64,000 nt of DNA from contig NC_088708.1 in NCBI RefSeq assembly GCF_963576615.1, positions 58,763,196-58,827,195 of the forward strand, read 5' to 3'. This stretch comes from Watersipora subatra (Eukaryota > Bryozoa > Gymnolaemata > Cheilostomatida > Watersiporidae). Positions 1 to 64,000 of this stretch are shown in pieces (within the stretch, counting starts at the first letter, position 1; every line of letters starts with the position of its first letter). Position numbers and translations under genes: made by a program. The notes under the pieces were generated by a model. That model saw nothing but the letters and a program-made list of their open reading frames with translations. It did no database searches and had not been told where the DNA came from.

Positions 1-819
1 TGTGCTCGCATAGAGACTGTAACTATCAGCTGTTGTTGTATGACTCACATGGTTGCTACTGAGTTAACTACTACCCTCTTTTTGTCTAGTTGAATGGTCT
101 CCGTACTGTTCCAGGAAGGGTTGCGACTCTGGTAAATTTTAGTCATGGTTAAGGTGACAGCTGTACTGAGACCTTGTCTTGTTTAACATGTTCATCTGTA
201 GTGCTAACAAGTGCTTAACTAATAATACCCTAGGTTACCAGGCAATGTTACCTTTATTGAAGAGTTATGTAAATTTACCGGTAACACGCTATGCATCATT
301 AGGATTTGATATTATATGTTGTTACTAATATGTTATGTTACTCACACTCTTGATTATTTTGTGCCCTCAATATCTATCTATAAGCTTTTTATTTATGTGA
401 TTGTTGTGGTAGGTGCATATATTTGTTCTCTTTAATTCCTCCACGTAATAGGGTGTTGGGCACAGCCTTTGTGTCAGTCAACATTCGATGCTAGCACAAA
501 AGGCCTGTTTATAGGTTTCAATACATTTTATCTTTTACTGACCCCCTCATGCCTAACTCTGGTTAATGTATTGTGGTCACACCAAGGGAGATCTGCATCC
601 AGACAACACAACTACCACAGTCAGCCATATTATGGTTATGTCACAATTTTATGCTTATAAATAATATTAAACTTTATCGATATTAGTTATTTATAAATAA
701 CTAATTTTATGTAATAATAAATATGTATCTATATATTTCTCAAAGTTTGCCGTTTGTAGGATTGATTGTCTGGATATAGATCTTAAAATCTTGGAATAAA
801 TAATCCATACCGAAGAAGC

Positions 820-897
820 ATCGATCTCGGACTCTGCCGTTCACCAGTCTGACACCTTACCCACTAGACTACAGAAATCGAATTGCTAGATTGCCAA
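820..897 (-). repeat. tRNA-derived SINE head (fragment)
   Basis: Read on the minus strand the segment has an A-box-like TAGTCTAGTGGG and, about 35 bp later, a weak B-box-like GAGATCGATGC. This is the split RNA polymerase III promoter layout of a tRNA. It lacks a convincing acceptor stem, so it is more likely a degraded SINE head than a tRNA gene. Confidence 0.4.
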
Positions 898-1009
898 TAC
901 GTATAGGTCATTATATGAGAGCAAATACCTAACTGTTTTGCGTATGACGCGGGTCATAGCATAACGTCACGAGAAGCTGTTTGCTCACATTATTAAACTG
1001 GCTAATAGC

Positions 1010-1176
1010 ACCAACTTTCACTACTTCTCATTGTTTATAAGACAAAACACTTTTCTCATGATATGTAGTTTAAAAGTTAGAATGGCAAATGTTGTTATAT
1101 GTTAAATACAAATCAGTTTTCTGTCCAAAGTCTCTTCTATTACCCGGGCAACGCCGGGTGGCACAGCTAGTATATA
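1010..1176 (+). repeat. Dispersed repeat, copy 1, with CCCGGGCAACGCCGGG terminus
   Basis: The sequence is closely repeated at 46155-46312. Shared blocks include TCATGATATGT, AGAATGGCAAATGTTG and the terminal ATTACCCGGGCAACGCCGGG followed by CACAGCTAGTATATATA. A common 3' end running into TA repeats suggests the tail of a LINE- or SINE-type retroelement. A more diverged terminus, ATTACCCGGGCAACTCC, lies near 30216. The family cannot be named from the sequence alone. Confidence 0.6.
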
Positions 1177-1826
1177 TATTTTTTTGTTCACCCATAACGA
1201 GTATAATTTCTTAAAAGTCATATCTTCAGTTGTTAGAGTTGTCTACCCTTAAAAAACCTTCATGGGGGGATAAATACTCTGCGTTATCGTGTTTGTGACA
1301 AGTAAAGTCCGATTTTGCGTTTAATGATTAGGTTGAAAGAAGCAGTGATGAGGGTAAAACATTGGCAGCTGATTTACTCTTATTTTTGTCTGAATGTTTT
1401 ATAGTCAGTTTGGTAAGAAGTGCTGAACTAATATTCCATTGAAGAATATTAGCAATAATATGTGTATGCATAAAATTTAAAGAAAAAGTTAATATCATTA
1501 ATTATACTTGTTTTAGTTTGTATAGGATTTAAATATTTAGTTTATATTATGAATTATTACTGATCATGATAAAAAATTGAAAGAAATAATATGTTGCAAC
1601 AGCAACTGAGGATTAATTGGTTTTGTCGTCAAATTGCTTAGCTTATGCATTTTAGATTAGTAAAAATATTTACTAACTGTACCCATTTGTTCAACTAACA
1701 ATAGTTTTTCAGGTTATATTCTTTGTTATAATTTCCTATTTTGACTGTTTTTATATTGTGACTCTATCATATCGTACCATGCTTTTGATGGATGTTTGGT
1801 TTTTGCTGATCTCCTTAAGGTATGCC

Positions 1827-2563
1827 GTAAATTCTGGCATGCAAGTCAACCCGGGCATAAGTCGAGATCTAAAGTTTGGTTTAAAAATCCTGGTTGTGCT
1901 ATGTACCTGCCATATAAGTGGGCGGACCCCCTTCTCTGGCTCAAATTGTTCAGTTGACATCAGAGCTGGGCGAACTGTAGATGAGCGAACAGCATTCATT
2001 GTTTTTTGGTGCTGGCGACAATATGTACCATTAACAAAAGAACGAGAGACGACAGTTTTAGTGAAGACCATGAGGCGCAAAAAACAATGCTTCACCACCA
2101 TCGTTCTTGCTCGCCTCACCAATAGAACAAAGCTGCCACCTTTGGTAATATATACATTTCTAACTGAAAATCCAGGCCGCAAGATGGTTTTCTGTCAGGA
2201 AACGTAATTCAGTGGATGAGTTAAATGGATTACTGAAGCGTGAGCTTGTGGGCAGATACTACGAAAAAAGCATTATATTCGAAAAAACACATTCCCGAAG
2301 AGAACCGTAGTGGTGACCATTTGAATGGGGAAGAATGGACTTAGTGTTTGATCCATCTCATGTTGAGTAGGATTACTAGTATTTTACTATTTATAAATAA
2401 ATCCCTCTATGTCATATCATGTAATTTTGATTTGCAATGGTTTTTTTAAGTTAAATTTTACTAGAGTTTGTGTCATAAAAAACGTAACCACCGTATAAGT
2501 CGAGGATGAATTTCTTAGCTCAAAATTTGGTGTCAAATTTTCGACTTTTATGCCGGAGTTTAC
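1827..2563. mobile_element. Possible DNA-transposon remnant with short inverted ends
   Basis: A 23-bp segment at 1827-1849 matches the reverse complement of 2541-2563 at 17 of 23 positions. Further inside both ends lie the paired words 'ataagtcgag' (near 1856 and 2496). Terminal inverted repeats with internal copies of a 'cgacttat' word are common in Tc1/pogo-type non-autonomous elements. Flanking TA dinucleotides are present but at unequal distance, so the exact termini are uncertain. The interior open frames resemble no known transposase. Confidence 0.35.
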
Positions 2564-2634
2564 ACTATGTATTTCTGTATTGCTTATGTGAAGCATCGTA
2601 CGTTTGTATTTCCTGTTTGTGTATGCGCTTTCAG

Positions 2635-5600
2635 AGGTCTTCCAAGAAGCCTTATTGTTGGTGCTGTCATAGCCCTAGTCTCTGGAATGGCTGTCGCACT
2701 CTCCGTCCTTGGCAACAATCAGGGCTCTCTTGTTGGTGTGGCTATATCAGCTTCACTCCTTCCACCGGCTGTAAACTGCGTAGGTTGACTTTTGATTAGC
2801 ATCTGTCAACCCTTCATTCAGCCAGTTTGTTGGACTGAATCCAGTTTTCTTATGCCTTTATACTGTAAACTTCATATTTGATTTTGATAAGCAAGGAACA
2901 AATATCTACTGTCTGATCAAGCAATGCCAAAATGTGGCTAGTAATGGAGACGGCTAGTTGCTCGTAGAGCTACAAGCTCTGCCTGGTATAAAGATCTTAT
3001 CATAGTCTTGCATTTTATGTTGTTTTAGGGGCTTTTATGGGCTTACTCTCTACAATCTGCCATATCTTACCTGGTGATGCCTCAATACAATAACACTGGT
3101 ATGGGGGCTCCTCGTGTCTCTGTGGTAAGTTTTTCATAACTTTTTCTAAAAGGAATGTCTTTCTATGTTTCTTATTAAACTTGCATATCGTGGGCTGAGC
3201 GCAAAATTGTTGTAACTTCCTTTGTTTTATATGAAGTTACAACAATTTTGCGCTCAGCCCACGATATAGTAGTTGATAGCGATATGTGGTGCTTTAATGC
3301 ACCTCATATCCCTATCACCTTATGCTTAGGTGGTTTATATGTTGACATCTCAAACAAGCAATAACAACTCATTTTACTAATAGTTTGGTTTTTTGAAGCA
3401 CCATATTTGATGTGCTAAGAACACTTTGTCCAATTGATTCAGTTTTATGCATATATTTACTTATTTATTCATTTCAGATTTTATTTAGAGATCAGAGCAC
3501 GTAATGTGAGTATTAAAGGAGTAGTTGTAGTTCGAAAACATAATCAAAGACCTATTAACAAAACAAACATTACAAACAACTTAACATGCTCATCTCTAGC
3601 GCTAGTAGGCATTATAATATTATAGTAAAGACTTCCATTATTTGATGAATATTTATGACTATGTAGTTCATATTATCCCACGACCAAACAAGAGTGAAAC
3701 GATTGATTGGGAGAATTATGATAAATGCACATGTGCACACAACTCCCGAAAAATTATCCGTTAACGGCCGTCACCAAATCCTTGCAACGAAATCCTATCA
3801 ACAAATTTAACTATTTTTCAGTAAAGTCGTTTAAGTATAATAATGATATAAAACGCATATAAACCTATTTAAATATGTTACCAAGCCTTTGAAAGGGTAC
3901 CGCAAATTCCTAAAACTAACCCATCTGATCGGATTCTACACAAATAGACAGATTTTTTGGACGAAAGTCGCCACAAAACGCTTGAAAAGCTTAGATTAAT
4001 AAAAGTTAAGACCGAAAATTGAAACGCCGGGCGACAGAGAATAGAACGATAGTCTTGCGCGTTTCAAGAAAAAAAACGTGCACTTTTCACCAGTCTATAG
4101 CATTGTCAAATTGCCGAATGTTTCGGCAATTAATATAGGAGTACAGAAATCGTTTCATTCTTGCCGATTTCAATTTTTTCATTTTCATTTGCCGACACAT
4201 TTGAATACTTTCGTATTTTAACTGATGCCCAACGCAGTGTAAGTAAAGCAACTGACGATGATATTTTTTAACGTTTCTTATGAGATTATTACAATAATTG
4301 ATTATAAGTTTGGATGACTACGGAACAATGACTACGTAGTACAGATTTTCTAAAAACCTATATAAATATCACAACTTCGTGATATTGTTAGCTATGCCAT
4401 TTTGAAATTTAAAAAAATTGTGCTTTGGTTTTGTATTATTATTATATAAATAATATTGGTTATTCTAATAATATCAGTGCATTTTACTTCTAATATTGGC
4501 CAATATTGCATTTCTCTTTTTGCAGGAGAGATATAAACATATAATATTTTCCTTTCATTATTGCTATTTGTTGTATATAATAACACCCACACCCAGTACA
4601 TTACAGCTACTATTGCAGTTATCCTATTTGACTGCTAATATTGCATTTCTCAACCATCTGTACCCTTTCTTTTTCCAATATCACTTTAGTGGTGGGCTGT
4701 ATGACAGTGGAATTTCTAGTTTTAGTTTTATTGTTCTGGACATTTTGTGAATTGATGAGTTTCGCAAAATAACAATTTATTTTATTAAGAGTTAAACAGG
4801 TAATAATAAGCGCCATGTCTGGCTGAATCCAGAGTTGGGGTAAAGAATTGCTTAAAATGGAAATCGAACCCATGACATCGGGCTTAGTAGCTTAACATTT
4901 TCGCACCTCCACGAGTTGACTGCCTTATGACCTTCCCAAATAATTGTACGCATATTTATCCTTTGTGTATTCTCACTTTATCAGCACACCTGACAACCCC
5001 TCACATTGGACACTGGACTGCCAGTGATTAATACAGAGAAACAAAGCAATTGCAGAAAATATTTCACCTATGCTTTACCCATTTACTCTAATGTTAAGGA
5101 AAGTCATAGCACGAATGTACCGATTTGTAATCACTCGATTTAGAAATCAAACTTGTTAGAGCAGTCTCAGACAGGTGATAGTTGGTCAGCTGTCGTTACT
5201 ATTTAGAAGCAGTGCACGCGTAGAGCATTCCGATAAATACTTTACTTTTAAGCTGAAGGTTATTCGACACCATTTAAAATTAAGTTTACTTATAAACAAT
5301 ACAATTATAATATTTCATTCTTCAGCAATGATTTTGATGTTAGTATAGCAAAAAACCAGTTTTTGAAATAAAAATATCGGTGAGAAGATCCTGGCTGTGG
5401 TGTATGGAGGCCGTTTTGTCAGTGAAACGTCTGGTGTATGAATTATCAATGCTGCAGACTAGCAATGTCTGAATGTGGGACAAATAATCATGTTGCCCAT
5501 CACTCTCGTCGTTATTGTTATTACTTTCAGCATTACTTACCATGCATCGTACCAGGCATTTTAATAGCTTATAAGTATAATAAGTAACAAAACTTCATAG

Positions 5601-8600
5601 TAAAAATAAGATTATCACTAGTGGTACTTACTGAACACTGCTATAAGTTATCGGTCTTACGACCACCTTACAGCGTCAATCTTCTGCAAATGTAGAGCAA
5701 GATCAAAGCAGATTGTACGAATACTAAATATTCTGTATAGGTGTTTATGGGTCGCATTAATTTTCAACTGGGGGTTATTAGATTAATAGGCCGGCAGATC
5801 TCATCTTGTGGATTGAGTTAGCAATGGATTCTTCTTTACTTCAACTAGAAATTTACAAATTGTCAAAAGTTATATTTCAAAAACCAATCAGTTTTAGGTA
5901 TTAAAGTTTTGAATGAATAATCAATAGATCGACCGAGTGGGTTCAGTATAATCGTTCCTAGCATTTGTTCCCGGTTGATATTGAGCAAATACCTTTTTTT
6001 GCATTTTTGCAACTTGAAAATGTCGAGAAAACCTAGTATTTGATGAAAATACACAAGTTATTATTGAAACCCTAATTGAAAATGATTTGTGCTACTGAGA
6101 AGGCATTAATTTTTTTGTCGGTTGGTTTGCATTCAAATTGATAAACACTCCGGGCCATCAATATCTGTTCATGCCAAATTGTCATGAAATATTAACAGCT
6201 GCCTTTTCTCTGCAGGTGTACACAATTCCCAATCATACAACACAATTGCTATTTTCAAATAAGGTGTAGTATTTTTACCTTTATGGTTAGTTCAATGTAT
6301 GTGAAGGAAAAAAGAGAACATTTGAGTCGCTGTACACTCTGTAATCCCACTTTGTACTTTCACTTGTACTTGCACTACATACACTCTGTATTCTTATTGC
6401 TCATAATCTGTACTTTCACTGTACATACTCTGTACTCTCACTGTATATGCTCTGTGCTCTCAGTACTGTACTCTCATGTCTACTATTTAACCATATCTAC
6501 TAGTTAATCATGTCTACTAGTTAACCATATCTACTAGTTAACCATGTTTACTAGTTAACCGTATCTACTAGTTAACTGTATTTACTAGTTAACTGTATCT
6601 ACTAGTTAACCGTATCTACTAGTTAACCGTATCTACTAGTTAACCGTATCTACTAGTTAACCGTATCTATTAGTTAGCCATATCTACTAGTTAACCATGT
6701 CTACTAGTTACTCGTATCTACTAGTTAACCATGTCTATCAGTTAACTGTATCTACTAGTTAACCATGTCTACTAGTTAACTATATCTACTAGTTAATTAT
6801 GTGTACTAGCTAACTATATCTACTAGTTAACCGTATCTACTAGTTAACCATATCTACTAGTTAACCATGTCTACTAGTTAACTACATGTATATCGACTAG
6901 TTAACCATTTCTACCAGTTAACCATGTTTGCACTAGCTAGTCACTGACTAGTGATCACACTGTTTGTAGCTGATATAGTCTTTGGATATCACCTGTATGT
7001 ACCAGAATATTACATATTTACAATCAGAGGCGCTCTGCGCTGGGAGGTATTCCACTTTCTATCTGCACTAATTTTGTATCCGTAGCATACACCTAGACCA
7101 TATTTAAGTGTATTTATTGTCATTCATACCTGAACTAATGCGTTACCTATCCTTCGTAAAACTAAAAAGGTATCTTCAAATTTCAAATACCTTGGAAGCA
7201 ATGATGTATTATACCGGGCTAATCATACATCTATGTTACGCTAGTGATTCACAGCTGTCTTTTCGCAGAACTATGTCGTATGTATTGCTCGCTTGCTCCA
7301 TTTGAATACCTATGACTCAAGCACACCTGCTAGCTCTGTCACTAGTAACAATTATTTTAATACTGAGTGAGTTTGATGCATACATTAGTTTTGTCAAGTT
7401 TTCCTTGTTATAAAAAATCTAACTGACTCAACATCTCCACATCTACATATCCCTGAGAGGGAAAGGTTATACATGTTTTATCTAATTTTACTAATGACAT
7501 GCACAAAAAATGTCATTTGAATAAACCGAAATATGATAATAGCTGCACAAGGACGACACAATCACAAACAATAATACAATAGAGCAGTATTATTGTTATA
7601 AATATTGTGATGTTTTTGCAGGCCTAATATATTTGATGGGGGAAAATCATACTATAGGTATGCAATGTATCCTGTGAACTAAATTTTATAGTGTGTTATG
7701 ATTTCATTTCATGTGTAGGTGTGCTTCTCGACAGTTTTTTTTCTGAAAAGGAAGTGCCTACAACATGGACCACTAATAAGCGAAATTTGTCAAAATAAAG
7801 TTTCCATTTCTATTTATATCCTTTTGTCAATGTACTACTCAGGTTGGTTCAAAATGATTTTGCATCTATATCTAATAGCAGGGAACATTTTACCGGAAGC
7901 AATTGTTAATGTGTTTAATTCTCTGTTATGCACATGTGAAAATATCATAATAGTTTTGTACAAGAAAACTAGCAGTCATTATAATAATCACCGAATCAGC
8001 AGAGATAGACTTGTCGTGTCTGTGTCTATACAGACGCGAGGCGCTCTGGGCTTTTTTTAGACAAGCTATTTAAAGCATTTCTCAGATATTTGAGTATCGC
8101 GTGTCATCCTATGTAGCAAGTATTATTCTCTCACCTGTTTTAGGTTACAGCAAGTTAAGATATTAAATGTTCATCGGTGATATGTCATCTCATTAGATGT
8201 CTTGTTTGGACAATCCTTTTCATTTTGATTGCTTGGAATAACTTTTAATAAAAATACAGAGTGTATAAATATTTGATAAAATCGTGTTAAACCCGATGTA
8301 CAGCCCCTTTCTGTAACATTTTCTCATCCAAGCGGTAAAGCAGTGTTACGGTACCACACTTTCATACAGGATGCCGTGGAAATCACTGGGGATGATATGA
8401 CTTGTGACCTTCTCTATAACAACACCTACGTACCCTACTTTACTTGTAATATGGCCCAAGAAACTTTCTACCTCGGCCTCATTAGTCTTCTGCTCACCGT
8501 TCTCAACATAGGCATCATTGTTGCTGCCGCCATGTGCTGTCTCAAGGTGTGTATGCATTGCATTGTATGTAAAGTATTTCTCTATTGATGTGGACACGCG

Positions 8601-11600
8601 TGTATAGCTTAGCCGGGCCTATGGGAGGGACTTAACATAATACTGCCTGATAGTTGCAGAATATTGCGTGAGCCCCCTGTGGACATAAAGATCTAGGAGT
8701 TGATTACAGAAGCTAACTTGGCTGTACTTTTCTATGCTTCGTGATGCGTATCTCTAAAGAGTTACGCTACATAACACAGGCCACGGCATACTTTTTAGTG
8801 TGCCTTTTACATAGCACAAGTTCAGTTTTGTTAATATATAATAAATATATTATTAACAAATATTACAAATAAATATATTGTTACGCTGGTTTTTAGCCAA
8901 AGTTAAAGTGGTTTTGGTTACAAGACATGGTAGAACTCTCCTTTTAAAAGGAAGTGTGTCTTTAAGGATGCTCAAAGCTTAAACCAGAAATAACATCTGT
9001 TTGGTTTGATTTAGGTCAAAACCAATTGTAGATTTGCCTCCCTTGGTGCGCCCTTTATCTGATAGGACGGTGAAATGATGACTTCTGTATATGTTTTAAT
9101 TGCTAAGTAAGAAATACATTATGTACGAGTTGATAGCGAAAAATTGCAAGTTTTGTCCGTTTTCATGTTTTAGTGGAGTTAAAAATGGAATATTTTCATG
9201 TGTTTTTCAGTCATATTTAAACAAATTTGATAAAAATATAAAGACAAGTAATATTAAATATTGTGGACTTTAGAATTAATGCCATAGCAATATAATATTG
9301 CTCATATTAATAAACAGCCACACACAAACTTGAGTTCTTGAGCAATACACATCTAAAGTATTAGTATAAGGAAAAATGACAAGTATTAAGTGGTAAGATA
9401 TATTTTGATGAACAAAATGATTTGGTAATGTTGCACTACCCTCGTATTAATTCTTTTAGTTGGTCGAGTAGATTGTTGGCTACATAAATATATAACAACA
9501 GACTTTGCATTGTCCTTGACCATGCTACTGCCTAAGCACAAGCATTCCAAACATATATTATTTGTTTCATGAGGAAATTACTCCTGATTTTATTAAAATG
9601 AAATTGTTTGTCAAATGATAATTAGGGCAAACTTTTTATTGACCTCAAAATCAGAAAAATTGACCTTATTGTTCTGGGAACTTGGCTTTATTGACTTTAA
9701 ATTTAAAAACATCATTTTCTAATTAATTAACAAATTGAGCTGTCCAAGTGTAGTTTGAAAACATAACATTAATACATGTAGCTACATATTGGATGCATTG
9801 CATGCTGCTGGTAAGAACTTTTGCGTTGACTGGTTTGGCTGTTCCACTTGTTTCTTGTGCTTGGCAGTTTTCTGATGGCTTTCCACACAAAATCGTTTAG
9901 AAGACTTTACCACACAACTGCAAACTTTACAATACAGGTCATTGCCTGATGTCTTGGTGAACTCGGTAGGAAACTTTTATAATCTGACGAACCTTCCCAT
10001 GAGCTGATTGCTTAGCTTTTGGCATCTTTTCTAGTGTAAAACTGATTGCATACTAGTCATATAATTGGGCATGCTATAAATATCAACAAGTGGCTTGAGC
10101 AGACTTCATCATGCCATGTTGACTCATCCTATACATAATGAATAAAGCAAGAGGAGAAAAATCACCAAATTTCCATTTTGGAAAGGTAAATACCCAAATA
10201 CTTTAGTAAAGGGAAATTCTGAATTCCTAGTATGCATAAAAAAGGAAAATTGACTCAAAAATATAAAAATTGACCTAAAAGATAAAAATGGACGTAAAAG
10301 ATCAAAATTGACAATTTATTGACCTTATAACTTGGCTATTTATGTACCTAGGGTGCTCATATGTGGTATTTTTGTGTTTTAAAGTGATCCACACATGTAA
10401 AAAATTAACTTTATTGACAAAAGTTTGCCCTAGTGATAATTTTGACTTGACCGCTATCACATTTTTTAAGAATGCATTGGCTAAAGTTGTTGCGTTCATC
10501 GTTTAACACCAATGTACTGTTTTAAATATATGCTGAATGGTATTATAACTCAGCCTTCAATATCCTGTCAGATTGACACACAATGCTTTGAATCGACAGG
10601 TAAAGCAAGTATCTCCCAGAGCTAGTGTCTCTAATGAGCAGGTGTTTTGGACCAAACACATGAAAGTAGCAAAGCACTACAATACAACAGTGCGCCCATC
10701 TACAGACTACTGGACAACCATGGTTAAGGAAATGAAGGCCAACTTGAAGGTACTGTCATTAGATGTCTTTATAATGTGTTTACATGTGATAGAACATGAT
10801 TTGAACTCTAATTGAGGTGGTCAGTGTAAATTGTAGGTACTGTTGCGGAGTATCATCAACTCTAGATGACGCAATGTCATCAACTATAGATTTGGAGCGT
10901 GTTTAAACATGTTGAAAGCTGAAATATTTATCTTATGTAATACTCTAGCATTCGGCCATGCTTTATGATATACATGTACAAGTGCGCTGATATGTTCAGA
11001 CAAGTGCCGCCCTTTAATATACAACAGAGCTATTTCTGCTGATAAATGTGTCAAGAGAATGTCTCATCCTTCAGGTTTTATCCAAAGCCCTTCAAAGGGT
11101 GGGTCAGTGAGAGCCGTTTGTTTACAATGTAAAAAATGCAAGCCATACTAGTTAATGATGTTTAGCAATAATCAATCTACATCCTTCTAAAACCAAAGTC
11201 AGAATGATCTGTCTAGTATTATCTGTAGGTTACAGATGAAGAAGCAGAGAGAATCCTAGATGATGGTCGTAATGCAGTGAGTATCTGTTGGTTACAAACA
11301 CTCTTTTTAAATACTTTAAACTGTGTGTTCCATTATTTTCACCATCCCTACTAGCATCATGTGTGACAAGTGGCAGAGCTACAAGGAGGAAGTCAACAAC
11401 AATGAGTTGTGGGAAAAAGTTGATCGAGTGAGCATTTTAGCGTATAGATTTTCATGTCGTAGCTATCAAAGTCGCAACTCTAACAAAGCAGCGAAGAGCA
11501 ATGGAAAAGCAATGGAAACAACACTTTTTTTGATATAATATTTTAAGTGAAATAAAGGCATTCTATAAAGCAGTCATCTTTATAAGGTTACTAATCATAT

Positions 11601-14600
11601 AGCATATAGTCAAACCTCGACTTACAAAGCTAATCCAATATTGCTCACATGTCGAAAACATTCCATATTCGAAGAAATATTATAAAAATTAAATTGCATT
11701 GTGTTTGGTTCGTTCTAGTGCCCAATGAACAATGATAAATACTTAGTAACTACATATGGAACTGAATCAAAGCTTTATCTAAAACCATGTAAAAAATAAA
11801 TGTATTGCCATAGATAATGTTTAAATTTAATATATATCAATCAAGAAAAAGGTGTTTTATTGGTTATTCATCTTACACCCTGTGAATAAAATTACAGGCT
11901 CTGCAAAGCTTAAGTTCGGCATGTGAAAAGAGTGATAAAAATACCTGGCATAATTTCCTCTAACTTACACTGTGCATGGTTTTAATTAACCTAATATATA
12001 TACACTTTATTATTTTACATTTTATTGTGAAATTGTACTAGTTTATTTACTTTCACTCACAAAAATGAAATTTTTGAGAAATATGTTGCTATAGTATGTT
12101 GGAAATTACTTTGTATGTTAGAACAAATATTTGCTAAAATTTCATGTTGTTCATCGAAAAATTGATATGTAGAGGTGATTGTTAGTGGACCTTTGATTGT
12201 ATAGGTGATCACCAAATGGCTATCAAAAGGTTTTCTCGTATTTCATTTGCCACAGAAACGGTTTGGTTATTAATTTTATTATAAAGATGAATAAAAACCA
12301 CTTTGGTGAATAAATATGTTTAAAAATTCGTATTTCGCTTTTTTGTAAGGAAAAAAATGCACAACTTTGAATTGAGCTGCCTTAGGACAACTGACAGCGC
12401 TAGGAGTCGAGTTGTAATTCTCTGTTAGCATGCTCGCACTTGTGCTCTTAGCTCTGTTCATCACCAAGTTAGATAGAGTATCCTAAACAAATCCTATATG
12501 TGCCTTGGCTTGCCTTATATATTTGACAGTGCATTGCAGGTGGTCCTTTTATATGACCAGTATGGTTGGAAATAGCATCATTACGCCTGTCTGACAAGTT
12601 CCTCCTAGGATTGTGACATTGGATTTAAGTCAGTGATGTCTAGTGCTGTATGTATGCTCATGAATATCAGGTGTGCCTGTTGGCATTGGCAGACTGTGAG
12701 ATCATAATTTACTGAGGCGAAAACACGCATAATGTTGTGTTGGATCCGGAAAGGGTTAGAAGTTTATAGGCTTTTATAGTAAATTACTAAAATATCCAAT
12801 TTATTAACAAATGTTAAGATATTTGATCTTGTTCATGATTGTTTCTGTAGGTACATCTTTCAGGATTACACCTATATTCATTAATACAGAATAGTAGTAG
12901 CGCTAGCAGTGAGAACTTATATGTCATTGAAATTTTTCACAATACCATCACAAAACTCTATGGAAAAAGTACATGATGTGCATCAGATTGCGATGTATCG
13001 TTGCAAACATTTTTCATGCATATACATGAAGGTATCTTTAGTTTTACGTTTTATACTACTGTTTTTGCAAACTCTTATTCTCACTATATAACACTTTGAC
13101 CCTACTGTTTCACTGTCATACTGTTTCACTATATAGCACTTTGACCCTACTGTTCCACTGTCATACTATTTCACTATATAGCACTTTGACCCTACTGTTC
13201 CACTGTCATACTGTTTCACTATATAGCAATTTGACCCTACTGTTCCACTGTCATACTGTTTCACTATATAGCACTTTGACCCTACTGTTTCACTGTCATA
13301 CTGTTTTGTGTCTAAATTTAGCTTGTGTCAAAAGAGTTCACTTTTTATTACTGACCGATCAGGTGGGTCTATGACAATATTGGCAGCTAGTTGGTTGCAT
13401 CTTACATTTCCGGCCATGGCTAGCTGTGAATGCTCTAGAGATTGTCTGCCAATTTGTGAGATTTGTCTGTCCTTTTGTTTGTTGCATCTTTATTAAGCTC
13501 CTCAACTTTTTTGAAGCTGTCATTTTACGTAAGATTTTTTAGACTGCCTCCTTGGCTTGAAGTTATGTATCAACCGCATGTAGCAAGGCCTCTACTAACT
13601 ACATGTAGAAATATCTGTATCAAATAGAAAGAAAATTTGAATCCGCTAAACAGTAGAAGTAAATTCCCTCCTATTACAAACCTCTATTGTTACTCTCTCA
13701 GTAGTCTAGGAAAGAAAGTGCAATATATAATATTATATTCGATATTTATTTTGTATTTATATACGTACATGTATGTATGTATATATTTATAGCGTGTTGG
13801 GAAAGTCTGGGTACATATTTTTCTTCTATCAGTTCAAGAGTGTTAGCTGAAGCGTGTAGCACGCGTATTTTAAACAATCACCATTAGATATTGGCAGGTG
13901 TAATAAGTATGTGCACAATTATTACATAGTATGGCAAGTATGCCAAGTGGCGTAATAGATAGCACGCCAATCCGCAGAACAAGTGCTTCTAAGTTCAGTT
14001 CCTGGGCGAAGTGGTTTTTTCTTTCCTAAAACTTTATCACTATACCTGGACGTACGGATGACAGACTAACAAATGAGAGTTACATACCCATATACATGTA
14101 GATATATCTTAATAATATGCAACAGGGGAATCTAGTGTACAACTAGCATACGTTTTATTTATTACAGAGGCGCAAAAATCCATGGGACCTTCCAGAAACT
14201 TTTCTGCAGCGGTCAAAAACTCCAGATCAGGGTTTTAGACAAAGAAAACTGTCACTTGGCTCCCAATCAGCAACCGGCAATACCAACTTCTCTCGGCTTC
14301 TCTCTCATCAGCCTAAGCTAGAAACAGTGGTATGTGAGATACTTCTCTCTCATGAGCCTAAGCTAGAAACAGTGGTATGTGAGATACTTCTCTCTCATGA
14401 GCCTAAGCTAGAAACAGTGGTATGTGAGATACTTCTCTCTCATGAGCCTAAGCTAGAAACAGTGGTATGTGAGATACTTCTCTCTCATGAACCTAAGCTA
14501 GAAACAGTGGTATGTGGGAAACTTTTCTCTCATCAGCCTAAGCTAGAAACAGTGGTATGTGAGATACTTCTCTCTCATGAGCCTAAGCTAGAAACAGTGG

Positions 14601-17600
14601 TATGTGAGATACTTCTCTCTCATGAGCCTAAGCTAGAAACAGTGGTATGTGAGATACTTCTCTCTCATGAACCTAAGCTAGAAACAGTGGTATGTGGGAA
14701 ACTTTTCTCTCATCAGCCTAAGCTAGAAACAGTGGTATGTGAGATACTTCTCTCTCATGAGCCTAAGCTAGAAACAGTGGTATGTGAGATACTTCTCTCT
14801 CATGAGCCTAAGCTAGAAACAGTGGTATGTGAGATACTTCTCTCTCATGAACCTAAGCTAGAAACAGTGGTATGTGAGAAACTCCTCTCTCATGAGCCTA
14901 AGCTAGAAACAGTGGTATGTGAGATACTTCTCTCTCATGAGCCTAAGCTTGAAACAGTGGTATGTGAGATACTTCTCTCTCATGAACCTAAGCTAGAAAC
15001 AGTGGTATGTGAGATACTTCTCTCTCATGAGCCTAAGCTAGAAACAGTGGTATGTGAGATACTTCTCTCTCATGAACCTAAGCTAGAAACAGTGGTATGT
15101 GAGATACTTCTCTCTCATGAGCCTAAGCTAGAAACAGTGGTATGTGAGATACTTCTCTCTCATGAGCCTAAGCTAGAAACAGTGGTATGTGAGATACTTC
15201 TCTCTCATGAGCCTAAGCTAAAAACAGTGGTATGTGAGATACTTCTCTCTCATGAGCCTAAGCTTGAAACAGTGGTATGTGAGATACTTCTCTCTCATGA
15301 GCCTAAGCTAGAAACAGTGGTATGTGAGATACTTCTCTCTCATGAGCCTAAGCTAGAAACAGTGGTATGTGAGATACTTCTCTCTCATGAGCCTAAGCTT
15401 GTAACAGTGGTATGTGAGATACTTCTCTCTCATGAACCTAAGCTAGAAACAGTGGTATGTGAGATACTTCTCTCTCATGAGCCTAAGCTAGAAACAGTGG
15501 TATGTGAGATACTTCTCTCTCATGAACCTAAGCTAGAAACAGTGGTATGTGAGATACTTCTCTCTCATGAGCCTAAGCTAGAAACAGTGGTATGTGAGAT
15601 ACTTCTCTCTCATGAGCCTAAGCTAGAAACAGTGGTATGTGAGATACTTCTCTCTCATGAGCCTAAGCTAGAAACAGTGGTATGTGAGATACTTCTCTCT
15701 CATGAGCCTAAGCTAGAAACAGTGGTATGTGAGATACTTCTCTCTCATCAGCCTAAGCTAGAAACAGTGGTATGTGAGATACTTCTCTCTCATGAGCCTA
15801 AGCTAGAAACAGTGGTATGTGAGATACTTCTCTCTCATGAGCCTAAGCTAGAAACAGCGGTATGTGAGATACTTCTCTCTCATGAGCCTAAGCTAGAAAC
15901 AGTGGTATGTGAGATACTTCTCTCTCATGAGCCTAAGCTTGAAACAGTGGTATGTGAGATACTTCTCTCTCATGAGCCTAAGCTAGAAACAGTGGTATGT
16001 GAGATACTTCTCTCTCATGAACCTAAGCTAGAAACAGTGGTATGTGAGATACTTCTCTCTCATGAACCAAAGCTAGAAACAGTGATATGTGAGATACTTC
16101 TCTCTCATGAACCTAAGCTAGAAACAGTGGTATGTGAGATACTTCTCTCTCATGAACCTAAGCTAGAAACAGTGGTATGTGAGATACTTCTCTCTCATGA
16201 ACCTAAGCTAGAAACAGTGGTATGTGAGATACTTCTCTCTCATGAGCCTAAGCTAGAAACAGTGGTATGTGAGATACTTCTCTCTCATGAACTTAAGCTA
16301 GAAACAGTGGTATGTGAGATACTTCTCTCTCATGAACCTAAGCTAGAAACAGTGGTATGTGAGATACTTCTCTCTCATGAGCTTAAGCTAGAAACAGTGG
16401 TATGTGAGATACTTCTCTCTCATGAGCCTAAGCTAGAAACAGTGGTATGTGAGATACTTCTCTCTCATGAGCCTAAGCTAGAAACAGTGGTATGTGAGAT
16501 ACTTCTCTCTCATGAGCCTAAGCTAGAAACAGTGGTATGTGAGATACTTCTCTCTCATGAGCCTAAGCTTGAAACAGTGGTATGTGAGATACTTCTCTCT
16601 CATGAACCTAAGCTAGAAACAGTGGTATGTGAGATACTTCTCTTTCATGAACCTAAGCTAGAAACAGTGGTATGTGAGATACTTCTCTCTCATGAGCCTA
16701 AGCTAGAAACAGTGGTATGTGAGATACTTCTCTCTCATGAGCTTAAGCCAGAAACAGTGGTATGTGAGATATTATTAGAGGTTCCAGCGTAGGAATACTA
16801 CTATAACAACAGAAAGTGAAACTAACGTAGAATAATATTGTCTACTGCCTTGATTTGAGTGCAGTTAGTGTTTGCACATTAGATGGACTGGTAAGACCGT
16901 TCTTCGGTTACCCGTATCTTCCTGCATATTTGCTTGCAGTTCATGCATTTTAATCTTGTTCACTTCAAAATCTGCTGATGATGTAAATTTAGTTCATGCG
17001 TCAAATATGGGCTTTATCAATGGTACAGTAAACAATTTACAATTACCTGCTCACACATTTTTTCTTTACATATATTGTAAAATTTCATCAAATATTTGTC
17101 TCATCATCCAAAGTAATTTCCATCATTGACATTCCAAGTTATTGGGGAAAGTTTGCCATTTTTGCATGTCTATCCATATGTACACATTGCTCATTTATTT
17201 AGTCCATGTTATATCTTCATTACCACCGCTACCAGTACCTGCGCATCATCCATATTGGACATTCTGTATCGCCAAGGCTACGTTTCCCATGGGTCTGTTC
17301 TAGATGAAGTGACAGGATAAACCTTTTTTATTGCCTATTACTTTGTTTACTTCAGCATAGTTTAATTAAATTTAGTTTTTCAAATAGTTTTAAATAATGT
17401 ATTTATTTTAATTTTATATGTTATTGGCTGATGTATTTATCATTGTTAACTTTTTTTAGCTGTAGAGCTCATTAAATGAAACATGCTGTAGTCTTATAAT
17501 GAAATTCGCTTTGTGGTGGTTTTGGTATACGTAGCAAGTGTCAAACTAGATTAACTTTGTTTGTCGATGTTAGACTGTAAACATACATGCAAATGCTTTT

Positions 17601-17714
17601 AAGCTGGAGCTCTATTTATTACTTTAGGAGTTTGAGAAGAGGTCTTTGGAGGTTAAAGGAAGATTCAAAGTTGAAAAGAAGAAACAAACGTCAACACAAA
17701 ATTCTCTAGCCTGA
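2635..17714 (+). CDS. DUF389-family multi-pass membrane protein, 5'-partial
   Basis: Supported exons are 2635-2779, 3029-3124, 8344-8546, 10600-10749, 11229-11276, 11371-11427, 14168-14329 and 17628-17714 (stop TGA 17712-17714). The first two encode the DUF389 signature: a hydrophobic segment with SLVGVAISASLLPPAVNCG, then LLWAYSLQSAISYLV. The 8344 exon gives another membrane span (LGLISLLLTVLNIGIIVAAA). The remaining exons form a charged tail typical of the animal members. Every junction from 8546 onward is phase 0. The 3124 and 8344 ends do not join in phase, so at least one exon (length 3n+1) between them is unidentified. Acceptor AG at 11369-11370 was chosen because the nearer tag at 11352-11354 would give a stop. 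DUF389 proteins have no established molecular function. The 45-bp array starts exactly at the 14329/14330 donor, so isoforms with many repeats are possible. Confidence 0.8.
3185..3267. repeat. Perfect 35-bp inverted repeat with 13-nt loop
   Basis: Positions 3185-3219 are the exact reverse complement of 3233-3267 (arm begins ATATCGTGGGCTGAGCGC), separated by 13 nt. The hairpin lies in a DUF389 intron, 60 bp after a splice donor. It could be a small palindromic mobile element or an intronic hairpin RNA. No mismatches are visible in the stem, which is unlike most animal microRNA precursors. Confidence 0.85.
3677..4725 (+). mobile_element. Non-autonomous dispersed element, copy 1 (starts CCCACGACCAAAC)
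   Basis: Homologous along its length to 38833-40210. Shared words include CCCACGACCAAAC at the left, 'taaagtcgtttaagtataata', 'catttaaatatgtta'-like stretches, CTAATATTGCATTTCTC, and 'gggctgtatgacag' near the right. In copy 2 the right part holds TTTGGTCGTGGG, the inverse of the left end. Here it is degraded to TTTAGTGGTGGG. Similarity continues about 30 bp past that inverse, so the true right boundary is unclear. No coding capacity is visible, and the element is intronic in the DUF389 gene. Confidence 0.65.
4726..6329. other. DUF389 intron, no recognised feature
   Basis: AT-rich intron sequence. A 48-bp stretch at 6217-6264 is flanked by a good acceptor and donor and is open in phase 0, but nothing in it resembles the protein family and it does not fix the downstream phase. 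I see no other gene or repeat. Confidence 0.5.
6330..6930. repeat. Minisatellite, about 17-bp unit (TATCTACTAGTTAACCG), about 26 copies
   Basis: From about 6480 to 6930 the 17-bp unit repeats with point variants (ACCGT, ACCAT, ACTGT). Each unit contains ACTAGT and GTTAAC, two self-complementary hexamers. Just upstream (6330-6475) a less regular repeat alternates 'tgtact' and 'tctcact' words. Intronic in the DUF389 gene; no evidence of function. Confidence 0.9.
6931..8343. other. DUF389 intron, no recognised feature
   Basis: The unidentified phase-restoring DUF389 exon must lie somewhere between 3125 and 8343. A 36-bp stretch at 7622-7657 has splice-like borders but reads a stop in phase 0 and would not correct the phase. 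No repeat or RNA gene was recognised. Confidence 0.45.
8547..9614. other. DUF389 intron, no recognised feature
   Basis: AT-rich intronic DNA between the membrane-span exon and the charged-tail exon. I see no gene, tandem repeat or clear transposon end in it. Confidence 0.5.
9615..10440. mobile_element. hAT-type MITE with 8-bp target duplication
   Basis: The element runs 9623-10432 (810 bp). It begins TAGGGCAAACTTTT and ends with the inverse (AAAGTTTGCCCTA). The flanking octamers are atgataat (9615-9622) and gtgataat (10433-10440), matching at 7 of 8 positions. Termini of the form YARRG and 8-bp duplications are characteristic of hAT elements. No transposase is encoded. The interior carries several 'aaaattgac' and 'ttgacc' words at both ends, in opposite orientation. 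It sits in the intron between the 8344 and 10600 exons. Confidence 0.75.
11428..13089. other. DUF389 intron, possible decayed pogo-like fragment
   Basis: A segment near 11606-11640 starts with 'agtcaaacctcgacttac', which resembles pogo/Tigger-type terminal sequence, and partly inverse words occur near 11905-11930. The rest is featureless AT-rich DNA. Confidence 0.35.
13091..13312 (+). repeat. Minisatellite, 45-bp unit, about 5 copies
   Basis: The unit is CACTTTGACCCTACTGTT followed by (c/t)cactgtcatactgtttcactatatag and repeats from 13091 to about 13312 with few changes. Because 45 is a multiple of three, a spurious open frame runs through it. It lies in the DUF389 intron just upstream of the exon that carries the other 45-bp array, but the two units are unrelated in sequence. 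Confidence 0.9.
13790..14115 (+). repeat. SINE-like dispersed repeat, copy A
   Basis: The tail 'tcactatacctggacgtac' followed by 'ggatgacagactaacaaa' recurs at about 30940-30985 and 45095-45140. The block 'gggaaagtctgggtacatat' near 13799 recurs near 30856. A tRNA-like stretch at about 13945-14010 (AAGTGGCGTAATAGATAGC, then AGTTCAGTTCCTGGGCG) resembles A and B boxes. It ends about 50 bp before the next DUF389 exon. Confidence 0.55.
14297..16771 (+). repeat. 54-copy, 45-bp minisatellite made from an exon end plus 5' splice site
   Basis: Fifty-four uninterrupted 45-bp units occupy 14330-16759 with no length change ((16760-14330)/45 = 54 exactly). They follow a 33-bp partial unit that is the end of the 14168 exon and precede a 12-bp partial. 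The unit encodes VCEILLSHEPKLETV in the reading frame of that exon, so the frame is open from 14168 to the TAG at 16790-16792. Each unit contains GTG|GTATGTGAG, the splice donor that ends the exon in the first copy, and a pyrimidine run CTTCTCTCTCAT followed by CAG, GAG or GAA. The array is therefore either coding (875 codons unspliced) or intronic DNA with dozens of donor sites. Most variants are GAG/GAA and CTA/CTT, with a few amino-acid changes. Confidence 0.95.
16793..17627 (+). other. Intron tail before the last DUF389 exon
   Basis: AT-rich sequence between the 45-bp array and the final exon. Short open frames here show no recognisable protein. No repeat or RNA gene was recognised. Confidence 0.5.
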
Positions 17715-17827
17715 GTCAATTTAATTTTTATCTGTGTGCTTCCGTATTTCTCTCTACCTCTTCTCCTCTCTCTGTCAGTCAGTTGAGTTATCTTTGTGTT
17801 TTTATAACAGCGGTAAGAGCAGTGATT

Positions 17828-20147
17828 ATATAACTCAGGGGTGGGGAACCTACTTGGTACCGCGGCGGCCCCGCATGAATTGCATTACATTAATGGTGGG
17901 TCGCAACATAAACCTGACATTAAAATTACACACAAAAACACTCAAAATGCACAAGTGATTTTTATTGTAGCTCTCAGTGAGATGGCTGAAAGTTCTTCTC
18001 TTTTGTGAGGCCTGCGATATCCGCTGAAGTCGAAGATGCTGCAATTCGTAATTGCTGTCCAAGGTTTTCATCCGTTATTCTGGAGCAAAACCGATTCTTT
18101 GCGAAGTTCAGTTTCGAAAAAAATTGTTCGCAACATTAGGTGCATCCAAAGAGAGACGCATATTTAAGAGCATGTTTCCGCAAGATGGGAAAACCATCAG
18201 TAGTTAAGTATCGTTGATAAAACCCAACCAGTGGAGTGCTAAGATACATACTTTTCAATGTATCATTAGTCTGAAGCTCAATTATTTCGTGTTGCAAGTT
18301 ACTAGGAGCATCAGCTGCAACTACATTTAGAGGAGTGGCAACTCCATTTGCTTGCTTTTTATTACCTGGAATCTTTTGCCAAATGTCTCAGAAATCTTCA
18401 CACACTCAAGAGCATAATTCATTGGGGTAGATGGTTTTTGTTCTTGTAGGGATGAAAAGTGTGTAGTGTTATTATTTTCAAGTTGTACTTTTCACAGCTC
18501 TAATTTTGTTTCAAACGATTTCACTGCTGCAAACATGGAGTTTAACAGCTGGATAGGTCCCTGCAACTTTATATCGAGTTTTGACAAATCTTTGCGGATA
18601 TCAACTATAAATGTGAGATCACATAACCACCGATTATCACTCAGTTCAACGACATGATTTCCTTGCATATTCATGAATTGGCCGATTTCATTTCGTAACA
18701 AATAAAATCGTGTTAACATTTTACTACGACTCATCCACTGAACTTCGCAATAGTAAATAAGGTTGTGGAAATCCGCATTCAAGTCTTCCATTAATTTTTT
18801 AAATAGGTGGCTATTTAGACCTCTGCCTTTGATAAAGTTGACGCACTTTACTACTGTTGACATGACGTTACGCAGTTGAAGTGACTTTGCACACAAGTTT
18901 TGTTGGTAGATGATGCAATGGCATACAACTAAGTCATCTGCAGCTCTTTTTGAGTCAGCTCTTTTTTTAGAAGTGCTGTTAATCCCTTTTGAGAACCAAC
19001 CATGGCTGGAGCACCAGCTTAATTTTTCAAACGGAAGATTGAATTTTCCCATTGCCAAGAGAAGTTTCTTAAATAAGTCCTCGCCATGTGTAGTTCCATG
19101 CAAGGATTCCAATGACAACAAATCTTTTTGTATTTTAAAGTCAGAAGTTACCCCTCGAATGAAGATCGCTCGCAGGGCTTTATTTGGTATATCTGTAGCG
19201 TCATCGAGAGCCAATGCAAAAAAATTGAAATCTTGAGCTTTATCCTTCAGATCCTTTTCAATATCATCTCTCGTTTCCTGAATCTGACTTGAAACTGTTC
19301 TTCTCGATAGACTTAGTTTTTCAAAAACGGCGACTTTCTCTGGTGCTATCAACTTAGCAGCTACAACAATACATTCTTTGACGAATTCTCCTTCGATGTG
19401 TGGTTTCAGCTTTTTCGCAATTAGGTCGCTAATTTCAGTACTCGTTTAAATAATATCATTATTGGTCTTGCAATACCTTCTCAAAACAGTTTTCTGTGCA
19501 TTCAAATCCCTCTTAAGAATGTCAATCTTATCCTGTCAAGCCTACCATGTCAACTTTTTAAGATTACCGTGGAAGGAATCAAAATGGCGCTGCAGATTTG
19601 ACTTTTTCATTGCTGCTACATGTTTGCCACAAACAAGACAGACAGGCTTTTCACTAATCTCGACAAAGAAATAAGAGTTTTCCCAATCCTTGTTGAACAT
19701 TCTACCTTCATCAACTATCTTTCTCTTTTTAGCCGAAGCCATTTTGCAAATTCCGACTTTTATCGCAATTTCAAAAAATATTGCGACCTACTCAGTAACT
19801 AAATGCAGTTTGCGTATTGTGTCGTACTAACCTGATGCCTATGCGATTGTGATGTCAGTAGGTGTGTATGGGCATGCATGCCGTGTGTGCCCAGCCATGA
19901 GACAGCATTGGCCCAGCACGCGAACTAGGCGAGAAAAGAAGGCGAGGTTAGTTATAACGTTTGTTAAGTCACAAATAGAAAATTATGCCATTACAAGGCT
20001 GCGTGAGAACGATGTTGATATGAATGCCAAATGCTGGCAAGGTCATCTCAAGAAAATATTTACAACTTATGAACGCGGGCCACATTAAAACGTCTCGCGG
20101 GCCGCATGCGACCCGAGGGCCGCAGGTTCCCCTCTCCTGATATAACT
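17828..20147 (-). mobile_element. hAT (Charlie-like) DNA transposon, decayed, with perfect 8-bp target duplication
   Basis: The element spans 17836-20139 (2304 bp) and is flanked by identical octamers ATATAACT at 17828-17835 and 20140-20147. The left end is CAGGGGTGGGGAACCT; the right end, read inward, is CAGGAGAGGGGAACCTGC. Both match the hAT terminal form. It encodes a broken transposase on the minus strand. It inserted about 120 bp downstream of the DUF389 stop codon, possibly inside that gene's 3' untranslated region. The intact duplication together with several coding breaks suggests a moderately old copy. Confidence 0.92.
17974..19742 (-). pseudogene. hAT transposase pseudogene (BED finger, GTF2IRD2/ZBED5-like)
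   Basis: The amino-terminal piece (19742 down to 19542) starts MASAKKRK and holds a BED-type zinc finger: CLVCGKH with two later histidines in RHFDSFH. The central piece (19352 down to 18492, extending upstream to about 19445) has hAT landmarks: LALDDATDI at the first catalytic aspartate region, CSSHGWFSKG, CHCIIYQQNLCAK and a VQWMSRSKML block. The C-terminal dimerisation part is still recognisable on the minus strand at about 18220-17974 (FPILRKHALKYASLFG, then TDENLGQQL) but is split by frame changes and stops. There is an in-frame TAA near 19445, and the segment between it and the zinc finger is out of frame. The protein is unlikely to be functional. Confidence 0.88.
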
Positions 20148-20401
20148 GATTGTTCTGTTGATGGACTTGCCACCACCCTAATAACATCTAATCAAGCCTC
20201 TGTTTCTATACAAGTTGGTTAGTTTATAACATAGCTATTCAGCCACACTTCTGGTTGTACCGCCCATACTACTTTCTGACTCAGTAGTTTTATAATATAA
20301 TCACATGGTTCTTGCCTCCACCAGATCTGTTGGTTTATGTAAAGCGATTTGGTAGTATAAAAGTTCCTTACTCACTATATCAGACATTGTTAATAACCTC
20401 A

Positions 20402-21128
20402 AGGCCTGGTTCACATCGGATTATGAGTGTCTGAGGCACTGTCCCAGACAAACTCCTAGATGCTGCAGGATACTCGCTGTGTCAAACTGATTTAGCTAAA
20501 TAACTAGAGAGTATCTACAATATGATTTGGCAAACATAGAATATCGCAGGATTTTCTCAATTATACCCACTGTGATAATTACTGAGGAGCACCAAATGCT
20601 TGTAGCTACTAAATAGTTAGAGAAATATTAATTTAGCAATCACGACAGCCATAAACAAAGTCATAGATTTAATTGTCGAAGTTTTGCTTTTAAAAAAGAA
20701 AAGGCATACAAGGGGATTTAATCAAGTTCTTATTTTTATCACTTTGTTCAAAATATTTTTATCCTTGTTATGCACAGTTGTATTTGCTCATAGAATATGC
20801 ATATATTATTTATCCGAGGTGCTCCTATTTCTAGCAGTCATTTTATCTCAAAGGAATTTATAGTCAAACATCTAGCAATACTGAGCCGCTAAATGCCGTA
20901 AAACGTGTGACAATAACTGATATAGGTTACACAGTACTAGATCCAGTCTATTGCATGTGGCAGCTCGTATCAGCCGTTCTACCACAATCCTGTCAGTGTT
21001 AGCCGTGTGTTATGAAAATTCAAAAGTTTTTTGAGTTAGCTCCATTTGCTGGCAAGTCAGATGGAAAAAATGACAGTTTGAGCTGGGTATGCCACACTGA
21101 TGCTCTGACAGTTGATGTGAACCAGGCT
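20402..21128. mobile_element. Small inverted-repeat element (GCCTGGTTCACATC ends)
   Basis: GCCTGGTTCACATC at 20404-20417 is the exact reverse complement of 21113-21126, with partial matching continuing inward (TGAGTGTCTGAGGCA against inverse GCATCAGTGTGGCA). The length is about 725 bp and no coding region is seen. 'CCTGGTTCACA' termini are frequent in PIF/Harbinger- and hAT-type MITEs. No clear target duplication could be read, so the superfamily is open. Confidence 0.6.
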
Positions 21129-24100
21129 TTGTAAAATAATCAGACCAGGGCAATGGCACCCTGATGTCTAACAGTTGCAACAATGTACTAGCTCTAATAT
21201 TAATACATGTATTAGTTTTGTATGAATTTTTATTTATGCATTCATTACATATTATATAATATATTAGTACTGATGCATGAAAACTGATGGAGTTGTTTGG
21301 TCTCTTCCTGTTTTTTTTATTAGTCATTGATGATTTGTGTTATATTATTTTATTATATGCATGATATGGATTCTAATGGAATTAAAATCTACTTGGTCAT
21401 TCAATTCTCAATGATGTTGTTTCACCATTGTATGTGTGCAAACATACAGACAAACATGTAGGTGAAGCAGTTGTTTATTCAGTCATTCATTGACATCATC
21501 ATTGATACCCAAGTTCCCACATAAATTTTAAAGAATGACTTAGGATATTTACATGTCCTCTTGCACTCATTCTATGAATAAATTACTCACTTATGCAAGA
21601 GTATGTGTGAGGTAGACTGTATTGGCTATTGTGACGCGAATTATATAATCATCACTAAATCATGACCTGGACAAGATGCATTGCTGATTGAATAACGGTG
21701 TTGTACAATCGTATTGTACTTTTAATTTCCTGTTGGACTGTAGACTAGGAAATGAAGGCGCTCTAACGTCTCTAGTTTCATAGCTTATTTTGTAGAACTA
21801 ATAAGACCTGAAACCTGTCTGTGATAAGATTTTTATGTATGGTTGATGTTGCTTTTTTTCACCTTTTTGCAGTTTTTAATGATGCAATCTTATAATCGTG
21901 TTTGTAATTTCCCTTGCCTTTCACAAATACAATGTAAGTTATCAATACTTGCACTGAAGTTGTTCATGAGTCGCTGTTTCAGCTTATTGTGCCTTACGTA
22001 AACCTGGCATCATAATAGCACCTTTAGATTATGTGAGTTCAATTTTTTCTAAATATAAAGCCTTCTTTACAGATGTCAGTTGATACTCAAATGTTAATAT
22101 GCTTACTAAGATAAGCTAAGATTTTGCCTAGAAATGCTGCCTTTAAGTTGTTAAATTGCAGCAAATTGGTTGATAACAAAAAACCCCAACTTCACAATAG
22201 TTTGTCAGTTATTAAATCTTGTCTGGATAGTATGAATTCTGCTTGTCAAGCGTCTTGGAAGTAGAAAATAACATTTGCAGATCATTGTTGTTGACCTCGT
22301 ATGTTACACCATTCCACTTGCATAACCTTAACTGTTTCTACATTTACTCCAGACTATTTTCTATGGTCTTTAGTCTTCAAGTGTAAATACTAAGAACAAT
22401 ATAATTATGTCTAAAATGGCTGTCATCACCAACATTGCGTAAGCAGCTTTATTCTAGAATGGTGATGCTTATAGCAATATGCATTACTTTTTATTATCTC
22501 TATCAAGCATCGGCAGGTCTGTTATTACAACTGCCAAATTTATAGATTTAAATGGGATGTTGAGAAATTGAAATATCTCATCATACTTCATTATAGCAAA
22601 CTTTGTTATGATAAAATAAGTAAATACAGTGTTAGTGTGTTGGAACATAGGCACTGAGAGAGCTTCTGGGCATCTTTTAAGTAAACAGTCTACTCGCCTT
22701 ACTCACCACTAAGGTAAGCTATTGGACTGGCGCTGTTCAAGCAGCAAGCTTCCTCTTCCCTCTCAATGAAACTGGATCTTTGAACCCAATACTAACATTT
22801 ACACACAATACACATGTTTGTGTATTCTATCCACAAAAATACACCAATCACATTACATTGTGATAGGTCAGTTGATACAATAGTTGATATCAGTTGATAC
22901 AATGATAACCTTATGCGAGGCTCAGCCATTCGTTGAGAGAACAGCTAAAAATATTTATTCTTAGATGAGTTATAATCAGAGGCAATATCTAGTAACCAAT
23001 CAAGCGCAATGCTTTGCAAATCAGGAAATAGCATTGGTGCTCTCAGTTCACACGGGCACATGTGTCGAGACTAACTGATGAAGATTTGAACATCAATAAG
23101 GTAACCTTCCCTATTGTCATTTTACCTATGATATAATGATGATAAAGCTTTCTCAACACCCTTTTTTCAAACAATAAGTGTACCGAAAATGATCAAATTA
23201 AAAACAACTATTCTATTTAATTTTCATTTATCAATCAATGACAGAACATGACTCAATGTAATGATATACTATCAGGTAAGTAGGTATAATGTTGGTTTAT
23301 CGTCACAGTCTATAGGTCAAGATGCAGTCAAGAATTTTCATACGAAGTCTGATGAAAACTTCAAAGTTTGATGCTAAACCAAACTATTTGATGTTTTTTA
23401 AAAAAACGCAGTCTCTACAGTAGGATTTCATGAATGCTTTCAAATTGCAGATGAGTATTTTGCCATTAACTATAAAAATATAAACATTTTCCTTACAACT
23501 TTCCTAACTGTATTATCTACGCAGACACATATTTAATGTTGCCCGTCACCTTTCCAAATGTGACAAAGCCTTTTATCTGTGATAGCGCAGATAAAAAATC
23601 CTCTTATTGTTCAGTGAAAGTGTTAATGTACATATAATAGGTATTTTAAGGGCTACAGGCCAACTTGAAAGTATTTCAATTCCTTGTTTTTTGCAGACTA
23701 ACTTCGCAGAACATTGGCTAACATTTATCATAGCCTTTGTTCCAAATAATATATAGTTTAAAATTTCATTCCTATTAATGAAATTCAGTATTTCTTGCAG
23801 AGGTGTAATGCCGGTCGGCCGGCCCCTAAGGCAACTGATAAGCCTTTATAAAAACATCAATTATAGTTTTATCTCTTGCAATTCTAATTTTTTTCCAGGC
23901 ATTGATGATTCTTTTCAAAACAAAAGCGCGGGTTTGTCAATTTTATGATGCAGTACAAAGGAACCAAAATCATGTTGTGGTTATATGTAGTAGATACAAT
24001 CACAACAAGCCATCCGCGTTACAGCTCATACCGAGACTAGCTTGCGCAATGTCCATAACCAGACGCAATGTCCATAACCAGACGAATGGCTAATCAGTAT

Positions 24101-24585
24101 TTTGCTGCATATGCTACTGAGTTCAAATGGCTAAAAGACATCGCTGTGACACAGGGACAATCGCAACCACCCAACCAGTAATCAAAGGACTGTTTATTGT
24201 CTCAGTATATGGTCAACCAACCAGACTGACTGCTGCAACACTGTCACTCTTTGGTGCACATAGCAAATATATCTAGCTCTATTACAATATTTGTAAAAGT
24301 AGAAATGGTTTTTTTAATTTGAAATAATCATTAATGTTTGTTGTTCTATGTTTTTGGAATGATCGGACAAGCAGTGGATGTTAAATAAATGTAATCACCA
24401 AATATTCCACAAAGGAAAAAGCCTCATTTGCAATTCGTCACATGCTTATATAGCTCCTATTATAGGCCCACGTACTTGCGATGTGACCTCTCAATACCAT
24501 ACTGGCATATATAACCTAAGCTCTTGCAGTAAGAATGAATGGGCCCGTGGCAGACACACGCATATACAACAGTGGATACTGGGAA
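21129..24585. other. Intergenic DNA, no recognised feature
   Basis: AT-rich sequence between the DUF389 and syndecan genes. Short open frames (for example near 23902-24093) show no codon bias or family resemblance. No RNA gene, transposon end or tandem array was recognised apart from short duplications such as the repeated 'gacgcaatgtccataacca' words near 24045-24080. Confidence 0.5.
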
Positions 24586-24985
24586 GGTGGAGGGTTGAAT
24601 AAGCAATACAACTGGGAAGGTAGAGGGTTAGATAAGCAATACAACTGGGGAGGTAGAGGGTTAGATAAGCAATAAAACTGGGGAGGTAGAGGGTTAGATA
24701 AGCAATAAAACTGGGGAAGTAGAGGGTTGAATAAGCAATACAACTGGGAAGTAGAGTGTTGGATCAGCAATACAACTGGAGAAGTAGAGTGTTGGATGAG
24801 CAATAAAACTGGGGAGGTAGAGGGTTGAATAAGCAATACAACTGGGAAGTAGAGTGTTGGATCAGCAATACAACTGGAGAAGTAGAGTGTTGGATGAGCA
24901 ATAAAACTGGGGAAGTAGAGGGTTGAATAAGCAATACAACTGGGAAGTAGAGGGTTAGATAAGCAATACAACTGGGGAGGTAGAG
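24586..24985. repeat. Minisatellite, about 32-33-bp unit, about 12 copies
   Basis: The unit is roughly GGTTGAATAAGCAATACAAC followed by TGGGAAGGTAGAG, with variants (gata/aata, taca/taaa, length 32-33). The overlapping minus-strand open frames rich in LLPSCIAY-like repeats are by-products of the array. The array directly abuts a SINE on its right. Confidence 0.9.
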
Positions 24986-25019
24986 GACATAGGCAATCAT
25001 GGTTATCCCCCACTTTTAT

Positions 25020-25405
25020 AACCACGACTATTCTTGGCAGGTTTCAACAGTGGTTTGCCATTGCTTTCTGTTGGGTGTTTTTGTTGAGCCACCATCTCTA
25101 GCTAGCTGGCTGTAGTCTCACGCAGAAGCTTCTCCGCCCTTTGTCAGGTTTTGTTGTTAGTCCTGCAGGGTTGCTCGCCATCTTCCTCATCCATGCTGGA
25201 GCGCAGATGGGAGAGTCGGTTTAGTCGTCGACAACCCTACTATAGTTGGCATAGGAGTGATTATGACTGGATGCCCTCATAACACCACTAACGATCCATC
25301 CGTATGCGACTCAGACCACTAACCTACTGATCATAAGCCAGCACCCAACCACTGAACCAGGGCACCCAACCACTGAACCAGGGCACCCAACCACTGAACC
25401 AGGGT
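25020..25405 (-). repeat. tRNA-derived SINE with triplicated A-box segment
   Basis: On the minus strand the head reads CTGGTTCAGTGGTTGGGTGC (A-box-like TGGTTCAGTGG) followed by a weak B-box-like TGGTCTGAGTCGCA. The body has GAGGGCATCCAGTC, a motif common in SINE/LINE 3' regions, and the distal part has GCAATGGCAAACCACTG with TGCCAAGAA, also typical of such tails. The 21-bp head segment is tandemly triplicated on the plus strand at 25340-25402 (GGCACCCAACCACTGAACCAG). No target duplication was read. Confidence 0.7.
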
Positions 25406-26295
25406 GCTCAAATTTTATTGTCAACCTTAAATATTAGCGATCAAACGCAAAGATAATTAAATCTAAACATAGAGTTAAAATTACTATGTGCATTGAACAA
25501 GATACTGTTTAATTTATGCCCATACATGTAGATCTAACTTTATTCCTTGATCAAAGTATTGCATTTAAATATTTCAAACTGTTTATTGTATGTAAACTTT
25601 CTAAAAACTGTAATAAGTAAATGTTTTTATCAGAATTTAGTATCATGAGGTATCATCACAAATCGGCATGCGATTTTTTGCTTACTTTTATTAGACACAG
25701 GCTTTGACAACAAAGGAACTTTTTTTTCAGCAGCATTATATTTGGTTGCAATTGTTTCAGTTTGCCATTTTCGAAAACATCTGCATCTTTGATCTAGAAT
25801 AAAAGCATGTTTTGTATTAAGACTGCATAGATCCCGGTTTGTCAATACCATTGGTATTCAAAACTGAGGGTGATCAGACAGTAAATGCTAAGGTGAAATG
25901 AGGGTTGATGCCAATGTACAGAAGTTGTCCCTTCTTAATTTGGGCGGAGTCATCTTCAAACGCAATTTTGGTCTTGGCTAAGCGATGGCGCTGTGATCCG
26001 TTCAGTCTCAGCGATCATCCAATCGGCTCACGGACACCACACATCTAGTGCCATTGTTGTTAAGCCTCGTTTTCGTGCTAAGCTAATGAGACTATTACTA
26101 GCAATACCAGTCTTAACTGAGCTCAAAGCGCTTCACCGTTAGCTAGTTGAACAGGTCTTATTTGTACGCCATAGTACGAAGGTTTTAGTAAGAAGATTTT
26201 ATAGAGACAAGAAAAAGTGTGACTACGAAATAAAACGTTTGCTATTGCACTTAAAACCTGCACATCACAGATAACAACGTTGGATTACAAGGACT
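25406..26295 (+). promoter_or_regulatory. Presumed promoter and 5' untranslated region of syndecan
   Basis: This is the interval immediately upstream of the syndecan start codon. No TATA box or other decisive element can be assigned by eye, so the role is inferred only from position. Short minus-strand open frames here look spurious. Confidence 0.3.
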
Positions 26296-29200
26296 ATGGA
26301 ATTGAGGTTACTAATCTGCCTGCTAGTGACCATTGTTGGATATGGAATAGCCAACGGCTTTGAAGCTGGGGAGATAGATGTAAGTACTCTAAGGTTTGTG
26401 GATGAGTTGATAGGTAGTTCTCTTTAGTATCTTCCATGCTTTAAGCAAAATTTTGTCAATCTAGTCGCATGTAAAAGAGAACATTTAGTAGTGGCTAGAT
26501 CGATGAGATGTTCCACTATGCCTATAACCTTAAAAACAGCGTTCACGTTTGTTATGACAGTTTTGGCAAAGATTGATGTGTAGCATCAAGATATACATCC
26601 AGCTGAGTAAGCATGTAGGTCACCGTGATGGTAGAATCAACAACTCACTCTGGTAGTTTTAGTTTCAGAAGACATTCTATCAAAACATTAATAAAATTTT
26701 GTTCATTCCTGTTTCACTCCTTGATATAATTGCAGCAGTAGTAAGAATAAGATAGTTTAGACAGTGTCGTAACTCCATCTAAAACTCATGTTGGCTCACT
26801 GCTACATTAAATGACAGTAGCTGGCAGGTAGCACGTGTACAGTAACTAACATTACCTGACAGTAGCTGGCAGGTAGCATGTGTACAGTAACTAACATTAA
26901 CTGACAGTAGCTGGCAGGTAGCATGTATACAGTAACTAACAGTAGCTGGCAGGTGACAGTAGCTGGCAGGTAGCTAGTTGTAGCACCACTTAGGTAAACT
27001 TGATTTCATTTAAACTTTTGAGTTTATTAGGCTGATTTTACCGTCTAAAAGTGAAAAGAACAGGTTAGTGCCATGTTAAAATTAACATATAAGCTCCTTT
27101 GTTATCCTCACCGATGCTGTACTGACAAGCGGAAAAGAGAGACATATCTATTTCTCAACTCGAGGTGTAGCCTACCATTGATGCAATTCCAGTGACGCGG
27201 TAGATGACTCGCTCGGTAGATGACTCGCTCGCTATACTCCTTTGTTACAATTCTCGCAACTGATTCACCGCAGTAGTAACTCACTTCAGAATAGTGATTT
27301 ATCAAGATGCGTTGTGTAATCACTCTATTCCTTTCCTCATTAATAAAGTCATTATAATAATCCCTCTCCAGCTTTGTAAGTCTGATCCGATCTATACTCT
27401 TTTTGTGTTGGAACTAACTAGTTATCACAATATTTTTTGTCATCGGATGTTGATGTAGTTAATTGTTAGCATAGCATATATAACATTTGATCTGTTCAAG
27501 ATCTTTTGTATTGTCGCAGCAATGTACTTTCTAGCTAAAGAACGAATTGCAGCATGCGTCATCATACAAAATTACAAACTTGTAAAGGGTGCAATGCGAG
27601 CTTAAAATAGCATCTGTAAGATATTGGCAGACAGTTTCGTGTGCACCAGTTTGAACAAATGAATTAGGTTAGCGAGTTGATTCAGTCATGAAAAATTAAA
27701 TTAAAACTTGATGACCAAGGAGAATTTGCTTGAAAATCTTATTACATTATTCAGGTATTAGAACAAAACTTCATACTCTTATTGAGTATTTCCATTCATA
27801 TAAGTTCATACGAAACAAAGCAATAATTATAAAAGGCAAATCTGCATCTGGTGCAAGTTCTGTGTGCCTTTTCTGTTAATTTTACTAAATTGGTTGTTCT
27901 TAACCCACTAAATTGCTAGCTAGTACAACCAAGTCTCCGGATACAAACCGTCGGTGCCATAACTGGAAAGTTAAGGTAGCAATAAATGCTAGCAAGAATT
28001 ATTTGCACTCTACAACAACTGTCTTTTTCATGGAGATAATATGCAATCATAATTCAGAGATTTGGTTTTAAGGCAGACTTGTAGGTAAACCTGGTCTCAT
28101 TGACATGTACGAATGAGTTCATAACATCAATTATCTTTTGTCATCGGCTAGCAGTTTTTATATACACTAACTTATCTGATGCATTTTGTCGATTTACTAT
28201 GTCAGGCTAACAACCATTCTGCTTGTTAACGATAAGACAGCAGGAACTTTTGGACTACATGTACATGTCAATCAGCAAAGAATTTAGCTTGCTCTTCCTT
28301 GGCTTGTATCGAAATGAATATACTTATGACATGGCGTGACACGGAACCAGCGGTTTTATGACTTGCTCCAATTGCTTTATGAGTTCCGTACAATGTTTTT
28401 ACTGTTTTTTTTTAGATATCCAGTGTCAGTTTTGAAAAGGTTATTTTTTATTTCATTACTCACACGCATAATCATTGTAGTTTTCTGTCGATTATAATTG
28501 TTAATCTTTGTAAAATTTTACGCGAAATTAATCATTTAGTTAGTTTAATATTATATGTTATCATTTGCTAGGGTTCTGGAGATGTAGAACCTCCAACCTC
28601 AATAAAAGAAGAGACTGATGATGAGCCAGAAACAGAGGCGATTGTCCAGGATGACTTCGACTTCTCAGGAGAACCTGGTTAGTTGGTTCATTTATTAACA
28701 GTGGCCAATCATTTCAACTAACTTGAATAAAGTCATTTTTAAATAGAATAAAAACCAAAATATGAACTTCTAACTATTTAGTCTAGTTTTAGGAGTTTTT
28801 GTGACATCTGCATGAACATTACTTTGTCAGGTAATTTGTCCTTCATGGATAGCGGATCTATGTTTAACCTGTTTACATAATCAGCTGAGTTCTGATGGAT
28901 TATGAAATGTAATTCTAAAAATATTAGTAGCCGTTACAGAATAGTTGAAATGTTTTATACTATGTAGCTTTACCCTCAGAAATTGCCGTATGTATTGTAA
29001 CAAACAATACATATGCATATCTTTTGTACATCAAGCATATCTATTGCCCTAATAGTCACATCCAAATGTCTTCAATTTTTCCACGGCACCGCGCTTAAAT
29101 TGTTTTCAATGTAAACAAAACTTCATACAGTGCAACCCTGGGTTGCGATTGCCCTGTCATACAGTGCAACCCCGGGTTGCGATTGCCCTGTCATACAGTG

Positions 29201-32200
29201 CAACCCCGGGTTGCGATTGCCCTGTTATACAGTGCAACCCCGGGTTGCGATTGCCCTGTTATACAGTGCAACCCCGGGTTGCGATTGCCCTGTTATACAG
29301 TGCAACCCCGGGTTGCGATTGCCCTGTTATACAGTGCAACCCCGGGTTGCGATTGCCCTGTTGTACAGTGCAACCCCGGGTTGCGATTGCCCTGTTATAC
29401 AGTTTTTGTGCCTTACGATGTTTTTTCGACTTCGCCATACAAAATTTTTTTCGTCATTTGATATCAACCAAAGTTACTCTTGAAATTAAAATTTGGCAGT
29501 CGGTGTGCTGAATACCTCATTAACAAAACCGGAAACAGATAAACGATGAAATTTTAGACAATGACAAAGTTTAAGTTTAGTAAAATACATACTAAAACTT
29601 AGCTTTGTGTTTAGTAAGCTAAATTCATTTAAGTTAAAATTTAACGTTTAAATGTTATACGTCTGCCTTGAAGCTAAGAACTCCCTACAGTATGTACAGC
29701 ATCTCACTTTTATACTAATATGAGTTTTGACCTCTTTCTGCCTTTTTCGTGACCCAAGCTTGATCTCCAAATCCCGTCACATTCAAAGTAAACCGCATGG
29801 CATCCCTACTAAAACTGGCTTATTCAATTCTTTATGAAATGCACACCGCATTGATTTTAATCATAAAAATATTTCTCATGAAACAATTTGTGATCATTCG
29901 GCATGCTTGTACATAAAGGCAGAAGTGCAGGTAATAACAAACACAAATTATTTTTCATATCTCTATGTTGCTGGTTATCCATTCTACTAACTAAAGAACA
30001 CTATAATTTGGGTAAAACATTAATAGCACATTTATATAGACAACTAGCAATAACAAGTGAAGTATAATAAGTCTAGCTTAAACTTTTTAAGGAAGTGTAA
30101 GATAAAAGTTTACAATATTTATGCAGTAAATAATTTTTTCATATCAAACTATATTTAGATCTCTCTCAGATATATCCATATTACTAATCACTCAAGTTTA
30201 TTAGGTAACTATTCCATTACCCGGGCAACTCCAAGTATTTGGCTAGTACATATATTAATTTCAGTGTTTGTCATTTGCTGGTCTGTCATTTGTGTGTCCA
30301 GTTATAATGATACAGTTATAGGAATGTCAAGTCCACTTTGCACTAAAATTGACCTCTGAACCTCCAACAGACAGGCTTGCTATGCATTGGACTACAACTC
30401 CAACTGGCATTACTATGGAATAGCTGTGCACATATGCACCTGCAAATGTTTAATGCCGATTGGTCTAATAGCACGCTTCAGCTAGCATGCTTGAAGATCA
30501 TGATTGCATGAGAGATCATGACGCAATCTTTTTTCTCTAACGCAGGCTTCAGAGGGATGTACACGGCTCTTATTACAGTAAATAAGTTACTCGAATTCAT
30601 TGAGTAAAAAAATTTAGCTGATTAAAATAAATTTTCTATGCAAAAATTTGTTATTATTTGTTTCAACACCGGGCATTCAGCAAGTATTTTCTAAGATTGC
30701 ACCTCACAGGAATTGAACTCGTACATTCGAATGTACAGATGTTAGGCGAAGCACGCTGCCGCTAAACCATGCAGCCATTGCTGGGAATAATTATGTTTAT
30801 AATGGTTACACATCATAATCTCTCAAGGCACATCGTACTGCAAGCGTTGTTTTTGGGGAAGTCCAGGCACGTATTTCTGTTCTAGTAGTTCCAGCAGGCT
30901 AGTTCAAGTTCATCTAGTAGTTCAAGCGTGCATATTTTAACCAATCACTATAAACTGGACATACGACAGACAAACAAACACTTAGATTTATATATAGATA
31001 AATAAATATATATGTATACGTATATATTTAAATAAATATGTATACATATTGATATAAGTATGTATAAATTGTATATACATGTTATTGATATAATATATAA
31101 TATAATAATGTTTATCAAAATTATATTATATGTACATAATTATATACATATGTGTATGTATTTATATATGTATACATGTATAAGGAAGTATGTTGAGATC
31201 ATTGCCGAGTGTTATTCTGTGTGTGACGTAGGATAAATTCATTGACTACCATTTTATCTATTAAGAAATCTTCTACGCATCAGATCACTGTGTCCATTTG
31301 TCTACTTATCCCATTATTTACTGATGTCATTTTTCATCGAGCCCATTACATATCAATCAGGATTGAAGATGTATAAAAGGCAACTTGGCATCATTTTGGG
31401 CTGTAAATTTATGAGAAACCTTATAGGCTGATGTTTTATAGTTGCACTTTGGCTGTATAACAGGCATAATAACAGTACTTGGCCTTGCTTTTTGTCTCTG
31501 AATTGCCAACTATGCAACTAGACATTTCTACGATTTCATTGGAATTGCATTTGAATTCATCTTTCTTCCATTCCTATAGTCTCTCCCAACCAACATTCTC
31601 TTATTATATATTGGTACTGACCTAGTAGAAATATAGCCAGAGGTGCTACATTTTTTACAGACATGGAAGACACTGGTAGTGGTCAACCAGATATGTTTTT
31701 GAAGAATACAAGAGTACCAAACATGGAGTGCAATGGCCCGCAGTGTTATTGTGTGTATGACAATGGAACAAAGGTCTCAGGCTCTGACGCATACGCTCAG
31801 AAACCCGACTGCAGTCCATATATTGGCATCCCTTTAAGAGAAGCTGCTAGTACCACAAAAGCTCCTCTGTCTACTAAACATACTGATGGAGTGCCGGTGG
31901 CTGACTCCAAAGGTACAGCTTGACTACGCTTAGAGCTTTAGTTGACTTTTTCTTCATTATGGAAGCCTCAGTTTGGTATTTTCCTTTTTTTTTAATTAAA
32001 TTGTATCTCGAGTTCATTTTTAGTAAAGTTCAATAATTTGATAGCGTAAGAGCCAGGTTTAGCCTAGAGTCCAAGCAGTGCGTGAGGCCAAGCCACTTGA
32101 GGTTTCAAGTTGCATATCTGAAAGGCTCCTAATTTCCTCCGCGAAACGCTCGGAGAACCCTTGAACTGAGAATGCGCCTGATTGATTTTTACAACTGCTT

Positions 32201-35200
32201 ATTGATATGCATAATAAAACAAAGACCGCGAATGGGAAACAGGAGAACCATTTTTTATATATGATCACTCTTATACATGTATATAGAGGAAATTTTTTCA
32301 TCTTGACGCGAGAGTTGTTAACCCAAACTATAGAAGTAAGGATGGTTAACATACAAACTGTAAACGCCGGTGACAGACTCGCAAGACTGTTGTAATGAAA
32401 TGAGTACATACGCTTCGCTTACTGCCGTTAGCGCTGGCTGTGATTGTAGAAGTTTCTGTTTAACTTGTCGCAAGCTAGTCATTGATAAGCCCTTTCCAAA
32501 ATGCTTTGACAGAGAAAAAAACTGGCATGGGACTGCTGACAACGTATCATCACTAAAATGTGAACTATGGTAATCAACTTTCATCTTCTGTTGCAAAAAG
32601 CCGTTTTCCAAATGAATTTGACTTTTCATGTGCAAACAGGTGAAGCTGTTATGTGAACACCAGTAGCCAAGGCTCATGCTGCAATATTAGCCGTTTACTG
32701 CCGAAATTGTCCCTGGGGTGTTATGGCCCTTGTCTCATATGAAACACATGGAATACACGTTTCATATGAGGCAAGAAGCCAAACACAGTCTATTCATTTT
32801 ACACTGACTTTACAGATAGTCCAGAGTCTGTTACTCATTGCGTAGCTTGGCTTGTATGCAGCAGCTGAAACTGCTGTGCTGCAGGCCCAAAACGTTTCTA
32901 CAATACTGTCTTAGCATCAGCTAAGTGTTACGGTCATCGATTTTCAATATAGCGCTTTCATGAACAACAGTAATATTAGCTTATTTCACCATTCTACAGC
33001 AAGTTATTGTAATTACTAGCCCCATTCTAGCCTTTAATTGAATCTATTGTGCTCCTTGACTCTCAATAGCATCTTGAGGGAGTTCGCTCTATACTCTCTG
33101 CTCAGTCAATCTCACTGTAAGCGGTCGTACAAAGCAGACCAAGTTCCGATTTTGTGTAATCGTTTGATCAACTCATTCATTCGAGAAGGTATGAACAATG
33201 GAGGCACTGAACTAAGCCGTGAGGCTAGGCCTTTCCAAATTCATCCCTTAAAGGAACACAGTATTCCAGTTACTTTGTTATTGAATTGGAAAATATTATT
33301 CAACTAGTGGTTATAAAGGGCTATTCTTAACGGCTGAATCACGTCGCATATATTCATACACCTACTAGCTTGTTACTAACTAACTGCATTTTGCCCGTCT
33401 GACTTACCTGTGGCCGCCTATCACGGTGTTATTTCTTTGTGCTCTCGGATGAATTACCTCTTTGGTACTAAATGATTTGTCTTGTTGACACGGTCAACCT
33501 TGCTAACCCGCAGAAGTCTTTAGGAACTCACCACATTCATATCATATTCCATACGTACAATTTTTAGAAGAAGAATTATCAGTGAATTCTCCAGATGGTG
33601 ATGACATTGTTGTTGAATACGAGGTGTCAACAAAGAAGCAGTCAAAGCCACTGACAGCTAAGCCTACATCACAAGGTGAACTTTTGAGACACTTTCCCAT
33701 AAAATTGTTGTAGTTAATGCTGTGCCAAGATACCCCACAGAAACCTCTAACCATGTCCTACGGTGACAAGCAAGTGTTGACAACTAATGAATAGTGACAA
33801 CAACGAGCGGGTTGTTGTAGTGGTTGCTGCTAGCAGTTATTACTACAGGTGTCTCTAGAATAAGCACCTGATTAATGTGGTCATTTGTGGTTATCTTAGT
33901 TGACAGCATCTTTATCTTGGCTTTGGATATTGGCAAACACTGCTCATTAGATAAATATTAGGTAAATAAGGGTATGACCTCATCCGGGTACTGCTCTATT
34001 GAAACAAACAAATGTTTATGTACAACTGAACAACATTTGGTGGAGTTCGTGTTAGCTATGTCTGAAATGTCACCCGTTATCTTGCAATCAGGTACTAGGA
34101 GTCAAGATGACTTCTGTGACAGCCTCTTAGCAACCTTCTGAACAGAAGTAGCACCTTCTTTTCTTGTTCTCTATTCTCTTTTCATTGAAGGCCTTTCGAT
34201 TCAAGTTGCTTTGAGATCGCTCATATCTCTATCTTATTATGAGTAATCATACTTATAGCCCACCAAATGACAACAACTAGCATGTTGACCCTTAGTCGCA
34301 GATTAAGTAATATGATAATATGATTCGCCTTTTTACTGTTAATGAGTCAAACTCTTCTATCCTCTTCTATCTTTTACAACTTACGCAGGTGGCTGTCATG
34401 ATTCAAGTTTGGAGATTATATTGTCATGGCTAATTTATTGTAGCGAGAATACAAACGACGAGCGGCAAGGATGCGAGTGAAGAGGATAGCTATGGAGATT
34501 CCTCTTATAATGAAGCGGTGCAGAAGGATGATATATCAGTGACTGGGCTTTATATATCACACCCTGGAATTCTAGCCGGTAAGTCACCCTTTCTCATTTC
34601 ATTAAACCTCGCCTGCAGTTTGTAAACTTTTTTGCAGGCATTCAAATATCTAGTGTTTCAATTCAATTTGATTCATGGCAACTTTCCTAATAGCTCCCTA
34701 TCACTAAGGGCTCAGTGTTTGGCAGTTCATTGGACATTGTATTGGAATTTATGCTTTGATGCCAGCATGATCTTTGCGTCTCTTATTGATTCTGACAAGA
34801 CAGTACTTGTTCTATTGTATTGAGGTATAGCAGAACTTATGTATGTCTTGCTTCACAGCTGTTCACATTTAGTTGTTCAGTTTTTGTTCTCAAAATGATG
34901 AGTTTTGTATAAAATTGATTCTTTAAATAGATTAAATTTAAATAGTCTGAGTGATTGCATTGGAACACTTGCATTTTTTTTTACCTCTGCTGTTCTATTC
35001 ACAAAAGCAGAAGTCCGTTTCTGCAGCACTAGTTCATTAGCAACTCCTTAAGTAGGCATCACTTGGTTCGAATGAATAAAATGCATTACTGCTGCATTTT
35101 TAACGGTTTATCAACATCTTGACGTATTTATGAACAATAAATCAATATAAAGTACTTATATTTTATCTCTATTTCTTTATCTTCTTAGATCTTGCCATTA

Positions 35201-36263
35201 AAAGTTTTTTGATTAAAATGTCCAAAATCAATCCCAAGTTCAATTTAGTCTACCAGGACTTTTAACAAAATTTATTGGTAACTTTTAGTAACGATTTATA
35301 GTTTGCAACTTCATACGACAGGCAGTTGATACAAGTTAGCTCGTGCACAACTCACAGAAATAATACCTAAAAAGTTGCAATAGCAGCTCTAAAATGTTAA
35401 AGAGATTCCACTGATGTTGACTGTGAAAAACATTTATGTAAGACAGAAACGAGTACATGTGTGATTGCGATATCAAATATAAAAACGTTGGTGGCGCATT
35501 AGATTTTTTAAGTTTTTCTACCAAGATGTTAATATATTAGGTTGCTCCATTTTTAGTCTAAGAATTTAGTTTAGCGAATAATAAATAGGATTAAGATGAA
35601 AATCAAGACTAAATTGTAAGAAACTAATCTTGCATTCAGTCTGAGTATGTAAGTCCTACTTAACTGAGTTATCCCCTTAGACATTGGCCAGTCAGCCATT
35701 TCATTTGCGCTTGGCATACTATCGGCATTTCCTAAAACTGACAGTAGATTTGCCTGAGACTGACCTTTGCCAATTTCGATGGCTATTGAATTATTCACGA
35801 GCCTTTTGGTAAATAGTCCAAGAATTTGGCTAATAAGTTCAAGTTACTATTGGGCTGCATTTGCTCAGAACTATCATCGTTCACAATTACTGATTTACTT
35901 GAATGATGCATCCCTAGGTGATGCATCCGTTCAGCTTATTAAAATACGCTGTTACCTGTCACTTGTTACATGTGCTCAAACAATCATTGGCTGCTCTGTT
36001 AGTAACAGACTGTTAGTACTGCTGCCTAGTGACATAATGTCCACTCAGTCGTGTATGAGTGGAGGCTGATTAACCAACATCATTTAATATTTGCAGCTAT
36101 AATTGGAGGGGCTGTCGTCGGTCTGCTCTGCGCCATACTCCTCGTCATGTTTATCATATACCGTATGAGAAAGAAGGATGAAGGCAGCTATCCTCTGAAT
36201 GACTCTAAACCTCTCAAAGACTACTCTTATTCCAGAGCTCCCAGTAAAGAGTTCTACGCGTGA
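26296..36263 (+). CDS. SDC: Syndecan, transmembrane heparan-sulfate-type proteoglycan, complete
   Basis: Six exons: 26296-26379, 28572-28677, 31661-31912, 33568-33675, 34444-34578 and 36097-36263 (TGA 36261-36263), about 283 residues. Exon 1 is a signal peptide (MELRLLICLLVTIVGYGIANG). Glycosaminoglycan attachment candidates are Ser-Gly sites in acidic context: GSGDVEPP and DFSGEP in exon 2, DTGSGQPD in exon 3, TTSGKDASEEDSYGD in exon 5. Exon 3 adds a cysteine-bearing module (CYCV). Exon 6 holds the diagnostic transmembrane helix with IIGGAVVGLLCA, the juxtamembrane RMRKKDEGSY and the C-terminal PDZ ligand EFYA. Intron 1 is phase 0 and the other four are phase 1, so exons 2-5 could be skipped or swapped with limited damage. 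Syndecans act as cell-surface co-receptors for growth factors and matrix. An AATAAA at 36636-36641 is a plausible poly(A) signal. Confidence 0.95.
26815..26975. repeat. Minisatellite, 45-bp unit, about 3.5 copies
   Basis: The unit is GACAGTAGCTGGCAGGTAGC followed by (a)(c/t)gtgtacagtaactaacattaac(c)t. The last copies are truncated. It lies in syndecan intron 1. It is a third unrelated 45-bp array in this window. Confidence 0.85.
26976..28571. other. Rest of syndecan intron 1, no recognised feature
   Basis: AT-rich intron. There is a short direct duplication (GTAGATGACTCGCTCG) near 27200-27235. Otherwise no gene or mobile element was recognised. Confidence 0.5.
29126..29402. repeat. Minisatellite, 34-bp unit with palindromic core, about 8 copies
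   Basis: The unit is 'gcgattgccctgttatacag' then TGCAACCCCGGGTT. Each unit contains GCAACCCCGGGTTGC, two 7-bp arms around one base. Because 34 is not a multiple of three and the unit has no plus-strand stop, all three forward frames stay open through the array. This produces three overlapping false open frames. The array is in syndecan intron 2. Confidence 0.95.
29403..31660. repeat. Syndecan intron 2 remainder: SINE-like copy B and TA-rich microsatellite
   Basis: At about 30690-30785 the minus strand reads as a tRNA-like head (TGGTTTAGCGGCAGCGTGC, then AGTTCAATTCC). At 30856-30985 the plus strand carries the dispersed tail shared with 13799-14090 and 45070-45140 (AATCACTATAAACTGGACAT then acgacagacaaacaaacac). 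At 30975-31190 a TA-rich, 'tatatgtatac'-type microsatellite follows. Near 30205-30245 there is a worn copy of the ATTACCCGGGCAAC terminus. The 29403-30200 part shows nothing recognisable. Confidence 0.55.
31913..33567. other. Syndecan intron 3, small hairpin only
   Basis: Positions 32731-32745 (TGTCTCATATGAAAC) and 32759-32773 (GTTTCATATGAGGCA) form a 15-bp inverted repeat with one G-T type mismatch and a 13-nt loop. Overlapping open frames at 32059-32677 on both strands have no recognisable content. Confidence 0.5.
33676..36096. other. Syndecan introns 4 and 5, no recognised feature
   Basis: Apart from exon 5 at 34444-34578, this stretch shows only AT-rich intronic DNA with no supported repeat, RNA gene or transposon end. 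Confidence 0.45.
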
Positions 36264-38832
36264 GAAAGGATTATTCGTATTATCTTCAGGCTTCTATAGG
36301 ACTTCGGCACATCAATCAATCTCCTAGTTTTTATAGCCGTCGACATTTTACACAATTGTACAATGCATATCAGTTTACACTCTAAGGCCTTGACCTTACC
36401 ATTTTACCCATTGGTCATTACAAATGCTTTCTACATCTTATAGCATCCTTTAGTATAGTTTCAGATTATCTGCGAACTAACAGTGCAAGTAATGTGTGGT
36501 TGTGACAACACCTGTGCAAGGCATGAGGCTGCTTTGTGTGCGAGCGAGAGAGGTAAATGAAGTGAGAAATATTGCACTGTATGAACCTACATCCATGCCA
36601 TAATGAGGGTGAAGCACCGAAGCACGCCGTCAATCAATAAAGACTGCTACGTCAGTCAGCCTCTGCGAGTCAGCACTAACCCTCGAGTCCTGCTTCTCTA
36701 CACTGCCTTCCATATATCCTAGTGCAGCCACTATACTTTTCAATCACTTTTTCTGATTAGTATACTTATATTACGTAACGTCTTATGTATGATACTCAGA
36801 GCATTTGCTTAGCAGCTCTTTTTAGTGACTACTTAAAAGTTTTCTTAGCGAATCGTAGCGCTACTTACAGGCCAGGTCGCTACAGTATCAACACAGCGCT
36901 AGCTATTCGAGCATGAACAAACACTTTGTATGCTTATGCTATTATGCCTGTGTCATTGCCGGAATCAAAATATGAGATCTGGCCTATTATCAGTTTTACA
37001 ATCGCATTGCTGATGGCGGCCCTTTTATAGCAGGCTATTGATAGATATTTCTATTGTTATATTGTTTTGTCTGTATTTTTATTCTCATGTCCTGTGAGAG
37101 CATTGCCGATACCAAACTAAACAGACTGTTAATAATTGGTTTTGATTGCAAACAATGTTAAATATATATTTAATAAATGATGTAATTCCCACCAACTGCA
37201 CTTGTATGTACCCAATAGATTGCAGTCATGCTATGCTGTTTATAGGTCACCAAAAATAGCAGAGCTCTAAATACCAAATACTGAGCATCACTAATTGAAA
37301 AGGTTGGCTGTATTCTGGTACAGCCCCAACTTGCTGTAGTAATGAAGTGGGAGTTCAGGGCCAATTGATCAGCCGACTCCGAAGGAATTAATAATCCATG
37401 AGGCTTTACTTGTGAAACAACTGAAATAAAAGAATCCATCTTAGCGGTTGAGACGGGCGCTTCTGATGTTAGGCATCTCTTTGTTCACTCCATTTCACAA
37501 AGTAGGCTGGTCTATACAATCAAAACACACGAGGATTAGAGGCTACTAGTGTCAGTCTGATATTATCACTGATGTCAAATCTAGATTTATCTGCAACATC
37601 AAACTGTGGTTGCTCAAGATTCAGTCTAGTTGGTCCAAAGAGTAGAGATAATGCATCAGGAAGGAGCTAACAGAGTGCTGGGTATGCTAGAGGAGTGGGA
37701 AATCTCACAGAGATTCATGGGAACTGAAGATAAGAACTGAAACTAATTATTTCGAGCTGAAAACATTCTCAGAACTTCCTTGTAGGCATCCAAATGTAGA
37801 AAGGGAGCGGTTTGGTGCGGTGCTCATAGATTCTTTGATAATATTTTCTTGATGCTAGTTCAAATAACAATGAAACAAAGTTTTTGGCGAAAACTCCATT
37901 ACACCAGCTGCATATGTTTTTACCACTAGATAACATTGCTAGTATGTGGTCGACGTTTAGACAATGTAACAATGAATGTACCCATCCAGGTTTCTAGAAC
38001 ATTTCCAGGTTTATCGTAATTGCACTAAAGAGGTGTCCAGTGTGGTCTATGATGGCAATTAAGTAATTATGTTAGTTACCGAGTGTCACCTAAGATTTAA
38101 GACAGTCAATGTATCTTACCCTCGCTGACTCTGAACTTTGCTGACGCTAACACATAGCTGTGATATGTAGCTGAAAATTAAGTTTTACACTGATAATCAA
38201 AGTGCAGTGACTTTCTCATGATACTGGAGTAATATAATTGTAAGCGAAACCAAATGCATACATTGGAAAGGAATAGCTGTCTGGAAATCCAATTCGTCTA
38301 AGCTTTACAGCCATAAGCACAAGATATTGCTTCCTAAGTAGGTCAATATTGGGGAAACCTGACTTTTCACAATACAAAACTAACTTGGTACATCCAAACC
38401 TCACTAGACATGCAAAATATTTAGCTAGAATAAGATAAACAGGCAAAAAATAAAATCGTTAAAGCAAACCATGCCCCATCTACTCTAGTATAGAACCAGT
38501 TTTATATGTTAGGAATGACCGGATGATGGCTGTAGTTATTTAGAAGTCATCCATTACTGAGTCACACACCTCATGTCATGGTTTCACACAAGGCAGACCA
38601 TTAAGAATGGTTGTTTACTAATAAAGTCAATAGAATGTTAACAATAGTCTGTTGCTGTTCATAATGACTAATACAAGTCAGTGAATGAATAATACTTTCT
38701 ATATAAAATTCACCATACAAAACAATGTTATCGTCTCATTCATCGACGTGAGTAAACTATTAAGGTAAAAAGGTTGTCCGAATGAGTCAGAGGAAGGTTT
38801 TAGTTGACATTTATACTGCAAGCACTATTAGT
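36264..38832. other. Syndecan 3' untranslated region and intergenic DNA
   Basis: The 3' untranslated region probably runs to about 36660, past the AATAAA at 36636. Beyond it I see no gene. Minus-strand open frames at 37170-37439, 37769-37972 and 38216-38446 lack any recognisable motif and have no splice support. Confidence 0.5.
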
Positions 38833-40210
38833 CCCACGACCAAACGAGCGGAGCGAATGTTTGAGAGTTTTATGATAAATGCATGTGCACACAACTCACG
38901 AAAATTATTCATCAACAACGTCGCAAACCCTTGTACCGAAATCTCATCAACAAATTTAATCATTTTTGTGTAAAGTCGTTTAAGTATAATAACGATACAA
39001 AACACATAAAAACATATTTAAATATGTTACGAAGTCTTTGAAAATTGTCGACATATTCCTAAACTTTACTCATCTGATTGGATTATACACAAATAGACAG
39101 ATTAATTTGGCTAAAAATCATTATTAAAACTTGCCAAGCCTTGTTTTTATCAAAGTTAAGACCGGCAAACGAACCGCCGAGCGACATAGAATAGAACCAT
39201 TAAGTCGTGCGCATTTCACGAAAGAATAACGTGCACATTTCACCAGTCTATAGCATTGGCGAATTGCCGAAAGTTTCTGTAATTAATGTAGAAGTACTGA
39301 AATCGTTTCTTTATTGTCGATTTCAAAGTAACTGACATTTTACAAACTTTTGAGTACTTCAGTATTTTAACTGATGTCCAAAGCAGTGAAAGTAAAGGAA
39401 ATGACGATGATATTTTTTTCTAACGATTCTTATGAGATTATTACAGTATTTAATTATAAGTTTGGATGACTATTGAAGTGTTATAGTCACACTAACAATG
39501 TCGATGATGGGCAATATGTTACTGTTATTATTTTTTCTAAATAGTTTTGTTAAATAGATTTTCTAAAAATTTATATAAATATCACAACTTCTTGATATTG
39601 TTAGCTATGACGTTTTGAAATGTAAACAAAATTGTGCATTGGCTTTCTATTATTACTGTATTACTATATTAATAATATTGGTTATTCTAATAATACCAGT
39701 GCATTTTACTGCTAATATTGCATTTCTCCTATTGCAGGGGGAGAGATATAACCATATAATCTTTTCCTTGCATTATTGCTGGTTGTCACGATCTAACACT
39801 TTTTTAAATAGATTTTCTAAAAATCTCTATAAATATCACAACTTCTTGATATTGTTAGCTATGACATTTTGAAATGTAAACAAAATTGTGCATTGGTTTT
39901 CTATTATTACTATATTAATAATATTGGTTATTCTAATAATATCAGTGCATTTTACTTCTAATATTGGCCAATATTGCATTTCTCCTATTGCAGGGAGAGA
40001 GATATAAACATAATCTTTTCCTTTCATTATTGCTGTTTGTTGTATGTAATAACACCCACACCCAGTACATTACAGCTACCATTGCAGTTATCCTATTGTA
40101 CTGCAGTGCCATTTGACTGCTAATATCGCATTTCTCAACCATCAGTACCCTTTCCTTTTTTCAATATCACTTTGGTCGTGGGCTGTATGACAGGGGAATT
40201 TCTAGTTTAG
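38833..40210 (+). mobile_element. Non-autonomous dispersed element, copy 2, with internal duplication
   Basis: Second copy of the element at 3677-4725. The left end CCCACGACCAAA is mirrored by TTTGGTCGTGGG at 40171-40182, giving 12-bp perfect inverted ends, although homology between copies continues to about 40210. A block of about 235 bp is tandemly duplicated (about 39553-39785 and 39801-40036; shared ATATCACAACTTCTTGATAT and CATTTCTCCTATTGCAGGG). Copy 1 has that block once. No coding region is present. Confidence 0.7.
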
Positions 40211-41361
40211 AAATGTTTGTTTCATACAGCAGGATTACAGAGCTTTGCTACGACGATGTAAAGAATGGAGTTGCTAAGATACTCAATGTAATATTTTAGC
40301 CTGAAAGGTTGTAGTAGCCTACTAATACTAAAATATAGAATAAGGAATGCGGCTACCATTGTTGCTATGCAAATGTGCTTGTTACGAGTCTTAGATCAGT
40401 CACAAAAATGTACGTAATAAAATGGGTAAGAGGGAAAAACTCCTAGTTTACCGTGACAAGTGACAGATTCGCTGCTAGCCACCTAAAGTGTGCAGTTGTG
40501 CGAAACATATTTGTACCGACTACTAGCTAGGTACTCTTCCTCTGACCCATATTATTATTATTTTACTCCACCAAATATTTTATTTTCAGTGTAGAGTTCT
40601 CTCCAGTTCGCGTTTTGGTAGTATGCGTATAAAAAAATATTTATAGGTCCCTTTGTCATCCAAGAATAAAATCTCAATAAGAATTAGTGCAAAACACCAA
40701 AATTTTGCCAATTGAATCTAAACTGGTATATATTGTTTAACAAAGGGTTAATTTTGAGTCTCAAATGGAGAGAACAGCTTTTTCTATTATAGCTAATATT
40801 TTGAGGACTTACCTACTACCACTTGTTTAAAGAAGACAACTCTTTAAATAGAAAAGAAATTATTTCGGTAGTCTGCATATCTCTTTGATGATTGCCAATT
40901 TCAAGTTAACAGAATGGTTCATTTGAATGAACTAATTCAGTAACCATCCTAAACCACAACACTAGAGGCATATTTAAATCTGCAAAAGTTTCTGATGACG
41001 CCATCACGCCATCTCCCCGTAAGGATAACATAAATATAATAAACACTTCTACAAGTCGTTAAATTTAAAATACAACTTCATTGATAACAGCCATTATATA
41101 CAAAGTAGCTCAACCAAAAAGGAGACTTCAAAAAATATGCAATAGTTTCAATTGCCATTGAAAATGGAACAGTTAATGCTATATGATTGCCTGCATGAGG
41201 CAATGGAAGTGTGACATAAATAAATGATTCAAATATACTTGCGATGAGAAAAGCATGAGTAATAAGAGAACAGAGAAACTATTGCAAGTAAAATATTGTT
41301 TGACAGACAGCACAAAGGACGAGCAAGAATGAGTCAAGCGTAACTGTAGTTGGTGAGAATG
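40211..41361. other. 3' flank of LEPROT, no recognised feature
   Basis: AT-rich DNA downstream of the minus-strand LEPROT stop codon; the 3' untranslated region must lie at its right edge. No unambiguous poly(A) signal was assigned. Confidence 0.4.
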
Positions 41362-44300
41362 TTACCATCCTGAATATGAGAAATCATCATCATTTGAGAA
41401 TAACATGAAGAATCCTAGAATAGTGAAAAAAACTACTGTATTGCCGCCATAGACAAATCCAGCGGTGCGCCAATCTATCTACAAAGAGATAAAAAATTAC
41501 AAAGGTAATGTATATTATGGTATATCATCGTTTACATTGAACATGGCAACCTAAAAAAGGTGGCCATATAGTCTAAGTTTTTGCTAAACAGCAGAATTGA
41601 GGGCCGAGATGAGAACAACTCTAAGAGATTGTGGAAACCAAGAGGGAATAATCTTAAATAATGACGGTATGCACTGAAGGTTCATGCAATAAATGGTATT
41701 TGTCACTCAATTCACAGTCTATTCCAATAGAATAAGTATTTTATTAAAAGTTTTAAAACCATTTGTAAGCTCTTCAGCGACTAGGCCCAAGGTCTTTTAA
41801 ACTCGTTAAATTCAATAGAAAAGAAACAAATGCTATTTTCAATCACGAGAAGCAAATCGAACAACTTAAAGAATAAACTTGAACTAAATTTTTGTAGATT
41901 TTATCTGAAAGTATCAGTATTTTTCTATCCTTTGCGATTGTTTCTGATGTGATCTTGCTGCCAGGATGTTTCAAGATTACAATTTAGACAAAATTTGATC
42001 GCGGTTAAAATGCTCAGATCAAGTGAAAGTGCGATTATGATGTTTATAGCTGCAAAGCGATCGACAGAATAGAAAAGCGTAACGATGCAACTCGAATGGT
42101 ATCAGCTGATATCAACTTTAGCAACAATAGCAACTAGTGACAATATTTAGTACAAAGTTGTCTTCCGGGTGTTTTAACAGTAACCAAGTTTAATATTGAA
42201 ACATTCTGGCAGTCAGATCACCTCAACATAAAAACAATCACAAATGATAGAAAAATACGGATACTTTCTGATAAAATCAGCTGAAACTTTGTGTAAGTTT
42301 ATTTTTAAACCTAAACGAATTTTTCAACGTACGTATGACTAAAATTGTGAGCAAATTTTGTCTTAACATGAAGTAATTTGCAACATACGAGATCCATAGT
42401 TTCTCCAAACATGAGTTTTGTAAACTAAAATAAAAACAATAAAAATTTAAATAGAATGCAAGGTTTAAAGTATATAAATGACGTTAATATATTGGACAAG
42501 TTGGTGTAAGTTATGCCCCATATTTTTGTCACTTTCTCTACATATGTCTAAGGTAAGTTAGCTGTAAAATCATCTTTATATTGAACTACTTTACTGACTT
42601 AGTTTTGATTTTTGGAGTTTTGTATAATTCTATATAATTCATTTATATTATTACTATATGTGATTGGTTGAAGTGTTCATCATTGTTTTGTGAAAGATCT
42701 GAAAAGAAAGTAAAAAAATACAATATATTCTTAGAAAAATATTTGTTCCAACATATGGCAATGTTGACACCAAAACAAATATCGAAACTTCTAATGTCAA
42801 GGTTTGACGATATGATCGGCAAGATAACCAAACTACCTATTGTATATGTTCAGCAAGAAACTCAATCTCCTCAATCTACTTCAAGACCAAAGTCGCGAAA
42901 GTAAAATATTGACTCAAGTGATAAATAGCACAGAAGCCGAGAAGTTCGAGTAATAATATTAGGGTTGCTAATAAGCTAACATATGGCTACATGTGAGGGC
43001 ATTGATATGTTCTATAATCACCACCAAAAATGATAAATCGGCCATTAGGTACTGTGTAAGAACAGCTACCGATACGTATTAATACAGAAAACTGAAACAA
43101 AGAGAGTATATGACGTTGAAGGATCGTTCCGCAAAAATGACATCGAGCTATGATTTATCTTGCTCTTTAAAGGTTGACTTGCAATAAAATGCACATTACA
43201 ATTATTTGATATGAAAAGATTCACCATGTCTTACTCTGTTGTGTTGTAGGTGCCAAATGTGTGGAAATGTGATTACAAGCTCTTAAAAGCTAAAAAACGA
43301 ACAGTTAATCGCAGCCACACGAAACCGCCGTAGTTTGGATTCTCTTTCCAAAACGGCTCAAATGTGACGTAGTTGTGGGAGATGGTTTCTGTTTATAGTT
43401 TCATGCAACCTTATCCGTCGAAATATTTTCACAAATATACTTCACGCATTCAATAAAACCATGTCTATTGTTCTTACGCGTCTGTTTTATCGTCATTGTA
43501 ATGCTGTCACTTTTAGCACTGATATCTTATAACTTACCGTAAAAATTCGTTTATTTTTTAGCCTTAGCTTGAAGGAGTACATATCATTGTCTGATAATCA
43601 TGACGAGCCTGTTGGTCACCTGTGATAATCGAAAAGTGCCGCAAAAACTATTTGCGAAGTATTGGGTCACATGATCAGATTACGACTTGCCGATTAGACC
43701 AAACCGCAAAACTGTAAAGTAGCGAGCATCTATATTTGATACGGGGTATTCGGTAAAACCCGAAGTGTTTGTCATAAACTAGTGCCACGATAAGTTTTAT
43801 ATTGAACTTTTTATTGGCCTTTAATTTCACGTGAGAAGATCACATGACAAGACAATAACAAAACTGTAATGAATACGTCAGAAAAATAAAGAGATTCCAA
43901 TCTACGACGGCTTTTCGTTTTTGATCTTTTAAGAGCTTGTAATCACATTTCCACATATTTGGCACCTACAACACAGCAGAGTAAGACATGGTGAATCTTT
44001 TGATACCAAATAACTGTAATGTGAATTTTGTTGCGAGTCAACCTTTAAGTAAATGGTTGAAATGTTGGTATTAAAGCTTATTAAACGCTGATTTCACCCG
44101 GCAATAAACTGAAAAATAGCATGAAACAAAACAGAGATAAAGTCACCTACAATAAAGCCAATTACGATGGAAATGCTATTCAGTTAATAGTATTACTTTT
44201 TCATAGGCAACTCAATGCACTAACAAGACTTTCAAATCCATTTATTAGTAATAGATATTCAGTAATTTCCTTAGGAACATTCCATAAGAAAGGTTTTATG

Positions 44301-47300
44301 ATAACCAATCTTTGAACATTAAAGCGCTGTTAAAAGATTAAACCTTGACAGAAAAATACCGATGATATTTAGTTTAGTAGTTTAGTAGTTTAGCAGTTTA
44401 GTATCTTCGAGATACTAAACTGCAAAGTGCAGTCAAATAAACCACCATAAAAGCTGACAAAAAAGGCATGCGATGCCAGAGAAAGTGGTTTTATTTCAGC
44501 CATGCAGATGTGAAAATATCAGATCACAATACAGTTCAACCTCGGTTTTTAAATGTTTCAAATCTTGAATAGAGTTTGAATAGAAAGTCAAGATTTTTTT
44601 GCTTTGGATATCAAACAAAATTTATAACGCCAACACTCACGATGTGAGCCGAACAAACCTTAAAATTATTATTTTACTGCCTGAATGCCCGGAGTTGTAC
44701 GGATAATAGAAAAGGTTTTTATGTAACTTATGAATATGTATGAATTCATGTATATGAATTATTTGAACTTGAGTAGCTTGAACTAATCTAAATCTTTACT
44801 ATAATAAGAGTTGTGTCGGTTTTTCCATCTGGGCGTTGAGAAAAAAAGATTACGCCTCTCAGGGATCGAACCCACCTATTTTACGATCCACGGATGTGAA
44901 ACCAAAACCGCTTAGACACACAGCCAACTTGCCACGGCTTGGAAAAGTCATACGTAAATCGTTACGCGTCATGATCTCTCACGCAATCAGTGTGCTTAGA
45001 TAAGCGTCATTATTCCATAATCATGTAAGTGGGCTGTGTGGCAAAAGAGTTGTTTCAAAGGGCGAAAAGGTTTCTTGTTCCTAAATTTTAATCACTATAA
45101 CTGGCCATACGGACGAAAGACCAACTAATAAACACTTGGATTTATATATATATACCGTAAAACCTCTAATTGACGCTACCTCTATTTGAAGACCACCTCT
45201 ATTTGATCACAACTATGAGAGCAGGGTTGAAAAATAGAGCACCACTCTCTATTTATACGCGAACCTCCATTTGACCGCCACTTCGACTATGTTCGATCTT
45301 TATGAACCCATAATATCAACTGATCAGGAGAAAAGTTCCCACAAAATCATATTAATAATGAATCTTTTAAATTAATAACAATTAATTTTCTCGTTGCTCA
45401 ACTCCAAAGCTTTTCGCTTTTTTTGTTAAAACTTTGAAAGCAACACCATAGAAATAATTAATATCTGCCTCAGGCTAATAGTAGTTCCTTGTTTAACACA
45501 GTCTTGATACTTTGAAGTAGCCTACATATATAAAAAACGGTTAAAAGTTACGATGGCAGATGAACTTCAAAAGCAATGTCATAGAAATAATTACTGACTG
45601 TTTCAGGCTAATTTTTAAGAGGTTTTACTTTATATATATTGTTGTATGCATCCCTGTTTGTTATGGTTATGAAATAAAGCATTTTTTGCGAGGCGTATTA
45701 GTGAGTCATTTTACTGTCATCTTTTTAAAAAACTACAAAAACGATTTATCATACACTTTTTTACTTCACTAAAAGATATGAGGTAATAGGCTGAGGCATG
45801 ATGACTACAGATACAGCAATACATAACCCAACCTGGCCTTCTTTTCTAAAGTATATATGATAAACTAAATCCAATTTATATTGTGTATATATTTATGAAT
45901 ATTTATATACATGTAAAGAAAATACATCTATATATATATTTTTCAAAGTATGTCCGTGTGTCGCATGTCTGTCTGCATTCTAGCTATAGCTATTATTAAA
46001 ATAACTGCAGCTGGACAACAAAGCTGACGCAATGTCACGAAGTACCGTCATGAGAAGCCTAGCAGCTTACTGCAATTTTCCATTGGCAATGTGCCAGGCT
46101 AATAGCTTGAAAGTTACAGTTGTTTGACAAAGTTTTAAAACCTTTACAGTTGTTTTTTTTTTAATTTAGTTCAACTACACAAAACACTTCTCTCATGATA
46201 TGTTGTTTGAAAGTTAGAATGGCAAATGTTGTTATATGTTAAATACAAATCAATTTTGTGTCCAGACTTTTTATTACCCGGGCAATGCCGGGTAGCACAG
46301 CTAGTATATATATAATCATATTATATATATACCAATACAACATACCGTAAAACCCTTATTCGTACGCCATGGCGCTCTATTTTATCAGCTCTTCCATTAG
46401 AAAGCTGCTTTATTTGAGGTGATGTTCAAATAAACGGCGGTGTTGTATTTTTCAAACACTTCGTCAGAATGCTGAGCAAATAAATCTAACCCCACCATGG
46501 GTGAATCGAATGTTGCCTATACTTTGCACTATCCTTCAGGTAATGCGACATTAACTCTTTCGGACACAAGAAATTCGCTAACTTACCTCTAACTTGTTGT
46601 AGACCTTTAAATAAATATGCACGAGGAAGCTGATGCGTTTCTATACCAATTGATATCTATTACTAACAATTAATCTACGAAGATCTTATAGCCTGCGTTG
46701 CAATTCATTGGCGCTTTAAAGTTTTTTATTTCATTTTAAATTTGAAAGCATATTTTCATTTTATAACTATACTTAACAAGGTTGCATAAAAGCTCATTGC
46801 GCTCATCAATATGTTTGCTACAGTTTGCAGCCAAAACTGGCTTTTTATGTGCAATAGAACAGGAGTTACGAGTGTCAATCCATTGTGAGCTGAGTTCAGA
46901 TTACCGCAATCATGCTATCAAATTATATGCTATAAAGCTGCAAATTTTATGTTAATAAGAATTTTATAATAATAAGAATTTATTAAATGCTACAAATATA
47001 TATTAAAAAACAAGTGACATAAACAAACCATATTTGTAACACATGCAGCAACAAAAATTAACCTTTTAAAACAAATATTAACATTTTTAAAACAAAAATA
47101 TTAGCATCGCTTGCTTGGCCAGTTGCATTCTGATTGTTGCATCTGTTTGGAAACAGAAGCAGCGTGTAGTCAAAATAGCCTCAAAATGTTAGCCCCAAAT
47201 AGCGTCACATTTTCCATCGTAAATGAGAAAAGACTTTTTCCCCACAAATATCGAAGAATCAAGACCGCATTAAAAAGGGACTACTATTAGCCTGATACAG

Positions 47301-50300
47301 TTACTAATTATTTCCATGGTGTTGCAATCAAAGTTTCTAATGAAAAAATCTAAACTTGGAGTTTGAAAACGGACTTTGATATGAACAGAAACAACGAACG
47401 AATTGATTATTATTGATGTAATCGAGTCATTATTAGTAGTTCGGTGGATCCTTTTATGCTGATCAGTTTCAATTATGGGTTCTCAAAAAAGTGAGAATGT
47501 CAAACAGTACCGGTCAAATAAAAGTGATGTTCAATTAAAGAGTAGTACGTCCTATTTTTCAACCCTTCTCTCGTTGTGCGCTCAAATAGAGGGGGTGCTC
47601 AAATAGGAGTGGTGTTCAAATGAAGGTGGTGTTCAAACACAGGTTTTACAGTATTTATATTTATGTACATATGTATGTTGTATAAGCAAAATTTACATTT
47701 ATAAAATTTATATTATGTATCATTTGCTCATTTAGTGTACAGTTCTTGGTGTGAAATGTTTAAATAATAAAAAACGGTTTTTTCAAGTTTTGGAACAGAT
47801 TAAAATCATATACATTATTTGTGATGGAAATAATTATTTTGAAATTTGAGAATTTGTTTCTGAAATAGATGACAGATGAAAACTCAGGTCCAACTGTATT
47901 TCATAAGTGGCTACTGCCTCACACTTGCAGGTTTTTATCCAATTACCCACCTGTGAGTAAAATGGCTGCAAATAATGAGTATTCACTAAATATAAACTAT
48001 ACACATTTTTAGAATCCTAAGGCATCCCAACTCACCACTGAACCGTCGAGTGGAGTACGAGCCAATAAGGTCGGTAGTCCATATGCCGACGTGATTATAA
48101 CAGCCGTAATAAACCAGCAGACTTCATTTAGTAGACTACTGTCACTAGTTAGTTCCGTTCTCCTTGCAATCAGACTCGGGATAGGGCAGAGAAGATAGCA
48201 TATGAGGACAAACATAGCCCACCAACCACTAAAATACAAAATATTAACAAAGCCCAATACGGGGACAAACAGAATAGCGAAACAACATTTGAAGTGGGAT
48301 ATTCTCAAAAAAAAAGATTGATTAGCATCATCACTTACTTGTCATACAAAGCACATCCTACCACGAGCAGCGTGATTCCAATGGCAGCGGCGAATGCCAA
48401 ACCAATGATCGCTACAAAAGGAAGTTAAATGTAGAAGTAAATGAACTGGGCAGAGTGCATCAACAGAAAAATTATGCAATTGATACAGACATTGGGTAGG
48501 ACAAAACATCTTTGATACAAAACCAAGTTTCTAGAAAGTACCACCAAGTTCAAACTCTATTCTAGAACACAACAGTTAGTATGACCTCTTTGCTAATTTA
48601 GTTGTTAAACACTTAATTACACCACAAGATCAAGTCATTTACAGCAAGTTGCAAAACCTTTTCAGAAACATACATTTTATAAAAGAAGATAGCTTTTATT
48701 CAAGAGGTTGTCCCTAAGCCAGTTTTTATCTTTAGCATTACCTTAGCGTAGAGCTTTTGAATAAACAAGAATAGCTCACATATAAGCCCCAGCGTGACCT
48801 TTCGGTTACGTAAACATGAAAAAGAGCATTAAAACTGGCACATCGTGTGGCTAGTACGTTACACTAACGACATTGTGGACAATGAGCATATTTCTATCTA
48901 GTGCGTTTAACTGCTCCTAAAGAAGGAGGAAAGATTATTTTTTACAAGAACAATGACACCATTTAGTTTATGCTAAAACTAAAATCATACTCGCTCCTCT
49001 TAACTTTAGCACATACAGGGCTGTGATTCGCAGCTGCCCGTACAACGGCGCATAAATGTCTGGCCATGCAGCAATAAATCAGGTTGTTTTTATGTTTCTA
49101 GATCATATAAAAATAAGGACTTCCCCTTTTTCTGTTGTCATAATATGGAGATTTTTTGCAATGAAACCAAAAATTACTCCAATCTGCCTGACCATCCAAT
49201 ACATTCCTACTTCTACCAAAAAAACACTACCCTTATACTAAACACCTACACTTTGCCAATTTACATTATAAACAGTGCGAAAAGAGCTTTTTTTTCGATA
49301 CACATAATTTACTTGACTATTTTTTGTTTTTGTTTCATGATCTAATTTGTTTAGACCGATAATGACCAGTGATAATAAGAGTTATTATTATCTATCTTTA
49401 CCCTTTTCAAAATCTTCAACTAGTAACATAACTTGATTGAGTGCCATAAAGACCCCTGCTTACTTTGACAACCGCTTCTATTATTCTGCTGGTAGTATTC
49501 AACCTTATAGCAACTCTAGTCACTGATAATCTGGTTTAAACATCTTCCTCTGCTACTATAGTTCGAACAACTATTCCTACCACTATAATCTAAACATTTA
49601 TCCCTACCACTATGGTCTAAACAACTATTCTTACTACTATAGTATAAACATCTATCCCTACTACTATAATCTAAACATCTATTCCTACTACTATAGTCTA
49701 AACATTTATTCCTACCACTATGGTCTGTGAAGAGCCTAGTAAGCATTGCCTCACATTCCTGTAACTGCTTTGGCCATTAGTTTTTGCGCACTCTGGTCAC
49801 CCTCAGTGGTGATTCATGGACAGTCAGCCTGTCCTCTGCACCGGTTGCCTTAGGTGGTCTAATGATGATGACCAATGATAGCGCTGCTTTTGGGTCACCA
49901 AATTTTGTTTGTTGCCGCTCTTTTTCTTTATCTTGTTTTTAGTTTAGTTTTAGAGTGTAAGCAGATAAGACTTACCTGACATATTTACAGCTATTTTTCA
50001 CAAATAGCGAATAGACTAAAGAATGTGACGCTAGTATGCTAGTAATGTGATTACGGAGGCACAAGGTTAGTGAAATAGATGTTATACATAATATGACATT
50101 TTGCTTGCTATTCTGTACTATTTGTCAGTTTTCCTGCATGTTATATGTTTCTACATAATGCTTTATACATTTTATGCTTTTTACTTTGTGTAGTAATATT
50201 CCACTAATTAGAATGCTTTTATCCATTGTATAGGTTTCACGATCTACATATCTAAAATAGACCAGTGAGCTATAACTCCAAACTTATCACGCTAGTATCT

Positions 50301-53300
50301 AGCAAAACTCTACAGTGAAACCTTATCCGGTGTTTGGAGAAAAAAAAGAATTTATCTGCAAACGGTGCCGAGGCTCTACAGTTGAGCAATAATACAGTTC
50401 TACAGTTTACAGTTCTACAGTTACACAGTTCTACAGTTTACAGTCCACAGTTCTACAGTCCACAGTTCTACAGTCCACAGTTATACAGTCCACAGTTCTA
50501 CAGTCCACAGTTCTACAGTCCACAGTTCTACAGTTACACAGTTCTACAGTCCACAGTTCTACAGTTTACAGTCCACAGTTACAAAGTTCTACAATTCACA
50601 GTTACACAGTTTTACAGTTCGGACAGTTTCGAGGCTCTACAGTATACCGAGCACTGCAACTACATAGGTCCAATTCAGCTAAGTGCATTTACATGTGCCT
50701 ATCAGCCGCAACATTTTTTTTAGTAGATTGTTAAACGTTTGTACCACAATATTGGTGAACAATCTGACATCCAAATAGCTTCAGCTTGAGGCTGGCCTTA
50801 TGTATTCAACTGGTTCATTAGAAGTAATTGCTGTGAAACATAAGTAACCATTCACACACTACACCTTTCATTTTTCATTTGATACTTTTTATCTCTTGAA
50901 ACATTTGGCTTACCTTAAAGATTTTTTATTATTTTTTGTAAAACAGACATCAGTTGGTGATCCTTGGGCTGCTTTGTACATCATCATCCGCTATATGGAC
51001 TGCGCGCGGGGGCAGTAATGTCGAGTGATACTGAGAGTGGTAGTTCGCGGGCGCCATCTCCTGATGGCTCGCTGTCGGATAAGTTAGATGATGATCTAGG
51101 TTCTGCACACACTCATTTAGTTACAGCGCAAGCGAATAGTACTAACGATGTTGGTAATCCTGAAAACAGTCCTTTTGAACCTAGAAGGTCAGAGAGATCT
51201 CGTAACCTTTCTCTCATAGGTAAAGAAAGTAGAACTTTAGAGTTGAAAACATTTTTAGTCAAGTCCATAAGTACTCAGTTGGTCGAGTATACTAAGTTGA
51301 TATCAGATATTGAATCTTTTGATTTACACCAGTTAGAGGAATGTAGTTCTACCTTCCAACAGGGTTTTGATCATATCTGTACAGCGTACAAGGAAATGTG
51401 TGTTTTATGTGCTAATAAACCAGATGAGAGTGTAGAAAGTATGATTAGCGATCTATCGAATGAGTTTGAGACTATCAAGGAGTCTATGACAGAAAGAGTG
51501 GCAGCCCTACAGATTCAGGATGAAGAAGAAGAAAGAGAGCTCAAAGAAGCTGAATCTGTACTGCAGAAAGCGAAGGAGCAGTTTGCAAAAGAGATGCAAA
51601 TCTATGAAGAACTCAAAAGACAAAGGCAAAGTCGAAGAAATCCCACACCGAAAGAAGCAACTCCTGTCACACCACAAGACGTAATTGTTATTACTGAGAA
51701 TGACACACCTCGGCCATTGCCCCCACTTGCCAGTACAGACAAAGTAGAGCGCTCTGCAACGCCCGCCTCAGATGGATTAGATGCAGTGCGTCAGCTTGCA
51801 GAAAGTCTTGTTTCAACAATGAATAAAGCCACTGCAAAAAGAACATCAGTAGAACCTTCTCTTTTTACAGGAGATTTGCTAGATTTTACTGACTGGCAAG
51901 TAGATCTAGATGCTTATTTAGAGGCTGAAAACATCAATGGGAAGGAACGTCTCAGACACCTAAAAAGGTTCGTTGGAGGAGAAGCCAAGAAGTGCATCAA
52001 TGGACACTTTGTGACCAATACTAACGAAGCATATCTAGATGCAAGAGCTATGCTTAAAGAGAGATATGGCAACAAGCAAAGTATTGTTCGCACTTTTCGC
52101 AACAAGCTTGCTGCTTGACCGAGAATACATCCCAAAGATGGGAAAGCACTCAGAGAATTTGGAGATTTTCTATCACACATTAGAAGTGGAATGCAATCAA
52201 CACCAGGGCTCGCTATACTAAATGATTGTCAAAAAAATGAAAAGTTGAGTGATAAGTTGCCAGACTGGCTTAAAAACCGATGGGCCAGAGTAGTAGCCAA
52301 AGCAGTCAAGGAAGACTCCTATCCAAGCTTTAGTGAGTTTACGAGCTTTGTACAAGACGAAGCAGACGTCATGCTACTACCAATATCGCTGCAAGCATCA
52401 AACCCCCAAAACAAAACTGTTAAACAGCAAGTTCGAACCAGAACTTTCAAGGCGAGCACCATAGAAATCAAAGTTCTGTGTCTGTTCTGTAAAAAAGATT
52501 CTCATGCTACTACACAGTGCTTTAAGTTAGAAGCTCTGCCCTATGCAGATAAAATTTGTGTTCGATAATCGTTTGTGCTTCAGCTGCCTGCGAGCTGATG
52601 GTCATCGATCAAAGGACTGCCCAAACAAGGCCACATGTAAAAGGTGTAGTAAGCCTCACCCAACAGCAATGCATACATTTGAGAATATAGGGAGGACTAG
52701 GAAGGACCATCCTGAAGAAAGGATAGCTAAACCACGTGACAACAGCACCACAATAAATACTAAAGTAAGTGCAGAGGCAAGTCAAGCTGAAACCCGCAAA
52801 GAAGTGAGGTGCAATACGGTTAGAACCACCAATGATGGCGTGGCTTGCATGGCAATCCCAGTTTACGTCAGCGCAAAAAGTGGCAAAGAAAAACTTGTGT
52901 ACGCTCTCCTTGATACACAGTCAGACGCTTGTTTCATATCAAAAGAAACAACTGAATTCATTGAACCAAGAGGTAGACCAGAGCAAATCACTATGAGCAC
53001 GCTCAATGGATGCTCTACGCAAACAACAAGTAAATATGTTAATATCAAACTGAGAGGATTCTCAACTAATGAAGTTACATCCATAAATGCTTATGAGCAA
53101 GATGCTATCACATGCAACAGAGAACAGATACCAACTGCAGCAAAAGCAGATGCAACGGGCCACCTGCAGGATATCGCCGAAAAGCTACCTCCGCTACTTG
53201 ACATACCAGTAGGTCTCTTGATTGGTACTGATTGTCCACAAGCCCTCACTCCGCTTGACTCAGTACCTGGAACGGCAGGAAAAATGTTTGCTATGCGAAC

Positions 53301-56300
53301 AATGTTTGGATGGACTCTGTGTAGAGGCAAACCTCAGAATGGAACCAGATCTATACACAAGACAGATACTAAGGACAAAGAGATTCTGAACATACTTGAC
53401 CAAGAATTCAAAGATACTGAATCTGGTAAGGTATCACAGAATGATCTGCAATTTGTAAAAATATTGGAAAATGGAACTACTCAGACCCCTGATGGAAATT
53501 ATGTTCTGCCACTCCCGTTCAAATACATGCCAACTTTCCCAAATAACAAAGTACAAGCACAAAAACGCTTAGATCAGCTAATAAGAAAGCTCAAAGCAGA
53601 CAAGTCTTACAAAGCAGAATATTTCAAGTTTATGCAAGCCTTAATCACAGCAGGACATGCAGAAGAAGTGACAAACACATCCCTGACAGATAAGTGCTGG
53701 TATATACCTCACTTCGGAATACGGCACCTAAAGAAAAAGAAGCTACGAGTAGTCTTCGATGCGAGCACCAAGTATAACGGCATCGCTCTGAATGATGCAC
53801 TCCTTCAAGGCCCCGACCACATTAATAGTTTAGTGGGTATACTATGTCGATTTCGGCTAGAAAAGATTGCTATCTGCTGTGACATTCAGCAGATGTTTCA
53901 TAACTTCTATGTCCAGCCAGAACAAAGAGACTACTTAAGGTTTTTGTGGGTAGACGAAGACTTGTCTACTTGCAAGGAATACCGAATGACTGTTCATCTC
54001 TTCGGTGCTACCTCGTCACCTGGAGTAGCCACATTTGGTCTAAGAAAGCTTGCCAATGATCATCGCAGCATATCTGACAAAGCAGCAAATTTTCTCATCA
54101 ATGATTTTTATGTGGATGATGGGGTGACAAGTATTGCCAACCAACGTGAAGCTATTCAATTGATTGACAGCGCAAGGAAGATATGTTCAAAAGGCAACAT
54201 TAGGCTTCACAAGTTTGCTAGCAATGATCGACACGTTCTTGCCACAGTTCCGGAGACCGAAAGGTGTGAGACAATTCAAAAGCTTGATTTGCTGCAAGAC
54301 CACCTACCAAATGAACGAACTTTAGGCCTAGAGTGGTGTATTGACACCGATCGTTTCCAGTTCGTCAACAACATTAAAGAAAAGTCAACAACTAAGCGTG
54401 GTTTGTTGTCAACCGTAGCCCAAGTGTACGACCCTCTTGGGCTCCTTGCTCATTTCATTTTGAAGGGCAAACAGCTATTACAAGCATGCACATCGTCAAA
54501 AGAACCATGGGATCAACCAATCAGTTGTGACTTGCTTGATGATTGGAATGCTTGGGTATTCGAACTCCAAAAGTTAGAAGCGGTAAAAGTGTCGAGATGT
54601 ATCAAGCCACCATGTATGGTAAGCCCACGATATGAACTTCATCACTTCAGTGATGCAAGCCTTAAAGGATATGCAGCTTGCACATACTTAAGATTAATAG
54701 ATCCAAATGGAACCACGAGCTGCGCATTGCTAATTGGAAAGTCAAGAGTCAGCCCATTGAAACCAATCACAGTTCCTAGACTTGAACTCCAAGCAGCAGT
54801 TATGGCCACACGCCTGGGCACTATGGTAAAAAAGGAGCTGAGAGTTAATGTAGACAGTGAACACTATTGGACAGACTCCAAGATAGTTCTGGGCTACATT
54901 GCCAATGATACCAAACAATTCCGCATGTACGTCGCCAATAGAGTCCAAGAAATCAAAGATGCGAGCTCTCAAGAACAGTGGAATTATGTGGCCACTACGG
55001 ATAATCCTGCAGATATTGCCTCTAGGGGTGCGAATATAGACCAACTGTTGCAGTCAACATGGTTTGGTGGACCTTTATTTCTGAGACAAGCCAACCTTGA
55101 AAGCTACATAGACAAACACAAGGTCAAAGGTGATCATATAGAGAATGATCCAGAACTTAAGACCGTCAAAGCTATGGCCACATCAACTATACTCAAAATC
55201 CAGATGTCTTCTAGATTTGAAAAGTTTAGCCAGTGGAAGGATCTGACTCGAAGCATTGCGGCGCTTAGCATGCTACCTAAAAGAGCTGATAATAAAGACA
55301 AAAAAGTAACTCTTGCAGACTTATCTAAAGCCGAAACAAGAGTAATCAAGGTTCTTCAAACTGAACATTATGCTGATGAAATTTCTCAAATAAAATGCCA
55401 AAAAAGAGTGGGAAAGAAAAGTTCCATCTTCAAACTCAACCCACTGTTAGATGGATCTGGAATACTTCGTGTTGGTGGAAGACTTGATAGAGCTACTACA
55501 TTAGAAGAAATCGAAAGGCGCCCAGCAATTATTCCGAAAGACACCCACATAGCCAAATTGTTGGTACAACACTTTCATGAAAAAATACATCATCTTGGTA
55601 GACAAAGTACTTTGGCAGCAATCAGATCTGGAGGCTTCTGGATACTCAACGCTTCCAATGTAGTCAAAAATCTCATCAGCTCTTGTGTTATATGTTCCAG
55701 ACTCAGAAAGCAACCTGAACAGCAACAGATGGGCCAGTTACCTCCGGAACGAATAGAGCAAACCCCACCATTTACTCATGTAGGCATGGATGTATTTGGT
55801 CATTTTATGGTGAAAGACAGGAGATCAGAGCTCAAACGGTGGGGACTGTTGTTCACGTGCTTATACTCCCGAGCCATTCACATCGAACTGTTAGAAGAAT
55901 TGACCACGGATGCATTTATCAACGCATTGAGATGTTTTGTGGCCATCAGAGGACCTGTTTTGACGCTATTTAGTGATCAAGGCACCAACTTCGTGGGTGC
56001 ACAGAATGAGTTTCAAAGGCAAATCGATGTGACTACAGATAAAGATGTAAGAAACTACCTCATCGCAAATAAAATAGAATTTCGAATGAACAGTCCAGAA
56101 GCGAGTCACCAAGGAGGTGTATGGGAGCGAATGATCAGGTCTGTACGAGCTGTGTTAAATGGCATGGCTGCTAAGTATAAGGGAAGGCTTGGGACTCAAA
56201 CCCTGAGAACTGCTTTTTATGAAGCGGCAAGTATATTAAACCATAGACCGCTCACAACAACCAACATCAGCAACGCTGATGAAGATATAATCACTCCCAA

Positions 56301-59300
56301 CCATTTGTTGACCATGAAAAGCACCCAGCTTGCAGCTCCACCACCAGGAAAGTTTCAGAATGACGAGCTCTATAGGCGGACACAATGGAAAATAGCTCAG
56401 CAATTTGCTCAGGAGTTTTGGGTCGCCTGGAAAGCTGACTACATGCGGCATCTAACCCTGAGACAAAAGTGGTTAAGTAGTAAAGAAAGTGTCAAGGTGG
56501 GAGATGTTGTGCTTCTAAAAGAAGACAATCAGCCTAGGAACGCCTGGAGATGGGGAGTTATTGAAGACGCCATAAAAGGTGAGGATGGTCTTGTACGCAA
56601 TGTGATCCTGCGGCTTGCCAACAGGCACTTGGACAGAATGGGCAGACCACTGGCACCTGCGACAATGCTAAAACGACCTATCCAGAAGATAGTCGTGATC
56701 GCCAAAGCATAAATGTGGCTTTGGACGTTATCGTAGATATAGTGTAGCTTAATCAAATAGCATGATCATTATATGTAGAGTATTTTAGCAATTATATATT
56801 CAATAAATCAAAACTTTAAAGAACATTGGGACCATATTATTTTAGTAAATTTGATAAATTTAGATGGGAGTGTGAAGAGCCTAGTAAGCATTGCCTCACA
56901 TTCCTGTAACTGCTTTGGCCATTAGTTTTTGCGCACTCTGGTCACCCTCAGTGGTGATTCATGGACAGTCAGCCTGTCCTCTGCACCGGTTGCCTTAGGT
57001 GGTCTAATGATGATGACCAATGACAGCGCTGCTTTTGGGTCACCAAATTTTGTTTGTTGCCGCTCTTTTTCTTTGTCTTGTTTTTAGTTTAGTTTTAGAG
57101 TGTAAGCAGATAAGACTTACCTGACATATTTACAGCTATTTTTCACAAATAGCGAATAGACTAAAGAATGTGACGCTAGTATGCTAGTAATGTGATTACG
57201 GAGGCACAAGGTTAGTGAAATAGATGTTATACATAATATGTCATTTTGCTTGCTATTCTGTACTATTTGTCAATTTTCCTGCATGTTATATGTTTCTACA
57301 TAATGCTTTATACATTTTATGCTTTTTACTTTGTGTAGTAATATTCCACTAATTAGAATGTTTTTATCCATTGTATAGGTTTCACGATCTACATATCTAA
57401 AATAGACCAGTGAGCTATAACTCCAAACTTATCACGCTAGTATCTAGCAAAACTCTACATGATCTAAACAACAATTCCTACTACTATAGTCTAAACATCT
57501 ATTCCTACCACTATGGTCTAAACATCTATTCCTACCACAATAGTATAAACATTTATTCCTACCACTATGGTCTAAACATCTATTCCTACAACTATAGTCT
57601 AAACATCTATTCCTACCACTATAATCTAGACACCTATTTCTACCACTATAGTATAAACATTTATTCCTACCACTAATAATAGTCTAAACATAGTCTAGCT
57701 ATTCACAGGTTCCTGTCACATTTTAAAAGTTCTGATCTCTTTGTTGAGTATCCATTATTTACTAGTAACCTAAAAGTAACCTAAAATAAACTAACATTTA
57801 ATTGGCCTTTTGTAGATATACAAACAAACCTCAACTTACGATCACATCAACATACAATTTTGTGAAATACGATGAGAGATAAATTTAAGCAAACTTAACT
57901 GTCTCGACATAGAATTTTTTTTCAACATACGACCACTAAAGTTTTTTTAACCATTGCTGTTTTGTACACCTTTCAGTTTTGTACATCATTGCATATGAAC
58001 GAAGTTTTTATCAACATGGTTAAGTTATACGGTGCTAAAATAATATTAAAATCCTTTTAACTTTAAAAACAAGAATCCAAGAAGACTAGTACAAATTCCA
58101 CTAGTGGTGAAGAAAAGAAGAACATGCTTTAAAAAAAAATAGAATAACAATAATAGAAGAACATGATAACACATATCTTTGGATTAATTCTTTAAAAGAT
58201 TTATAAAGCTCTCTATTACTTTCTAAAGGAAGTAAGTAAATGCGGTGCATAAAGTCAGTGTCTGAAACTTATGAAAACGGAGAAGCTGGCCGTAAGAATC
58301 AAAGATAAAATGTAAAGGATATACTAAATAAAAACAAAAAAAGTCCTGCTGAGTCAAAGTTCATGTGGTCTAGGTTAAACTACATGAACTTTAACATGTG
58401 AATGCGAGCGACCTATACTACAAACTGTCAATTCATTTTTATAACCAAAACTTCACCTTAACTCGCCTGTGTAAATTAAAAGGTTAAATGACAAAAAACC
58501 TACTTTTATTGATTGAACCACTTTATTTGGTTTCTGATATACTTTTTTTGATAGTTCACTTTTATATAGTTTTATATATAACATTTGTTGTAAAGCTATA
58601 TGAAGGTATCCAAGGAATGTACTATTGTTGTTTTGAGCAGTCGATAGAACTATAATACATTTTAGAAGAATATTTACTAAAACAATTGACAGTTTTGACA
58701 TGCAAAGCAAATACAGTTGAACCTCAATATAGAGAATTTACTTCCGACAGGAAATTTGTTCTTATATTCACTTTTTAACTAATAGCTCATTGGCGCATTC
58801 AAAAGCTGCCAACTTTCCTATTAATAGTTTAAAGATAAAATTGATTATACTAGTCTTGCATTGTAGGCCCAAAAAGTAGATAGTAAATTATTTAGACACC
58901 ACAATCACATGTGTAAATGTTAGCCCTAAAGCTGTGCCAATTTCAATTTTCTATGCTAAATTACTCAACTTTGTTATTCAGTAAGCAAACCATCGTGGTT
59001 ACTTTAAGTTTTTTTACTTTGAACTTTAAGAGACATAAGAAGGTTTGCGCCATATCTATTTTGGTGCAAAAAATACTTTGTTTTTCCCCAGGTTTGATGA
59101 TCCCTTTCCTTGCCCGGCGCAAGGTCTTGCGACTCTGTTTATTTAGACATAGTAAAGTTTATTTATAAAACGGAAACTAACTAAATCATCGGCCAACTAA
59201 TTCAACACTATCATACGAATGCAATCAAACTAAGCCCAAACTTTTAACTTTACAATAATACACTAAAACATGTTTTACAAACACAATCAGCTTTAGAGTC

Positions 59301-59709
59301 TGCACATTAGACATAATATTGAATCTTGATTAATGTGAAGGAAGCAGAGACAAATGTAAATCAGTAAGCGTTTATTCTAGCTGTGTAAATGTGGGCATTC
59401 GTCACAAATAAGCTACTTTAGTTATCAGCATTATCTGATGAGCCATCTACGTGAAAGTAAATTTTGTTTTGAGCAAACGTATGACTAGTCAGTCAATGCT
59501 TACAAATATGCTTTGATGAAACTCAAAAAAATATTGCAGCCTCAAACAATGATTGACGAAAAGGAGAAACTCCACAGGGCATCCACGAATAAGGATATTT
59601 TTGAGTTAAGAAGTCCATAATAACAGCATGATATAATAACAAAACATTTAAGTACTTTATTCACATAATTGGTAGCAAAGACAATCGACATACCTTTAAC
59701 GCCAGCCAT
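41362..59709 (-). CDS. LEPROT: LEPROT/endospanin (Vps55 family) four-helix membrane protein, complete
   Basis: Four minus-strand exons in transcript order: 59709-59694 (ATG at 59709-59707; MAGVK plus one base), 48411-48339, 48228-48036 and 41478-41362 (stop TAA at 41364-41362). Lengths 16+73+193+117 give 132 residues; vertebrate LEPROT is 131. Intron phases 1, 2 and 0 join cleanly. The MAGVKA start, GITLLVVGCALYDN, WWAMFVLICYLLCPIPSLIA, SAYGLPTLLAR, FVYGGNTVVFFTILGFF and the DDDFSYSGW end align with the family from start to finish. LEPROT/LEPROTL1 proteins sit in endosome and Golgi membranes and limit cell-surface levels of leptin and growth-hormone receptors. The yeast homologue Vps55 acts in late endosome-to-vacuole sorting. 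Whether the vertebrate equivalent is LEPROT or LEPROTL1 cannot be decided here. Intron 1 is 11.3 kb because of a retrotransposon. Confidence 0.95.
41479..43166. other. LEPROT intron 3, first part, no recognised feature
   Basis: AT-rich intron. A plus-strand 78-codon open frame at 42668-42904 (lysine-rich, ending SRPKSRK) has no recognisable domain and no supporting context. I see no transposon ends here. Confidence 0.45.
43167..44048. mobile_element. TTAA-flanked MITE with long terminal inverted repeats
   Basis: The element (43171-44044, 874 bp) is flanked by TTAA at 43167-43170 and 44045-44048. It starts AGGTTGACTTGCAATAAAAT and ends with the near-exact inverse. The arms pair over roughly 130-180 bp, including GGTGCCAAAT(g/a)TGTGGAAAT and GATTACAAGCTCTTAAAAG. 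TTAA duplications are typical of Kolobok and piggyBac elements; the AGG terminus favours Kolobok by inference. No transposase is encoded. It lies in LEPROT intron 3. Confidence 0.8.
44393..44423. repeat. 14-bp perfect hairpin beside 'agtttagt' repeats
   Basis: GCAGTTTAGTATCT (44393-44406) pairs exactly with 44410-44423 around a TCG loop. Just upstream, 'tagtttag' words repeat three times (44371-44396). It probably arose from a local duplication-inversion; function is unknown. Confidence 0.7.
44835..45150. repeat. SINE-like dispersed repeat, copy C
   Basis: On the minus strand a tRNA-like head is readable at about 44945-44850: TGGCTGTGTGTCTAAGCGG (A-box-like), then GGTGGGTTCGATCCC (a good B box). 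Downstream on the plus strand (45070-45140) lies the tail shared with copies A and B (TAATCACTATAACTGGCCAT then acggacgaaagaccaactaa). No closed acceptor stem was found, so I do not call a functional tRNA gene. Confidence 0.55.
45153..47656. mobile_element. Pair of oppositely oriented copies of a TA-flanked element (ACCGTAAAACC ends)
   Basis: The left arm (from 45155, CCGTAAAACCTCTAATTGA) and the right arm (ending at 47655, inverse CTGTAAAACCTGTGTTTGA) are inverted copies over about 370 bp, sharing GCAACACCAT(a/g)GAAATAATTA and CAGGCTAATAGTAGT. Near both tips the word 'cctctatttga' is repeated several times. A third start, CCGTAAAACCC, lies at about 46348. The outer tips abut TA dinucleotides, as in Tc1/mariner- and pogo-type insertions. 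The layout could be one long-armed element or two nested copies. Copy 2 of the CCCGGGCAATGCCGGG repeat lies inside. No intact transposase is visible. Confidence 0.6.
46155..46312 (+). repeat. Dispersed repeat, copy 2, with CCCGGGCAATGCCGGG terminus
   Basis: Closely matches 1010-1176, including AGAATGGCAAATGTTG and the terminal ATTACCCGGGCAATGCCGGG before CACAGCTAGTATATATA. It is nested in the inverted pair at 45153-47656. Confidence 0.65.
48412..49535. other. LEPROT intron 1, part proximal to exon 2, no recognised feature
   Basis: AT-rich intron between exon 2 and the minisatellite that hosts the retrotransposon. Overlapping short open frames at 49056-49345 look spurious. Confidence 0.5.
49536..49725. 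repeat. 27-bp minisatellite, left half (split by a retrotransposon)
   Basis: The unit is about CTAAACATCTATTCCTACTA followed by ctatagt, in roughly seven copies ending in CACTATGGTC at 49725. The array resumes with the same unit at 57460, immediately after the second LTR, so the two halves were one array before insertion. Confidence 0.9.
49726..50314 (+). repeat. 5' LTR of the BEL/Pao element
   Basis: 589 bp, TG...CA ends. By eye it differs from the 3' LTR at five sites: t/c in 'aatga(t/c)agcg', a/g in 'cttt(a/g)tcttg', a/t in 'tatg(a/t)cattt', g/a in 'tgtc(a/g)(a)tttt' and c/t in 'aatg(c/t)tttta'. No primer-binding site starting TGG lies directly at its edge; the next bases are GTGAAACCTTATCC. 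Confidence 0.93.
50387..50630 (+). repeat. 15-bp tandem repeat in the retrotransposon leader
   Basis: Between the 5' LTR and gag, the word CACAGTTCTACAGTC and close relatives repeat about 14 times. The open frame through it (50334-50723, rich in QFYSP) is a product of the repeat. Leader repeats can expand after insertion or be copied with the element. Confidence 0.85.
51018..52568 (+). pseudogene. gag: BEL/Pao gag, interrupted
   Basis: The first ATG (51018) begins MSSDTESGSS. A coiled-coil-like acidic and basic region (about 51480-51640; LKEAESVLQKAKEQFAKEM) precedes a DUF1759-type capsid region (from about 51860; LFTGDLLDFTDWQVDLDAY). A TGA at 52116-52118 stops the frame inside that region, but the same frame is open again directly after it to 52568. 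A CCHC-like zinc knuckle (CLFCKKDSHATTQC) lies near 52482-52523, and pol continues in the +1 frame. A functional copy would need the whole region open, so the element looks unable to make normal Gag. Readthrough is unlikely because the stop falls within a conserved block. A sequencing error is possible. Confidence 0.85.
52543..56712 (+). CDS. pol: BEL/Pao pol polyprotein (protease, RT, RNase H, integrase)
   Basis: An uninterrupted 1389-codon frame. Approximate residues: CCHC knuckle CFSCLRADGHRSKDC (12-26); retropepsin (DUF1758 type) with LLDTQSDACFIS (from 121); reverse transcriptase with VVFDAS (about 402), CCDIQQMF (about 445) and the catalytic YVDDG (about 522); Pao-type A17/RNase H region with FSDASLKGYAA (about 700) and TDSKIVLGY (about 775); integrase HHCC zinc finger HFHEKIHHLG...CVIC (about 1009-1050); integrase core with DVFGHF (about 1080), LFSDQGTNF (about 1141) and GGVWERM (about 1190); DUF5641-type C-terminus (about 1280-1385). 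All catalytic signatures look intact. The start codon at 52543 is only the first ATG in this frame; the natural product is normally continuous with Gag. Confidence 0.95.
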   Translation: MQIKFVFDNRLCFSCLRADGHRSKDCPNKATCKRCSKPHPTAMHTFENIGRTRKDHPEERIAKPRDNSTTINTKVSAEASQAETRKEVRCNTVRTTNDGVACMAIPVYVSAKSGKEKLVYALLDTQSDACFISKETTEFIEPRGRPEQITMSTLNGCSTQTTSKYVNIKLRGFSTNEVTSINAYEQDAITCNREQIPTAAKADATGHLQDIAEKLPPLLDIPVGLLIGTDCPQALTPLDSVPGTAGKMFAMRTMFGWTLCRGKPQNGTRSIHKTDTKDKEILNILDQEFKDTESGKVSQNDLQFVKILENGTTQTPDGNYVLPLPFKYMPTFPNNKVQAQKRLDQLIRKLKADKSYKAEYFKFMQALITAGHAEEVTNTSLTDKCWYIPHFGIRHLKKKKLRVVFDASTKYNGIALNDALLQGPDHINSLVGILCRFRLEKIAICCDIQQMFHNFYVQPEQRDYLRFLWVDEDLSTCKEYRMTVHLFGATSSPGVATFGLRKLANDHRSISDKAANFLINDFYVDDGVTSIANQREAIQLIDSARKICSKGNIRLHKFASNDRHVLATVPETERCETIQKLDLLQDHLPNERTLGLEWCIDTDRFQFVNNIKEKSTTKRGLLSTVAQVYDPLGLLAHFILKGKQLLQACTSSKEPWDQPISCDLLDDWNAWVFELQKLEAVKVSRCIKPPCMVSPRYELHHFSDASLKGYAACTYLRLIDPNGTTSCALLIGKSRVSPLKPITVPRLELQAAVMATRLGTMVKKELRVNVDSEHYWTDSKIVLGYIANDTKQFRMYVANRVQEIKDASSQEQWNYVATTDNPADIASRGANIDQLLQSTWFGGPLFLRQANLESYIDKHKVKGDHIENDPELKTVKAMATSTILKIQMSSRFEKFSQWKDLTRSIAALSMLPKRADNKDKKVTLADLSKAETRVIKVLQTEHYADEISQIKCQKRVGKKSSIFKLNPLLDGSGILRVGGRLDRATTLEEIERRPAIIPKDTHIAKLLVQHFHEKIHHLGRQSTLAAIRSGGFWILNASNVVKNLISSCVICSRLRKQPEQQQMGQLPPERIEQTPPFTHVGMDVFGHFMVKDRRSELKRWGLLFTCLYSRAIHIELLEELTTDAFINALRCFVAIRGPVLTLFSDQGTNFVGAQNEFQRQIDVTTDKDVRNYLIANKIEFRMNSPEASHQGGVWERMIRSVRAVLNGMAAKYKGRLGTQTLRTAFYEAASILNHRPLTTTNISNADEDIITPNHLLTMKSTQLAAPPPGKFQNDELYRRTQWKIAQQFAQEFWVAWKADYMRHLTLRQKWLSSKESVKVGDVVLLKEDNQPRNAWRWGVIEDAIKGEDGLVRNVILRLANRHLDRMGRPLAPATMLKRPIQKIVVIAKA
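56871..57459 (+). repeat. 3' LTR of the BEL/Pao element
   Basis: Direct repeat of 49726-50314, equal in length, following the purine tract GATGGGAG. At its right edge the 27-bp minisatellite resumes with TGATCTAAAC. Confidence 0.93.
57460..57690. repeat. 27-bp minisatellite, right half
   Basis: Continuation of the array at 49536-49725 in about eight units (CTAAACATCTATTCCTACCA then ctatagt). The plus-strand open frame rich in YSYHY here is a by-product of the repeat. Confidence 0.9.
57691..59693. other. LEPROT intron 1, part proximal to exon 1
   Basis: AT-rich intron. Two pogo/Tigger-like terminal words are visible, 'acaaacctcaacttacgatc' near 57824 and 'acagttgaacctcaatat' near 58712. Both could be ends of small decayed elements, but partners were not paired with confidence. 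No exon or RNA gene was recognised. Confidence 0.4.
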
Positions 59710-60407
59710 TACAACATCATATGACGGGCTTTACCAGTGACTAAGGATCGCGATGTTTTCACCATTCGCAGTTCAGTACGATTAGCCTAGTTCCAGCGGG
59801 CATATTTTTATTCATGCGCTTATATGTTTCGGTGACATTTAAAGTTCTTAGGTTAAACTGGGCAGAAAACGCCAATGTACATGTATAATAAAACAACTCC
59901 TGTAACATTTCATAAGCATGGTTACGGTAAGTTTCATTCGTGATTCCATAATTAGCCGTCTTAGAGTTTGTTGTGGCGTGCAAAGCTGCATAAATACGGT
60001 ACATATACTACTTGTACACGTATACATACATGTCTATGCTATAAAATTATCTCTATGGCCGAATCCCAGACCTGAAGACGATGATCCGCGTACGTTAATT
60101 CTTCACATAATTATAATCATTGCTTCTATTCAAGGAACATTTAGATTTCATCTTGTACCAATTTTTTTTACAATTTGTTAGTAGCTATAATTGATTTTTT
60201 AAACAAATAAATCATATAATCTATAACAGGTGGTAAATTAGAGTCACACGTCATATGAGTTTTGGGGTGCGCCATATATTTTTCATCTGCGCATAAAGCC
60301 GTGACGTAATTCGCATAAGTTGTTCAATTCTTTCTTCTCATTGCCCTTAGATTATTCTACCTCCAACGCTTGTTTGCTATAGTTACTGTAATACGGAAGC
60401 ATCACGA
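59710..60407. promoter_or_regulatory. Shared divergent promoter interval of LEPROT (minus) and VCP (plus)
   Basis: Only 698 bp separate the two start codons, which point away from each other. Two CRE/ATF-type half sites are visible, ACGTCA at 60248-60253 and TGACGTAA at 60302-60309. No TATA box can be assigned. Transcription start sites are unknown, and the regulatory role is inferred from layout. Confidence 0.5.

Positions 60408-64000
<3,593 letters not shown>

Follow-up and report, generated by a model that had tools for sequence, protein, structure and literature searches.

A minisatellite of 55 units across an exon-intron junction of a DUF389 gene in the bryozoan Watersipora subatra

When a tandem array repeats the end of an exon together with its 5' splice site, are the additional donors put to use, or is the array discarded with the intron? 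This question is raised by a minisatellite in the cheilostome bryozoan Watersipora subatra, which we analysed within a window of 64,000 nucleotides (the whole stretch of DNA under study). TRF placed the array at 14297-16771 on the forward strand, with a period of 45, 55.0 copies, 97% matches and 0% indels. Read unit by unit from one haplotype, it consists of 55 units of 45 bp that run head to tail in strict register without an indel, with the consensus CTTCTCTCTCATGAGCCTAAGCTAGAAACAGTG (exonic part) followed by GTATGTGAGATA (intronic part) and a mean pairwise divergence of 3.0%. Unit 0 is made up of the final 33 bases of an exon (14297-14329) and the initial 12 bases of the following intron (14330-14341) of a DUF389 gene. 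The initial annotation had described 54 exact repeats of this junction at a 45-bp spacing without indels. The spacing and the register hold, but the repeats are not all exact. The GT of the donor is intact in 54 of the 55 units (53 of the 54 downstream units in the unit alignment), the exception being the unit starting at 16052, where AT replaces GT at 16085; the exact 15-mer ACAGTGGTATGTGAG occurs in 51 of the 55 units, and one unit with a donor has ACAGCG ahead of it. The base 21 nt before the exon end of the unit is C (CATCAG) in units 0, 5, 9 and 32, and G in the other 51. A local four-unit pattern is present, in which units 4-5 equal units 8-9, and no lag stands out as a higher-order period across all 55 units.

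From 14168 onward the frame meets no stop within the array and ends at a TAG at 16790-16792, giving 874 residues and a stop, in agreement with the 875-codon frame that had been reported. On the 3' side of the array (...GAGATA/TTATTAGAGG), unique sequence follows directly behind the intron-derived part of the last unit, so the ancestral intron, judged from the two flanks of the array, probably began GTATGTGAGATATTATTAGAGG.

The splicing of the host gene was read from a public W. subatra protein, P0121 (724 aa, "uncharacterized protein", "isoform X1"), which was located in the window by tblastn and exact mapping as seven exon pieces (Table 1). All 288 of the 288 aligned residues are identical to the window exons. 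The DUF389 domain scores 105.6 bits in P0121 against a Pfam cut-off of 23.9, which identifies an animal DUF389 protein, and the exon starting at 2633 gives by itself a Pfam DUF389 match of 40.3 bits. In P0121, donor 1 (14329) is joined to 17628 in phase 0, with LLSHQPKLETV directly followed by EFEKRSLEV, and the last exon, from 17628, starts GAGTTTGAGAAG. Of the array, only the exonic portion of unit 0 is represented in the protein. Ahead of the junction, its residues (SRLLSHQPKLETV; RLLSHQ) match unit 0 alone, the corresponding residues being KLFSHQ in units 5 and 9, ILLSHQ in unit 32, and HE-containing in the rest. The exons 14168-14329 and 17628-17711 of the public model thus bear out the earlier proposal that it was the exon's own junction that was repeated, and every intact donor is, as had also been stated, in frame with the acceptor before 17628. 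A relative from Bugula neritina, P0001, stops short of the array region. A guessed extra exon at 11377-11427 (SYKEEVNNNELWEKVDR), between 11276 and 14168, was rejected: P0121 lacks it, and when it was added the score with a profile built from 113 relatives rose from 515.0 to 520.6, with 200 shuffles giving a mean of 520.0 and a maximum of 526.0.

Table 1. Features of the DUF389 gene and the junction array (positions in the window)
Feature	Position	Strand	Remarks
DUF389-gene exon	2633-2779	+	P0121 mapping; first base boundary approximate
DUF389-gene exon	3029-3124	+	P0121 mapping
DUF389-gene exon	8370-8546	+	P0121 mapping
DUF389-gene exon	10600-10749	+	P0121 mapping
DUF389-gene exon	11229-11276	+	P0121 mapping
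Penultimate exon, DUF389 gene	14168-14329	+	Public model; contributes its last 33 bases to unit 0
Donor 1 and first 12 intron bases	14330-14341	+	Inside repeat unit
Unique sequence behind last unit	16772-16792	+	Open array frame ends at TAG 16790-16792
Last coding exon, EFEKRSLEVKGRFKVEKKKQTSTQNSLA	17628-17711, stop 17712-17714	+	P0121 mapping; C-terminal RFKV motif
Tryptic peptide type expected from translated array units, VVCEILLSHEPK			

The repeated donors are nearly uniform in sequence. The 9-mer GTG/GTATGT is common to 53 of the 54 intact array donors. By donor matrix it ranks within the best 2.2% of the window's GT sites and third among the six mapped window donors; by U1 duplex energy it takes a middling rank, with 8.3% of the GT sites outside the array beating it. 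Both ranks are rough. By the matrix, 78 GT sites that score at least as high as the array donor are found in the 61,525 bp outside the array (about 3 per array length) versus 54 inside.

If the units were translated, their substitutions might be expected to carry a mark of it. Among the units there are 15 variant types, 4 synonymous and 11 non-synonymous, with no stops; without selection, 24-28% would be synonymous and 2-4% stops, and the probability of at least 4 synonymous types is 0.52-0.64. With the low power of only 15 types, the variation looks as expected of an uncoded array and neutral at the protein level. The open frame by itself is no evidence of coding, a caution already voiced in the initial annotation, because 35% of random 45-mers of the same composition, if repeated in tandem, remain free of stops in a given frame. 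Strict spacing was considered as a sign of selection and set aside, since several other arrays in the window also have 0% indels. A search of proteins of about 481-1529 aa with words from the exon and the units (E 0.01 or better) returned P0121 alone, which has no units, and among 236 proteins (the best of larger match sets) neighbouring and unit words occur in P0121 only. P0121 represents a cluster of 2 sequences merged at 90% identity, in which an isoform carrying as many as about five additional units could hide. Furthermore, short reads from internal donors would map ambiguously and might be discarded, so the public model may miss such donors. The locus had been proposed to act as a protein-length dial, by choice among the donors. 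The dial finds no support in P0121, the sole public protein listed for the gene, which uses donor 1 alone, nor in any other listed protein, none of which has an array peptide, nor in the units, which, at low power, show no coding constraint. A dial as a major product is unlikely, and the other reading offered at the time has better support, with donor 1 in use and the array as an expansion within the intron.

Minisatellites at exon ends are known from two human genes, the only ones with this anatomy that we recognised among the matches listed in partly available sources; other cases may exist. The repeat unit of IFI6 (6-16, G1P3) is 12 bp long, compared with 45 bp in W. subatra. The likeness lies in an exon-end minisatellite that supplies multiple splice donors: in IFI6, the available part of the source reports two downstream repeat units as donors and three mRNA species (PMC4526556, citing Turri et al. 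1995). IFI6 is a different gene in a different phylum, and use beyond the first donor is reported there, whereas in W. subatra such use is only a candidate. In human CBS, the 31-bp VNTR c.1444_1467+7(16_21) runs from the last bases of exon 13 into the first of intron 13, in 16-21 copies. By its name the unit has 24 exonic and 7 intronic bases, and the excerpts available describe a constant length with substitutions only (PMC2630376, PMC1395315, PMC5188458); a larger number of repeats is reported, in the available text of one of them, with lower enzyme activity (PMC5188458). As far as these sources go, CBS resembles the W. subatra array in the unit that straddles exon end and intron start and in its constant length. 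It differs in its 16-21 copies, against 55 units, and in frame: the 31 bp of its unit cannot be divided by 3, so that downstream CBS donors would shift the frame, whereas every intact donor in W. subatra keeps it. Ordinary intronic minisatellites share with the array the head-to-tail arrangement, the neutral-looking substitutions and, in the public model, removal with the intron, but the W. subatra array takes in the end of the exon together with its donor. With a first unit composed of exon end and intron start, and a donor repeated downstream, it matches the IFI6 and CBS junction minisatellites in kind.

We consider it very likely that the locus is a junction minisatellite in which donor 1 is the real exon end, the array is removed with the intron, and the near donors are used at a low level at most. 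A 45-bp segment across the exon-intron junction (33 exonic and 12 intronic bases) would have been tandemly duplicated and have grown to 55 units. Unit 0 would still serve as the real exon end, with splicing from 14329/14330 to 17628 and removal of the array as part of the 3.3-kb intron. Being local copies of one another, the donors hardly differ in sequence, and position should decide among them. An exon using donor k measures 162 + 45(k-1) bases, up to about 2.6 kb, and the length of the exons from far donors means that exon definition would favour the nearest few. On this analysis the next donors may plausibly see some use, which would amount at most to a short ladder at low level (+15, +30 residues) from donors 2-3, as reported for human IFI6. 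We infer the order of events, the position rule and any use of donors 2 onward.

A chance origin of such an array is easy, because arrays are common in the window and many would be seeded over donors across the genome. Apart from this one, 20 tandem arrays were found in the 64 kb (21 in all, from 31 TRF rows merged by hand), and those with at least 5 copies number 7, or 9 counting the shorter-period rows of 30992-31080 and 49537-49726. With the window taken as typical, an effective target of 30 bp, arrays placed at random and a single transcript for each gene, on the order of 250-320 arrays of at least 5 copies would be seeded over a donor by chance genome-wide.

Other repeats were observed in and near the DUF389 gene. 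A second array with a 45-bp period (13081-13306; 5.0 copies, 96%, 0% indels) but a different consensus is located about 1 kb upstream, within the preceding intron. Another intron contains a 17-bp array of 26 copies at 6475-6925 (CATATCTACTAGTTAAC). An inverted repeat at 3178-3274, also intronic (42 nt, 13-nt loop, 93% complementary), looks like a small foldback element. About 120 bp past the DUF389 stop codon, a transposon-like element at 17828-20147 has 17-nt terminal inverted repeats that are 88% complementary, and is flanked by an 8-bp duplication, ATATAACT, at 17828-17835 and 20140-20147. Of its minus-strand open frames, the one at 18492-19445 has no match in Pfam and the one at 19542-19787 matches the PF18658 zinc finger with 31.6 bits; the element is presumably a hAT-like transposon.

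Other readings of the array differ in how much of it would reach the protein. Appreciable use of many of the 54 donors, which would yield graded proteins with extra 15-residue units, is unlikely. The phase that the intact donors share with the acceptor, their common 9-mer with its high matrix rank, and the two downstream donors reported in the available part of the IFI6 source (PMC4526556) are all compatible with it, but the only protein returned by the length-limited search has no unit, and the units carry no sign of coding constraint, at low power. We hold it to be very improbable that the array is a coding repeat, with an isoform reading through all 55 units to the stop at 16790-16792 and losing the RFxV-type tail encoded by the last exon. 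Such a form would account for a frame that is open over the whole array, and the stop just behind the array means that retention would swap the C-terminus. Against this, unit variation is neutral-looking, more than a third of random units would be open as well, a product of about 1,516 aa falls inside the length range searched and none is listed, and from the stop to the last exon there is no AATAAA, only two ATTAAA.

The units could also be 18-nt in-frame microexons (PKLETV), with the pyrimidine tract CTTCTCTCTCAT(C/G)AG acting as a 3' splice site. Pyrimidines make up 82% of the tract preceding the AG in unit 0 and 71% in unit 1, compared with 71% at the acceptor before 17628, and the 18 nt from AG to donor would keep all combinations in frame. 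However, CATCAG is found in only 4 of the 55 units, with CATGAG in 35 and CATGAA in 16, so that 16 units have no AG; GAG is a weak acceptor, a single-unit intron would be a very short 27 nt, and P0121 shows no such exon. This arrangement appears exceedingly unlikely. Hardly more credible is a copy number produced by the assembly. Assemblers can collapse or expand arrays of near-identical units, but this array is just 2.5 kb long, its unit variants are scattered, and it contains the local four-unit pattern (units 4-5 and 8-9); the assembly, as characterized in the part of its publication available, is PacBio HiFi with QV 63 (PMC12902671). The same publication names an alternate haplotype assembly (GCA_963576605.1) and poly(A) RNA-seq from specimen tzWatSuba4 (BioProject PRJEB62167). 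The junction minisatellite spliced from donor 1 is the reading that we retain.

Under splicing from donor 1, the protein ends with the last exon, which carries GRFKV near the C-terminus of P0121. Relatives were collected as 236 proteins from overlapping match sets (the best 120 of 436, the best 120 of 414, and 1 of 1), of which the 122 shorter than 540 aa were left out. Among the remaining 114, which reach 540 aa or more and include P0121, 47 have RFx[VIL] within their final 110 residues; of 600 stretches of 110 residues taken elsewhere in these proteins, 13 have it. With P0121 left out, the strict form RFx[VI] is present in 39 of these 113 relatives, versus 3.3% of shuffled tails; the motif-bearing proteins are related to one another, and neither count represents independent events. 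Because many animal relatives have RFx[VIL], the last exon 17628-17711 is independently supported. According to the accessible text of one source, RFXV/I is the motif recognised by the CCT domain of SPAK (PMC4512625), which makes a link between the animal DUF389 family and WNK-SPAK/OSR1 signalling, suggested by sequence, worth testing. Several of the near-identical in-frame donors might be used position-dependently as a length-and-tail switch, with a 15-residue ladder placed before the RFxV-type tail and read-through dropping the tail. We regard this as quite improbable; if true, array length would set the distance of a SPAK/OSR1-type docking motif from the membrane domain, or its presence.

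As a junction minisatellite, the W. subatra array provides an invertebrate case of an arrangement familiar from two human genes, with more donors than the 16-21 of CBS and without the frame penalty. The effect of position in 5' splice-site choice is usually studied with artificial minigenes, and this locus is a natural test of position-dependent choice among near-identical donors. Since all but one of the intact donors share the 9-mer and nearly the same surroundings, their relative use would show the effect of position alone. If donor 1 alone is used, the locus would show how great an advantage lies in being the first among many equal donors.
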